From positions 4,031,501 through 4,095,500 of the forward strand of contig CP051140.1 in the NCBI GenBank assembly GCA_001592805.2: a DNA stretch of 64,000 nucleotides, in the 5' to 3' direction. Positions 1 to 64,000 of the stretch are shown in pieces. This DNA is from Peltaster fructicola (Eukaryota > Ascomycota > Dothideomycetes). How positions within the stretch are numbered: position 1 is the first letter of the stretch; each line of letters begins with the position of its first letter. The translations under genes were made by a program, and so were the position numbers. The notes beneath the pieces are model-generated. The model did no database searches. It was not told the origin of the DNA and worked only from the letters and a program-made list of their open reading frames with translations.

Positions 1-321
1 CCTCGAAGATGAGGTACTTTTCGGTGTATGGGTCCCAAACGATCTCACACTTGTTGAACTCTCCTGGAGCAGTGGCCATTGTGCGTGGATCAGCATAGGT
101 TCCAGCGCCTCCAGCCTTGCTGCCACGGCCGCAATCGTATGCGATGCTGGCTCCTGGAGGCGAGTTGTCTGGGTCTTCTACAATTTCAGTTACATTTTTA
201 GACCTTCTGCACTCTACTTACAGCCATAGAAGGTGTGCTTGACGTTCTGGACAGTTGTGTAGGCGTTGGCAGCAGTGGCCATTGCAAAGGCCAAGGTCAG
301 GATGCTGGTCTTGGAGTACAT
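1..321 (-). CDS. small secreted protein, effector-like (partial, 3' end off the left edge)
   Basis: The start codon is at 321-319. Exon 1 (222-321) encodes 33 residues with a clear signal peptide (MYSKTSILTLAFAMATAANA). A 47-nt intron (175-221, GTAAGT...AG) follows, and exon 2 continues off the window edge. Across the junction the protein reads HTFYG-YPDNSPPGAS, then AYDCGRG, a Gly-rich stretch, and FNKCEIVWDPYTEKYLIF. At least two cysteines are visible. I read it as a small cysteine-containing extracellular protein; such proteins are common in plant-associated and saprobic Dothideomycetes and some act as effectors, but function is not shown here. A TATA-like box lies about 75 bp upstream of the ATG. 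Confidence 0.75.
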
Positions 322-390
322 GGTGAGTTGGTGTTGCGTTACTCTCGTAGTTGAGTATGTTTCTCATGCCTGGATGGCATTGCTGACACT

Positions 391-398
391 CTTTATAC
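391..398 (-). promoter_or_regulatory. TATA box of the small secreted protein gene
   Basis: Reading the minus strand gives GTATAAAG about 70-75 bp before the ATG at 321. This is a good TATA element at a normal fungal distance and fits a strongly inducible secreted-protein gene. Confidence 0.45.
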
Positions 399-2548
399 CC
401 TCGCTCGGAAGGATGGTTGCCGGATTGTCATCATTGCGAAAGGGTCAATAACACAAGCCAGGACGATCGCTGCCATAGATTCGTCAAGCGGCTTCAGCTT
501 GAAGCAACGGACAAGACGACGGCATGTTAATCTGCAAGCATCGTCTGCAAAGCAGAGCCATGAACCAGGGTCTATGGAGTCTGATGATCCTGAATGTCAA
601 CCTTAGCAAGTAGGTCAATCCTCCGATCTTGCCTGGACATCCATGATTGGTATAACGCACCAGTGTAGCAAGCCAGTCCTATGCTGGGCCATCATAGACG
701 ACGTGACATCGTTTGATCATCACAGCCGATCGAGTCAGTCCGGATGCCCTGAGACAGTCTAGTTGAGGCGATCCCGCCAACAGTGGCATGTAGATGGCGC
801 CGTATAGCCATGCGGTAAGCTAGTGAGCCTCTTGAAACCTTACATCAACGGCCATGCTTTACACGCAGGTGCTGCGCTCGAGTCAAGGCGTACACTCCTT
901 GCCCTTCAGGCTGGTACCCCGATCTCAGCAAGGCTTTCCGTCGAACACCAGTGTCGCACACCGCGCATAGCATACGACTGCTTCACCGTTGACTATTCGA
1001 GGATCAGCCGGAGAGTGAGCAGCAGAGCTCCATCAGAACAACTTCTCCTATATGCTAGTTTGAGTTCAGACAAAGATCAACAGTTGGATCGTCGCGAAGA
1101 TCGCGAGGCAATGGTGCTAGAGACTAACGAATCCTTCACGTCGACGCCATGCTGGCACAACAGGTCAGGCGGAGTCCGTATCCAAGGCTCTTATAGGCGA
1201 TACTATCGTGGTAGTGACATGTCCTCGCCAGGATCAGATGGGAGAAGCGAACGGGCGGACGGTTGGAAGCGTGACGAATGACTCGGATCGACACTGCTGG
1301 GCCTCATACTCAGGCTTGGACACAGTGCAGTAGTGAGCAGGGAGTAATCGAAGTGAACGAATGAGGATGATGTGTAGTCGACATGCCGGCGATCATCTAC
1401 TGCGTATGGTCCGTCTCAGCCTCATAGGCATCGGACTACTCGGCTTCCCTGTTCAGGCGATAGCGCCACCAACGGAGCTACGATCGTCCATGTGCTTGTC
1501 TCTATCGTGTCTCATTCCGAAGCAGATCAACTCACACAATCTGCTGAGACAATGGTATGTACAGCCGACAGCTGAGCTGTAGCCTGAATATACCAGTGTA
1601 TCGTCTCATGTTCTGCCAGCACAGACGACGCAAGCCAGCTGATGACAGAAGCACAGGCCATCGCAGGAGGTGGATGGTTTGCACTGCGATAGACACCTCC
1701 TTCCATCACTTCACCACCATACTACACCCTCGCCTTCCATAGCCGCTCACTTTTGAACAACTCAGCGTCTTCAACATAACAATAACGTACGAGAACACCT
1801 ATCGTCGCACGCGGCAAAGTATCGCTGGTGCTCAAGCTCGTCGGTCAAAGATAGCGCCTACATTGCTGAATCCTTCCTCTCCGCTCCTCGGCATAAGATG
1901 CAGGTTCTATTGACGGTCCGCAGCAATCATGCAAGGACATCTATATATACAATCCTACGCCTTCTGGTGCGTTTCAGGCTAGAAAGTTAATCTTCCGAGT
2001 GCCGACGAACCTCAAGAGCTGTCGAACGTCTGCGAGTTTCTCTCCATCACATCAACGCCGCAGCAACCTCAGCCTACTCTCATCTTATCGTCTTGCAGTA
2101 CTCTGCGTGCACCCGCGCCTCAGCCTCGATGCTTAAGGCATCCTCCAGCCTTTCAGATGCACGATTGCTTGTGATCGCAGAGAACGATCCCAAGCATAGC
2201 CGACTCGTTGCTGCGGGCATCTCCCACAATGTCCAAACAAGCAGGCTATCGGCAGAAGTCGACACTTGAAGCTTGTCCTCTTCCAAGGCTGAACAAGCAT
2301 ATCAATACCATCTTGAGCATCAGCCTTGCTCGAGAAGCGCCACAGCTCTGCGGACACGGGTATATGCATGATCCTACTCAACGAACACCTTAAGCACTGC
2401 ATCAAAGCAGCTCTTAAATGTAAAGTCTCGGCTAAGCCACAAGCGAGGCGTATCCACGAAGATAAGTATGTGAATCCTCGCATGAGGTCTGTCTCATCTC
2501 ATATCTCATCTCCCGTCCCATCGACTATCTCGTTGTCAAAGCTAGATC
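399..2548. other. intergenic region, no supported gene
   Basis: About 2.1 kb between the divergent small secreted protein gene and the membrane protein gene. Open frames here (for example 823-1281 on the plus strand) begin at non-ATG codons, have Ser/Arg/His-rich shadow-like composition, and lack splice partners or recognisable motifs. I see no tRNA or repeat. Confidence 0.5.
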
Positions 2549-4536
2549 ATGTTCAGACACTCGGCTCTAGCACTCTTCTTGGTGCTGCTTGTGCTTGACT
2601 GGGCTGCAGCTATCCCACCAGCTGCGGTCCAATTGCACAATGCTGCTGTCCACGACGTCGTCGTTAGATCGCTACACGATGCCAAGCTGCAAGACCGAGA
2701 CACCTTGCAGAATAGCACGACCTTTAGCAGGAGTTGGGACAGTGCAGTTCTCTTGAAGCTGTGAGTAGCACTATTACTCGATCAGCACTGCTAATTTATA
2801 GACCGCGAACGCAGCAAGTGAACAAGAACGTTGATGCCAAAGACTCTATTGAGATTGTTTGCACCAAATGCTATGTCCAAGGCACAGCAAAGTCTCAAAT
2901 GAACATCCCGGACAGTTTCAATGCCACCTATGCACTAAAGGAGACGATCGATGCCGTTGGCCACACGATTCAGAACATTACAGACACCGCCGAGAAAGAT
3001 CTTGTCTCTTACTACGAGACCAACGTGGAAGATCACTTCTGGACGTTCATTGAGCATGCTGCCGAAGATGTCCTGGACGATCTTCCACTTCCTCTTCCAC
3101 AGATGAACTTGTCCTTCAACGTGGATTTATCCTCAATCCCACAAGTCAGCCTTGACTTTGAGTTCGATGGGCTCGAAGTGTATGCGCAACTTGACACAAC
3201 TCTGGATGCGGAACTCACATACACTCTCAATCTATACACAAGCGAAACTCCTCTTGGAATTGCTCTGGGCAAGCAACAGCTAGGCATCACATTCGACATC
3301 GATCTAATCATAAGTACTGATGGAGCTATTGATATAAGCAATGGCTTCCATCTCAAGTTTGAAGATGGCCTTGGTCTTAACATGGCGTTGTTCAACAACA
3401 CAATCGCTAAGCTGGTTCAGTACGTACGTCTTCCAACACTAGGATCTGTACTGATGATATCTAGCAAGGGTGGTCAGTTTGAGACGCTGCCAATCACGGT
3501 TGAGTCAGCTGGTGTTGTCTTCAAAGCCTCTCTACGGCTAGGCATCAACGCAGGGCTGTCAGTAACCTCTCCTAGTCATATACCATCATTTACAGCCTTC
3601 GGTCACGAGGTCGACTTCGATATGGGCGGCGGTATCACGATGAGCGCCTTCGCTAACGTTATTGATCTGATCAGTAATATCACTCACGCAGCCGACGACC
3701 ATGAGTGTAATGTCAAAGCCGTGGAGCAGTATCAATTCAATATCGGTGCTGCGGCTGGTGCTACAGTATATGCGGGAGCTCATACATGGGGTCCTCATGC
3801 ATCAACGCAGACCTCAGTCTTCACGAAGACACTCAACGACCAGTGTGTACTGCAAGCGACGTCCACAGTCGTCCCGGTGACGAGCAAAGTCAAGCGAGCA
3901 AACCTTAGCACCACGACGACAGTTACTACGATAACGCATACTGCAGTCCAATGCCTGTCCACCATTGCAGGTAATTGTCCAGCATCGCAGCAGGTCACAT
4001 CAAAGACCATCGACACGACCACCCTGACGACAGCTGTCAGCTCTGGTGCCAGAGTTACATGGCCAGCGACACTTGGAGTGACCGATGCCGTACTATCGAC
4101 TATTCCTTTCCAGCAAAACGCCTACAGTATCAGCCCTACGTCGGGAGTCCCAACAGCCTATACACCACTTGCAACTCAAATCGTCAATGATGTTGTAAAC
4201 ACTGTGGATGTCATCAAGGATAATAAGCTGACCATCGGCTTGTCTGTCGGCCTCGGCGTGCCAGCTGTCATAGCAGCCATTGTTGCAGCTTGCTTGTAAG
4301 TGCTTGTCCTGGTCAGAGATCATTGCTAACTCAGTCAAAGCCTTGTCAGAAGACGCAAACAACGCACGGCCGGGGTCATTGCGCAGCCCCTGCTCACAAA
4401 CGAGATGGTATCGGTGTATGAGCCCGCCAGGAAGACAGTGAAGAGTGCGGTCCACGTACAAGAGATTGAGGATCCAGAGCGGCCATTTGAAGAGTTCAGA
4501 CAGGACACTATTGATGGCGCAAGGGGAGTGCGATAG
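2549..4536 (+). CDS. secreted/type I single-pass membrane protein, unknown function
   Basis: Starts at ATG 2549 with a signal peptide (MFRHSALALFLVLLVLDWAAA). Exons are 2549-2760, 2802-4295 and 4341-4536, with a probable third in-frame intron at 3420-3464 (45 nt, GTACGT...TAG) that keeps the frame whether or not it is spliced; the product is about 618 or 633 residues. After the signal comes an IEIVCTKCYVQGT motif, a beta-rich extracellular region with many Asn glycosylation sequons, a Ser/Thr-rich stalk, a membrane helix (LTIGLSVGLGVPAVIAAIVA) and a short basic-then-acidic cytosolic tail beginning RRRKQR. The architecture is that of a fungal cell-surface protein. It recalls uncharacterised fungal secreted proteins with a C-x-x-C near the N terminus, but I cannot name a family with confidence. 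Confidence 0.7.
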
Positions 4537-5172
4537 TGCTGAGCTCTTCTACATATACATAAGTCTGCACTCGTATACCCTTGGGATCCTCTTCGGCCTT
4601 GTCAAGACTGCTGTCTGTTGATCAGTCGCTCTTGACATGTTATGGCTGTCACAGCTGCTGTCAACTACGCCACATCTGTAACTCGCGACAGTCCATGGAG
4701 ACCTATACCCAGAGCGGGAGACACCATCAGACCGACTCCAAGACCGACCAGGCGCCACCTGAAATAATCGTCAAGCATAGGCTGCCCAGAGCTCTGGTCC
4801 TGCGGTTCCGGTGGTACCTCGTATCTTCGGTCGTTGACTCGCAGTTTCGCGCGCCGTTCAGGATGAGCGTAGATGCCCTGGTATTTGCTCACCTCACCCA
4901 CTCGATGGTACCACCTCTTTGTCGTCACGCATGTCCATGGGATCCTTGTTGTACGAGCGTCCTTGTGTAGTGATGCGGCTGGCAGCAAAGGATAGAGCCT
5001 TTCCCAACCTGATCTGCAGTGGTGTTTTATCGGTGTTGTACAAGGCTATGCTTATATAAGACTCGACACGGGCGATTGATCTTCGTGAGGCATCTGCATA
5101 GGATCTCAAGATGTATGCTTGACTGCAACGCAAGGTGGTTGACATCACGCTTTGACAAGTGGCATCCACGCC
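4537..5172. other. intergenic region between convergent genes
   Basis: Lies between the membrane protein (plus) and SKI8 (minus) stop codons. Overlapping open frames on both strands (around 4581-4988) are short, begin at non-ATG codons or lack coding character, and show no family motif. Probably 3' UTR and spacer. Confidence 0.45.
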
Positions 5173-6351
5173 TTATATTCCGCTGGCCTCGCGGAAGAAG
5201 CTCAGAGCTCGTTCAGCTCCAGCAGTGACAAACATTTCGTTCCTGTTGAATGATTAGTAACCAGAACACAATGCAGTAACGTACTTACCTGGCGGTAGCA
5301 GCTTTTGGCAGCCACCTCACACTCCAGAGGCATTTATCACTCTCAGTCTGTGTCGCTACACATTCTCTTCTCTCCATAGACCAGATCTTGGCTTTGCCGT
5401 CGTATGAGCTGCTTTGTGTCAGCTCGCTATCTTTCCAACCATATACAAACATACCCGCTCAAGAGATACTCTCCACTCCAGTTCCAACTCAAGCTCATGA
5501 TCCAACTTGAGTGTCCTGTGAGATTAGCGACTTGCTCGCCTGATGTTGTGTCGTAAAGAGCAATTAGCCTTGCATCACCAGCAGCTGCAAGGTAGCGGTT
5601 TGCTGGGCTGAAGGCTACAGCCCTGGCTGGCTTCACAAGGCCGCTCAACGAGTGTGCTAGACGTCTTGTGCTGTTGGAGAATATGTAGATACTGCCGTTT
5701 TGATGACCTGATGCAGTCATCTCGCCATTGGGTGACTGAGTATGTCAGTGAAGTACTGCAGCCGGTCTTCGTACACTCACGATGTCAACGCACATTGCGA
5801 AGCTGCCTTTGGTCTCGAATTGGGTGAATCTCGTTGGCACTGTGGCGTCCTTCGTGATGGTTGTCGTATCGTAGACGTTGATCCTGCCATCGTGTGTGGT
5901 GACAGCTAGGAATCGACCATCGGAACTCAATGCTGGAGCCCATTGTTCGCCAGCCTTCTTGTCTGTGTACACACGTCAAAGGTTCATCGAGAGTTGAGTC
6001 AGTGAAACTCACCAATAATTGAACCACTCTCGGTCCATCGTTCGTCTTCACCGAGCGACCAGATCTTCACCTCACCGCCAAAGCCAACACTGACAGCTCG
6101 AGAGCCTTCAGCAGCGATACACACATGGTGACATCCCAGTAAGTGTACCTTCTCGAGCGTTTGAGTCAATGGAAATGGATTCTCGTCTGTAGGATTGTCG
6201 GCCTGTATGCTTGCACCGACTTTCGTGCTGTGGATTTTGATCGATGACGAGCCTGATGCTGAAAATAGATGGCTTGCAGGGTCGCGATGAGAAAGATGTC
6301 ACTGGGATGTACGGCAGTGAGTGTAGTCGTCTGGAGAAACTGCTTCGACAT
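5173..6351 (-). CDS. SKI8: Ski complex WD40 subunit Ski8, with a frame break near the start
   Basis: Cytosolic WD40 propeller that scaffolds the Ski2-Ski3-Ski8 complex feeding mRNA to the exosome; fungal Ski8/Rec14 also has a meiotic role. The ATG is at 6351 (MSKQFLQTTTLTAVHPSDIF). Later exons are 6013 upward, 5781-5962, 5455-5735, 5289-5408 and 5173-5242, joined by 45-50-nt introns with matching phases. Recognisable blades include SGEQVANLTGHSSWIMSLSW and LSGSYDGKAKIWSMERRECV, ending TAGAERALSFFREASGI. Between ...HPSDIFLIA and FSASGSSSIKIHST the frame changes once. The conserved first blade seems to run through this point, so a one-base loss near 6283 is the simplest reading; a 44-nt intron (6259-6302, poor GTGACA donor) would restore frame but delete the conserved blade start. 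The length would be 315 (intron) or about 330 residues. Confidence 0.85.
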
Positions 6352-6442
6352 GACTGGTGCTGTCTGTGTTGTCGTTAAGTCGTTGTTAGAGATGGTGTCT
6401 GTCACCGTGGGGCGAAATTCGTACCGCTTGAGTGCATGTAGG

Positions 6443-6465
6443 TATATATATATATATATATATAT
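6443..6465. repeat. (TA)n dinucleotide repeat in the SKI8 promoter
   Basis: An uninterrupted run of about 11 TA units, roughly 90-115 bp upstream of the SKI8 ATG and just past the stop of the bL32m gene. It may double as a TATA element for SKI8 and should be length-polymorphic. Confidence 0.8.
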
Positions 6466-6534
6466 TGAGAGACGCGAAGACGTTGCGAGATCACACGCGT
6501 TTGTTATACAGGTTACATATATCGTCAAAACACT

Positions 6535-7176
6535 CTAGAAGGACGGCCTCTGTGACGACAATATGTTGTCCACGACGTCTTGCTGTTCACGAATTGCCTG
6601 TTCCTTCACCGATTGGCGCAACTTGACGACCTTCTCTTTCTTCGCCTGGCTCTCACTGTCCCGCTTTGACCCACGGCGAGGCGGTTTCTCTGGGGGTGCT
6701 ATTCTCCAGAAGTCCCGTCGCTCGTAATGAGGCTTGTCCTTCGTTCTTTCGACTCCAAGCTTGCTCACGAACCAGCTCTTCACTGACGCCACGCAGTACG
6801 GGCAGAGCACATGTGCTCGCTTCAATCTCCCACAAGAACTGCACTTGTTGAGCGCCGTCACGTCCTTCAATGCCTTGCCAGCCATGAACCTGTGTCGCTT
6901 CTTCCTGTTCAGCACAGTCAGCTCCTGTCTACACCTACCAAGCCTGCTTGCTCACATATGACTAGTCTTCTTCTTCGGTACAGCCTTGAGTATGCCCTCC
7001 CACAGCGTGTCAATAATGCCTGGTATTGGTAGAAACACTGCTGGCAGCGCAATGGATGCTCGTAACCGTTGCAGCAGTGGTAGTCGTTGTGTTGGCAGTG
7101 GAAATATTGCGGCTCGCGCAACTGGCAGAAAGGCCGCCAGGAAGGCCTGCGATGGTATCGGTGCGCTCAAAGCCAT
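6535..7176 (-). CDS. MRPL32: mitochondrial large-subunit ribosomal protein bL32m
   Basis: Exon 1 is 6956-7176 (ATG at 7176) and exon 2 is 6535-6904, with a 51-nt GTGAGC...CAG intron. The first ~60 residues form an Arg/Ala/Leu-rich mitochondrial presequence. The spliced junction gives the family hallmark PKKKTSHMKKRHRFMAGKAL, followed by a zinc-ribbon CSSCGRLKRAHVLCPYC, whose paired CxxC motifs bind zinc. In yeast, removal of the presequence by the m-AAA protease licenses Mrpl32 for ribosome assembly. A lysine/arginine-rich C-terminal extension follows. The gene is divergent from the septin gene (about 300 bp between the ATGs). Confidence 0.92.
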
Positions 7177-7480
7177 GTTCGTATTGATGTTCGTGATGCT
7201 ACGAAGTGTTGATGAACTGCTCGCAAGCTATGAGTTTGTCTTAGCGCAGATACCGGTGCCAAGCAATATACGGGCATGTCCTGATCGGCGAATCAGCGCC
7301 AGGCGCGGTAGCCCTTTCTGCTTTCAGAACCCTTGCTGCAAGAGCAACTTTCACCAGCAAGAAACTCCACTTCTACCTCGACACCAGCGCGACATCCAAC
7401 ACCATTGTTGCAGCTTTCGACCTCCTTGTCGCCAGTCGAATTACCATCTCACAGGTTGCTTCGCTCTCCCCACAGCAACA

Positions 7481-8639
7481 ATGGCACAAGTCTCCTCCCC
7501 AACACAGGCTCAGGCACCACAGAGCGTCTTCCCAAAGAGCCACGTTGGTTTCGACAGCATCACAAACCAGATCGAGAAGAAGCTCTTGAAGCGTGGTTTC
7601 CAGTTCAACGTCATCTGCGTTGGTAAGTTAGCATCATTGAATCTTCAAGCAATAACAGCAGACTGACTCTGCGCGCAGGTCAGACAGGTCTCGGAAAGTC
7701 CACACTCATCAACACTATCTTCGCATCACACCTTGTCAGCTCCAAGGGCCGTCTTTCACCTGTTGAGCCGATCCGTCAAACGACTGAGATCCAGGTCGTT
7801 TCACATGTCATCGAGGAGAACGGCGTGCGTCTGCGATTGAACATTGTCGATACACCAGGCTACGGAGACCTGGTCAACAACGACCGCTGCTGGGATCCAA
7901 TCGTAAAGTACATCAAGGACCAGCACTCCGCATACCTCAGGAAAGAGTTGACTGCTCAGCGTGAGCGATACATTCAGGACACTCGCATTCACTGCTGCTT
8001 GTACTTCATCAACCCATCCGGACACGGTCTACGTCCAATCGATATTGTCGTGCTGAAGAAGCTCAGCGAGACCGTCAACGTCGTTCCAGTCATTGCAAAG
8101 GCTGACTCCCTGACTCTCGAGGAGCGCCAGCTGTTCAAGGACCGCATCCGAGAAGAGTTCGCTTTCCACAACATTCGCATGTACCCTTACGAGAATGAAG
8201 AGTACGATGCGGAGGAAGCTGCGCTCAACCAGCAGATCAAGGGTATAATTCCATTTGCTGTTGTCGGTTCCGAGCACAGCCTCAACATCAACGGGTATGT
8301 CTTTGGCAATGAAGTGAAGACTATAGCTAACTCCTCTTCAGCCGTGCTGTACCAGCCCGCCAGAATCGCTGGGGAACCATCAATGTCGAGGATGAGAAGC
8401 ACTGCGAATTCGTCTACCTCCGCGACTTCCTCACACGCACACACTTGCAGGACCTGATCGAGACCACCAGCCAGATCCACTACGAGGGCTTCCGTGCCAA
8501 GCAACTGCTGGCTCTCAAGGAGCAGTCTGCAACCGGCATGGGTGGTTCGTCACGACCAATTTCACCATCTGCCGATCGTGAGCTTTCGCGAGGAAGTGGA
8601 ATTGGTGGTAACAACCGCATGACTATGAATGGGTACTAA
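7481..8639 (+). CDS. CDC10: septin, CDC10/AspD class
   Basis: Exons 7481-7622, 7679-8294 and 8342-8639; introns of 56 and 47 nt. The protein begins MAQVSSPTQ and carries SHVGFDSITNQIEKKLLKRG (polybasic helix), the G1 P-loop GQTGLGKST, the G3 motif DTPGYGD, the G4 motif AKAD and the septin unique element (WGTINVEDEKHCEFVYLRDF...). It ends shortly after the GTPase fold with GNNRMTMNGY and has no C-terminal coiled coil, which marks the Cdc10 class. The product is a subunit of septin filaments at septa, hyphal tips and branch sites. The codons are more biased than in most neighbours, fitting good expression. Confidence 0.95.
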
Positions 8640-9265
8640 TTTACACACATACCTGCCCATCGATCTATGCACACCGTTAATCTAAAGTATTATTATACCC
8701 TGCTTCCTCTCGAACCGAGCAGCCAGTGCTGACCCAATCGACAGTCCTCCGCCATACTCGATGCTTCGAAGTGGTACGCCGAGCCATTCGCGTGCTTTTG
8801 CGAGTCAGGGATAATACTGCGGCGGACCTGAGGAGGTCGGACTTCCTTGTGACAGCGAGGACGAAAAGAAAGAAGCTTGGAGCATTGTGTACTTTGATAC
8901 CACCTGTTGTGTTGGGATTTCATTTTCCTTTGTAAGAGCTACATATACCTTCCGGTCAGCACAGGCGAGTAGCGATATCGACTGTATGTGAAGGAGCGAG
9001 ATTGTAATGCTAGTGCTGTACCTCGAGCGTGCGTCGTCGTGATAGTACATCTTCGTTCCACCGTAGTTCTCGCTGATCAGCTTGTATCTATGCTTCATGA
9101 GAGCTGTATCAGACTGTCTCATATTTATGCAATAGCTGAGCTCTAACGACGATGTCTCGAACCGCAGCATGCTGTCGTTGAGCTTGCCCAGTAACACCAA
9201 ATCATAGCTAGTATCACACGAGCTGTGATAGAGCATTCACGTACAACCAGCATCAATCTCAAGAT
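8640..9265. other. intergenic region, no supported gene
   Basis: Contains the 3' UTR of the septin gene and the promoter of the TRAPP subunit gene. A minus-strand open frame (8805-9236) has no family motif and no clear promoter and is treated as chance. Confidence 0.5.
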
Positions 9266-10204
9266 ATGTCTCGACAGCGAGCCCATTCTAAATCCCAGGG
9301 CACAGGACCTCATTCCATCAGCCTCAAGGTCCTCAGGCTCTCGCGGCCTTCTCTGGCAACACAGGTTCCTCTACCAGGGACAGACTTTGGTAATGGACTC
9401 GACGTCGACATCAGGGCATCGCTAGCATATCCCTCTGGCGATATCACATCCTCCTTCCCACTCGCTCCTGCTCTGACACTTCCGAACTCCTTCGGTTTGG
9501 CATATGTCGGCGAGCTGTTCGCCTGCACGTTGTGTGTCAACAACGAGCTTGATGACGACCATAAGTCTGTCAGTGCGATCAAGGTTACGGCAGAGCTCCA
9601 GACACCAAGTGAGCAGCAAGGCAAAGCTCTGGAGCTTAAGACACTGTCCGTGGAGCAGGACGGTAGCTTCGATCTGGGTCAAGAACGGACCATCCAGTTC
9701 AATCTGCGGCACGATCTAAAGGAGGCTGGTCCTCATGTGCTTGCGGTCACCGTTACTTACACAGAGACTACACATGCGGAGCAGGGCGATGCTACTGCTA
9801 CTGGAGGTAAAGTGCGAACGTTCAGGAAGCTGTACCAGTTCGTGGCGCAGCATTTGATTTCGGTACGAAGCAAGATCACCGAACGCAAGACTGGGCAGAA
9901 GGAAAGTCTCCGCCAGTGGATTGTTGAGGCACAGCTTGAGAACGTTGGCGAGAACAGCGTAGTCCTGGAGGACGTATCGCTGAAGGAGCGAGATGGAGTG
10001 AACGCTACGTCCTGCAGTGATGCCAAGGAGGATGTGATCTCGCTCAAGCCGCAAGATATTCAGCAGGTCATGTTTGTGGTCAAAGAGCTCACTCAGCATA
10101 CTGCCATTAGTAAGAGACAGCTTGGACAGGTCGTGGTCAGTTGGCGAGGTGCGATGGGTGAGCCTGGGAAGTTGACCACCGGTTGGTTGACGAGCAAGAC
10201 ATAG
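9266..10204 (+). CDS. TRAPP complex subunit, TRAPPC13/DUF974 family
   Basis: Single exon, 312 residues, ATG at 9266 (MSRQRAHSKSQGTGPHSISL). The hallmark N-terminal segment SLKVLRLSRPSL is followed by an Ig-like beta-sandwich region (LPNSFGLAYVGELFACTLCV; TVTYTETTHAEQ; FRKLYQFVAQHLISVRSKI) and ends in the LGQVVVSWRGAMGEPGKLTT motif typical of this family. TRAPPC13 (related to fungal Trs65) is a peripheral subunit of the metazoan TRAPPIII and fungal TRAPPII-type tethers that activate Rab GTPases at the Golgi. The length is near the fungal norm, and nothing appears missing. Confidence 0.85.
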   Translation: MSRQRAHSKSQGTGPHSISLKVLRLSRPSLATQVPLPGTDFGNGLDVDIRASLAYPSGDITSSFPLAPALTLPNSFGLAYVGELFACTLCVNNELDDDHKSVSAIKVTAELQTPSEQQGKALELKTLSVEQDGSFDLGQERTIQFNLRHDLKEAGPHVLAVTVTYTETTHAEQGDATATGGKVRTFRKLYQFVAQHLISVRSKITERKTGQKESLRQWIVEAQLENVGENSVVLEDVSLKERDGVNATSCSDAKEDVISLKPQDIQQVMFVVKELTQHTAISKRQLGQVVVSWRGAMGEPGKLTTGWLTSKT

Positions 10205-11612
10205 TCGTACAGGAGATCTGTTGTCTGGTGGTCTTGCTAATGCTAAGCTCACAGCATGCCGCATAATGACCAATGCATGGCAGGACTGCTTGAAGACAGC
10301 GGCTAGATCTTGCCTTGAGACGAAGTGTAGCATGAGCTACGTATTGTGCCTTCGTCAGCAGTGCCGTCAACATCTCACTAAGTCCTGCGAAGCGTACGCA
10401 TTCATTCACGCTCTTCGCTCGGACAGTTCGAGTGTCGGGTTTGCGCTTCTCGACAGCTGATCTGACACCACCGTGTCATGCATAGAGCTTGCTCTGATTT
10501 GGTCGACCTAGCATGCATTGCTTGAACATCAGGAGGCTGTCGAATAGTCTGAAATGCACGCGCGACTTCGTGCCGTCCATCACAAGCTTAACTAGTCAGC
10601 AGCACATTCGTCGTGACGCGTCTCGCCAGCAGGGACGCGTTGATCAGAAAAGAAGTTCCGTCACACCAGCATATCCTGGTCGCAAGCTGCAGCATCCCTG
10701 GCATATGTAATAGACGTCAATTCAATAGCTTTGTCGCGAGTTCGCTGCAGCGAAAGTGAGGTTCGAATGTGATTGTAATGGAGTGCAACGGTGCTGGTGC
10801 GAATAGACTTCTATTCTCAGCCCACGCCAGCGCGCGGCCATGACTCCAGCGTGGTTAGGAGCACAACTACGTGCGCGCCTCTTCCTCTCAACACACTACT
10901 CTTTACAATGTGAAGACCCTGTGCTTGAAAAGCTTGACATTCTTGGGCAGCCGTGTTGACTACCGCTTCTATCACCGATTGTGGTATCTCCAGCAGCTTT
11001 TTCCTGCACCAACGCGCACGCACGGCACTGGATAAGGACAAAGAGCACTCCACCATCGGCTCGTGTGTTCCTGGCGCCCATACATAAGCTAATCGACGGC
11101 CTCCCAACTGCCACCGTCGGGCCCCAGCGCTAGCCTTTCGTCACGCAGGAGGAAGGGTTCTGCTCGCTTATCGACAGGCATTGAGGCTACCACCACCACA
11201 CTTCAACGTCAATACGGGCCTTTCTCCTTCACCCACCACCCAACTATCCACGATCATTGACCACCAAATTACCGAGCAATTCAGATCCCACTGCTACCTT
11301 GCCGTCGTAGCTACTGGCACTTGTTGTTTCTGGGACAAAGAAAGACAATGCTCCACTTGCTCGACGCAATTATTTGCTTCTACCCTCGTACCTGACAGAC
11401 GCAGCCCAGCAAAAGAGAGCTTGCGCACGGCATATCGTTACACAGCATTGCTGCAACATTGAACCTGCACACTTTTGTTATCATCCTCCGGCTTTCAACC
11501 TCACGAATGCTCACTGGTTAGGAGTCTTGTTTTGCAGCGAGTCGCATGGACTTGAAGTTCATTGCTGATTGACATCACCCTCCTCCACCATTGCAGCCAC
11601 ACACACACATCA
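10205..11612. other. long intergenic region/5' leader of the DENN gene
   Basis: About 1.4 kb without a supported gene. The last ~450 bases are rich in CAC, CTT and CCA runs, typical of fungal promoters and long 5' leaders. Short open frames on both strands lack recognisable motifs. Confidence 0.5.
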
Positions 11613-14600
11613 ATGCCTCTTAGAAGCATGCCGACTGCAACAAAAAGCCAAGATGTGGGCGACACCTCCGCTCCTCTTGCCGACTACTTCTTCATCTGCG
11701 GCATCGAATCCTCGCAAGTTCAGGAGGACAAATTCCATGACAAGCTGCCTCCTACGCCCATCGAAGATACCATTGACGAAGATAAAGAGCTCGAGACCGA
11801 TGCCGCTAGACCGACGACACCTAGCTCACCACTCGACACGAGACGACGCTCGAATCGCATGAGCTGGGAAGCTAGAAAGAGCATTGGTAGTATCATAAAT
11901 GGTGTAGAGGTCAAGAGTACTGCAAGTAATCGCAGCAGTGCAACTATCAAGCCCACCCAACACCACCAACAACAACAGAACGGTGTCAGTCTCAGTGACG
12001 ATGCTTTCGAACAGGCACTTAAGAAGTTTGCTACGGAGCGAGATAGCTTTCTAGAGGATATTAACATCACTGCGGGAGTTGTGCCTACGCCGACCTCTAA
12101 ACGACCTCGCCCAAGGACTGTGCGCATCACGCAGGAGGACAACAAACCTGCCAATGGCATAAGAGATAGTGTTGGTAGCATACGGCGACGCTTGTCTACC
12201 ATGAACAGCATGAAGAGACAGCCTTCTAGCATGCAGCGCACAAGCTCTACACGAACAGCAAAGCGAATGAGCAACTACAATTCGGTCATGCCTGCGCCCG
12301 AGCCCTTTCACGTCACCCCAGATATGCACCCTCTCAAACGACGTTACGAGCCGGTTCTGCTCGATCAATATCCCACCAAAGCCATGGTCGATGAGTCGAA
12401 ACGGCGAAAGCCATTCCCAGACTTCGTTCCCATGTTCGCCTTTCCCAACGACATCAGTGTCGTCTCCGCCGATGAGCGACCTCGCTCGACTTGGCACGGC
12501 TTTATGATGACTGGCCAGGATAACAACAAGCTGTACGGTGTGTGCATGATCATCTGGACACCACTGAATGCCGACGTTTCTCAAGAGTTGGAGCGACGAT
12601 GTGAGACGTGGCGACGAGCGAATATGAGCAATGAGGAGCGCGAGCTTGCAAGCAGTCTCGGAGAACGTCTGTCAGCCGAACGAGCGAAGCTTAGTAGGCT
12701 GCTAGCCCAACTGCCCAGTGTGCCGTCCGGCTCTGATGAGCGTGATGCGCTCGAGGAAGAGATCAGCTCGGTGGAAGAGAAGATTGGTCTCATGACGGAC
12801 CTCCTCAGGCCGGTCAGACATGGAGCTGCTTCGAAGATCGAAGGTCTTACAGAAGGCGACACGGGATTCTGGATACCGAGAGCTTATGGTATCCTTGGGC
12901 GTGAAGGCACGCTGACTAGCTTCTGGAAAGAGTGGCTTCGAGCAGTTTTGGTGCCGATGACCAATGGCGCTGTACTCAGAGTGCCTGCTAGCTCGCCGAA
13001 GGTTGGCGTATGGCAGCCACTGGAGCGATATGTCGTCAATCTGTGCGTCGAAGCGCTCTGTCCCATTACCTCCATAACTCAGGCTGAAGTGGCTGTCCGT
13101 GAGCTTCGACTCTATGCGCGAAAAGATGCGCTCAATGAGATCCCTGGCTCGCGGAATACCGACCTCTATGCGCTGTTCAGATGTTTGTCGATACCAAACA
13201 TCCTCACTCTGTTCGAGTTCGCCCTGGCTGAGTCTCGTATCATCTTCCTTTCTTCACACACTGCTATGCTATCGCTGGCATGTTCTGCCCTGACCAGCTT
13301 GCTCTATCCATTGAAGTGGGCTGGCGTGCTGATCCCGATCCTGCCAGAGCGATTGATTCAAGTCCTCGACGCACCCTGTCCTTACATTGTGGGCGTCGAG
13401 CGAAGATACAACAAGCTACAACTACCTGACGATGATTTCTGCCTCGTAGATCTGGACGAGGACTCCATCGAGAGTACGGGACAGCCTGTTACACTCCCAC
13501 GACCACAACGACGAAAGCTGCAAGCACTGCTGCACGCAGCTGCACCTCACCACACGCGCTTCGGCGTAGAGACTGGTGCGCCGCCATATGCTCGAGAGAC
13601 ATTCCCCTTCGATGCCTTCTCCTCAGAGCACGCACAGGTCTTCGACCCCAATGCGTCACATTCAACCTTGGCACAACTTGTGAGCGAAAGCTCTGCTTCT
13701 TTCGGGAACTCTTCTGGACCACCTGGACTTCGCACCACGATCTACAATGCCTTCCTGCAGGCTCGCTCTGACTTCAGCCGTGGCAGTGATCGACCTTCGA
13801 CTAGCTCGACGCACACGAATGGTAGTCAGTCGTCTGGCAAATCTCCTCCTTCTCCTGTCGCACCTTCACCCATTGCGTCGTCCTTTAGCAGCAAACCAGT
13901 CTCACGAAATGACTCTGGCTTCCAGCTGCAAGCATCCTTGCGCGAGAAGCGATCTGGTCACTTTGTTCCAGACACTATTCGACGTAACTCAACGGTTGGT
14001 CGCATGACACAATTCGAAACAGCTACTAATTCGCGACAGTTCGGCATGGGAAGTATTAACACGATGCGTAAGTCGGACAGGCCTGTTGCCGTTGGACATC
14101 ACCCAAGCGCTTCGACTTCCACCCTGCAAAACGGTCTTGGCACTTCGACGTATGCTCCGAGTGTGTATGCACAGAGCACTCTTGCTGCTAGCACGATCAT
14201 GCCACAGACGATGATACAACCTGTCAGAGACGATGAGACAACTCGTTGGGTTGAGGGTCACTGCTTTACAAGAAGGAAGCAGGATATCAAGGTTATCTGT
14301 ATCATATGTGATGAAAAGTGCGAGGAGGACTTCTTCCGCTGCACGGGTGAGTCCAGCTACTCCCAGATATATGACTTTGCTGACGATAGCAGGCTGTTCA
14401 GCAGCAGTACACCCACGGTGCATCACGCAGGTATCCCTGGTCTGCTCCAGTGCCTTCCGCCCCGACCAAGTCCGTGCAGCATTCGTGCGTTGCTTCGCAT
14501 CCCTGTTTTACACCTACCGCAAGTTCCTGCATCCTGCATCTGGGGACCGCCGCAAGGCCGGACTCTACTACCACTTCAACGAGGAGCAATTCCTCAAGAG

Positions 14601-15015
14601 TCTACCACACGGAGACAGCGACTACATGAATGTCATTCGTCAGACCCAGATGTTCAGCGAGTTCATCCACGAGCGCGAGGCCACACGCGCAGAGGAACCT
14701 TCCATAAAGCTCTTTGACGAGATCATCCTGTCGAAGCGCAATCGTGGCCGAACATCCTTCTTCAACAAGTCTAGTACGAACTTCTTGTCGGACACGTCAG
14801 ATCATCTGTGGCGCTCAGCAGTCGCGCCGAATCCGACGAGTAGGACACCAGGAGAGCTGGGCAGTGTCACGGGTAGAGTGCCGGCTAAGCTGGATCCTAC
14901 TTTGATGAAAGAGCCGAGATCGATCGGAGGCGCACCGAGGCTTGGTCAGGCCAGGACCAAGAGGAAGCCGGTTGCGAGCATGCTGGGTCTCACATCGCAG
15001 AGTGCAGAGCCTTAG
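11613..15015 (+). CDS. DENN-domain protein with C1-like zinc finger
   Basis: Predicted Rab guanine-nucleotide exchange factor of 1119 residues; exons 11613-14346 and 14390-15015 (43-nt intron). I take the ATG at 11613 (MPLRSMPTATKSQ) because the open frame upstream has no ATG. A disordered Ser/Arg-rich N terminus (about 1-235) precedes an upstream-DENN region (about 240-320, SKRRKPFPDFVPMFAFPND). A charged helical insert follows, then the central DENN core (about 475-600: LSIPNILTLFEFALAESRII, GVLIPILPERLIQVLDAPCP). A Ser/Pro-rich linker leads to a C1-like finger near 882-930 with H-x12-C-x2-C...C-x4-H-x2-C-x7-C spacing, then a downstream DENN segment (SLFYTYRKFLHPAS). The intron falls inside the finger and splicing restores its Cys/His pattern, which supports the model. 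Confidence 0.88.
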
Positions 15016-15578
15016 GAGTTGCTCTGTCCTGATGGGTTGTTGATAGATAAGATCGATGCGCAAAGGAGTGTGCGTGAGTCAGGGCAATGCATTGTGCTTG
15101 TGGCTGAAGGAATGAGACGATCATGATGTGATGAGATGTGGTTTGTATGATACATGAGCGAGAAGTATTGCTTCTACAAGTCGATACTGTCGAATGAGGT
15201 ACCGAATGTTGAGTGAACATTATCTTCTTCTTTGCTGATACGCTTGAGGTCGTCGAAGGATTTGCGTCTACGGGACAATCGACGTTGTGCTCCCAAGTCT
15301 TCAACTTTGGCGTCCAATTGATAGATGTTGTGCGGTAGTCATGTAGTCCTGTGTCGATATTGCTATGAGCTTTGTCGTCACCGCGAATGTTGGTGCCAAT
15401 GCTACACTATTATCCTCGACGAGCTATACAGTGATCTCCCTATCGTGCGATGCTGTGAAGTTGCACCTGCTAGAGGTGAGGTCGACTTTGGAAGTGAGCT
15501 CTAACATCGAATTTCTCCAATCACCAAAACTATCAATTGTAATGACTTCACCTTCTGAACAGACCACTTCTCCTTCAC
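15016..15578. other. intergenic region upstream of THG1
   Basis: Holds the 3' UTR of the DENN gene and the THG1 promoter. I see no gene or repeat. Confidence 0.5.
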
Positions 15579-16415
15579 ATGGCGAATAGCGAGTATGAGT
15601 ACGTCCGCCGGTTCGAGCCAGCAGACGCACTGCCATTATCAAACTGGATCGTTGTCCGCATCGACGGTCGTGGCTTCAGCAAGTTGACTCGCAAATACGA
15701 CTTCAAGAAGCCGAATGACGATCGTGGCTTGTCTCTGATGAATGCGGCAGCTCTCGAGGTCTGCAGATCGATTGTCGACATCGTCATAGCCTACGGCCAG
15801 AGCGACGAGTACAGTTTCGTGCTACACGAGTCGACATCACTGTTCGATCGTAGAGCTGCAAAGCTCGCAACGACGATCGCCACGGCCTTCACTGCAGAGT
15901 ATTGCATGCAGTGGTCGACACACTTTCCTGACCAGCCATTGACGAGGCCTTATCCTACGTTCGATGGGAGGTGTGTCTGCTATCCTAAGAGGAAGCTGCT
16001 GAGAGATTATCTGAGCTGGAGACAGGCAGATGCTCATATCAACAACCTCTACAATACCACCTTCTGGAACTTGGTCCTTGGCGGCATGAGCTTAATAGAT
16101 GCAGAGCAGAAGCTCAAAGGAACGCTATCTGCTGACAAGAACGAGATCCTGTTCAAACAGTTCGGCATCAACTACAACAACGAGCCAGAGATCTATCGGA
16201 AAGGCACCGTCATCTATAGATCGTACGAAGCCTGTGAGCAGCCTATACTCATCGAAGACATGCCGCAAAGTAAGACACAGTTGGAGAAAGAACGTAAGCG
16301 AAAGCAGAAGGCAACAATCGTGGTAGAACATCGTGATATCATTAGTGCTTCGTTCTGGGACGAGCATTCTTACATATTAGGCACGGCAAAGTGTGCTACT
16401 ATTGACGACGAATGA
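15579..16415 (+). CDS. THG1: tRNA(His) guanylyltransferase
   Basis: Single-exon gene of 278 residues. Thg1 adds the essential G(-1) to the 5' end of tRNA-His in a 3'-5' polymerase reaction after ATP activation. The start MANSEYEYVRRFE aligns with the usual Thg1 start. The catalytic palm is visible as IVVRIDGRGFSKLTRKYDF with metal-binding Asp, and YGQSDEYSFVL with the second acidic pair. FDGRCVCYP, RQADAHINNLYNTTFWNL and FNGINYN-like (FGINYNNEPEIYRKGTVIY) motifs follow. The length matches the family and no key residue is missing. The gene converges on the membrane protein gene at 16800. Confidence 0.95.
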   Translation: MANSEYEYVRRFEPADALPLSNWIVVRIDGRGFSKLTRKYDFKKPNDDRGLSLMNAAALEVCRSIVDIVIAYGQSDEYSFVLHESTSLFDRRAAKLATTIATAFTAEYCMQWSTHFPDQPLTRPYPTFDGRCVCYPKRKLLRDYLSWRQADAHINNLYNTTFWNLVLGGMSLIDAEQKLKGTLSADKNEILFKQFGINYNNEPEIYRKGTVIYRSYEACEQPILIEDMPQSKTQLEKERKRKQKATIVVEHRDIISASFWDEHSYILGTAKCATIDDE

Positions 16416-16799
16416 TCGTCATGGGTATCATATGGGCGGTGTTGCTCAGAGTGAGCTGGTCTCCGTTGCTTCGAGCTGACACACAGCTGAGGCTGCTGGA
16501 AGCATGGCGCAGGCTCTTGTGCAAGTTCTCCGGGCGACTCGACAGCGCCAAAGCACAATGCTGTGCTCGGAAGATCGACGCGGCTGCATCATTGTTACGC
16601 ACTCCTGGGAGTGCTTCTCTCGGTGGTTAGATGATCTGCTCACTGTGAGATGAGATGACGCTGCATCATGGCTGCGCCTGTCTGCCATCGATGGGTAAGC
16701 GAGTTGTTGGCCTTTCTTCTCAACTCAGCACCTCGTCGACTTCCAGCCCACCAGATCGTCGGCTTCCTTCTGCGACATGATCGGTCTCCTCACGACCGT
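16416..16799. other. intergenic region between convergent genes
   Basis: About 380 bp separating the stop codons of THG1 and the minus-strand membrane protein. Shadow frames only. Confidence 0.5.
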
Positions 16800-17984
16800 T
16801 CAAAAGTTCCTGTAATCGCAAATACACTGGTTGCTGACAGGCTCTACCGTGAAACCATTGACGATGCGACTGCCAACCACACCATTCACAGTCTCGTAAC
16901 AATCAGGTATGTTGTCACCGCCAGGCGACACCTGCGAGAACTCAACAGCATACGGCCACTGCTCGAAGCCTCCGACAGATGTCGAATTCTGCAACGTTAC
17001 ATCGGGATACGTCCTCGCGCTGTTGAGGTATATGCTCCCACTAACAACCGTCGAGTTGAAGAAGCACTTGCTGGCCTGTCCATTCGAGGTTATGGGCGGG
17101 TTCGGAGCGATGGCTAGAGAGGTGGTGAAATTGAAAACGTAGCGTGCTGAGCTGCTGTTACTGGAGTCGGCAATGTAGGTCAGATCGCGATCGGAGAATG
17201 TAACAGAGTCGAAGGGATTCGTGGTGCTGATGGAAAGATTGGCAGGCATGCCGGTGGTGGATGTGCTGCCGCTCGACTGCGTTGCGTACTGCGCCGAGGT
17301 ATTGCTAATGATCCAGTTGAAGGCCATAAGACTTGTGGTGTTGTTCGTGCTGAAGAGGACTTCTGGACTGCAGCGCCATGTAGCGGCCTTCGAAGTGCAG
17401 TCCTTCTGCTGTACGCGCAACGCAGTCACGAAGCTGCGCTCTCCCAGTGGAAATGACGGACTCGACGATCCAGTAGAGCTATTGCGCGCAGTCGAAGAGC
17501 TGTCGTCGCTGCTACTGGAGCTGGACCTTCTTCCGACGGTCAGTCCTACACCCAGACCCACAGCCAGACCTATGACGATCAATGCTATGGCAGCAATGAT
17601 CAGCAGCCGTCCACAACCACCTCTGCTCTTTCGCTGTGGTCCACCTCTTCTCAATTGCGCCAGCTTGTCGCCTTCCACAGGCGCAGTCAAGTCCTCCGAA
17701 TCTGCGATCGACGAGCCATGAACGCCATACGCCGGTGGTCCAGAAGAGAAGGTGTCCTGACTTGGTCTGAAGGCTGGATGCTCCGCCATCGGTACTGAGG
17801 CTTGGTTCCGGGTACTTGGTCGCAGGATCGAGCGTAACGGGACTGTTGGAGGTGGCATGTCTTTTCCCTCAGTTATAGTCGAGAGTCGCTGCGACGAGCT
17901 CAATGATATTCGCTTCATGGCTGGCAGCCGCAGACTCGACGTCGGGTCCTGCGACGGATGTGGTGTGGGCTTGAAGATCGCCAT
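16800..17984 (-). CDS. type II single-pass membrane protein with extracellular domain, unknown function
   Basis: Single exon, 394 residues, starting at the first ATG of the frame (17984, MAIFKPTPHPSQDP); the upstream open frame has no ATG. The N-terminal ~130 residues are hydrophilic and Pro/Ser-rich and end in a basic cluster (RRGGPQRKSRGG), followed by one membrane helix (LLIIAAIALIVIGLAVGLGV). After a Ser/Asp-rich stalk comes a ~230-residue region with many NxS/T sequons and about six cysteines (for example KDCTSKAATWRC, IPDCYETVNG, QCICDY) and a core that looks all-beta. The arrangement predicts cytosolic N terminus and exposed, glycosylated C terminus. This layout is common in filamentous-fungal plasma-membrane or cell-wall proteins; I do not recognise a characterised family. 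Confidence 0.75.
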   Translation of the reverse strand: MAIFKPTPHPSQDPTSSLRLPAMKRISLSSSQRLSTITEGKDMPPPTVPLRSILRPSTRNQASVPMAEHPAFRPSQDTFSSGPPAYGVHGSSIADSEDLTAPVEGDKLAQLRRGGPQRKSRGGCGRLLIIAAIALIVIGLAVGLGVGLTVGRRSSSSSSDDSSSTARNSSTGSSSPSFPLGERSFVTALRVQQKDCTSKAATWRCSPEVLFSTNNTTSLMAFNWIISNTSAQYATQSSGSTSTTGMPANLSISTTNPFDSVTFSDRDLTYIADSSNSSSARYVFNFTTSLAIAPNPPITSNGQASKCFFNSTVVSGSIYLNSARTYPDVTLQNSTSVGGFEQWPYAVEFSQVSPGGDNIPDCYETVNGVVGSRIVNGFTVEPVSNQCICDYRNF

Positions 17985-18444
17985 CGCTGCAGATTCGATG
18001 CTCTTGGAAAAGGCTAATCCAGGGTCGCGACTCGCGTTCAAAGCTACTCTACCATTGCAGAGGAACCTGGTATGCCTCGCGCTGCCGCATACGACGTGTT
18101 GCTTGGTGAGGAAGAAATGGCAGGAGAAGTCTCTCGAGTGAGTTGAGATGGCACATTCGACTAGTTTGCAGGAGGACGAGTGGCTACTAAGCGACGTTCC
18201 TCTCTATCCTCTGAATGACGATGCGGGCGCACGCCTCTGCACTCAAAGAAACTCTCGCTTGTTCACCCACGCTCGGCGGATTGGCGATCAATCAAAATAG
18301 CTTGACGCGACCCTGTCAAGCGAGCTGGCTGGCCCAATTTTTGTCATGTCACAAGGCCGAATTGGGGCAGATTGGAGATTGCAACTTTACCGGTCAATGG
18401 CGCGACTGTTGGCTTCTTCTCCAGTCGTTCCACCTCGCCTTTCA
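17985..18444. other. intergenic region, no supported gene
   Basis: Upstream region of the minus-strand membrane protein and 3' flank of the SDR gene, about 460 bp. Only short frames without motifs. Confidence 0.45.
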
Positions 18445-19534
18445 TCACTCATCATCACCTGGCAAGCCTACCATCTTGCAGCTCAGCTCCCACAGGGCTT
18501 TCTCTTTCTCCTCGTCGTAGGCGTGCGGCGCGTATGCTGCTGCGACAGGAGTGTTTCCAGGTCCACACTCACCGCAGTCGCCTAGATATACACCACCGTG
18601 CCTCTCGAAATGAGGTGACACTGCTGCCCAGACTGTCGTCGCTGCGCCCTGCTCAGACGACTTCTCGATCTTGCGGACAGCAGCGGTGTGGACGCCAAGT
18701 GCTTCGATTTGTGCAGGTGTCATATGACGACTAATGTCGGTCCAAATCATACCTTAAAACCCGTCAGCATGCAGTGCTATTCAACATTCTTTGAGCCTGC
18801 TCACCTGGATGTACTGATACAGCATGCAGTCCTCTACTGCCAAACCGTCTGTCTAGCTCATTCGCCATCCAGATGTTGGCAGTCTTGCTCTGGCAGTACG
18901 CTGTCAAGGGATCATACTCACGCTTCTGCCAATCGAGATCATCCATGACGACCTCTGTTCTTCTGTGACCGGCAGAGCTGACGACAATGACTCTCGAGCT
19001 GGTCATACTTGTTGCAGCAGTCTGGAGTAGCAGTGGCTGTAGCAGCTTGAACAGGTAAAAGTGGCCAAGATGGTTCGTGCCAAAGTGTCGCTCGAAGCCG
19101 TCTTCAGTCTGCTCCGACGGACAGCACATCACACCAGCATTCTCGATCAGCATATGGAGCTGCTTAGTCTGTCGCTGAAGGTCTTCAACGGCGTGTTTGA
19201 TGCTCTTGAGTGAGTCGAGGCTCATCTGTATTGCTTGCGGCCTGGGAGCGTCCTTGATTCCAGCTTTCGAGACGATGTCGTCGATCACAGTCTCCATCTT
19301 ACCCATGTCTCGAGCTGTCAAGAAGAGCTGTGCTCCTGTCTCGTATAACGCTCGTGCGGTCTCTTCTCCGAGCCCGCCAGAACAGCCTGTGATCAGTATG
19401 ACCTTGTCATTGAGTTGACTAGCTGGACCTGCATCTCTGACGATCTGTCGTGCTGTTGGTCGAGCGTCGCCTTTGCCGGAAGGGTCTTCATGTTGGGTAG
19501 CGTATGGCTGGAAGGGAGTTTGTGGTGCCGGCAT
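18445..19534 (-). CDS. short-chain dehydrogenase/reductase, retinol-dehydrogenase-like
   Basis: Exons 18805-19534 and 18445-18752 around a 52-nt intron (GTGAGC...AAG). The joined sequence VSVHPGMIWTDISRHM is the standard post-active-site loop of the family. I use the ATG at 19534 (MPAPQTPFQP) because the frame upstream has no ATG. The Rossmann cofactor motif is ITGCSGGLGEETARAL (TGxxxGxG); NAG appears in LIENAGVM, the catalytic Ser in VVSSAGHR, and the YxxxK pair in YCQSKTANIW. The Arg after the second strand (TARDMGK) suggests NADP(H). The substrate is unknown; relatives act on retinoids, lipophilic ketones and secondary metabolites. Length about 345 residues. Confidence 0.9.
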
Positions 19535-19540
19535 GGTGCT

Positions 19541-19657
19541 GAGCTTCAATCGAGGACGATTGCCAACGATACTGAGCTTGTTGCGATGAGCTTCAGTCGA
19601 GGATGCTTGCCAATGGTGCTGAGCTTGTGATCTCGAGCTTCAATCGAGAACATTCTC
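19541..19657. repeat. 47-bp tandem repeat in the SDR gene 5' leader
   Basis: Two full units (19541-19587, 19588-19634) and a partial third (19635-19657), each beginning GAGCTTCA(A/G)TCGAG. The period is exactly 47 bp with scattered substitutions. The array lies between the SDR ATG (19534) and its TATA-like element, so it is probably transcribed. Confidence 0.8.
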
Positions 19658-19663
19658 AGATCT

Positions 19664-19670
19664 TTATATA
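19664..19670 (-). promoter_or_regulatory. TATA box of the SDR gene
   Basis: TATATAAA on the minus strand, about 130 bp before the ATG at 19534, immediately upstream of the 47-bp repeats. Confidence 0.4.
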
Positions 19671-19861
19671 GCTTCATATGGTCTACTCGTGGGATGCTCA
19701 GCCAGCCCACTATCGCCTATATCCGTTCAGCTGCATCATTCGGTGTTCCTGTAGCCAACAAGCGTCTATTAAATTTTTCTATCCTAAGTCATGCACCACA
19801 CTAGCAACATGTGACAAGCACAGTGCATTCGGTATTGAGACGTCAGACTCTGAGAGTCAGC

Positions 19862-21041
19862 ATGTCGTTTGCATTCGGCTTTGCTGATGCTGACATCGAA
19901 GCAGAGGATGGTGTCGACAATCCATCAAGTGCGGCAGCAAGCTCTTCCAACGCAAACCTGTCTGTCTTACCAGCAACAGAGCACAGTCTGGATGAGTTCG
20001 TAAGTATCACCGCAGCACTTGATGATGAAAGGTGTACATGGGATGAATGGCTCAATCTCATGATGGAATATCTCAGCATTATACTGATTGAACTCGCCAG
20101 TACGACACATTACCAGATCGACTGAGCTACAGTGTCATCCGCATCGAGTCTCCCACAGGCAAAGTCCTCCTATTGCCCAGACGTGAGCTCTATGACATCA
20201 GAGTCCAGCTCATGGCCGAAGATGACACGAGCAATGACGAGATACTAAACGACATAAGCGCTTCGGACATAAGAAGTGGTGTCTACGAAGGCGGTTTCAA
20301 GACGTGGGAATGCTCTCTCGATCTGGCCAGCCTTCTACTCGATCGTGGTCCGAGGAAGGACATTGACGAGCTCGTCAGGTGTGACCAGATTGTTGAAGTG
20401 AGAACGTCGTTGAGATCCAGCCGGTTGTGTATACTGACATCCACTAGTTAGGAGCAGGGACAGCTATGCCGTCGCTGGTACTGTTTCAGCATGCTCTCCG
20501 GAATGACATCGCCATCACATTCACACTTTCAGACTACAATAGTGCCGTGCTGCGGCTGGCAACCCTGCCAAACCTCCTTCTGACATGGGCTGCATATTCA
20601 GACTCGCCTCTCATCGATCTGAGAAGCAGCGAAGGCGACCTCGAAATTACACCAGACGTTCTCCAACGCTTCAAGAACGATCTCCAGGCCAAAGGCATCG
20701 TGCTTCGTCTCCTCTCGGGCTCGTGGTCCGAGCAGCTAGCCATCATGATCACAGAGTCTGCCGCAGATATGGGCAACGTCATTCTAGCTGCCGAGACAAT
20801 CTATAGCGAGGCTTCGACTAAGGCATTTGTTGACCTTGTGTTGACGCTGTTGAGGCGGGTCAAGATGTCCAAGGCGGTGGTTGCAGCAAAACGCTTCTAC
20901 TTCGGCGTGGGAGGCTCTGTCGACGGTCTAAAGGAGGCTTGTCGAGATGGCGGTGCGGTTGCCTATGAGATCGAGAATCACGGCGTGCCTGGTATGGACG
21001 CTGGTGTCGGTAGAGCGCTAGTTGAAGTGCAAATGTACTGA
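19862..21041 (+). CDS. HPM1: protein-histidine N-methyltransferase (Hpm1/METTL18 family)
   Basis: Exons 19862-19999, 20101-20397 and 20448-21041; introns 101 and 50 nt; 342 residues. The start MSFAFGFADADIE resembles fungal Hpm1 starts. Motifs are SGVYEGGFKTWECSLDLASL (the family signature with KxWEC), then the SAM-binding motif I (VELGAGTAMPSLVLFQHAL), SDYN, LPNLLLTWA and a late AKRFYFGVGGSVD. Yeast Hpm1 methylates a histidine of ribosomal protein uL3. The SAM motif is built across the second intron, and its correct reconstitution supports the splice model. The gene converges on the membrane protein ending at 21303. Confidence 0.9.
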
Positions 21042-21302
21042 ATGGACGGCTGAGCATAACAGATGGAGATCGACATTCAACGGTAGAGAAGCATGAGCAT
21101 TTAAGTATTCATTGTCTGATCGCTATCTTCCATGCAAAGCAGTTTGGGGTATATCGCAGGAAGTCAGAAAGCAGCAGCTCATAAAATCGTCCGATCCGTA
21201 ACATGCTATCGAAGTCGAGGCCTTGACCAGATGTCTTCCCACAATGGTTGGGCCAGCATCAAACAGCCTTAGTCTCCAAAACCAATGTCGTCTCAATACT
21301 CT

Positions 21303-22991
21303 TCAGACTGACGCAGTCCTCACCTCGAGCAGATGCGCGTTCACGCTTGACGACCATCGTCCAGTAGCCTCGTCGCCGATCCTACGACTCGCGTCTCGCT
21401 CGCGTTCCAATCGCTCAATGCCAAGGTTGATATTCTGGATGTGCACTTCTAACGGCACCTTGTAGCCGACAGTCTCAGGAAGCGCAACACGTTCCCGTAG
21501 ATCCTCGAGTTGATGCTGAATAGCCTGGAGCTTGACAATCGTTCCTGATACATGTGCCCAGGCGAGCTTACGATACTGTCCAACCTCTCGCAGCAATTTG
21601 AGCTGCTTCTCGAGCTTGGCAACAGTCAAGCGGTTGCCGCCTAGCTTTGTCCACAGAGTAGCGAAGAGCGCTTCTTTATTGCCTTCAACAGTTATGCCAT
21701 CCCGTGCAACGATGCTGGCAATCACATCGAGACGATTGTCGAGGTGCTCCAAGTCGCGCAGCAGTAATTCAGCATTCTCGATCAGTACTAGAACTTGCTC
21801 TTCCACCGCACTTGTATGACGCAGGTATTGATCGAGGAGCGTATCTCGACTCAGTGCGACAGTCTGAAATGGTGCGAAGACGTTGAGATTGTCTGAGATG
21901 AAACCGGTGATACTACCCCTGGATGCATCATGATCTGCGACGCCTTCGATGACTTGTAGAGTCCAGCGATTGGTAGACAGTATTCGGTCCACTGCATGGC
22001 CTATACGCATGTTGAATCGGCTCAGATCGAGTCCAGCCTGCCGAGCACCTTCGATAAAGTTACCAAACTCGAAGACGAGCTCGTTGCGTGAAGGCAAGGA
22101 TGAGTACTGGACAACCTCGCGTACATCTCGAATGCCCGCCTCACTACGCTTCATATCCAGAGGCAGCATGACGCCATGTGCGCTTGAGGATAGGACGTCC
22201 TCAAATTGAGCCTGAGCCTGCATAAGCTTGTCGAACTCGGCGGGCCCATGTATCTCACCGGAAAGATAGGACTCACAGAATGGTAGGTTCAAGTAAGGCA
22301 CCATCGGGAGTCGGCAGAGTGGTGAGAGAGCGCTGTACAGGCTGTCGGTCGCGTAGTTCTTGCCCATGATGGCGATGCCGACGACGAGCCAGGCTGCGAA
22401 GCCGTACTTGACGATTGGGTTATTGACTGCAATGCGTACAATGTCCAGCGCCCAAGACAGGACTGCCAGTATGATCTGTGCGATCGAGTTGGACTCGGTG
22501 GTTCCTTGAGCAGACTGGTGTCTATGAAAGCCTGCATCGCTTGTCATGGAGCGCTGATTGAGCCTGAAGTGTGGCGTTTGCGCTCTCAGCTTCGCGCCTT
22601 TCTTGTCTTCTCGCACAGCATCTGGTGATGAAGGCATGACAAGTTGTGGTCCCGCGCCGCTCCTAGTCGTCCGTCGGCGCACTCCCTCTTGTTCTTCTTC
22701 TGGAGTCTCAAGTCGCACGCTCTTCTTTATGGCATTTCGTGGTGTACGACCTCTAGTCGCGCGCTCGTCGTCCTCGGTGGAGAGAGTGGTTTCCTGGCTG
22801 GGTATATCTTGACTTGATAGGCACTGGCTGCCCGTCTCCTGGCTGTGCATATCTTGACTTGACAGGTACTGGCTGCCCATCTCTTTCTTCTCGTCGTCGT
22901 GCGTGTATATTTGGCTATCGAACGAGTCGCTGGACCCTAGCTCATCCCAGGACTCTGTCAGGTCTGGTTGGCGTGGCCGGCTGCGCGCCAT
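21303..22991 (-). CDS. membrane-anchored coiled-coil protein, unknown function
   Basis: Single exon, 562 residues from the ATG at 22991 (MARSRPRQPDLTES); an in-frame ATG at 23147 would add a His/Lys-rich 52-residue head that looks untranslated. Residues ~1-160 are disordered, with a tandem 15-residue duplication (GSQYLSSQDMHSQET / GSQCLSSQDIPSQET) and basic clusters. A hydrophobic region near 180-250 (IAQIILAVLSWALDIVRIAV; YGFAAWLVVGIAIM) gives two membrane segments. The rest is a long alpha-helical, coiled-coil-rich domain. A basic disordered N terminus, membrane segment and coiled coils fit a nuclear-envelope or ER membrane protein, but this is inference; I recognise no named family. Confidence 0.75.
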   Translation of the reverse strand: MARSRPRQPDLTESWDELGSSDSFDSQIYTHDDEKKEMGSQYLSSQDMHSQETGSQCLSSQDIPSQETTLSTEDDERATRGRTPRNAIKKSVRLETPEEEQEGVRRRTTRSGAGPQLVMPSSPDAVREDKKGAKLRAQTPHFRLNQRSMTSDAGFHRHQSAQGTTESNSIAQIILAVLSWALDIVRIAVNNPIVKYGFAAWLVVGIAIMGKNYATDSLYSALSPLCRLPMVPYLNLPFCESYLSGEIHGPAEFDKLMQAQAQFEDVLSSSAHGVMLPLDMKRSEAGIRDVREVVQYSSLPSRNELVFEFGNFIEGARQAGLDLSRFNMRIGHAVDRILSTNRWTLQVIEGVADHDASRGSITGFISDNLNVFAPFQTVALSRDTLLDQYLRHTSAVEEQVLVLIENAELLLRDLEHLDNRLDVIASIVARDGITVEGNKEALFATLWTKLGGNRLTVAKLEKQLKLLREVGQYRKLAWAHVSGTIVKLQAIQHQLEDLRERVALPETVGYKVPLEVHIQNINLGIERLERERDASRRIGDEATGRWSSSVNAHLLEVRTASV

Positions 22992-24252
22992 GATAGTATG
23001 CTGATGTGGATGGTGTCGCAGGTGTGAAGGAAGCTTGTGGGAGAAGTTCGGAGTATGAGCAGGCTGGCAACACTTACAAGAAGAGTGTCTACACGTGTGA
23101 AACGATTCCTTGCTTTTGTGTAGTCGCGTGTAACGTGCATGTTTCATGCAAGAAGTACGTCACTTTAGGCTGACAATATGTGCCAGAGGCAGCGCGTGAC
23201 TGTTCATTTACTCACGCAATCGCCCACTCACTTCGAATTCGTAAGATGTGCGATAGATTGTGTTACGGGCCCTCCTATGCCATCGTTACTATCAGGCGTT
23301 CATCTGAGTGCTATATCATTGATGCCGAAAGGAATGCTTGGCACTCCCGAGCTAACCGCCAACCTTCCAGCTCAAATGTTGCATACTACTCATCCTGTCT
23401 TGCTGCAAGACTATGGCGACTCGGCTGCTCTCAGTACTCTTGACCCAGTGCGACGATGACTGCTCCATTGTCAGGGTACTTGAAATCGCCATCAAGGCGC
23501 GCCCTCGCTGTAAGCATGCTGTACAGTTAGCTATGCTCTTCACAGCCGCGCTACAAGGTATTTATCCACAGCGTAGGTTGTACTGACCAGCGCCAGGTGA
23601 AGAAGGTAAAGGGACCGCCTACACTCCACCGAGCCACAGTCGTTTCGTCCAACACCAGACGTGCCTTCCAAGCATGATAGCCAGTCCCGACAACTTACAT
23701 TGTATCGATTCTACCACACACAACGACCCGGCAGATCTCAAGGTTACTTGATATCGCTTCAGAAGCAGTCTTAGACTGGCCTTGCATGGTCTACAGCGCC
23801 TCGATGAAAAAGCCTGGTCGTTCTCAACACTGCCGATTGAGCAGTTCAGATACTTATGCGGTGCCAAGAAGAGATTGAACAAGCTATCTTTGTTGAACAA
23901 AACTGTACTCGTCATGTACAGACCACATTATAAGATGATCGACATTCGTTATTGGACCAGCGAGCAAGCTATACCCACGGGCGCACACTCCGGCGCGCCT
24001 TGGTCAGTAACACCGTATCGCGTTGGACTACCTCAAGCACCTCACGGACACAGCACATCCTCGCTCCTTCTCCCACCTCTGACTATTGGACGGCACTTCC
24101 TGCAAGCGGATGTCTCAGATATACCATAGATCGGCATGAGCGAACAAGCTTTACGACATGCTAATAAATTGAGTTTCTTGGACAAAGAGAGCACGAAGGC
24201 GTTTACTGATATAACAGCGCAGCATCCAGTAAGGTCTTGATGGCACAACAAC
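22992..24252. other. intergenic region upstream of the hybrid histidine kinase
   Basis: About 1.2 kb between two divergent genes. Several 60-115-codon frames occur on both strands, none with a start, splice partner or motif that I can support. Confidence 0.45.
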
Positions 24253-27200
24253 ATGCCAAACGATGTCGACCCGCGAGAGGATGAACATCCAATACCATAC
24301 CTTAATCTCTTCTCGCGACTCAGCCAGCACCTCCCCGAATATGTCTTCGACAGGACTTGCCTCTTCCACTCCAGCTACGACAACTGGCATGTCATGGGAC
24401 ACGGCAACATTCACGTCGTAGCTCGTGTCACGCAAAACGATCTTCGCATCGAACGTGAGTTCAAACAGGCGCAGCTGATCGCTAACGACAATGATTACCT
24501 CGATCACTTCGTTCGTCCCATCCAGATCGTGCGTATGCCAGCTCAAAAACCGGGCGAGGTCAATCTAGTAGTTTCAGTAGTAGAAGCTCCAAGCCTCAAC
24601 TACATCGAAGAGATCAGTAAGTCAACGATCAGTTAACACCTCGACTAACATATCAGCCCTCCTCAAGGTCCCACCAAAAGATAGCGACCGAAGCCCGCCC
24701 TCTCTAGCAACTTTCCTCGACCTGGCGATCGGCTGCTGTTCATGTCTCGAAGTGCTACACTATAGACACGACCACATTCATGGCGAAATTCGAATGGATG
24801 CCTTCCACTACAATGGCGAGACCGGCGCAGTACGAGTCATCAACCTTGGGTCAGGCGTCAGGAGCTTCACTGATCGCCTCACTAGCACTGGCTGGACGAA
24901 TCTGCTGTCAGAAAGAGGCATCAGATACAAGCTACAATTCTTCGCACCAGAGCAGACAGGAAGGCTTGCTGCAGAACCTGACAAGAGGACCGACGTCTAT
25001 GCACTTGGCGTTGGCCTATGGAGCTATCTCGCTGGCATCATGCCTTACAAGGAAAGCGACCCACTGGAAATCATACAGTCTGTTCTCTCACAAAAGCTGC
25101 GGCCGATCAGGACCATAAGATCAGATATCCCGCAGCCAATCGCCATGGTCTTGATGAAGATGACTAAGAAAGCTCTCAGCGAGCGTTACAACTCTATCTC
25201 AAGCGTCAAGCACGATTTACAACAGATCAAGACTATGTTAGCCGCTGAGGACACCACTGCGCTGGAGAACTTCCAAATTGCTCAAAATGACGTGTCCGCC
25301 AGCTTCTCCATACCCACGACACTCATTGGCAGGGAAGAAGAGGCAAGGACTGTCATGGAAAGCGTTGAAAGTTGCCTGGACTTAATGCAGTCTCGATGTG
25401 CGGAGGATGTTAAGAGTACGGAGACTCTGACCACGCAGCGATCACGAAAACCATCATTCCCTATTGGCGTATCCACACATATCATTTCGATCAGTGGTGA
25501 GCGTGGAATTGGGAAAACCTTCTTTATGCGCAGTATGCAACAGAACATCCGTCAGAAGGTTCTGGTTGTGAGCGCTCAAATCGAAAAGACAAAGACACAG
25601 CCGTTGGATCCGATACTGAAACTCATCTCAGCAATCTTTCGGCAACTGTTCAGCGAATCAGATGTTGACTCTGCCATTCACAAAGCCATTCGACAACAAG
25701 TTGGACCATACTGGCTATCCATATGTGAGCATCTCGACCTGCCACCCTGGCTCCTCGACACGAATCATTCCCCTACTGCTTCCAATGAGGACCAGCGCAA
25801 AACATGGCTTGACTGTGTAGGATCTACACAAACTGGACGCTTCATACAGGTCCTCTTGCAAGTCCTAAGAGTGATAGCCTATCAAAAGCCACTATATCTC
25901 TGTCTGGACGATCTCGACCTCGCAGATGCTGAAAGCCTTGATCTAGTACAAGCTCTGATCAGTGCTAACCTTCCGTTGATTCTTGCCATCATCCATAACC
26001 CCAAGCGTACCGGTAAGCAGCTCAATACGCTAGTCGCGCCAGCGACGAAGATTGAGCTCAATCCGTTCACGGAGGAAGAGACCGCACAGTACATCAGAGC
26101 CACGATCGGCCCTCACGACTCTCTAGCTTCCATCGTATACGACAGGACTGGCGGTATCCCGAGCTACGTAAAGGACTTTCTCGAACGCTGCCACAATTCT
26201 AGTCACATAACCTTCTCATGGCAAGATCGTCAGTGGAAGATACAGCTAGAGAAAGTCGCACAGTGTTGGCCGGCTACAAACGACCCACAAATGCTCATCG
26301 AGAAGACCATCTTCGTACGCTTCCAGAAATTGCCGAAGGACGTTCGCACACTCCTCTGCTGGGCAACAGTCGCTGGCAAGCGCTTTGCTTTCTCGAATCT
26401 GCAAGACGTCCTCCCCGAGCAGGACACACTGAATAGTCTTCAGACTGCAGTCTCCAAATTCATAGTGAGACCGACGGACGATGAAGACATCTTCGAGTTC
26501 AGCGACAAGAACACACACAACGCTTGCTGTATGCTACCGGATGCACAAGAGATACCAAAGATGCACCTGGCGTTAGCACAGTCCATGCTGAGCAAGAGGA
26601 ACCTTAGGGTCTACGACATCGCCGAGCATATCACTAATTGTGTAGACATTATCGAGCAACCAAAACAGCAGTATATCGACATCCTACTTGAGGCAGCAGA
26701 CAAGGCGAGAACGACAGGCTCACTCAGAAGGAGTGCATTCTTCTGCGACGCTGCCATGCGTCTGATCGATGGAGACGCATGGTCTTCAGAACACCTCCAG
26801 CTGTACATGCATGCTGCGGAAGTCTATCAGGTTGTCGATCGTGTAGAGGAATCACTGAAGCTGCTCGACATCATCGAAGACAAAGTCGACAAGCTTCTAG
26901 ATAAAGTGCCAACCCTCGTCACTCGAAGCCGCATATATGGAGCACAAGGCGATACTCATGCAGCATTCGAGACCATAAAGTCAGCGTTGACAGAGCTGGA
27001 CTCCAGTCTTATTCCTTCCAGCATCGAAGAATGTGACAGAATCTTTCGAGAGGATCTCAACCTACAAGGACCAGCTGTCTCCGCCACCGCTCAGCCTGGA
27101 CTCGAGACACTCCTCTCCGAAGCAGTCATGACCTCCCTGTTCATGTCTGATATAATACCATACCAGAGTGCGATCGGCCTAGTCAAGCAATGCGACAGCG

Positions 27201-30200
27201 ATAACAGTGGCGCACACAGGGCAATTGGTCTCCTCTACTTGAGCGCTATCGCTCTGTTCCGACTGGGCGACACAGAATCATCTCAAGCTCTGCGTAAGGA
27301 TGCAATGGTGATCATTGACAATACTCAGACTCCGTACGATGTCTGGAGTCGAGCTCTGGTACTACGGACGTTTCTCCTAGGCCATCAAGAAGTCGAGGAC
27401 AACGTTCATATCAATCGGCTGACGACTGCCCTTGAGAACTCAACATCGACAAGTGACCGAGCATTTCTCCTTCTCAACATCTCAGCTATAGCTCTTCTCC
27501 GATTGATGGCTTCCCACAATCTAGAAGACCTTGAGAGCTTCATTGAGCATTCCACCCTCGAGCTCTCTGACTGGACAAATGATCTCCAGAACAGCTTGAT
27601 CATAATTTGCGTACGACAACTTAGTCGCGCGATGCGTGGCATGACACGCACAGTATCTGCAGATACTGTTCTTTGTGACGATGAGCACGACACAGAAACA
27701 TTCTCACAAAGTCTCCAGGGACAGCAATTCTGCTATGGTATCTATCGAGCGTTTCAGACAATCGCACTGAACATGTTCGGCTTCGCCAAAGAAGCAATGG
27801 AAATTGGTCTTACCTTGACATCTTCTGTCAATGAGTGTCGCTTCTCACCCTGCTTTGCCATTGCACACTACCACTTAGCTCTTGCGATCGCTGCAGTACT
27901 TCGAGATCAGGAACACTGTAGCTCAGATCTCCTGAACACATTCAAGCGGCTGAGAGAGAGGCTAGAACTCCTGGTTACCTCCGAGACTCCTGTGTACCGA
28001 GCCCGAGTGCTTGTGCTAGATGCTGAACTCTCGAACGATACAACGTCCCTCAGATCTTTCAACTCTGCACTCGAAATCGTCAACGGACATGACTTTGAGT
28101 TGGAAGAGGCGTTTTGCTTGGAGCTCTACATCAAATGTCTGATACGATTGGGTGCGACCAGTGCTGTTTATGAAATGACACACAGGTGTGCTTCGATCTA
28201 CAAGAGAGTCGGTGCTGTCGCGAAGGCCAAGCAGGTGGAACAAATGCTACCCGATGGTGACGCATCAAGGAAGATCGAGCCGACCAGGCATCAGGTGTAC
28301 CTCCATCAAGACAAGAGCGATCGTGAACTTCCTAATGCCTCAGAGGACACGCAGTCATGGGTCGACAATGTAGAGGAGCACGATACACGTATCGCGGCAG
28401 ACCAGACGAGCCACTACGCCATCGGAACACTAGATGTCATCGACCTGCACTCCATTATCTCTTCCTCGCAAGCAATGACATCCGAACTACAGATTGATCG
28501 TCTAGCACAAACGCTGACCAAGATCATCGCAGAATCGACTGCTGCTGAAGTGTGCAGCATAGTGATCGAAGACGAAGACGAACAAGGATGGATGGTCGCA
28601 GCAACTCAGCCAGATTTCGAGCACAAGCAGACAGTTTTAGAAGAACTCGACGACGTGGCGAGACAGGTCAACACATATGTTCTACGCTTCAGAGAACAGG
28701 TTTTCATCCATAACACTCGTGAGAGCGAGCTGTCTGCAAACATCTTCCCACACATCGCAGAAGAACTATCAGTGATCTGCATGCCAATGCTACACAGTGG
28801 TACACTGCTGGGGAGTCTCTACTGCCAAGCACCTCCCAATACTTTCACAAACCGCACTCTGACTCTCGTTCAGCTCCTGGTTACGCAGATTTCGATCTCA
28901 CTGCACAATGCCATCCTCTTCAAGCGACTAGTGAAGGTTTCCAACAACAATCTCTCAATGATAGAGCTGCAGAAAGATACAGTCAAGTGCGCACAGGAGT
29001 CCGAAAAGAAGGCGAGACTGGCAGAGACTGAAGCTGTTGACAACCTGAAGCAGAAGGAAGAGGCCATGAAGGCGAAGAGTCTGTTTCTCGCAAATGTCTC
29101 GCACGAGCTCAGGACTCCTCTCAATGGAGTGATTGGCATGACGACGATCCTACAAGATACTCAGTTGACAGCACATCAACTAGAGTGCAGCCACAATATC
29201 AGAGTATGCGCAGAGACCTTGGTGCAGATTGTTAACGACATCCTCGACTACAACAAGCTGGACGCTGGGAAGATGATGGTCAGCAATGCCCCAATGAACA
29301 TACGCCAAACATTGTCAGAGGTCATTACCACTCTTCGGGCAACACACACTAAAGAGGACATCGAGACGATCGAAGATCTCAATATCGATAAGGACACCGT
29401 CATCATCGGAGACTCTATCCGGCTGCAGCAAGTGCTGATGAATCTGATGTCCAACGCCTACAAGTTCACCCCCAAAGGCAAGATAACAGTCTCTGCCAGC
29501 ACCAAGCGCGAAGCCGATATCATTAAGCTCACCATCTCAGTAGCGGACAGCGGTATTGGTATCTCTCCTGAACAGCAACACAAGCTCTTCCAACCGTTCT
29601 CACAGGCCGACGCCAGCACAGCACGTAGTTACGGCGGCACAGGTCTAGGACTGTCGATTTGCAAGCTCATTGTCGAATCTGTGCTAAAGGGACAGATATG
29701 GCTCGACAGCGTTCTCGGTGAGGGTACAACAGTGACCTTTAGTGCCGAGTACAAACTGGCAGACGTCGATGCTGCACAAACCGTCCATCGTCCTGCCACA
29801 GCGTACGCTGAAGTACGCAAGTCTTTGCGACTGAAGCCGTCCGATATCAAGATCTGCATCGCCGAGGACAACGCCATCAACCGAAAGATCGCTATGAGCT
29901 ATGTAAAAAAGCTCGGGTACAAATACGAGGCGTATGCTGATGGAAAGCAAGCCGTGGATGCACTCATCAAGGCCAAGGACTTTCACCTGGTGTTGATGGA
30001 CGTACAAATGCCTGTTCTCGATGGTTATGATGCGGCTAAAGCCATCAGGAAACAAGAGGATGTTCGCGATGTGATCATCATTGCGATGACGGCAAGTTCA
30101 ATTCAGGGCGACAAAGAACGATGCTTTCAAGCTGGGATGGACGCGTATGTCGTATGTAATCGGATGGGATCTGCAAGATGAATGCTAACACCCTCAGGCC

Positions 30201-30272
30201 AAACCCGTCCGTCTGGAGACTCTACGAGACGCAATTCAGTCATTCATCGCAGAAGGAGATGACCCTGGTTGA
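24253..30272 (+). CDS. group X hybrid histidine kinase (kinase head, AAA ATPase, GAF, HK, receiver)
   Basis: Exons 24253-24616, 24657-30151 and 30198-30272 give 1977 residues. The first 40-nt intron joins to TLLKVPPKDSDRS, and the last exon completes the receiver (DAYV-AKPVRLETLRDAIQSF). In order: a protein-kinase-like head (about 1-300), an AAA-type ATPase with P-loop GERGIGKT at 402-409, a long helical TPR-like region (about 650-1360), a GAF domain (about 1390-1535), a coiled coil, HisKA with SHELRTPLNG (phospho-acceptor His about 1604), HATPase_c (N box LQQVLMNLMSNAYKF; DSGIGIS; GTGLGLSI) and a receiver with phospho-acceptor Asp in LVLMDVQMPVLDG (about 1903). This order is that of Chk1/Mak2/Mak3-type kinases acting in oxidative-stress and morphogenesis phosphorelays. 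The kinase head has HIHGEIRMDAF in place of HRDxKxxN and INLG in place of DFG, so it looks like a pseudokinase. The length is at the lower end for the group. Confidence 0.93.
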
Positions 30273-31712
30273 TCAAAGGCAGTGCTGTCCCAGAAAGAAA
30301 GCGACTTTTCCCAGCAGCCATGACTCGTCACAGGGAGTGTGTTGTCTAGCGCCTATGTGTGCAGGTCCTGACCGTGTCGACCAGCTGTCGTCGCTGGTGG
30401 CCGTGAAGCCGTTCATCTTTCGTCATAGCCACAAGGGTGAGATGTTGTAGAGGGTCGAGAAGACACACAGCCGCAGTGAAGAGCGGTATGCCCAAACATC
30501 GCACTACGTAGTGTACACCATACTGGCGCCTAGCTGGGTTGGATGTCATTAGCTTGCATCAAGTCCAGCAAACCCGTCACCTTGAGCCAGGTTCAAGCGT
30601 AGCACGTTGCAACGATCAGCTTCGGCACCATTCTCGCGAGGTCTGCGCATCGCTGACATGGTCTGGTGAGCTGTCGACAGTAGTAACACCATTTCTATAC
30701 CGTCATCGCAAGCTTGTCATATTCTTTGATGCTTATCACTTTAAAAGAGCTATACCTACAGTGATGGCTGCTGGGCGCTGATCAGGAGCTGTTGGCTGTC
30801 CTGTTAACCGCAATGCTCCTACGTAAACTACATGCCAAGCGTATATTTCCCTGTTCATGACAATCTTGTGCTATGCATCACATCCAGTGTTTTGTATGCC
30901 TCACCACCTCTTGGGCAAGTCCTCTCCATGAGCACAGCGCCCTTTTCAACGCCTGACTCTACTCTTCAAGATCGAGCTGTAGAGACTGTAGTAGGGAAAC
31001 CATTATCAATATCCGTGTGCAAGGTCTACGCTTCGGGACGCTGGCAATACTCAGGACAAGTCATCGGCTGTCTGTAGTGTCGAGATGTGGTGGTTATCTA
31101 TCGAAGCAATGGCTTATTACGAGCGGCGATGTCGATTCCAGCCTCTCAGGAAGCTCATGAGCCGCATTAGAAATCGTGTCAGAATAAGAGAGCAGTCTGA
31201 AAGACATGATGAGGTCGTTCGAAAGATGATGGTGTCGCAGGCCGAAAGGGAAAGCTCGAAATTGTACGCGGATCAAATTCCACGCGACTTGCTCTCCTCA
31301 ACACAACACGTCAATAACGAGACTGGATAATTACACTATCTCGTAGTCATCCTCAAGCGAGATCATATATGCTCAGACCTTGTCTGATGTAGTCAAGGTT
31401 TGTCGTGGCTGGTCGTCTTATCTCACTCGCGAACTGTACTAGTCATACACAAATCTTCCAGCATGATGGTTCTGGCACGCGACTGACATACCACGAGCGA
31501 CCTGCCGCCGCCGCCGAGCCACTCTGCTGGCGATGGGAGCAACGATATGTCGAATCGCAATCTGCTCTTAACATTCCAGCCCTCGCGGTCGCTCACCCGT
31601 CGGCGTAAGAGCATTGACGCGGCTACGATGGTCCGAAGCATCGAAGAACATATGTAAGAGGAGGCTGCCAGCGACGATGGCCATCTTCGTTACACAAAAC
31701 AAAACTCACACA
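30273..31712. other. intergenic region, no firmly supported gene
   Basis: About 1.4 kb. A charged 74-codon plus-strand frame beginning ATG 31109 (AYYERRCRFQPL...) has somewhat coding-like composition, but no homology or promoter can be argued, so it is not called as a gene. Confidence 0.4.
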
Positions 31713-32820
31713 ATGGGTAAGCGAGGATACGGTCTACTGCTGACGCTGTCGGCCATTACGGCCACAAGCGCACAAGTCGTCAATGGTATGCTCACACTAC
31801 AATTTCCAAGACTCCCCTCTGACCACAACAGCACTCCAAACCGTCAGCGTCTTTGCAACATGTGGTGTACCAACAAGTACCGCCTTCCCTCAAGGCTTCA
31901 GCTACTCTAGCATGAGCACCGGCACCCTCCTCCCAAGCTTCACATTTGCGCCGTCATCGACCGCAAGCTCATCCTACACGCTCACCACAGCAACAGCCCT
32001 ACCTGCCACCGCCAGCACGCCAGCCGGCGACACAAACTTCCCGCTCTGCAGCAACACCACGGTCCTCGACGCTTGCACGACTGTTCAAGGCCAGACGTGC
32101 CAAGACAACAATGGGCTGGCATATACCTTCATCTGCGCATCTGATATCTCCTGTGGCACTGTTCTCCCTGACAACACGGCATTGACGAAGCGATCCTTTG
32201 TGTTCACTTTTGCAGAATGTCTCGACAGCTGTGATGGCCAGGCTGGCTGTGTGGCAGCCACGTTCGATACAACCAATTCGATTCCGGGTGGTGGTTCAGA
32301 GTGTAGGCTCTTCTCGGCCGTCATCCAGACAGCACGAGTAACGATCCCGTTGCAACTGGCTATCCGTTGGTTCGCGGCAATTGGAGGACCTGTTCCATTC
32401 CCTCGCCAATCATCAAGCATTGTTGCAAGCTCAACAGCTACCTCTACAGCCAGTCTGTTGGCGTTGTCTTCCTCTGTGGTATCATCAGGAATCAGCTCGG
32501 CCGTGCCCTTCAGTAGTGCAGTCTCTAGCAGCGTACCATCGGCGCTTCCAAGCCAGTCGAGTGGCAGCTTGGCATCTTCAGTGGTCAGCCTCTCCTCGCC
32601 AACCAACTCGGCCTCCTCTGGTGTCAGCATTTCAGTGCCATCCAGCAGTGCATCCAATTCAGCATCGCTATCAGTCATTTCAAGCAGTGCAGCAGTCTCA
32701 GCATCCGCCTCTGTCACAGTGGCAACGCAGTCGGCTTCTGGAGTGAGTGCTGCGCTCACCGGAACTGTTTCGCCAAACCTTACCATGCGAAAGCGTCATC
32801 TTCATGCTCACAAGCATTAG
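31713..32820 (+). CDS. secreted Ser/Thr-rich protein with cysteine-rich domain
   Basis: Exons 31713-31785 and 31832-32820 (46-nt intron); 353 residues. The start MGKRGYGLLLTLSAITATSA is a signal peptide; an upstream in-frame ATG would bury it. The mature region begins QTVSVFATCGVPTST, followed by a Ser/Thr-rich linker and a cysteine-containing domain (FPLCSNTTVLDACTTVQGQT, FAECLDSCDGQAGCVAATFD, ECRLFSA) whose FAECLDSCDGQAGC pattern resembles fungal PAN/apple-like modules. A ~110-residue Ser/Ala/Val-rich tail follows, ending in a basic His-rich terminus (MRKRHLHAHKH) without a GPI signal. The protein is likely a heavily O-glycosylated wall or extracellular protein, convergent with the repeat-precursor gene. 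Confidence 0.78.
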
Positions 32821-33163
32821 GTGAGCTTGTTCATCCTCACTTTCCAATGTGCAGACGAGGCGATATGTTTGCATATACTCACTTCTCTTGAGCTATTCCA
32901 CCACTTTGTCTTCATTACTGGCCAAATAGAATCTTATACAAGCTTGCATCCAATTTCACACTCCGCATATGCAATCGCACAAGATCTAGCTCTCTCACTG
33001 AGATCCCAAAAGACATCGAGGAAGATGTGAGATGATCTGAGACAATGTCTTGGAACAAAGGAAACTCGTCAATTCTTGTCTATCCTATATATGCAACCTC
33101 GCTATGCTTCTAACAATCGCTAACTAGACTAATGCAGTATGATTCATTGAGATCATCAAGTGC
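32821..33163. other. intergenic region between convergent secreted-protein genes
   Basis: About 340 bp of AT-richer sequence between two stop codons, consistent with 3' UTRs. I see no gene. Confidence 0.5.
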
Positions 33164-36100
33164 TTAGCACTGGGTCTTGATGGCCTCGTTCCAGACGGAG
33201 CACTGGTCAGTTGGGGCAGATGCAGATGCAGACCATCCAGCACATCCCTGCTCGAAGAGTGACTTCCAGACTGGGCAGAGCTCAGATGGGTCGGCAGCAT
33301 CACGTTGCTGCTTTGGCTGCTGCTGCTGCTTGTTGCCGCTGAACAGGCTGCTCAGGAGAGAGATACCAGTGGAGATGATGCTTCCCCATCCAGCCTCACG
33401 AGTGGCCAAGTCGGAGTCGGCCATGCCATCGATCATGCTTGAGAGGTTGTCGAGGACATCAGATGGGACCTCAAGACCACGAGCGCTGAGCTCGCCGTTG
33501 CTCTCGTAGGCGCCAGCCATGCTCTGGAGTGCGGCGATAACGTCAGAGTCCGAGACGTCACGCTTGTGGAACAGGCTGGTCAGGATGGAGATACCAGTGG
33601 AGATGATGCTGCCCCATCCGGCGTCACGAGTGCTGAGCTCACCAGATGCAACGGCATCGTTGATGGCGGCCTGGAAGGCTTGCATCTCTGGAGACTCTGC
33701 AACATCGCGGGACTGCTTCTTGTTGCCAGAGAAGAGGCTGGTCAGAAGAGAGATACCAGTGGAGATGATGCTTCCCCAGCCTGGGTCACGAGCGTTGAGC
33801 TGACCAGATGCCATCATGTCGTCAACAGCAGCCTTGAAGGCTTGCATCTCTGGCATGTCTGCGACATCACGAGATTGCTTCTTGTTGCCAGAGAAGAGGC
33901 TGGTGAGGAGAGAGATGCCGGTAGAGATGATAGATCCCCAGCCTGGCTCGCGGGTGTTGAGATGGCCGGAGGCAACCATGTCGTTAACAGCTGCCTGGAA
34001 TGCCTTCATCTCTGGCATGTCCTGGATGTCACGAGACTGCTTCTTGTTGCCGGAGAACAAGCTGCTGATGAGGGAGATGCCGGTAGAGATGATGCTTCCC
34101 CATCCAGCTTCGGCCTCACGAGCGGCGAGCGAAGACTCAGACAGTGCGGACTCGACAGCGGACTGGAGCTCGGCCATGTCTGAATCTGAGATATCACGCT
34201 TTCCGAAGATCTTGGTGAAGATACCCTTGATGGTGTCGAGGAAACCAGCGTCGCGGGTGCTGATTTGACCGTTCTCGTTGGCGAACTGCTCGACAGCGGC
34301 CTTGAATGCCTGCATCTCTGGGGAGTTCTCATCGACGTCACGCTTGCCGAAGATCTTGCTGAAGATGCCCTTGATGGTGTCGAGGAAGCCGGCGTCACGT
34401 GTGCTCAAGGATGGGTTCTCCGCTGCCAGCTGCTTGAGGGCAGCTTCGAGCTCCTTCATCTCTGGGGAGTTCTCGTCAACGTCACGCTTGCCGAAGATCT
34501 TGCTGAAGATGCCCTTGAGAGTGTCAAGGAAGCCAGCGTCACGAGCAGACAGGTGTGGGTTCTCAGCTGCAAAGTCGTTGACTGCCTTCTCGAATGCGGC
34601 GTATTCTGGAGAGCTCTGAATGTCACGCTTGCCGAAGATCTTGCTGAAGATGCCCTTGATGGTGTCCAAGAAACCGGCATCACGTGCGTTGAGGTTGCCG
34701 TTCTCGTCAGCGAGAGACTCAAGAGCGGCCTGGAACTCGGCAAGGTCATCTGCAGCCTCAGCATCACGCTTTCCGAAGATCTTGCTGAAGATACCCTTGA
34801 GGGTGTCGAGGAAGCCTGCATCGCGAGTTTGGATGCCGTTCTGGGCAGCGAAGTCCTTGAGGGCCTTCTCAAGCTCGGCGACTTCTGGTGAGTTCTCGTC
34901 GATAGCACGCTTTCCGAAGATCTTGCCGAAGATACCCTTGAGAGTGTCCAAGAAGTTTGCGTCACGAGTGCTGATACCATTCTGAGCAGCGTAGTCGTTG
35001 AGAGCCTTCTCGAGCTCGGCGACTTCTGGTGAGTTCTCGTCGATATCACGCTTTCCGAAGATCTTGCCGAAGATACCCTTGAGAGTGTCCAAGAAGTTTG
35101 CGTCACGAGTGCTGATACCGTGCTGGGTAGCGAAGTCGTTGAGAGCCTTCTCAAGCTCTTGCATCTCTGGAGAGCCCTCAGCGATCTCACGTGCGACGAC
35201 ACCAGTGGCAGCGTCCAAGTCTGCGGCAGCTTGCTCGAGCTGAGCAACCATGGATGCTGGGAGATCAGTATCACGTTGCGAGACAGCGCCAACAATGTTG
35301 CCAATAATGGTTCCGACGTTTCCAATACCGTGAAGGATACCGGAGACGTTGACCTTGGCCTCGCGAGCTGCAACCTTGGTCTGTTGTGCCAGCTGGTTGA
35401 GGGCATCCTCGAGCTGCTGCATCTGTTCTGGAGTGACCTCCTGAGCACGAGCCTTCAGCTTGCTTCCCTTGATACCCTGGACTATGCCGACAAGGTTGTT
35501 GGCGATGGTGCTGACGCTGCTGGCTCCATCGAGGATCTTGCCGTAGTCGACCTTGCCTTTAGCGGCGTCACGGACCATCTTTGATGATGGGTGAATGATG
35601 CCCTGGACTGTTGAGACGAGGTTGTTGACAATAGTGCTGACACTGCTGGCACCATCGAGGACTTTGCCCCATGGAACGCTCTTGAGAGCTGAAGCAACGG
35701 TTGGGTCACGTGCTTCGACAACGGTGCCAATTCGGTAGTTTGGTCGTGTGTTCACTGGGACGCCGTAGTGAAGAGGAATCTTGGCCTCACGTGCCTGCAC
35801 AATACCAGCAAGGTTCTTTGCGATCTCGGTGGCATCTGCGATCTTGCCAAGGTTGCCAGAGATCTTGCCGTTCTTAGCATCACGGGCCTGCTGGTGGTTG
35901 TAGTAGGATGGGAAGCCCATGTTTGGACGACCGGCTGGAACGCCTTGTGGAGCGCCCTGGTAGTTGCCCCATGCTGCCTCAGCATCACGGGCTTGCTGGT
36001 GTTCGTAGTAAGATGGACGTCCCATGTTTGGTCGACCGACTGGGAATCCCTGAGGAGCACCCTGGTAGTTGCCCCAGCCTGCCTCGGCATCCCGAGCAGC

Positions 36101-36433
36101 GACCTGGTCGGTAGTCTGCTGTGTCTGAGCTGCCTGCTGTTGCTGTGGTGCTGCCTGTTGCTGTGGACCTGCTGGCGCACCCGCTGGCATACCTGCTGGC
36201 ATGTTCATCTGAGGACCCATTGGTCGACCTTGTGGGCGGCCCTGGAAGCCTTGTGGTGGGCCCTGGAAGCCTTGTGGTGGACCCTGGAAGCCCTGGCCTT
36301 GCCACTGGTGGTTGTGGTGAGCATCGCGCTTCTCAGCTGCGACATCTGGACCAGTGGATGGTGGGTTCACTGGTGCGGCTGCAACGGCGGCAGCGAGGAG
36401 TGGGACAACAACGAAGGACTTGACCTGAACCAT
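33164..36433 (-). CDS. secreted multi-peptide precursor: Kex2-type repeat protein
   Basis: Single exon, 1089 residues, from the ATG at 36433; the open frame upstream of it has no ATG. A signal peptide (MVQVKSFVVVPLLAAAVAAA) precedes a Lys-Arg at 35-36 and a Gln/Gly/Pro-rich region. Then come two WGNYQGAPQG units, four related segments around 190-400 (for example YGKILDGASSVSTIANNLVG), seven FLDT(L/I)KGIF(S/G/T)KIFGKR segments (444-746) alternating with acidic ~26-30-residue spacers, and five GWGSIISTGIS segments (772-1044). The tail has four cysteines in two CxVWx7C units. Nearly every segment ends in KR, TR, AR, SR or QR and the next begins with Asp or Glu. This is the layout of fungal Kex2-processed repeat proteins, with logic like alpha-factor and Ece1 precursors. 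The released segments look membrane-active (amphipathic, hydrophobic), but activity is not shown. Strongly biased codons suggest high expression. No homologue is recalled. Confidence 0.88.
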   Translation of the reverse strand: MVQVKSFVVVPLLAAAVAAAPVNPPSTGPDVAAEKRDAHHNHQWQGQGFQGPPQGFQGPPQGFQGRPQGRPMGPQMNMPAGMPAGAPAGPQQQAAPQQQQAAQTQQTTDQVAARDAEAGWGNYQGAPQGFPVGRPNMGRPSYYEHQQARDAEAAWGNYQGAPQGVPAGRPNMGFPSYYNHQQARDAKNGKISGNLGKIADATEIAKNLAGIVQAREAKIPLHYGVPVNTRPNYRIGTVVEARDPTVASALKSVPWGKVLDGASSVSTIVNNLVSTVQGIIHPSSKMVRDAAKGKVDYGKILDGASSVSTIANNLVGIVQGIKGSKLKARAQEVTPEQMQQLEDALNQLAQQTKVAAREAKVNVSGILHGIGNVGTIIGNIVGAVSQRDTDLPASMVAQLEQAAADLDAATGVVAREIAEGSPEMQELEKALNDFATQHGISTRDANFLDTLKGIFGKIFGKRDIDENSPEVAELEKALNDYAAQNGISTRDANFLDTLKGIFGKIFGKRAIDENSPEVAELEKALKDFAAQNGIQTRDAGFLDTLKGIFSKIFGKRDAEAADDLAEFQAALESLADENGNLNARDAGFLDTIKGIFSKIFGKRDIQSSPEYAAFEKAVNDFAAENPHLSARDAGFLDTLKGIFSKIFGKRDVDENSPEMKELEAALKQLAAENPSLSTRDAGFLDTIKGIFSKIFGKRDVDENSPEMQAFKAAVEQFANENGQISTRDAGFLDTIKGIFTKIFGKRDISDSDMAELQSAVESALSESSLAAREAEAGWGSIISTGISLISSLFSGNKKQSRDIQDMPEMKAFQAAVNDMVASGHLNTREPGWGSIISTGISLLTSLFSGNKKQSRDVADMPEMQAFKAAVDDMMASGQLNARDPGWGSIISTGISLLTSLFSGNKKQSRDVAESPEMQAFQAAINDAVASGELSTRDAGWGSIISTGISILTSLFHKRDVSDSDVIAALQSMAGAYESNGELSARGLEVPSDVLDNLSSMIDGMADSDLATREAGWGSIISTGISLLSSLFSGNKQQQQPKQQRDAADPSELCPVWKSLFEQGCAGWSASASAPTDQCSVWNEAIKTQC
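33302..34120 (-). repeat. five GWGSIISTG-type coding repeats (about 160-bp period)
   Basis: Codons 772-1044 of the precursor. Each unit encodes GWGSIISTGIS(L/I)(L/I)(S/T)SLF preceded by Arg-X-Ala or Arg-X-Pro; three share SGNKKQSR at the end, one ends HKR, and the last ends in a Gln-rich linker. DNA identity within the repeated cores is very high, so recombination or conversion between units is likely. Confidence 0.9.
34196..35104 (-). repeat. seven FLDTLKGIFSKIFGKR coding repeats (about 140-bp period)
   Basis: Codons 444-746 of the precursor. The units sit near 35049-35104, 34908-34963, 34767-34822, 34626-34681, 34484-34540, 34341-34397 and 34196-34255. The 57-nt cores differ by a few substitutions (Leu/Ile, Ser/Gly/Thr, Gly/Asn), while the acidic spacers between them vary more, the opposite of what neutral drift across the array would give. 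Confidence 0.92.
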
Positions 36434-36550
36434 GTTTGCGGTTTGAAAGTTTAGTCTTGGAAAAAGTTTGAGTGCTGAAGTGGCTTGTTGACGAGGTTGC
36501 TGAAGTCTCAAGAAAGTGTCTTGAGATTTGAGGATGTGTTTGAGTTTGTC

Positions 36551-36770
36551 AGGAAGCCTGCCCTGATTGATGAGTTTCCTTGTTATTTGAGGTTTTGGGG
36601 AAGTGCTGAAGAGCTTTGGGGATTGATTTGATGTGTGAAAAGGAAGCCTGTTCCTTGTGTTGTGCTGTTAAGTGCTGTAGATGGGGAAGGAAACCGGTCC
36701 TATTAAGAATGTGTGTGTGAGAGTGATGAAGCGGTAGATAACAAAGGAAAATCAGGAAGCCTGTCCTGAG
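36551..36770 (-). promoter_or_regulatory. four-copy leader motif upstream of the peptide precursor
   Basis: On the plus strand AGGAAGCCTG(C/T)(C/T)C(C/T)T occurs near 36551, 36641 and 36753, with a diverged copy (GGAAGGAAACCGGTCCT) near 36685. On the coding strand this reads about RGRACAGGCTTCCT. The copies lie between a TATA-like element (36837-36844) and the ATG (36433), so they are probably in the 5' leader. Confidence 0.55.
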
Positions 36771-36836
36771 GGGATGTTTGGTTGATGAGATTGTTGGATG
36801 GTTGTCTGATGAGATACTGAGAGGGTGCCGCAAACT

Positions 36837-36844
36837 CCTTATAT
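36837..36844 (-). promoter_or_regulatory. TATA-like box of the peptide precursor gene
   Basis: ATATAAGG on the minus strand about 400 bp before the ATG. If used, the transcript has a ~370-nt 5' leader containing the repeated GGCTTCCT motif. Confidence 0.35.
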
Positions 36845-39060
36845 GTCTGTGAAGCCAGAGCCATCACGCACAAGTGTCCACCCATACTGCTATTCTGACA
36901 ACTGCAGATCGCGTGCCAAGCGTGGTTGGTAAGAGGATTAGTGCGTATACGGCCTTGTAGGCTGTTGGGTTGGCGGGCACTGTAGCGTGCACACGAAACA
37001 CATTCGCTATCGTTGGAGAGGCCAGGCAAGGACAGTGTAGAGAGGACAGAGTTGCAAAGTGGGTGTTGGTGGACGTTGTGAGCTTCATGCGGGTCTGAAA
37101 ATAGATAAGCATAGGCCGAGATGGAGCGCGGGCTTGTCTCACTACCAGCCGATCTAGGGTAACACCGCCACACGCTCTTCGAAAGTGTCTAGCGTTGGAT
37201 CTGTGTCTCCGAGTCGCAACGGTTGGGTCATCTCACACGTGAGCCGTGTACTGGAGGGTACAGCTGTGATTGGTGCTGTGTACGGGCCTGCAGCCGTAAG
37301 ATACGAAGCAATCTCAGTGCAGGCTGAGTCTAGGGCGACATGAATAGCTGTGATCGCCATCAATGATGACTAAAAGATCGTGAGACTGCGTTGAACCGTT
37401 CCGGACAGGTCGAGGTCAATCCACCGAGTCAAGGCATTGCTGATGACGGTCTAGATCGGTTTGAGAAAGCATGATAGCAGACAATAAGAGATACGATACA
37501 GTGCGCGTGCAGAGGTAGAGATGCGAAGACGTAAGGCATTGACAATGTGCTTGTACCATCATATCGCGTGTACAACTGCGAACAGGACCATCGTAGTAGC
37601 CGCGGGATTTGTGAGCGGTCGGCAGGATAGTGCTGCTGCGGTCACTGACTGAAGTCAGTGTGCCATCGGCGTGCCTTTTGATCCGCCGGCAGCTCATCAC
37701 GCGAACTCTTGTTCATTGTGATCCGCAAGGTAGCCTGGTCTTGAACACAGCAACTTTTGTGCGAAAGCCGGCCGATATTCCTGCGACAACTCTGTCTCTG
37801 TATATCCTGCTCTTGATGATTGAGGGTAGTCGTGATGGTGTTTGGTGAACGTATCTCGGACTTCTAGACCTACACAGTCTTCGTTGCTGATCGCTTGGGC
37901 GATGAACGAAGTTGAGTAGAGGTGCAGTTTGTACAATCAATGTGGCACAGTCTTGAGATGGTACGATGCCGCACCACTGCGTCAAAGCAAGGAGCGGCGA
38001 TGATAGTATTCACCTAGATCGTATCAGCTAATGCAAGCACTTACGACATGCATGCACAGGTGTTCGCAACAACGCATGTGGTTTGAGCTGATCTCCAAGC
38101 ACGTTGGTAACGCCGTTAGTAACAGCAGAGGATGACAGCCAGCGAGATCTGGCTTTGCTCGTCAAACAGGAGAGAGGAGGCTGTGGGCATCGAAGGATCA
38201 TCAAGCTTGTCCCACTGTCATTTCGGATCCCTGTCCACCGGACCTCAGATGATCAAGTGTGATGTTGGCAAGGGTGCGAGATCTAATTGCAGATTGTCAG
38301 TGTCAGATGGTTGTGCGAGGTCAAACTTGCTACTGCACGGTGTTGTGATCGTCACAGCATAGACGAGCAGTGCATATGTCGAGCAGTTGTTGCAAATTGA
38401 GCTGCTGTGAGGAGCGCAGAGCCTAGACTGCACGTTTGTGCTCCTGCTGGTTTCGATCGAGACCTCTGGCGGATGCTGTCTAGATGATAGAGCATACTGG
38501 CTCAGGCATGCGTGGCTCAGGCGGATCCTCCATCAAATCCATCGATATGAGGTATGATGAGGCTTACAGGCCCGCGAGATAATGGTTTGAGCATCAGATA
38601 GCATCTGGGAGGCACTGCCGAGCAGCACTTGCGAAAGATGGTGCTTGACAACGCGTAGAGGTCGTTGTTGTCATCGTAAGGTGCATGCTGCCACGACGTC
38701 AAGATGCATGTCGACACTTAGCCAATGTCCGTAACAGATGGCTCGCATGCGCTGGTCTGAGATTTGCGGTAGTTATTGATGCAATCGCAGTCTTGTAGAG
38801 GTCTTGACGCATGTATTGAGATGGTGCAAATGTTTACGTCAGCGGAAGGAGGGTGGAGGTAGAAATGCGTACGCCAAGATATCGCAACGCTGTTTGTAGA
38901 TGCCCTCGTGTGGTCGTACATAGAAGCCGCGACCCTCAATGATGCGCGGACGGTGTATATGAGTCGAGAGCTATCATCTGTGCTGGTCTGAGGGCCATGT
39001 GAGGCCTTACTTGACCATTTGTGCATGTTTGCGCTTTCTGTACATTTTTCGTTCTTAACA
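36845..39060. other. long intergenic region upstream of the peptide precursor
   Basis: About 2.2 kb with no supported gene on either strand; frames are short and shadow-like. Large upstream regions of this kind often accompany strongly regulated secreted-protein genes. Confidence 0.45.
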
Positions 39061-39968
39061 TCAATTGGATTTCATGTCGAATGCGAACTCGTCACCAACT
39101 TCATGCATGCCACAACCAAAGTGCTGCCATCCTACCTCACCGTCAAGATACATTGAATTGCTACGACTGCCACGAAGGTCGATAGACGTTGAGTGCAGTG
39201 CTATTACATCTAGGTATGGCGTGTATCGGTCTGTCGATTCTAGCATGACACCGTTCGCTGCAACACCTCCTTGCTGTCGGTACGAGCACCTAAGAGCATA
39301 CAAGACCTTCACAGAGACCAGCGACGGGCTGGCGTCATTCAACATGTTCAGAACACCTGGTGCTTACCCTATAGCATCTCACGATGTTGGCGTATGATAC
39401 CAACGCAACTCCAAGTATTCAAGCCATTGTACACTACAAGGCGACAGCTCAAGGAGGCACCACGATGCTAAGACCAAGTCATTCGAGGCTGTATTCGCAA
39501 GCTTCTCATATTGGCGGCGTGCAGCACGTATTGTCATTAGCACAGTGACTCGCTTGAGACTACAGCGAGCTGCTCTGGATATCTTGACCATGGCACAAGC
39601 GCTCGAGCAGTACACTGTGCTAGGTAGGAGTCCATCGATAGGTGCTACTTCGACTATGGAAAAATGAGCACACAATCCGGGCCACCAGCCGCGCCTCTCG
39701 CAACTTGACCTCCCGTTAAAGAACAGCCCGACACAGCATCATTAGCCACGGTCGCCGCCGTCAGCTGTATCATCGATATCACAATAGCTGAGCGACGGAA
39801 AGGATGATCTACGGCGTTCTTCACAACACGAGCGAAAATCCCCTTGGACTTCGAGTGCGCCATCAACCGAAAACCCAGATAGCTCTGTGGTATTGTGGAC
39901 GAGGATATGACATCCACATGGCAGGCCTCAATCGCAGCAGCGGAATTCTTTGACTCCCTGCTGTACAA
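39061..39968 (-). CDS. cryptic spliced gene candidate, unknown function
   Basis: Three open segments on the minus strand can be joined in phase: 39710 upward, 39383-39653 and 39061-39328, via introns 39654-39709 (GTCAAG...TTTCCATAG) and 39329-39382 (GTGAGA...GCCAG). The last exon has convincingly coding-like composition (YLDGEVGWQHFGCGMHEVGD) and ends in a stop. I cannot fix the start (the first open segment runs to about 39968 without a clear ATG) and I recognise no family. It may be a real gene, a decayed gene, or chance. Confidence 0.25.
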
Positions 39969-40167
39969 CCATGCGTAGAGACATCACTTCAGCGGGTACT
40001 TGAACTCGCAAGGACGACAAGCAACACTCTGCAGTAGAAACATCAGGTCAATAGCTAGGTAAGTGCTGTTCATGGATGACCACTCACGAGCCTGCCATCA
40101 CTACAACGGCAGCAGCATCGACTTACTCGCAGTCGTGATCAGAGCCCAATAAAGTGGACAGTATGTT

Positions 40168-40766
40168 ATGCATGTGCTGCTGGAAGTTCAGCACCTCACT
40201 GCACGGTCATCGGCTTCCTCGTTCGTACAGGAGAACGACAACACCAGAACCGCTATTACACTGGTCAATCGTCCACGGAGCTTATTCACTGATGTCCCTG
40301 CTGGCAGGTCGATGGCTATCGTCAGGAGTACCACGGCAGGTGCTGGATACAAGACGAGTACTCAACCGTGAGTCCTAATCTCCTCTGTCACCTCTCCTGT
40401 CCTTTCAGAGGTCGGTCATTCCAGCTCTTTACTGAAGCACGAACGATCAGCAAAATCCCACGGGAAGACTGTTCACGCTCGGCATGCGCACTCATTGCGC
40501 TCTTCTTGCTTGGCAAGCATGTGTCGTATCGCCGCTGTATGGTTGGATGAGTAGTCTTATCGAATGATTCTTCAGCTCGTATCCTGATATCTGCAATTGA
40601 CAGCTCTTTAGATGCAGTCTCCAGGCCTGGAGCAGACTCAATCATCTCGATGGAACAATCGTTGCGAATCTTGACTTCCTTGCTCTTTGCTCGAGAAAGT
40701 GATGCTTCGGCTGACAGGACACCTTCTGTGTCAGTCTGGCTACCTTGCTTCCTGTATCGAAGATGA
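40168..40766 (+). CDS. cryptic two-intron gene candidate, unknown function
   Basis: Exons 40168-40367, 40409-40536 and 40576-40766 form a 172-residue product with all phases matching. The first intron (41 nt) is textbook: GTGAGT donor, CTAAT branch, pyrimidine tract and TTTCAG. The second (39 nt) is GTATGG...TTCAG. The product contains RSLFTDVPAGRSMAIVRST and ILISAIDSSLDAVSRPGAD, with composition unlike shadow frames. No signal peptide or known motif is seen. An overlapping plus frame at about 40711-40980 (DDFDLAITAAKCCRARL) could belong to a longer or decayed version. Confidence 0.3.
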
Positions 40767-40980
40767 CTTCGATCTGGCTATCACAGCCGCAAAGTGTTGT
40801 AGAGCGCGTCTCTCTTCGTGTGCACAAGGAGTAGCTGCTCAGCAAGAGATGTTATGGGTTGAAGGATCATCTCGGTCGTTTGTTGTGGATGGGCTGTGCT
40901 TGTTGGCTCATGCCCAAACAAGCGTGTCATTTTCGTGTCGGAAGACACTCAGTTTCCAACAACATTCATGCTTATCATAA

Positions 40981-42000
40981 CATTCGACACAACACTACAG
41001 AGAGTTCTCTGAAAGTAATTCTGATCGAGCAACTGCCTGAGCAGCAAGATATAGGCTAAGTTGAGCTGGCATGACGATGTAGCATGATGGCTATACGATC
41101 GGAGCACATCCAGGACATCCACCATTTCTAAGCCGTTCACGATGCACATGGCAACGAGCCAGCGCAACGACACAGATCATAGCCTACCACGACCTCGTTA
41201 GCAGCACCTGTGCTTGTCAAAACGCGAATCTCCTTCACTCGACAACGAAGCAGCTTCAATCGACCGCTACAGCGCATCAAGAGCAAATGTGTCAAAGACT
41301 AGCAGACATGCTGGATGTCCGTCGAATAGACTATCGCACGCCGCCATTGTCTGCAGGCTTGTACTGCGACGTCCAGCGTGAACAACGGCAAGAGCTTGTA
41401 TAAGGTCCATGAGGGCACGATGATACATGCTATGCAGTCAGCGATGATGCTCACTCTGTCTGCACGTCAAGCTCAATGCCATACCGCAGGATGTCTCACC
41501 AGGGCGAGCCATATGCTGTAAGAGAGCGGAAGAGCACTAGACGAATCTCATCGCCCAGCGCACTGCCAGTAAATGAGCACTGGCTGTTGTTGCCAGTACA
41601 GAAAGCCGGCGCTTAGCACACGCTATGCAAGATCCGGGAATCACAGCGATATGCTATATGAGCCCATGGAGCACCACAGCATAAGCGAGTTTCGCACGCA
41701 AGTGACAGCAGTGGTCATTGAGCTTTGATGACAAGGCAAGCTCTATGAACTGGTAACGGTGTCATAGCATAGCTCCAACGACGACCCTACGCAATACATC
41801 ATTACGGCACGATGTCCGCTGACTCGACTATAGGCTGTAGCAGAAAACGAATCACCTCGTATGCTAACATCGGACTACACAGTCTAGTCTCTTACGATCA
41901 AACCTCTTGGGACCAAGAGCGTGCGTACTGCTTGGAATATTTTGCTTGCCGCTCAACCACTTACAAGGACTGCGGAAATCGTCTGTCTATAGACCAAACC
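40981..42000. other. intergenic region with very few open frames
   Basis: From about 41174 to 41811 neither strand has an open frame over 60 codons. I see no RNA gene, repeat or element here. Confidence 0.45.
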
Positions 42001-42479
42001 TCATCCCAACCAATACGCATCTTGGTCAGGTTTATCAGTTTTCTCATGCGTGTCGAATGTGTACAATCTCAAGAATCGACCATCGAGATCCTGCAACCCA
42101 CATCAGTCGATCCCTGAGACACTCCCACCACACATACCTCGAAGACAAGGACCCAACCAACGACGCCCTGCAGTACCGGGCTATGCTTCACACCTTGTTC
42201 GTCGAGCCACTTCTCCCATTGCTGAAGGTCTGCCTTGCCTTGCACCGCAAAAGTTACTGGATCAAACTTCTTCTCCTTCTGTGCCTGCTCTGGACTCAAC
42301 CGTAGCTCGACGATAGCGAACGAGAGATCCAACTCCACAGCATAGCGCTTCCCATTGGAGAAGTGGTCGAGATGTTCGAGATGCTTAGCGCCAAAGACTT
42401 TGACATACCAAGCAAATGCCGAATCAATATCGGCAACTGGGAACTTGAGATGGTGGATACCCACCAAAGGAGGAGCCAT
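42001..42479 (-). CDS. VOC/glyoxalase-fold metalloenzyme
   Basis: Exons 42138-42479 and 42001-42090 (47-nt intron, GTATGT...TTGCAG); 143 residues from ATG 42479 (MAPPLVGIHHLKFPVADIDS). One VOC beta-alpha-beta module pair: GIHHLKFPV with the first metal-ligand His, FAWYVKVFGAKHL, YAVELDLSFAIVEL, and the C-terminal FEDLDGRFLRLYTF, where the usual metal-binding Glu and the DPxG-like turn sit. The second exon completes that motif, which confirms the splice. The family covers glyoxalase I, extradiol dioxygenases and antibiotic-resistance proteins; the substrate cannot be told. It shares a 155-bp divergent promoter with the SDR gene at 42635. Confidence 0.88.
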
Positions 42480-42634
42480 TGTAGAGCCCCTCCTAGTATT
42501 TTGTCGCTCGTTATATAATACTATCGCGGATAAAATTGCGGTCGACTCACAGCTTAGCACTGGGGCTCTCCACATCCCGGTGGGTAAGTAAAGAATAAAG
42601 CGGCCGGAAAGCGACCTCTATCAAGGTAACAACA
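42480..42634. promoter_or_regulatory. bidirectional promoter between VOC and SDR genes
   Basis: 155 bp separate the two ATGs. A palindromic TTATATAATA (42511-42520) sits 32 bp from the VOC ATG and 115 bp from the SDR ATG and could serve either direction. Co-regulation of the pair is inferred. Confidence 0.5.
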
Positions 42635-43484
42635 ATGTCTCGAGTACTCGCAGGAAAGACTGCTATTGTCACAGGTGCATCTCGCGGTATCGGTGCGGCC
42701 ATCTGCGAGAATCTCGCCGCCAAAGGATGCAACCTCATCATGAATTACAGTGCTTCGGCAGAGAAGACTGAAGCTCTGGCTAAGAAGCTGGAGAAGCACG
42801 ACATCAAATGTATACCAGTTCAAGCAGATATGGGCAGCATCGATGGTCCAGCGAAGGTCGCCGCCGTCGCAGACAGAATCGATATCATCATCAACAATGC
42901 TGGTGTCGCAGGCGACAAGTTCATTGAAGACAGCGACCCTGACCACTTCGCCTACATCATGAACGTCAATGTGAGAGGTCCACTTCTCCTAATGAAGGCT
43001 GCTCAATCAAAGCTGCCACATGATCGATCTGGTCGTATCGTCAACATCAGCAGCGTCTCCTCATCGCTCGGCTTCCACGGTCAGTCAGTCTATGGAGCAT
43101 CAAAGGCCGCTCTCGAGGCAATGACACGAACATGGGCACGAGAGCTTGCAGAACGAGCAACCGTCAATGCTGTTAACCCCGGTCCTGTGGCAACAGACAT
43201 GTACGCAGGCACAAGCATCGAGTTCCAGAAAGGAATGTCACACTGGACCAAGAACTCTCCGTTGGCCGCGATCAGAGATAGCGATAGACAAGAGTTCATT
43301 GACAACGCCGAGCTAGCAGGAGGCCGACCGGTAAGTTGTTTCTCGCTGGCTGATACTTTGCTAACAAGCTCAGGCAACTGAACAAGATGTGGCTGGTGTT
43401 GTAGCAATGCTTTGTACTCCCGACTCTGCATGGTGCACAGGCAGTGTCATCTGCGCCAACGGAGGGATGAGATTTAGCCCATAA
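42635..43484 (+). CDS. short-chain dehydrogenase/reductase, 3-oxoacyl-ACP-reductase-like
   Basis: Exons 42635-43330 and 43374-43484 (43-nt intron); 268 residues. A classical SDR: cofactor motif TGASRGIGAAIC, NNAG in INNAGVAGD, catalytic Ser in NISSVSSS, and YGASK (Tyr/Lys). The C-terminal exon supplies EQDVAGVVAMLCTPDSAWCT and the family end GSVICANGGMRFSP. Absence of an acidic residue after the second strand (NYSASAEKTEAL) suggests NADP(H). Divergent from the VOC gene; its last codons overlap the end of the convergent gene by 11 bp. Confidence 0.92.
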
Positions 43485-45438
43485 TCAACCTTTCACACCT
43501 CTCCTTCTCGCGTTCCACCAGTTGCAGCAGATCATGTGAGCTCTCACGTAGAAAGCTCTTCTCTGAGACCAACGAAATGCTTCTCCAGTGTCCTTTGCGG
43601 TCGTCGATGACCGTAGCTGATGGATATCGTGTGATCTTGACTGGTGAGAACGGCCTTGAGACGCAGTCGCTGTACATGGCAGAGAATTGCTCTGCAGACA
43701 TGTCGTGCGCGCCATCAGACTGTACCATCAGCTTGAAAGTCGGTAGGTCACCACGACTCTGCTCAACTAAAGCGCTTGATCGTCTTGTGTCCACAGATAT
43801 GCTGTTGCGCTTACCCTGCGATATACTGAGTCGCTGCATTGGCTGCACAGACAAACTGCCACGCTCATCTTCAGTCTGCACACTCGATCCTTGACCTACA
43901 GGCAAAGTTCTACGCTTGTCCTCTGTTGGTACACTCGATCTTTGACCCGTTGGCAAGCTGCAACGCTTTCCTTCAACCCAATCTGGAGGTTCCTCATTTG
44001 CAAACGTTGGCATCGACGGTGGTAGCATTTCTAGCTCAGGGTCACGAAGCTTGCCAGAGCCCCAGATCGATGTACGATGTCCTTTGCCATGGAAGCCCGA
44101 TGTTGTGAAGAGATCCGTGTAGTAGCGTTTGACATTCTTCAGCTTGATAACGACAGGGCTCACCAAGTGTCCTCGATCTGTGTACGGCTGTGGTGTGGCA
44201 AAGTCTCGAACATGAACATCGTCCTCAATGCCAGTAGCGCCAGCACGATATCCACGATCGTAGGACGGCCATTTGCACCATGAGCTCTGGGTGTGTCCGA
44301 GGGTGCGGGTGCTTTCAGAGGTCGTTTGCATCGAGGATCACTTAAATCGAGCATGCAGACGTCCAAGGGATCGAAGTCGCCATCCTCGTCGTGATGGCCT
44401 GCTCCTGACCATGTGGTTGTCACAAATGACGGAGCTTGAACATCAAGTTTGCTTGCTGAGCGAAATAGAGCTTTCTCTTGTAGTTGTCTTCCCAGAGCAT
44501 TCTCCATTAGAGTATTGGAAGCTCTGCTTGGTGATCGACTGGATCGTAGTCGTGCAACGATTCCTGTGGCAGCTTTGTCCTCTTGCTGAATCTCGACCAT
44601 CTTCTGGAAGTCACAGGATGCCCCCCAACGACGATCATCGCCACAGACTGAGAGTTTACGCTCGTAATCGGCGAACGTCTCACCTTCTGGCGTGAGAAGA
44701 TCCTTAGCAGAAGGTGCGGGATTAGCTGATGTAGCGACAACAGCATCAGTCGGGACCGATGTGACTATGCAAGGCAAGCTTGGTGGTGCTTGACTGGTCG
44801 ATATAGTCCTTGACGTCGACGAGCGATGGATGGGACCGCCATTGACAGGCTTGTCTTGTGCTTTTGGTACGGATAGCAGTCCTCCATCAGCCTTGGCCGG
44901 ATCGTCCTGAAATGCAGTGCCCAGCTCTTGAGACAATACTGTTGATTCAGTGACAGACCGATTAGCATTGCCTTGCGTCATATCGCTCTTCGAGGCCTCA
45001 ACCTCTGCTGAACCATCAAAAACTCGACATATAGCCAGCATGTCCTCGGTACTGTAACTCGAAGAAGGTGAGCGACCATGCTGAGGGGCTGTCTCTTCAC
45101 TACAAAGGACAGTCAGCATTCCCATAGTGTATGCACTCTCCTCACCTTTTCACCCACTCAAGCACATCCTCACTCGTCAACAGACCAGGATCGGCATCGT
45201 AGATCTGGCTCTTCAACGACTTCGCTGTGCTCTTCCTCTGCAGATGACTCTTCAACTTGGAAACAATACTCGGGCTGCGGACCAGCGTCTGATCGACCGA
45301 TGGTGGTCGTTTCACACGAAGCGCATGTGGATGGTCATGAGGTAACGCCGTCACCGCAAAGATCGGATCGAGGTCGACGAGGCGAATCGGTTGTTCCGGC
45401 GATTGAGATCGCTCAGGTTTGATGCAACAGACAGTCAT
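43474..45438 (-). CDS. fungal-specific regulatory-like protein of unknown function (junction unresolved)
   Basis: ATG at 45438 (MTVCCIKPERSQSPEQPIRL). Exon 1 is 45146-45438; a 46-nt intron leads to a Ser/Thr-rich exon from 45099 (STEDMLAICRVFDGSAEVEA, LLTPEGETFADYERKLSVCG, VQAPSFVTTTWSGAGHHDED). Near 44310-44390 the reading moves to another frame that continues to 43474 with SSWCKWPSYDRGYRAG, HVRDFATPQPYTD, VVIKLKNVKRYYTDL, three diverged repeats of a (S)(L/V)PTxxRSS(V/L)xTED type, and a coiled-coil end. SWC(R/K)WPS...R is a motif of uncharacterised ascomycete proteins. No strong splice donor explains the change: GTCTGC...CCCAG, 74 nt, is the best guess. Function unknown. Confidence 0.65.
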
Positions 45439-45808
45439 GGTTGACAAAATACAATGATAAAATGAAGCTTAGGATCGAGACCAACGTCGACATCTTGATT
45501 GAAGTTGTATCTTGCGCCTGCGTTATGTCAACAAACTCGTATTGAAGCAGGATCCTCCTGATCTGCTTCACATGTCAGCAAGAGCTGATCACCACACTCG
45601 TACAACACCATTACAATGCTTCCCATTATCATCGTTGAGATGATACACAAACTTTTGTTCGAAGCACTCCATATTTTTGTTGAACTCCCAACGCTCTTCC
45701 TGGGTATCATATTGTTGAAAGAATCAAAAGACAAGCAGCAGTTGAAGTGCTAGCTCGTATCCCTAGTCACTGGCATTGTAGCCGTGCTAGTTCAGAATCC
45801 TGCCGCAT
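45439..45808. other. intergenic region between MET6 and the upstream minus-strand gene
   Basis: Contains the MET6 3' flank and the promoter of the gene at 45438. Nothing else is supported. Confidence 0.45.
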
Positions 45809-48121
45809 CTATTTGCTGTACTTCTGTCGGAAGAACTTGGCAGCGTTGACCATGTTGGTAAGAGCCTCTTTGGTCTCCTTCCATTGACGAGTCTTCAGTC
45901 CACAGTCTGGGTTGACCCAAAGCTGCTCTGGCTTGAGGTACTGCAGCATCTCCTCGATGCGGCCCTTGATCTCCTCCTCAGATGGAACACGTGGGCTGTG
46001 AATGTCGTAGACACCTGGTCCGATGTGGCGTGGGTATGCCTCGTCGATGAAGACCTTCAAGAGCTTGGCATCAGACTTGCTGTTCTCGATCGACAGGACG
46101 TCTGCATCCAGGGCAGCAATGGCGTGGAAGAAGTCCTGGAATTCGGAGTAGCAGAAGTGAGAGTGGATCTGAGTAGAGTCGGCAACACCAGCAGCAGACA
46201 GCTTGAAGCTGTCGACAGCCCAGCTGAGGTACTTCTCGCGCTCGGATCCTGCACGGAGTGGAAGACCCTCACGGAGAGCTGGCTCGTCAATCTGGATGAC
46301 ATTGACACCAGCAGCCTCGAGCTCGACGACCTCGTCACGGAGAGCGAGTGCCAACTGCTGTGCCTGGACGGACTGGTGAACATCGTCACGTGGGAAGGAC
46401 CATCGCAGGCAGGTGATTGGACCAGTCAACATGCCCTTCATTGGCTTGCTGCTGACAGAGGCAGCGTACTTGCTCTCCTTGACAGACATAGCAGCTGGTC
46501 GGGAGATGTCACCAACAATGATTGGTGGTCGGACGCATCGAGAACCGTATGACTGAACCCATGCGTGTGTGGTGAACGCGTATCCGTCAAGACGCTCGCC
46601 GAAGTACTGAACCATGTCGTTACGCTCTGGCTCACCGTGAACCAGGACGTCAAGGTCAAGCTCCTCCTGGATCTTGACTGTGTCGCGAATCTCCTTCTCG
46701 ATGAACTTCTCGTACTCCTCAGCAGTGATCTCACCCTTGGTGAACTTGTTACGCTGGATACGGATGTCCTTTGTCTGTGGGAAGGAGCCAATTGTGGTGG
46801 TTGGGAAGATTGGAAGGTTGAGGTGCTTCTTCTGCTGCTCGTAACGGGTTGGGAATGGGTTCTTTCGCTCGTGCATCTCCTTGGTGACCTCAGATTGTCG
46901 CTTCTTGACCTCCTGGTTGTTTGTACGCTTAGAGCTTGCTCGTGCCTCGATGCTCTTTGCGTTAGCCTCAAGCTCGCTCTTGACAGATGCTGGACCCTCG
47001 GTGACAGCCTTGGCAATGGTGGTGATCTCGACGACCTTCTCGCTGGCGAATGAGAACCAGTCGTGGACCTCCGAGTCGAGGTTCTTCTCGCTGGCGAGTG
47101 TGTGTGGTGTGTGGAGGAGAGAAGAGGATGTGGCGGCAATGACTCGGTCCTTGCCGAGCTTCTGAACTGCGGTCTCAATAACCTCGATGGCCTTCTTGAA
47201 GTTGGTCTTCCAGATGTTACGTCCGTCAACGACACCGGCAGACAGGATCTGCTTTGGTCCAAGGTGCTCAAGAACCTTCTCGAGCTGCTCTGGGTTTCGG
47301 ACGAGGTCAACGTGGAAGCCGTATGTGTTCTGAAGGGCGCTGTCAATGACATCGAAGTTGTGGACGACATCACCGAAGTAGGTAGTCAGGACGAGGTTTG
47401 GACCAGCGCTTCCTTGGAGAGCGGTGAGTTTCTCGTATGCTGGCTTGAATGCCTGCTTGACCTTTGATGGCAGATCGAAGACGAGGACTGGCTCATCGAT
47501 TTGGACAGTCTCTGCACCTGCCTCCTTGAGCTCCTTCAAGAGCTGCTCGTAGACTGGGAGGAGCTTCTCCAAGAGTGTGATTGGGTCGACAGACTGACCA
47601 CGGTCGGCCTTTCCGAGGGCCAAGAATGAGACTGGTCCAACAAGGACTGGTCGTGTCTTGATACCAGCCTCAAGAGCCTCCTTGAAGTGCACGACTGGCT
47701 TTGAGTTCTGTGCAAGCTTGAACTCCTGGTTGTCCTGGAAGGTTGGCTTGACGTAGTGGTAGTTAGAGTCGAACCACTTCACCATCTCCAATGCTGGCAC
47801 ATCAACGCCGTCCTTCTGGTGTCCACGTCCCATGGCGAAGTACTGGTCGAGTGGCTCGAGCTTTTGCTGTGAGTATCGTGGTGGGACTGCGTCGAAGAAG
47901 AGGATGTGGTCGAGAACATGGTCGTAGAATGCAAAGTCGTTGCTTGGGATAACGTCGACGCCGGCGTCCTTCTGGATCTTCCAGTGCTCAAGACGAAGTC
48001 TCTTGCCCTCAGCGAGAAGCTCATCACGAGAAAGCTTGCCTCCCCAGTATGCTTCGTTTGCCTTCTTCAGCTCACGGAGCTTGCCCATGCGAGGGAAACC
48101 GAGAACTGCTGACTGAACCAT
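45809..48121 (-). CDS. MET6: cobalamin-independent methionine synthase
   Basis: 5-methyltetrahydropteroyltriglutamate-homocysteine S-methyltransferase (MetE type), cytosolic, last step of methionine synthesis. Single exon, 770 residues, starting MVQSAVLGFPRMGKLRELKK. Two (beta-alpha)8 halves: the N-terminal barrel with the PRMGxxRELK signature, and the catalytic half with PTTTIGSFPQTKDIR, HGEPERNDMVQYFGE, IQIDEPALREGLPL, the Zn ligands in IHSHFCYSEF (His and Cys) and the final Zn Cys in NPDCGLKTR. Everything expected is present. Codon use is very biased, fitting an abundant enzyme. The ATG is followed upstream by a GA-rich leader. Confidence 0.97.
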   Translation of the reverse strand: MVQSAVLGFPRMGKLRELKKANEAYWGGKLSRDELLAEGKRLRLEHWKIQKDAGVDVIPSNDFAFYDHVLDHILFFDAVPPRYSQQKLEPLDQYFAMGRGHQKDGVDVPALEMVKWFDSNYHYVKPTFQDNQEFKLAQNSKPVVHFKEALEAGIKTRPVLVGPVSFLALGKADRGQSVDPITLLEKLLPVYEQLLKELKEAGAETVQIDEPVLVFDLPSKVKQAFKPAYEKLTALQGSAGPNLVLTTYFGDVVHNFDVIDSALQNTYGFHVDLVRNPEQLEKVLEHLGPKQILSAGVVDGRNIWKTNFKKAIEVIETAVQKLGKDRVIAATSSSLLHTPHTLASEKNLDSEVHDWFSFASEKVVEITTIAKAVTEGPASVKSELEANAKSIEARASSKRTNNQEVKKRQSEVTKEMHERKNPFPTRYEQQKKHLNLPIFPTTTIGSFPQTKDIRIQRNKFTKGEITAEEYEKFIEKEIRDTVKIQEELDLDVLVHGEPERNDMVQYFGERLDGYAFTTHAWVQSYGSRCVRPPIIVGDISRPAAMSVKESKYAASVSSKPMKGMLTGPITCLRWSFPRDDVHQSVQAQQLALALRDEVVELEAAGVNVIQIDEPALREGLPLRAGSEREKYLSWAVDSFKLSAAGVADSTQIHSHFCYSEFQDFFHAIAALDADVLSIENSKSDAKLLKVFIDEAYPRHIGPGVYDIHSPRVPSEEEIKGRIEEMLQYLKPEQLWVNPDCGLKTRQWKETKEALTNMVNAAKFFRQKYSK

Positions 48122-48744
48122 CTTGAATATGTGTTTTGTGTGAATGATGAAGAATGAAGAGAGAAGAAATGGTGGGAGGAAAAGGTAAGATTTTTGAACG
48201 AAGAGAACGCGGAAGGCGGGGCACTGATTGTGTGCTATCGGGATTCTTCAGTGGGGTGGACCCTGCTTCGATTTTTTGAATGGCCACGAAGAAATGATAC
48301 AGGGTTCAGATCCATTGGTTACCAGCGAGGAAGAAAGATGAGCAGTCGTTGACCGCCTTTGATTCAGAGGAGTGGTACGCATGATCCTGTCATCAGTTTG
48401 CCGTGTGAATCGAAGTATACACGGCAGCCTGTGATCCTTTGGCCGTCGCCGACAGCGGCATCGAATATGATTACCAGCCTCTGGACAGCTCACTAGAGGC
48501 AATCCACATGGTGAAGCTAAGGAACTAGAGCATATGAAAGTGGCGATGCAGGACGAGCACAGAGCAGTCCACCATAAAGCAAATTGCCATGCAGCTATCC
48601 TAGCACTTGGTATAGTATCCAGCACGCTGTAGCAGGCACAGCTCAACCCCAATTCTGGTAGGACTTATCGATGTGATTATGCGGCAGCATCATCGAGTTC
48701 TGCCCGTAGTCGATGCCGGATTCCTCGTCTCAGCAAGACGAGCT
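48122..48744. other. MET6 promoter and intergenic region
   Basis: About 620 bp between MET6 and the end of the transcription-factor gene. The ~60 bp before MET6 form a GA-rich strand. No gene is supported. Confidence 0.5.
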
Positions 48745-50831
48745 TCACGCCCATTGGAGATCGATTGAATCACCTGATGGAAGGAGAGCAGAATCCAGAT
48801 GCCACCAGTCCTCGCCATAGGTGTTCGCCAGGTCGCCAAAGTCGAAGCTTGTCTCGTGCACTTGTCCAATGCACCCCGGCGGCTGTGAGTACCCAAGGCT
48901 GAGCGCTAACTTCTGGTCATCAGTAATACTGGATTGTAGCAAGGTGCTCTCGTCCGGAGGTGTCATTTGGCTCATGCTAACCAGTTGGTCGAGCCTTGGC
49001 TCTTCCTTGACGACCGTCAAGCTGTACGCAGGTATTGGTCGATCGAGGGTGTCAGCGTCGACTTCGTTGCCTGTAGAATTCCCTGGTAGAATGCTTTCCA
49101 CCGAGAACGATCCTTTTGCAACATGTGTCTCGCACAAGGAGACGAGGCGTTGCCACTATAGCAAGTCAGCTTCGGTTAGCATCGAAACTCATACATACCA
49201 ATCGTTCCAATATTGCCCAGAATGGCTTCATGCCCTGCAGCACTGTCATGTTGAGACCAAGATTCTTCCTCGCTGTTTCACCAAGCGCTGGTGAACTTAT
49301 CATGGTGACATGTATCGAGCCTGCAACATACATGCAATAGCCAACATATGGTGGGAGCTTGGCATAGTCGCAGTCGAAAGCAATCAGATCGTTGGCTATC
49401 TCAGCCAAACCCGCTGCACTACGGATTGAAGCCTCAGTGCTCATCTTGATGATTTCTGCTGGTAAGTTGCATGATAACTTTCCACTGAAGCGAGGAACCA
49501 ACGACGAGTGGAGGGTCAATCGGCAGTGATGCAGCATTGTGTGTAGAGCGCTGAAGATCGAGTCTTGTTTGTAGACGACTTGCTCGAAGAGATTCCTCTT
49601 CGAGTATGCCAGCGATGGGTGGATCGTCGTGAGCCACTCGGCCAGCTCTTGTTGCAGATTCAGCAGGCTCGTCAGGACCTCATTCTGTGTGGATGTCCTT
49701 CGTGATGCTATGTGATCACGCACTTTTGCCCTAACAGGTCAGCACAATCTCCTGTTGGACCCCATCCTTACCAGAAGAACAGAAAGGTCAAGAATTGCGC
49801 CCAAAGACTGAAGTTGTCTTCTGGTCGAGATCTTGCTAAGGCTTGGACGAGTGTCAATCGTGACTCCTCCTGACCTGCAGCGAATGCCGGCTCGCTGATT
49901 GGCAAAGGTGTGTCCAGTGCAAGACTATCTGCTGTACTACCTGTGACATAATCATCAGAATTGACGCAGCTGTGAAGCCAGCCAGCCCAAAAACAGCGAC
50001 GAGTCGTCTCTCCTTCGAGCCAGCTTTGCGCCTTGAGCAAGGCAGGATCCATAAGCAACGAGCGTGCCGCTCTATAAGAGATGCCTGGTAGTGTCAGCTG
50101 CGTGGATTCACAGCAATCTTATACATACCGAGAACATCGCATTGCGATGAGAATCAGCCCGCGCGAACCAGAAGTAGCCAAGGTTGTGACACGTCTGAAT
50201 GCTCTCGAGCGAAGGCCGGTCGATGATCTGGAGGACTTCCTTACCAGCTGCTAGAGCGAACTCCTCACCAAGTTTTCGGAGATCGCCAAGATGCTGCAAT
50301 TGAGCTCGCTGCTCGTGGTTCTGTAGTGTCTCGACAAGGAGGAAGCTAGATATGTTGGCAGAGCTCTTCCGAACACAACAAGACGTACTTGGTACCCAAT
50401 GCATATACCGCCAACAGTGCGTGTCGTGGCAAGGTGCCAGCATCAAAGGCCTGCTCAAAGGAAGGTCTGTGATACAGCAAGCTCGACTTGAAGACGCCTG
50501 TGAAGTACAGATCGATCAGAGTTCGTTGCTCTGAAATGCTGAGGTCTGTGCCTGATTCTACTGATGATACTTCAGCTTTGGCTGTAGGCTTGTCTAGCTT
50601 CGGCCTCGATGTCTCGGTCCTACTTCGCGGAGGCTTGCGTCGAGCGGCGATGAGCTTGCGATCTGGAGGCTCTGGGTATGAGCACAATGCTCCAATCCTG
50701 GTGCATCTCGCGCATTCGGGAGCTCTGCGGTCACAACGCAGCTGAGGGGTTATCAGTGAAGTGTGGAGGTTTCATGATTGACCAACCTTCTGTGTCCGAC
50801 ATCGACGACAAGCAGGTTGTTCTGTTGCCAT
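48745..50831 (-). CDS. Zn2Cys6 transcription factor with fungal-specific domain
   Basis: Six exons: 50787-50831, 50389-50741, 50125-50345, 49772-50084, 49199-49730, 48745-49155; five introns of 40-45 nt; 624 residues. The DNA-binding cluster ACRRCRTQK-LRCDRRAPECARC is built across the first intron (donor GTTGGT), giving CxxC...C...C..C spacing. A basic linker follows (RRKPPRSRTETSRPK). The middle-homology region includes LIDLYFTGVFKSSLLYHRPS, FDAGTLPRHALLAVYALGTK, YRAARSLLMDPALLKAQSW and EGETTRRCFWAGWLHSC, standard for Fungal_trans. The acidic C terminus (FDFGDLANTYGEDWW) may activate transcription. The third intron uses a GTATAA donor that brings the conserved SYRAAR segment into frame. It is divergent from the alpha/beta hydrolase gene. 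Confidence 0.88.
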
Positions 50832-52945
50832 GACTGTGCTGTCAATGAAAGAGTTCAAGAGCTGGCGAGAAGTACTTCAACAGTCCCTCAACAATACCTG
50901 TTATAGCTGATCGTCAAAGATTGTCCCTGCATACTCAGACCGAGCTATGCACTGCAGCTAGACTGAGCGAGCCGTCATTGCCTTAGCTGTCGAATGCTGC
51001 CGCAAGGCAGAGACATATTCGCTGACCAAGCTGTTTGAGTTTCACGCCGGTCGCGTTCCTTCGAGGCTGCTATGCAGAGTTGAGAGTGTGGTTGAGTATT
51101 CCAGCGAGACGTAGCAATCGACTTCGCGGAAGAGTGCGCCACCAAGCAATATAGACGATCGGCGGCACTCATGGCTTCGTCATGACAGAGTCAAGGTTGT
51201 AATGTTGTTGTCCTCGCGCGCGACGCGGGTAACTGATGTGCGCAGTAGGAAGTGACGACAGCTCCAATTCGCTTCCTTTCTTTCGTGCCATTCCCAACCT
51301 TCCGTACCATACAGCCGTTCAACTATCAGCTTAGCCTGACACGATCCCATCGTCTCGATGGATCTATAAGGTGGAAGGCTCTCCCTGATGCCAGGCCAAA
51401 ATCTGGTCGATGCCACGAAGCATGGTCGAATGCCGCAATGTGAACAGCAACGACAGCAAGAGATGGGCATGCGCAGGGACAAGCGAGACTGGCATGTGAG
51501 TCGACAAGAACAAGAGCTGGTACACAACTTGTTAGCACACCCATGGGGTTACCATGTCCACTTACACCTACAAGGTTGCGACCGGTGAATGTGATTGTGT
51601 TGTATGTGCCACAACCACGCTCAACGGGATTTCGAAATCGCAGGGTCCTGCGCTACACTGCATCGTGAAGATCCTCTGCGATCTGTTGCAATGACTGCAC
51701 ATAACCACATCATCTTGTGAACAGTCAGCACATTGCATTGCAGTCTGGCCAGCTCCATGTTGTGTGCATCAAGCGACTTGCCAGGAGAACCAATCGGCGT
51801 CTCACGACGACCATGCTGGGGCGAGCGCAATCCTCTAACCACCAGGGGCCTTGCGGCCGGACGACTAGCACTGTTCGGGAGCTCTTTCGGATGCAGGCTC
51901 CCCTCTGGAAGCCATGCAGATCCAGTGGTGGAGCTGTTGTGGAAGCTGCTGGCCTCGAAGTGAGCTGTTTTCGAAACCACATGTTCATCGAGCAATGAGC
52001 ATGTATAATGCGACCTATACTCATCAGCGGCACTCAGTCTCGGCGTCAGGAGTGTACCACGGTTAAGCATGAGTCTCGTGAGCTCCTGGCACTGTATCTG
52101 GGTGCTGGGACTGACAGATACTTGAAGACCTCCTCGTTGTCGATTAGCAACATCCTGGAAATGTATTTGCATGAGTGAGCAGCAGTGAAGCACATCTGGC
52201 TGTGGGTTTCAGGCTGAGGCCTGAGTCTTTCTGGACGAGTTGTTCGTCTGATCATGGTCCATCACTCTTATACACCTTTCTCCAGATCCTACTCCTTTAT
52301 TACTCTTCCTCGGCATGCACGAGACTCTCAGAGCGAGCATTGTACGTGTCCGAAGCATACAAATGAATGCTTAGTTCTGTCCGTTAAGATGCGATGCTGT
52401 TGCTCCATCACACCGATCATCCCCTCACTTCCACACGACACCCTTCTCAAAGTCGCTGGTCTCGGGTTGTTGTCCTGCAGGCATGTGCGAGGGCCAGAGA
52501 TGGTGTCCTCATGTCATTGATCTCACTGAAGTCGAAGCTCAGGAAATCCAAAGTCGACACTTCTTAGAATTCGGCATCGTCCTCTAACGACAACATAGCA
52601 TCATGACGCACATCTTTTGGTGAGTTCGGTCGTTTCGCTCTTGTGGCGGTCCATTGCAGAGACCATTGGCACGATGAGAAGAACATCATGGCTCCTAGCA
52701 GACCCTTGAAGCCGTTCGCTGTAACTTGCATCGGACCGAACATTACCAACATGACATAACAACACTTACAAACCTGTCGAAACACTTACCACCCATGCGA
52801 TGTGCAGACGAACTCGAGGATATAAAGATGAGCTCAATCACCATGAAGTCGAGCATTATCAACACAGTGTACATCCAACAATCGTATAGCACAATTCGCA
52901 ACAACAGCAACAACAGCAAGAGCAACAACACCACCAACCATCAAA
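50832..52945. other. 2.1-kb divergent upstream region between the Zn2Cys6 factor and the hydrolase
   Basis: Contains a 183-190-codon minus-strand frame (51621-52193), but it opens with non-ATG codons, has Ser/Arg/His-rich shadow composition and no motif, so it is not called. The last ~130 bp hold the hydrolase promoter. Confidence 0.45.
52821..52827 (+). promoter_or_regulatory. TATA box of the alpha/beta hydrolase gene
   Basis: TATAAAG 119 bp before the ATG at 52946, followed by a CAACAACA-rich unstructured 5' leader, typical of a strongly expressed fungal gene. Confidence 0.5.
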
Positions 52946-54178
52946 ATGACTGGCTTCCAACTTCACGAAGACAAGAACTTCCACTATGAGACGCTTCGAT
53001 CTCTAGGAACTGTCCGCTACTTCGGCTCCGACATCAAGGAGCAACTCGATCTCATGCCAAAGATCAAAGTCAATGACTTCGACAGCTGGTACGATGCATG
53101 GTCTGGTCTTGCCAAGACCGTACTCTCGACCATTGACGAGAACAACCTGCAGCAGTACAACGCTGCAACCATCAGGAACGTCTACTTCCGCGCCAGCCAC
53201 TACTACTTTGTGTCAGAGTTCTTCTTGCATCTCAATTGGGACGACCCTCGAAGCCTAGATGCATTCGCCAAGTGGCGCAAGTACTTCGAAATTGCGAATG
53301 CTCATCTTGAGATTCCGGGAATCTTCTTTAAGGTGTCTGCATCGTTCGGTGAGATCCCAGGCTACCTCTTCCGCACCCCCAAAGCCTCAGCATCGAACCC
53401 ACGCCCAACCATCATCTTGAACGGTGGATATGACAGCAACATGGAGGAGTGCTTGCATGACTTCGGCTTTGATTTGTTGGAGCGTGGCTACAATTGTATC
53501 ATCTTCGATGGACCAGGACAACCTGCCTTCCTCCGCGACCAGCACGTTGGCTTCATCTACGATTGGGAGAGGGTGATCACGCCGATCGTGGACTATCTGC
53601 ACGCCCACAAAGAGCACTCCTTCGTGGATACCAGTAACATCGGCCTGCTTGGCATGAGTCTGGGTGGCTACCTCGCCGCCAGAGCCGCTGCTTTCGAGCC
53701 TCGTCTCAGCGCCGTTATTCTGCTTGATGGTGTCTGGAGCTTCATGGACTGTATACTGAACGCCTTTCCTGAGCTCAAGGCCCCTTGGGAAGCTGGAGAT
53801 GAGGCGGCACTCAACGAGACATTTGCAAAGAACGGGTTGAAGACTGCAGACTCAAACCGCAGGTGGATTCACGACCATCTCAAATTGGCAATGCAAGAGA
53901 AGAACGCCTTCGTCGCTTTCGAGGAGGTTGCAAAAATGGATCTGGAGAATGGCGTGGCTCAGAAGATCAAAATGCCGATCTTCGTTGGTGATGCTGCTGA
54001 AGATATCTTCTTCGAAGGACAGCCGCCAAAGGTCGCAGCAGCGATTGGCGGTAACGCCACGCTTTTCGAGTTCACCGCAAAGTATGCTGCTGCTGCTCAC
54101 AGTGCCAGTGGTGCTCTGTTGTACCAGAACCAAATGGTCTGGGAGTGGTTTGCCAAGGTGACTGGCGACAAGCAGTAG
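52946..54178 (+). CDS. alpha/beta hydrolase (FrsA/DUF1100-like esterase family)
   Basis: Single exon, 410 residues, ATG 52946 (MTGFQLHEDKNFHYETL). An N-terminal helical cap (about 1-140) precedes the alpha/beta hydrolase core: PTIILNGGYDSNMEECLHDF (oxyanion-side GGYDS), IIFDGPGQ, the nucleophile elbow GMSLGG (Ser about 234), the acid in VGDAAEDIFFEGQP and the catalytic His in AAHSASGA. This is the layout of fungal hydrolases of the pseudooxynicotine-hydrolase/FrsA type, some of which shorten polyketides or cleave C-C bonds. The substrate is unknown. It has no signal peptide, so it is cytosolic. The gene is divergent from the Zn2Cys6 factor and convergent with the peroxidase gene. Confidence 0.88.
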   Translation: MTGFQLHEDKNFHYETLRSLGTVRYFGSDIKEQLDLMPKIKVNDFDSWYDAWSGLAKTVLSTIDENNLQQYNAATIRNVYFRASHYYFVSEFFLHLNWDDPRSLDAFAKWRKYFEIANAHLEIPGIFFKVSASFGEIPGYLFRTPKASASNPRPTIILNGGYDSNMEECLHDFGFDLLERGYNCIIFDGPGQPAFLRDQHVGFIYDWERVITPIVDYLHAHKEHSFVDTSNIGLLGMSLGGYLAARAAAFEPRLSAVILLDGVWSFMDCILNAFPELKAPWEAGDEAALNETFAKNGLKTADSNRRWIHDHLKLAMQEKNAFVAFEEVAKMDLENGVAQKIKMPIFVGDAAEDIFFEGQPPKVAAAIGGNATLFEFTAKYAAAAHSASGALLYQNQMVWEWFAKVTGDKQ

Positions 54179-54454
54179 TGGTAGTGGAGAGAGCCATCGT
54201 TGATGATTTGAGTCTTAGGTATAAAGCATTAATGATTCTTCTTCTATCTACCTCAAACCGCAATCCAAAATATGCTTGTGACCAGAGAACGCATATCTCG
54301 TGTTGTTATAAGCTGTCGTCAGGAACAGCTTGAAGGATGCTTTTCAGTGCTTCGTGCTTCGTGGCTAGGTATAGGCTGGATATGATGCCCAGTACAAAAT
54401 CATCGCTTGCTCGGTGCATCCGTGTATACCTTGCGCTGCTATACATTCGCGTAT

Positions 54455-55439
54455 CTACAATCCAACGGCGGAAGAGAGCCCAGCTGTGATGTTGTTCAGA
54501 ACCTCTGAGCCACCAACAAGAACTTCGAAGATGTCCTTGTAAGAGTCCCTGCAAGAACATTAGCTTACCCACGATACATGTGTTACTCGACTCACTTTGT
54601 GATCGTTGCGCCTTCTGGCACCTTCTCAGGGCTGATCGAGAACAGCTCGAAGACCATCTGACCAAGACTAGGAAGCGTGATCGGCTCAGCACGAGGTCTC
54701 CAGCCAAGCTCGTAGGGCAACTGCTCCTTCTCGAAAAGACTGCGGATCCAATCCACTCTTGTTACGCCTGTTGAGTCATCGCCGCCCATAGCCTGCAGGT
54801 AGATTGCTGTCTCGCCATAGCGGAAGATGAACTCGCGCAAGCCGTAAGTGAAGCTTGGATTCCTTTCTTCGGAGTCTTCTGTACGGTTGGCGAGAGAGTT
54901 CGCTGCAGGGAGCAGAGCTGTCTTGCCAGCAGTGTAGAAGGAAAGGACCTGCTGCCAGATTGGGTTGTAGAAAGAGTAGTCATTGCCAAAGTAGGCGTCC
55001 TGTCTACTCAGGCTTGCATCGTGCTCAATGGGGAAGTTGTGCTGGTCGAGATTGTCGAGATCGAACGCTCCACCAAGAACATTAGGCGAGGACAGCAAAC
55101 CAGCTGCTCCGATGAGGATCGTGAAGTCAGCACCCATGTTCATTCCCTCTGCAAGACCTTGCAACAAGTGAGGGATTGTCATGTTTCGACCATCGTGGTG
55201 GATGAAGCCTGCGGTCGTTAGTATTGTAGTGTTGTCGTCAACAAGCACGAACCATGATTCGCCAATGTATTGAGACCAGGGCAAGGCGATCGCACATCAC
55301 CGTGTCCTGGTGGCACCCAGTTGGTGAAGCGAGGATCGTCATCCGGAGCAGGACCAAGGCTCGACAGCAGTCCGCCAATGTCGAGCAGAGCAGTAGCGGA
55401 GCTGACCAGCGCAGGCAGGAAGAACAACGAGTGCCGCAT
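54455..55439 (-). CDS. secreted heme-thiolate peroxidase (chloroperoxidase/peroxygenase family)
   Basis: Exons 55253-55439, 54596-55208 and 54455-54548; introns 44 and 47 nt; 297 residues. A signal peptide (MRHSLFFLPALVSSATALL) comes first. The proximal heme ligand motif is SPCPGLNTLANHG (PCP), with the NHGFIHHDGR block rebuilt across intron 1. The distal acid site reads EHDASLSRQDAYFGN, the E-H-D type of the short family. NxT/S sequons are present. The last short exon gives DSYKDIFEVLVGGSEVLNNI, so exons 2 and 3 are joined by GTGAGT...TTGCAG. Relatives oxidise, halogenate or oxyfunctionalise organic substrates with hydrogen peroxide outside the cell. Confidence 0.92.
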
Positions 55440-55855
55440 GTTGTCGAGTGAGGATGGGACGAAGCAGGCGATCAAGATTGTCAACCAGCAGGCACCTTAT
55501 GTGATCGTTGCATATCAGCAAGCCGCCAGAACCGCATCATTGAGCGGCGAGATCGCGATGAGCGATCTTCTGTGCCTTCTTAAAAGCGTCAAGCGGATGA
55601 TCATGCATGTATTGCATAGATGATGATTCGCCTACCGGTTTGTAGCTTGCAGATCAGCTACCATTGCGGTCACGGACAAGGGCTGGGTGTTGAGTTAAGG
55701 TTCGAGCAGTGTCCGAGGCCTGGCGAAGCGAAGCTTTTTTGCACCGTCCAAATCTGTCCACCTAAAGGGGATGTGTAGCGGCATTTGACGCGCGAGTCAG
55801 GCGGCCTTGCTTCACGAACATTGTTCACGTTGCAGACCTTCTATCACATTCAACC
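55440..55855. other. divergent promoter region between peroxidase and bL17m
   Basis: About 415 bp between two ATGs on opposite strands. No gene or repeat seen. Confidence 0.5.
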
Positions 55856-56504
55856 ATGGCAGGAGGCGACATCAAGTTCAGACATCTAGGACGCACGTCC
55901 GCTCATCGCCAGGCTCTTCTGCGCAATCTTGTGACCTCCCTGATACAGCATGAATCAATTTCGACGACATGGGCGAAAGCAAAGGAAGCACAACGACAGG
56001 CTGAGAAGCTCATCAGCCTAGGCAAGAGAAACACCGTCGCGAGTAAGGCATCTGCGAACGGAATGGTCTTTGTGTGTTGCTTTCTTTGTTGTACCGTGAT
56101 TTGTGCTGACAGCAAGACAGTGCAATGGCGAGATTATTCCAAAAGTTTTCGGCCCATTGGCAGCACGATATGCGCAGCGCAATGGTGGTTTCACTCGAGT
56201 ACTACGCACTGAGCCTCTGAAGGAAGATCAGGCCCCATCCGCTATTCTCGAGCTCGTCGACGGTCCCAAGGACATGCGATTTGCACTGACGGCACGCACA
56301 ATTGCACGAGCACAAGCGAATGGTCACGCAATCAATGACATGACGGCCGCCAATATCGCCAAGGTCACGAGGTACAGGAAGAACGGCGAGAGAGAGTTGC
56401 AGGAGATGGTGAAGAAGTTTGCATCTTTGCACGCCGCTGGTGAGCATGGCGTGAAGGAGATCAAGAAGCAGCGTGTTGGAGAGCCTCTTCCCGTCAGTCG
56501 CTGA
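55856..56504 (+). CDS. MRPL8: mitochondrial large-subunit ribosomal protein bL17m
   Basis: Exons 55856-56071 and 56121-56504; 199 residues. The start MAGGDIKFRHLGRTSAHRQA contains the L17 signature (LGRTSAHRQALLRNLVTSLI). The 49-nt intron (GTGTGT...CTGAC...GACAG) joins ANGMVF to CNGEIIPKVFGPLAARYAQR, followed by GGFTRVLRTEPLKEDQAPSA and LELVDGPKDMRF. The C-terminal extension beyond the bacterial L17 core is usual in fungal mitochondria. No obvious cleavable presequence is present, as in yeast Mrpl8. Confidence 0.92.
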
Positions 56505-58075
56505 TCGTGATGAAGAGCTGGAGTTCTGAAGTCATCCAAGGGTGTGACTGGTCCTCAGGAAGATCAGAGCTGCAAAGGTGACTTGGCTATGATGAGCAGG
56601 TCTTGTACGCATCGTACAGTTTGGGCAATGCTCTGATCCAGCTTTGCATGAGCGCCTGGATCTTCTCGTATCAGCGCCGTTGTTGATCGGAGTCAGCGCG
56701 CAGTGTGATACAGCCACTATCGCCAGCATCTGGTCACGCATCCGCAGTGGCAACGAATGGAGATGGATTCGGAAGAGCGTAACACAATGTGGCTCAAACA
56801 GAACTGATGCGCAGAGAGAATGAGTCGCACCGTCACGACAGCAAAGAACGGAGTCAACCTGGCGCCGTCAGCGTTGCGAGACCGACCTCGACTATCATCT
56901 GTCAATATCAGCCGTCGATGAGCCATACCACGGACGAATCACAACACGCGGACAAGCAGTATTTGAAGAGGAGGGCACCACTGCGCAGCAAAATGCAAAG
57001 TATGACTTCACAAACAATGCTACACCACAGATAAGAGCACGTTAGACAACCTTGGTCACTGGTCCTGCAGGTATGCTGATCCTATGGGTTCTCGCCATAC
57101 TCAAGATGTCTCCAATGCCTGGTCGATTATGCATCCACGTTCTCATCCACGCGCTGCTACAGACGAAGCTACATGACCGGCCAGGGATCCATCTGCACTC
57201 TCACATGGTTGGGTCTTGCTCACACGCCGGGTGAGCAGCGGTTTGTGTCTTAGGCGCCCTCATCAGACGGTTTCTCCTCTCTCATCTCACTGCAACCAAG
57301 TAACTCGAATGGTCTCGAGCCATAGACTTTACGCAGAGCTTACCTCTGCTGCCAAGGAAGCTGCTTGTCAGTCAGCCACATACGATGAAGGTGCATACGA
57401 CGCTCAGCAACATCTACACTGCTAGCCGCCTGTGGCAATGCATAAAGAGACGTTGAGGATGCCATAAGATGCAGGACGAGGCTACAAAGACAGACTGCCT
57501 GACTCACTGAATGCACAATAGCCATCTCATCTCAACGCACGACATCCTGGCGTGTTTGGTCTCGCTCTCGTTGTTCTCATTGAGCAGCATCATCGGCCTT
57601 GTTTCAGCGTTGAGCCGTCCGGACGTCTCAACCACTACCATATAGATCCTGACCATCACAACAACCATGACGACAATCACTATCAACCCTTTGCAGTTCA
57701 TACAGTCACCAAGCGTAGCACGGTTCACGTCTCTACCACCACTATCTGCACATTGGAGGGACCATATTACTCCTCATGCGGTCCTAATACCGCCTGATAT
57801 CAGTCAACGAGGCATGACAGATCCCAAAACTGAACATCTCGAATGGTCCTCGCGGCCAGGTCGACTTTGTATTCAGTCCAGATTCTTAGTCAAGTTCTCG
57901 CGCATAGCACATAGTAGCCATCTGGCGATCATGCCTCTCGGGATAAAATTGTGTTGGTGGTGATGTTCATCGCGTAGATGCCGCGTGCGAATTGCATTTG
58001 GCGCGTCCCGGCGCGTCATCATCTCAAGTCGACCCTCGAACGCCACCTCGAAACCTCAACATCAACCATCGCACA
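56505..58075. other. intergenic region, no supported gene
   Basis: About 1.6 kb. All frames are short (under 100 codons) and mostly begin at non-ATG codons. No tRNA-like sequence, repeat or element is recognised. Confidence 0.5.
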
Positions 58076-58808
58076 ATGTCCCTTGCACCACTGCATCAGC
58101 CAACGATGCTACAATCGCCATTCTCGCCATTCGATCAGCCTCTATCAGTGCTTGCGCCTCGCAGCACCAACTTGCCACCTCGTCGACGCTTCATGCCTGA
58201 TGGATTGACTCAAGCATGCGACAAGGAGGCAGTTCCATATGCGCAACGACACATCAAGAAGGCACCTGTGCAAACACAATCGCAGCTGAGAGAGTCACGT
58301 CGACAGCAGCATGCGATCAAGATTCGCGAACAACGCGACGAGAACCAGTTTCAGCGTCGAGCAGATGATGTGTGTGTTACGATCCGTGTGACCGCGTAGT
58401 GCTGACCTTCTATAGATGCTCCGACTGGACTTTCTGGAGCAGAAAAAGAACTGGGAGCTGCAACAGGCACGGCTCGCGGAGCTTCATAACATCGAGGAGG
58501 ACCAAGAGCCATCAGCACAGTACGATGAGCACACAATGCCTATAGATCTGGCAGAGCTGGAGCAGCAAGAGTTTGAGCAACAGGAGCTGCAAGAGATGGA
58601 AGCGCTGCTTGATTTGCTTGACACTTCATATGTGGAAAACTTGCAGATGAGCATAGCAGAGGACGATCGACAGTCTGAGCACTTCGGTAGCGACGATGGC
58701 GACGACTTGAACTTCCTCATGGATAGCATCACGCATGGCTATAACGACAACACTACCAAAGAGCCACAGCATGGCGACTATGACAACGAGCAGATGGATC
58801 TGACCTGA
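58076..58808 (+). CDS. acidic coiled-coil protein, unknown function
   Basis: Exons 58076-58369 and 58416-58808 (46-nt intron with a GTGCTGACC branch site); 228 residues. The first half is basic/Pro-rich (MSLAPLHQPTMLQSPF; NLPPRRRFMPDGLTQ) with a basic helix (RESRRQQHAIKIREQRDENQ). The second exon begins MLRLDFLEQKKNWELQQARL, a coiled coil, then a Glu/Gln-rich helix (LEQQEFEQQELQEMEALLDL) and an acidic tail ending QMDLT. The ADD-M junction keeps the helix continuous. No enzymatic motif. The profile fits a small structural or regulatory adaptor; its identity is unknown to me. Confidence 0.72.
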
Positions 58809-59002
58809 CCAGCATGAGATAGCTTCCTCAAAGGACCTAGCTCGAGCAGCAATGTATCTCAACATGACAGGATGTACGTCCAAACGAGCTCGGCCTGACC
58901 AGCACAGGACATTTCTTGTCATGTACGAATGGGTATCAGCTTAATGTACAGCTCATGATTAAGATCAATGGATCAGCCTGCGAGTACATCTCATGTGTAA
59001 GA

Positions 59003-59993
59003 TCATTGCGTCGGACAGCCACCCTCAAATTCACTCAATGCTTCCTGTGCAGCACTCATGTCGCCCACAAGATCTGGAGGTGGCGAACCTTGTGCTTGCA
59101 TCTGCGATTGTTAGTAGGGTGCGTTGCAATACAGCCAGGACAACTCACCTTCTGCATCTTGTCAACGATGAACTCTCGATCGTCATCATTGCTGTCACTG
59201 TAGCCTTTCCTCTCAAATCGTCCAACGATATCAGCAACGAGCTTCTGCTGTTCTGTGAACCTCGCCAAATCGGCCGCACTCGCTTTGTCCTTGTTCTTTA
59301 CCATCCATTCTGGGAACTTATCATGCAACTCTTTCATAGGTTCGTAAAGGATCTCCTTGTTGGTTAACTGAGACATCATCCCCATAAGCATCTTATTGAA
59401 GTCCTCTTCACCTCCTCCTCCGGCCGCTGCCAACTCCTTCATCATCTGCGCTAAGAAATCGTCTTCGCTTGGTCCAGCTGCAGCAGCGGCACTCGCTTGA
59501 TCACCCGACGCTTGCATTCTCTCCATAGTCTTCCTGATCGTGTCGTTGAAGCTCTCCTTTTCCGCTTTCGAGGTGCCGGGCACTGCCTCAGCTGCCGTTG
59601 CGATGTGCTCGGCAGCCTCGTTGTTCGTGGGAGCAGAGCCTGCCGCTATAAGTTCTTGCATCATTTTCTCAAACTCTTTCTGCATCTCTGGATTAGCATC
59701 GAGCTCGCCTATGAGACTCTGCATGCCGGCCTCAAGGCTCTTCGCGAATGCTTCCTCATTTTGTGCACCTGGCTCGCCGGCTTCTGGTCGTCCTGGTCCA
59801 GAGGTGGGTGGAGCTGTGGTAGATTTAGGTGCTGCGGCCTCTGCTGGCTTCTTTGAGAACTCGTCAAGGACATCTGAGGATCATTAGCATGTGAAAGTGG
59901 TCAATCTGTGGGTGACACGCCGTCGAGGTCATCGAGATCGTCTTCTTCTGGGTCTGGTGCGATCTCAGGTTGTTTCTCGGTCTTTTGTGCCAT
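59003..59993 (-). CDS. PEX19: peroxisomal membrane protein import receptor Pex19
   Basis: Cytosolic, farnesylated receptor/chaperone for peroxisomal membrane proteins. Exons 59921-59993, 59149-59873 and 59003-59101; 298 residues. Start MAQKTEKQPEIAPDPEED; the acidic N terminus continues DLDDLD-DVLDEFSKK across a 47-nt intron whose donor is GC (GCGTGT), not GT. The Pex19 core follows: LDANPEMQKEFEKMMQELIA, FNDTIRKTMERM, GPSEDDFLAQMMKEL, NKEILYEPMKELHDKFPEWM. The last exon gives MQAQGSPPPDLVGDM and ends CPTQ, a good CaaX farnesylation box. The canonical reading frame requires the GC donor. Confidence 0.93.
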
Positions 59994-60368
59994 TGTGTTG
60001 GCACAGTGGAGGAGGCACGATGGATAATGCAGTGATAGCTCTGGCGCGCTCAAATCTTCGTCCGACAGGTCGAATACCCAAGAGAGAATGCCGGATATGG
60101 ATGCAGTTCGTGAAGAAGGAAGTGGGATGAAGCTGATCAGCCTCCACCTCCACAATGTCTAGGCGTCTATCTTCGCGAAGCCATAACTTTCACAAGACCT
60201 TCGTTGCTCACTTCGCATACTGTTGGCGCGAGAAACTCGCAAGCAGCAGGTGGCTGATCGCACCTAGCAAGCATAAGTATATATTGTGGCCACTGACTTC
60301 CGCGATCACTTTTTCGCAAACACTTCGATCAGCAGCCACACAATTCAACACCCACACCACCACCGAAC

Positions 60369-60984
60369 ATGTCGTCACTTATGCTCAGTCGCCTCCAAGA
60401 GGAGCGGTAAGCAAGATCTGTATTCTCAAGGCTTATGCTTACTCTTTGCCAGCAAGTCATGGCGTAAGGACCATCCGTTCGGCTTTGTCGCTCGTCCGCG
60501 CAAGAATGCTACAGGCGTGATCAACCTTCAAGAGTGGGAATGCGCCATACCAGGTCGTGAGAAGACAATTTGGGAAGGCGGACTGTACAAGCTCGAGCTC
60601 ATCTTTCCGAATGGTGCGTACACGGATATCTGTGGCTACAGCTCGCTGACGACGATGCAGAATACCCTACGAAGCCTCCGAAGTGTATGTCACAGGCACA
60701 AGTTTTGTTATGACCTAGCTAATGAGACAGGCAAATTCGTACCACCACTCTTCCACCCAAACGTCTATCCATCAGGCACAGTCTGCCTCAGCATCCTCAA
60801 CGAGGATGACGGCTGGAAGCCAGCGATCACAATCAAGCAGATCATGATCGGTATCCAAATGCTGCTCGACGAGGTCAACCTAGACTCTCCAGCACAAGCA
60901 GATGCATACAACCTCTTCAAGAAAGATAGAGCCGCATACGATCGCCGAGTGCGCCAGATCGTGCGGGAGAACCCTGTGAACTGA
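60369..60984 (+). CDS. UBC9: SUMO-conjugating E2 enzyme Ubc9
   Basis: Exons 60369-60406, 60453-60613, 60661-60684 and 60731-60984; introns of 46-47 nt; 158 residues, the family length. Start [20 protein letters not shown]. Motifs: the Ubc9-specific [68 protein letters not shown] with the catalytic Cys, [20 protein letters not shown]. Exon 3 is only 24 nt and encodes EYPTKPP plus flanking bases. Ubc9 transfers SUMO to substrates in the nucleus. A TATATA element about 85 bp upstream and a divergent PEX19 gene lie in the ~375-bp shared promoter region. Confidence 0.95.
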
Positions 60985-61171
60985 GCACTGCATGGCTCAG
61001 CAATCGACGACTTCAGCGATGGTGTTTCAGGCGTTTGACGAACGATACAAGATTTGTCTGGGGCGATGACACTGCTTGTGTACAAGGATTACAATATCTC
61101 CTTGTTCCTCGAGTCGAGGCAGCAGCACTCATATTCTGCTCAATGGTTACAATCTTTGCTGCGCCTCAAGG

Positions 61172-62322
61172 CTAGGCAGCACCTTTCAGCATGACCTCCG
61201 TATCAGTGAACTCAGCATGCTTCGCCATTGTTCTGTCAAGCAGGTATCCGAACCTCGCTGTCTCGTAAAAAGTTTGCATGACATACTCGGGCACGTCCGT
61301 CATCCATATGATCTTATCATAGTATTCGCCTGCTCGGCCGAAGAGGTCAAGACCTTTTGTACACGCTCAATGATTGTGGCCGGGTTCCGGTTCTCTGGCG
61401 TATTGAGGCCCTGATGTGAGAATGCGGCCATCTTGTCCTGCATCTCTGCGAGCGTGGTGAAGCAGAAGGAACAGTGCCAGCCAGCGTTCCATAGCGTCGC
61501 TTGATCTCGCCACCGTCGGTATGCCGCCAGGGGAGAGAAGCTCGAGTCCAAGAGGTTCATGCGTAGTGTCTCCGGCAGCAAGGTGTGCTTGACATCCTTA
61601 CCGAATGTTGTCGCCTGTGGATGAGACCACTGCTCGCCGCGGTGCTGCCACTGGTACGCATAGTAGTAGAACTGCGAACGCAAGTTCAACCGAGGAGGGA
61701 AGTCGCAGTAGCGCAGAAGCATTGCTGTCTCTGGTCGTACGATCTCATCCATGTCGCCAACGATCAGCACATCGCCAGGATGAGCTTCCTGTTCTGTGCC
61801 AGCCAGCTTTGGGAATACTGAGGTTAACAGTGCATTCCGAAAGTAGGCCTCGTGGTCCCAGATGTATCTTGAGCTGGTATCATCGGCCAGCACTCTGTGA
61901 ATGATCTTGTGGTGAAACTGCTTGAATCGCTGCCAGTTCTCCTGCAAGTGAAGTGGCTTCGGCTGACCAGTGAAAGTCACGTTCGCCTCAACAACGACGA
62001 AGTAGTCAACATACGACGACAGCGTGTGTAGCCTGATTTCTAGCCAGTCCAATTCGTTCGAGATCATCGCCAGATCATAGACTTTCCGCCCCGGCTTATG
62101 CCATGCCGAGAAGTCATGCGCGCGACACACAGCATCTGCTGCTTCAGATGTTGACTTGTGTGGCTTTGCTGGGTTGAGATTGGCAAAAAGTGGATGGCCA
62201 CTTTGAATGGCTCGTTGTGAGGGTACAGATCGATGCGGCCATGTAAGGAGGATCAGCGCGAAGAGAATGAGCAGTAGGACCTTGAGACTGAGGTATTTCT
62301 GCAGTCGGCGGAGCAGCGGCAT
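61172..62322 (-). CDS. GT17 beta-1,4-N-acetylglucosaminyltransferase-like, with a one-base frame break
   Basis: Golgi type II membrane glycosyltransferase of the MGAT3/Glyco_transf_17 family. ATG at 62322 (MPLLRRLQKYLSL) with an N-terminal membrane anchor (KVLLLILFALILLTW). The catalytic domain includes VYDLAMISNELDWLEIRLHT, DYFVVVEANVTFTGQPKP, GDVLIVGDMDEIVRP (the DxD-like GDMDE), QFYYYAYQWQ and AGWHCSFCFTTLAEMQ. In the sequence as given the frame stops near 61300 after ...IERVQKVLTSSAEQ. A neighbouring frame continues with the expected family ending (GLDLFGRAGEYYDKI; VPEYVMQTFYETARFGYLLD) to a stop at 61172. The switch falls at a four-T run (61355-61358), so a one-base homopolymer loss, real or from assembly, is likely. 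Confidence 0.85.
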
Positions 62323-63747
62323 GCTGCTGTCAATGGCTCAGGACCGCATCGTCCGGCGATGATGTGTTGTAGAGAGCGAGTACACACCTCCTGATATGAG
62401 GTTGTTCTGCCGACAGGAAATGATTGGCCGGCCAGTTCAGAGGTCTGTGCTCAGGAAGGACTTCGCATAACTTCGACTGCCATCCTCTCTCTATCACACC
62501 TTGATATTATCATCTCTGGTTTGACTGCACTGTCGTCAAACAGTCATCTTGAGCATTGCTTCTACAAGCGTACCTGCGACTGACGACGGTGCTGCTTGTT
62601 CCATCCACAGCAGACCCTTTGCCTGTCCTTGCCCACGTTCCGAGACGCGCATATCTTTCCCACCACAAGGACGTCCTTTTCACCACTTAATCTATAGGTC
62701 GGAAGCAGGCAAGAAGAGTAGGCTCGTACAATACATCCTGTGCTTGGGCAGTGTCTGAAGACCCTGCCTTCCCTTGTCAGCCAAGTCGATGCTCAACACA
62801 CCGACTCTGACATACCAGTTCTTTGTTGTTGTTGCATAGGTAGCACACAACGCTGTCTGCACTGTCTCATAGCAGACAACAAGGCTTTGCTGATTGGTGT
62901 TGAAGCTGGATCTACACGCCTTCGAGACCGAGTATAGCCTCCTGACAGGTACGGACATCACCGACGAAAACGCTTATAACAAATGATCGAACACAAACTC
63001 AGCGATGCTACAGAGGCATACCAAGCATATCACGATGCAGCCTTGCCGCTGTAGAGTCGCCGGACTCATCGTCTTCCTAGACAGATGGTATGACGCCGAA
63101 GGTAAGCCTGGTAGTATGGATGACTGGGCCCCGCGCTCATAAGGTTGGCTCGTCATCCTGCGCGAACATTGCGATGCGATGGGTGTCGTCTGCGTTCGTA
63201 CTCGATGGTCGGCCATTTGAGTTTACAGCTGAAACACAGTGCACGCTGCTGCCTGATAGGCTGAGCATGCTGAGGGAGGCGTCTCATTTGAGCTGGACCT
63301 GCTCTACTCCTATCACCTGCTGAGCGAGAACATCCGAGGAGTAACTCCAGGACTATAGGAGAGCCGCCCGGTATGTCGAAGATGCCAATGACTCGTCGTA
63401 TTCCTGGTTGTTTCCTTAGCTCCACTCTAGCGTACCTCAGATCGACTGGGTCCATTGACTACTTCTGCGGCCACATTAGTGTATCTGGAGTCGATGTGGT
63501 CGATCGATGGTTGCTTCAGCTCAATCAACGATTCATATTCAATTTCCGACGAGTAACAAAGACAAGTGCGATGGTCCGGTAGCCTCCACTTCGTACTTCA
63601 GCACTCTAGGTGAACACCACCCGAGCTACGAATATCACTAATACATCAGAGCACGAAAGTGCCGACCGACGCAATGCAGTCGTCCTCATATAGGCTGCTT
63701 GTTTGGTAGGTTTGCGTTGCTGTTACTGCTGCAGTCGTCCTTTCACC
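62323..63747. other. intergenic region, no supported gene
   Basis: About 1.4 kb between the GT17 gene and the cytochrome P450 start. Short frames only. No repeat or RNA gene recognised. Confidence 0.45.
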
Positions 63748-64000
63748 ATGTTGCTCTTTGTCGCGTTTGGAGTATTGCTGACTGTGCTTTATTGCTACCT
63801 TGGCTGGAGGACTGATATTCCAGCCCACATAGCATGGGTAGGGCAAAGTCGATGGCCTTTGAGCAAGTTCAGGACTTATGTTCGCTCAATCTATGACAGC
63901 CACGTCCTTTTGCAGGAGGGATATGATCAGGTCCGACGATGTGGTACAAATCTCACGGTATTATCGCTAACGGCAGCAGTTCTCTCGACATTGTAAAGCT
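63748..64000 (+). CDS. cytochrome P450, N-terminal exon (partial, runs off the right edge)
   Basis: ATG at 63748. The exon encodes an N-terminal membrane anchor (MLLFVAFGVLLTVLYCYLGW), followed by IPAHIAWVGQSRWPLSKFRT and LLQEGYDQVRRCGTNLT, the linker that precedes the P450 core in many fungal P450s. Coding probably breaks at 63957 at a GTATTA donor with a CTAAC branch site; an acceptor near 63998 would give a 41-nt intron. The heme-binding region is outside the window, so the call rests on the N-terminal pattern alone. Confidence 0.55.

Follow-up and report, generated by a model that had tools for sequence, protein, structure and literature searches.

A putative secreted repeat precursor of Peltaster fructicola and its candidate helical peptides

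Background

Does a long reading frame in the genome of the fungus Peltaster fructicola, located in a window of 64,000 nucleotides (the whole stretch of DNA that was analysed), specify one secreted protein, or a set of short peptides that are cut out of a common precursor? Fungal Kex2-processed repeat proteins (KEPs) are described as widespread and of largely unknown function (PMC9769878). Two surveys of KEPs have cut the sequences at dibasic sites only (Le Marquer 2019, PMC6339444; Umemura 2020, PMC7329392); in these surveys, three motif types per protein were found in 2, and two types in 77, of 1193 cases, and KEPs without a homologue were common (2560 of 7878 stand alone).

An earlier note on this DNA, made from the sequence alone, had proposed a secreted precursor of 12 or more processed helical peptides. 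A secreted multi-peptide precursor of Kex2 type is still the best reading: it agrees with the repeat and cut-site rule for KEPs, with the presence of kexin and a DPPIV_N protein in the genome, and with the position of the cut sites between predicted helices. In its specific form, to which we assign a probability of about 0.55, the gene encodes a variant Kex2-processed repeat protein that gives rise to at least 12 linear α-helical, membrane-active peptides of two main classes.

Organization of the precursor

The gene is one open frame on the minus strand (33164..36433), with ATG at 36433, stop at 33164, 1089 codons plus the stop, and no internal stop codons; its coordinates and length are those given in the earlier note, and all features below are on the same strand. 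A signal peptide at residues 1-20 (36374..36433) is predicted by inspection and by resemblance to a diverged paralogue, which agrees with it at 11 of the first 21 positions. It is followed by a short propeptide with EKR at its end (residues 21-36, 36326..36373), a Gln/Pro/Gly-rich segment (residues 37-114, 36092..36325), and two copies of a WGNYQGAPQG unit (residues 115-184, 35882..36091), each of which starts with DAEA and ends with QQAR. Further downstream are two copies of core type D, of the LDGASSVSTI type, the first with a DP start (residues 243-288, 35570..35707) and the second with a DA start (residues 289-329, 35447..35569), and the Gly/Ile-rich, helix-periodic core type C, with an EA start (residues 358-387, 35273..35362).

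The central part of the protein is the class A array (residues 416-746, 34196..35188), where seven acidic spacers alternate with seven cores, at residues 444-462 (35048..35104), 491-509 (34907..34963), 538-556 (34766..34822), 585-603 (34625..34681), 632-650 (34484..34540), 680-698 (34340..34396) and 728-746 (34196..34252). The class B array, also with acidic spacers, occupies residues 747-1044 (33302..34195), and its five cores are found at residues 773-801 (34031..34117, EAEA start), 829-855 (33869..33949, EP start), 883-909 (33707..33787, DP start), 937-958 (33560..33625, DA start and HKR end) and 1013-1044 (33302..33397, EA start and PKQQR end). The protein ends with a tail containing four Cys (residues 1045-1089, 33167..33301). 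The published KEP pipeline includes a TMHMM step against transmembrane segments; here, the hydropathy of 19-residue windows past residue 40 peaks at a mean of 1.46, and none exceeds 1.6. At the DNA level, Tandem Repeats Finder reports arrays at 33569-34102 (162-bp period), 34191-35147 (141 bp; overlapping rows extend it to 35158) and 35876-36091 (105 bp).

The class A peptide, [GN]FLDT[LI]KGIF[SGT]KIFG-KR, is an amphipathic 15-residue sequence present in seven copies, and the class B peptide, of GWGSIISTGIS type, is longer (mostly 24 residues), hydrophobic, and present in five; the WGNYQGAPQG and LDGASSVSTI units occur twice each. With four repeated types and the spacers to be counted, the "at least three families" proposed before is therefore a lower bound, and 7 + 5 copies plus the others bear out the figure of 12 or more peptides. 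The spacers, 26-29 amino acids long, have net charges of -2 to -7 and alternate with neutral-to-cationic cores; class A and class B fragments carry +1 to +2, which for the class A cores would become only +1 after the predicted trimming.

Junctions and a proposed processing code

Most arginines of the precursor lie at segment boundaries: 36 of 43 are segment-terminal (the propeptide EKR and 35 junctions), six precede Pro, and one is elsewhere. Asp or Glu follows Arg in 33 of the 43 cases (mean 5.2 and maximum 14 in 5000 shuffles), and is followed by [DE][AP] in 22 (mean 0.9 and maximum 7 in 5000 shuffles). The pattern [LIVM]xxR[DE][AP] accounts for 16 of the 43, as compared to 0 of 430 Arg residues in 15 other open reading frames of the window. 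Segments do end in Arg, as had been noticed from the sequence, yet not "often" in Lys-Arg, as only 8 of the 35 junctions past the propeptide are dibasic and 27 are monobasic.

Kex2 is reported to prefer aliphatic residues at P4 and to tolerate other residues at P2, with LxxR as an expanded motif (PMC8528282). When junctions of both paralogues are counted past residue 36 of the precursor and residue 122 of its relative, a Kex2 rule that accepts dibasic sites and aliphatic or basic P4 fits 46 of 48 (12 dibasic, 27 with aliphatic P4, 7 with basic P4), the misfits being the two N-terminal QQAR junctions of the WGNYQGAPQG units. Ends of peptides and of spacers are distinct: in both proteins, acidic fragments have a monobasic [LIV]xxR end in 22 of 22 cases, short cores end in KR or RR, and long cores in KxxR, with one in KR. 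The starts differ as well. An X-Ala or X-Pro dipeptide, suitable for a Ste13-type aminopeptidase, begins 26 of 28 fragments of charge zero or above and 2 of 23 acidic ones (both paralogues, past residues 36 and 108, respectively; Fisher 4.9e-10, with rows that are not independent of each other). In class B the starting dipeptide varies between copies (EAEA, EP, DP, DA, EA; n=5) while its Ste13 class is constant.

The genome has one P_proprotein match for kexin (E 1.1e-30), one DPPIV_N match for a dipeptidyl aminopeptidase, and 12 matches to S10 carboxypeptidases. Class A cores have Gly-Lys-Arg at the end, and C-terminal amidation was considered for this reason; the C domain of amidating monooxygenase had no match in the genome, in a search whose controls were equally silent.

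To qualify as a KEP under the published rule, a protein must have three or more like fragments bounded by KR/RR, which together make up no less than 15% of its length. Cutting the precursor at KR/RR produces six fragments of 47-48 amino acids, judged alike from the alignment, which cover 26% of the sequence (47x6/1089).

The paralogue, constraint and codon bias

The paralogue is located on contig C3 of the same genome. It has kept the cut sites and the flanking code, and its peptide sequences are different, so that in the one relative at hand the basic sites between segments are conserved; their loss in homologues had been named in advance as a finding that would count against processing. Protein searches, which scored about 8000 candidates each, required shared five-residue words and were limited by length, retrieved only the precursor and this paralogue; because of these limits, distant or much shorter relatives could have been missed. 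Searches of prokaryotic genome contigs gave no relatives, and nothing useful came from sequence searches of PDB with the whole protein and with one core per class. A Pfam match to MtrF above the cut-off (residues 860-887) covers mostly an acidic spacer stretch and was dismissed as chance; NCBIfam models TIGR02507 (MtrF) and NF009776 both scored below their cut-offs.

Within the precursor, cores are under more constraint than spacers, with pN/pS of 0.19 vs 0.50 in class A and 0.28 vs 0.72 in class B, whereas the paralogue shows no such difference in one comparison (0.18 vs 0.20) and the opposite one in the other (0.68 vs 0.30). Synonymous differences are also fewer in cores than in spacers, and core conservation may therefore be due in part to recent homogenisation. 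Codon adaptation of the precursor gene is 0.78, as opposed to 0.355-0.532 in 14 other open reading frames of the window, and similar to that of methionine synthase and HSP70, in accord with the bias towards high expression noted before. With 0.516, the paralogue falls among the ordinary frames of the window and thus is not evidently mass-produced.

Predicted helices

AlphaFold2 modelling of two class A spacer-core units (residues 651-746, including cores 6 and 7) predicted four helices (pLDDT 81, pTM 0.66), each core and each spacer forming a helix of its own and the predicted cut sites lying in between; the rows of the underlying alignment share repeats from one protein, the precursor itself. 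A fold search with this model gave no match among solved structures below E 0.47. The class B model, based on an alignment of three rows, is of low confidence (pLDDT 56), and helices are thus predicted with confidence for class A alone.

Hydrophobic periodicity at the α-helical angle is significant for six core types of our own choosing, which took in the better of the two D copies (combined p 1.9e-4, vs 0.85 at the β angle), and the value is 0.0022 when the second D copy is substituted, 0.010 for only the two main classes of each paralogue (four classes), and 0.0025 for all ten non-acidic types, non-periodic ones included. Taken singly, cores exceed their own shuffles in amphipathicity only at p of about 0.05. 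Helix periodicity is absent from five of the ten non-acidic types, namely the second D copy (p 0.40), residues 185-215 (0.91), residues 216-242 (0.46), the WGNYQG unit (0.53) and class B of the paralogue (0.20).

Comparison with known systems

With KEPs, the precursor shares three or more similar fragments bounded by KR/RR, and the STE13 signature that is seen in some of them; their N-terminal signal peptide has a probable counterpart here, judged by inspection. It departs from the published dibasic rules in its 27 monobasic junctions out of 35, and from the surveyed KEPs, few of which had two or three motif types, in having four repeated types in addition to spacers. The likeness to Ece1, also suggested earlier, has held up less well. 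Like Ece1, the precursor would be a secreted Kex2 polyprotein giving several peptides, of which one, candidalysin, is membrane-damaging in the case of Ece1; however, Ece1 is described as a 271-residue protein, itself non-repeated, in which 7 KR sites delimit 8 peptides, and the resemblance is therefore only general, as the precursor has seven and five copies of its cores, acidic spacers, Ste13 marks, and mostly monobasic junctions.

Spider cupiennin precursors, as described in PMC7889660, are similar in that many cationic linear peptides are separated by anionic, Arg-ended linkers, and the charge distribution of the P. fructicola precursor matches this layout of animal helical-peptide precursors. 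The animal venom linkers are nevertheless 11-13 residues long and have a quadruplet motif of their own, in contrast to the fungal spacers of 26-29 residues with kexin- and Ste13-type sites, and the likeness is one of architecture only. Dikaritin (ustiloxin) RiPP precursors likewise combine a signal peptide with Kex2-bounded repeats, but the window around the precursor is without a UstYa-family (DUF3328) gene, the two matches in the genome being on contigs C1 and C3; a cyclised RiPP was dropped from consideration for lack of such a gene nearby.

Alternative explanations

The main rival, which we consider unlikely though a serious contender, is that the cut amphipathic pieces are wall-coating or surfactant peptides, like those of Rep1 or Hum3, which coat hyphae and provide water repellence and attachment to the cuticle. 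Rep1 and Hum3 of Ustilago maydis have many amphipathic repeats with Kex2 sites, and Rep1 is reported to be cut at Kex2 sites into amphipathic peptides forming surface-active fibrils that serve in attachment to hydrophobic surfaces (PMC4617103). The niche on a waxy plant surface (PMC4786788; another such fungus, PMC5602860), the very strong codon bias and the seven near-identical class A copies would all suit bulk structural output. On the other hand, reported repeat lengths are 34-55 residues in Rep1 and 31-36 in Hum3 (PMC4617103), and ten of the Rep1 peptides, which come from mostly tandem repeats, have 35-53 residues, unlike the short cores with acidic spacers seen here; the periodicity of the cores is α rather than β; and a match to class II hydrophobin in the genome indicates that a replacement coat is unneeded. 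Class I hydrophobin had no match in the genome, with search controls equally silent.

The same repeats and Ste13 signature could belong to a precursor of signalling molecules, an α-pheromone or another hormone read by a receptor. The starts of non-acidic fragments are of the α-pheromone kind, and the repeats are near-identical, with strongly constrained cores. We regard this as improbable, since both known Dothideomycete pheromone cores, PYGxPxG and the one with two Cys, are missing from the repeats (there is no PYGxPxG, and no Cys before residue 1053, the only four being those of the tail), no pheromone family is among the Pfam matches, at least two unlike peptide classes share one precursor, and hydrophobic helices would probably be odd receptor ligands. 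Still more doubtful is an intact helical repeat protein, secreted with its Arg sites uncut in the cell. It would account for the fold of two spacer-core units into four predicted helices, but not for the placement of 36 of 43 Arg at segment ends, nor for a diverged paralogue that retains the code and not the peptides, and the model resembles no solved fold at the threshold given above.

A proposed mechanism and its implications

The multi-peptide reading draws on what the sequence itself shows, namely its layout and site code, the alternation of charge, the paralogue and the bias in codons; cleavage, trimming, masking, membrane activity and target are inferred. The precursor would enter the secretory pathway with each core helix beside an acidic spacer helix, which may balance the charge of the core and mask its hydrophobic face. 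Kexin would then cleave the inter-helix loops on the C-terminal side of KR, RR and the monobasic sites [LIV]xxR and KxxR; a Kex1-type carboxypeptidase would strip the C-terminal Lys and Arg, and a Ste13-type aminopeptidase the X-Ala and X-Pro dipeptides that mark the cores, releasing peptides that start with GFLDT and GWGSI. At high dose, these could enter or damage the membranes of microbes, or of other cells, that share the fruit surface. Two core classes are found in both paralogues, which suggests that class A and class B peptides act as a pair. As a more tentative proposition, which we put at somewhat less than even odds, a "complex precursor" of the venom type may have evolved independently in a fungus, made by one gene and a divergent sister, with two cooperating helix classes, linear and membrane-active, silenced by acidic spacer helices, and a code of kexin P4 and Ste13 sites that separates peptide from spacer.

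Because the two KEP surveys cut dibasic sites only, precursors with monobasic [LIV]xxR or KxxR sites would be split into too few pieces or overlooked. The gene pair provides a readable code, which distinguishes the end of a peptide from the end of a spacer and could be tried on the secretomes of other species. Ribosomally made helical peptides could, if the cores do act on membranes, be a chemical arsenal, or a surface coat, on fruit skin. Few secreted proteins (107, of which 12 are small secreted proteins) and a reduced secondary metabolism have been reported for P. fructicola (PMC4786788). The habitat of this fungus is the skin of apples.

Architecture of the precursor

The gene for the putative Kex2-processed repeat protein (KEP) runs on the minus strand from window position 36433 to 33164 (window at C2:4031501-4095500), and the earlier note's reading of 33164..36433 as a single open frame of 1089 residues holds: the codons are uninterrupted from ATG to stop. 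The contig (4,126,644 bases) ends about 59 kb away from the gene, whose DNA holds three tandem repeat arrays. A predicted signal peptide, recognized by inspection only, leads into a short propeptide that has EKR at its end. Next in order are a region rich in Gln, Pro and Gly, a WGNYQGAPQG unit in two copies (window 35882-36091, minus strand), a run of longer segments, and the two arrays: class A, with seven units of spacer plus core (FLDT-type cores), and class B, with five cores (GWGS type) and the spacers that go with them. The protein closes with a 45-residue C-terminal tail holding four Cys (window 33167-33301, minus strand). This tail is single-copy and aligns to nothing in the paralogue on contig C3.

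Every class A fragment has 19 residues, of which 15, with charge +1, remain once the leading dipeptide and the trailing KR are removed. Trimmed class B fragments have 18 to 29 residues and a charge of 0 to +2, and the spacers, acidic segments between the cores of both arrays, have 26-29 residues and a net charge of -2 to -7. No 19-residue stretch past residue 40 has a mean hydropathy of 1.6, so by this crude test none resembles a membrane span. The Pfam family MtrF matches above cut-off at residues 860-887 (window 33773-33856), seemingly by chance, as the stretch is mostly class B spacer; the label may pass on through automated annotation.

The predicted cut-site code and the candidate enzymes

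Junctions were defined as a cut after each Arg that has D, E, A, G or Q as its next residue, which gives 48 in the two paralogues: 35 in the precursor, counted past its propeptide, and 13 past residue 122 of the paralogue. An aliphatic residue occupies P4, the fourth position before the cut, at 27 of these; 12 are dibasic, 7 have a basic P4, and the two that fit neither are both QQAR, both N-terminal. Aliphatic-P4 monobasic sites end all 22 acidic fragments that precede a junction (15 in the precursor, 7 in the paralogue), each of the 11 cores of class A type (7 and 4) has KR or RR at its end, and the class B-type cores (5 and 2) end in KxxR in six cases of seven and in HKR in the other. Seven Arg of the precursor are left uncut by the rule, six of them followed by Pro. 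According to the available text of PMC8528282, Kex2 favours Leu or another aliphatic residue at P4 and tolerates other residues at P2, LxxR being an expanded motif; Ala, frequent at P2 of the present junctions, is absent from the top five residues in that text. Arg is followed by D or E in 33/43 cases in the precursor and 14/24 in the paralogue, versus 49/430 in 15 other ORFs of the window, and [LIVM]xxR[DE][AP] accounts for 16/43, 6/24 and 0/430 Arg, respectively. The WGNYQGAPQG units open with DAEA, as in pheromone precursors, and their QQAR ends fall outside every Kex2 rule applied.

A Ste13 mark (X-Ala or X-Pro at the fragment start) with D or E in first position opens 26 of the 28 fragments of charge at least 0 in both paralogues, counted by hand, the exceptions being a 14-residue and a 3-residue piece of the paralogue. 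Among acidic fragments 2/23 start with X-Ala or X-Pro, namely residues 557-584 and the C-terminal tail (Fisher 4.9e-10, a value that exaggerates the contrast because repeats are non-independent rows). More telling is that class B dipeptides differ by copy (EAEA, EP, DP, DA, EA) while the Ste13 class is kept throughout. The XA/XP signature is usually tied to alpha-pheromones, as stated in the portion of PMC6339444 at hand. Searches of the genome (18,987,130 bases, five contigs) gave one match to the kexin P-domain, one to DPPIV_N, a family-level assignment that covers Ste13 or another type, and 12 to serine carboxypeptidase S10, with some of these 12 being exons that belong to a single gene.

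A diverged paralogue

Searching the genome gave a single further relative, at C3:2850667-2852025 (453 aa, 'hypothetical protein AMS68_005034 [Peltaster fructicola]'); a search with precursor residues 115-415 gave no additional one. The N terminus of this paralogue has a similar predicted signal peptide, with 11/21 residues identical, and acidic spacers alternate with cores of two kinds, FFGLLKQLFGLG-RR (four copies) and LLPFLFKAIPTVLGMF...KKSGR (two copies). With this matching layout, each precursor has two core classes, one short and cationic, the other longer and hydrophobic. Length-limited protein-database searches, in each of which about 8000 candidates sharing 5-residue words were scored, found no relative beyond P. 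fructicola. UniRef names the paralogue EF-hand, perhaps because of the acidic spacers; Pfam finds no EF-hand in it. One of the two UstYa-family matches in the genome (C3:2938885-2939157) lies about 87 kb away, too far for a cluster.

Predicted structure, constraint and codon bias

An AlphaFold2 model of class A residues 651-746 (pLDDT 81.2, pTM 0.66), built from six alignment rows of repeat pairs that overlap and all come from the precursor and are thus not independent evidence, has predicted helices at positions 7-22, 31-45, 55-70 and 79-93, with the cut sites after 29, 48 and 77 all between them. For class B, a 108-residue model from three rows reached a pLDDT of 56.3 and gives only a hint that the cores may be helical. 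Six core types, taken together, have a helical moment above that of shuffles (combined p 1.9e-4, single values 0.012 to 0.21); at the beta angle the combined value is 0.85. For six spacers the two values are 0.046 and 0.41. These core types were our own selection, and the helical test was repeated with others: combined p is 0.0022 with copy 2 of type D (LDGASS kind) replacing copy 1, 0.010 for the two main classes per paralogue alone, and 0.0025 for ten non-acidic types. Among the N-terminal segments, residues 185-215, residues 216-242 and the WGNYQG unit, each tested by itself, show no helix periodicity (0.46 to 0.91).

In codon-aligned comparisons between repeats of the precursor, pN/pS is 0.19 in class A cores versus 0.50 in spacers, and 0.28 versus 0.72 in class B. 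These values support stronger constraint on cores than on spacers, but those of the paralogue do not (0.18 versus 0.20 in class A; 0.68, from one pair, versus 0.30 in class B). The strong codon bias remarked on earlier is confirmed for the precursor, with a codon adaptation of 0.78 against a reference of two HSP70 genes and methionine synthase (0.813, 0.717 and 0.657 when each is left out in turn); 14 other window ORFs range from 0.355 to 0.532, and the remark fails for the paralogue (0.516).

Probable function and relation to known precursors

In the mechanism that we propose, an acidic helix would be paired with each hydrophobic or cationic helix in the polyprotein until kexin parts them. 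Spider cytolytic-peptide precursors, as the text seen of PMC7889660 describes them, have anionic linkers between cationic linear peptides and are cut after Arg; the same logic of charge alternation is found here, read from sequence. Membrane activity is the likeliest function of the predicted peptides (probability about 0.55), ahead of a Rep1-like coating of the wall (PMC4617103), which we place second as less probable. Caution comes from the KEP peptides examined in PMC9769878, none of which is given a specific function in the portion available. The predicted peptides are expected to be linear and, save for trimming, unmodified, since the window has no UstYa-family match.

KEPs are a known class, and the P. 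fructicola precursor is a new variant within it. The surveys in PMC6339444 and PMC7329392, in the parts available, cut at KR/RR (KK if too few) or at KR/KK/RK/RR, and one of them reports three repeat types in 2/1193 KEPs. Peltaster is absent from the main text of PMC7329392, and a literature search found no paper with both 'AMS68' and 'Peltaster'.

Neighbouring and other genes

A Pfam scan of 20 window ORFs, with shorter and intron-split genes outside its scope, gave family matches for 13 and none for 7. The matches are ordinary: TRAPPC13, DENN, Thg1, short-chain dehydrogenases, hybrid histidine kinase, methionine synthase, alpha/beta hydrolase, peroxidase, Pex19, ubiquitin-conjugating enzyme and glycosyltransferase. 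Convergent with the precursor gene is a Ser-rich frame of 345 aa (window 31783-32820, plus strand) with no Pfam match, a Lys/Arg/His tail at its end and, by eye, a possible signal-like first exon from near 31713. Elsewhere in the genome of this surface-dwelling fungus, class II hydrophobin has a single match, at C1:2704682-2704843.
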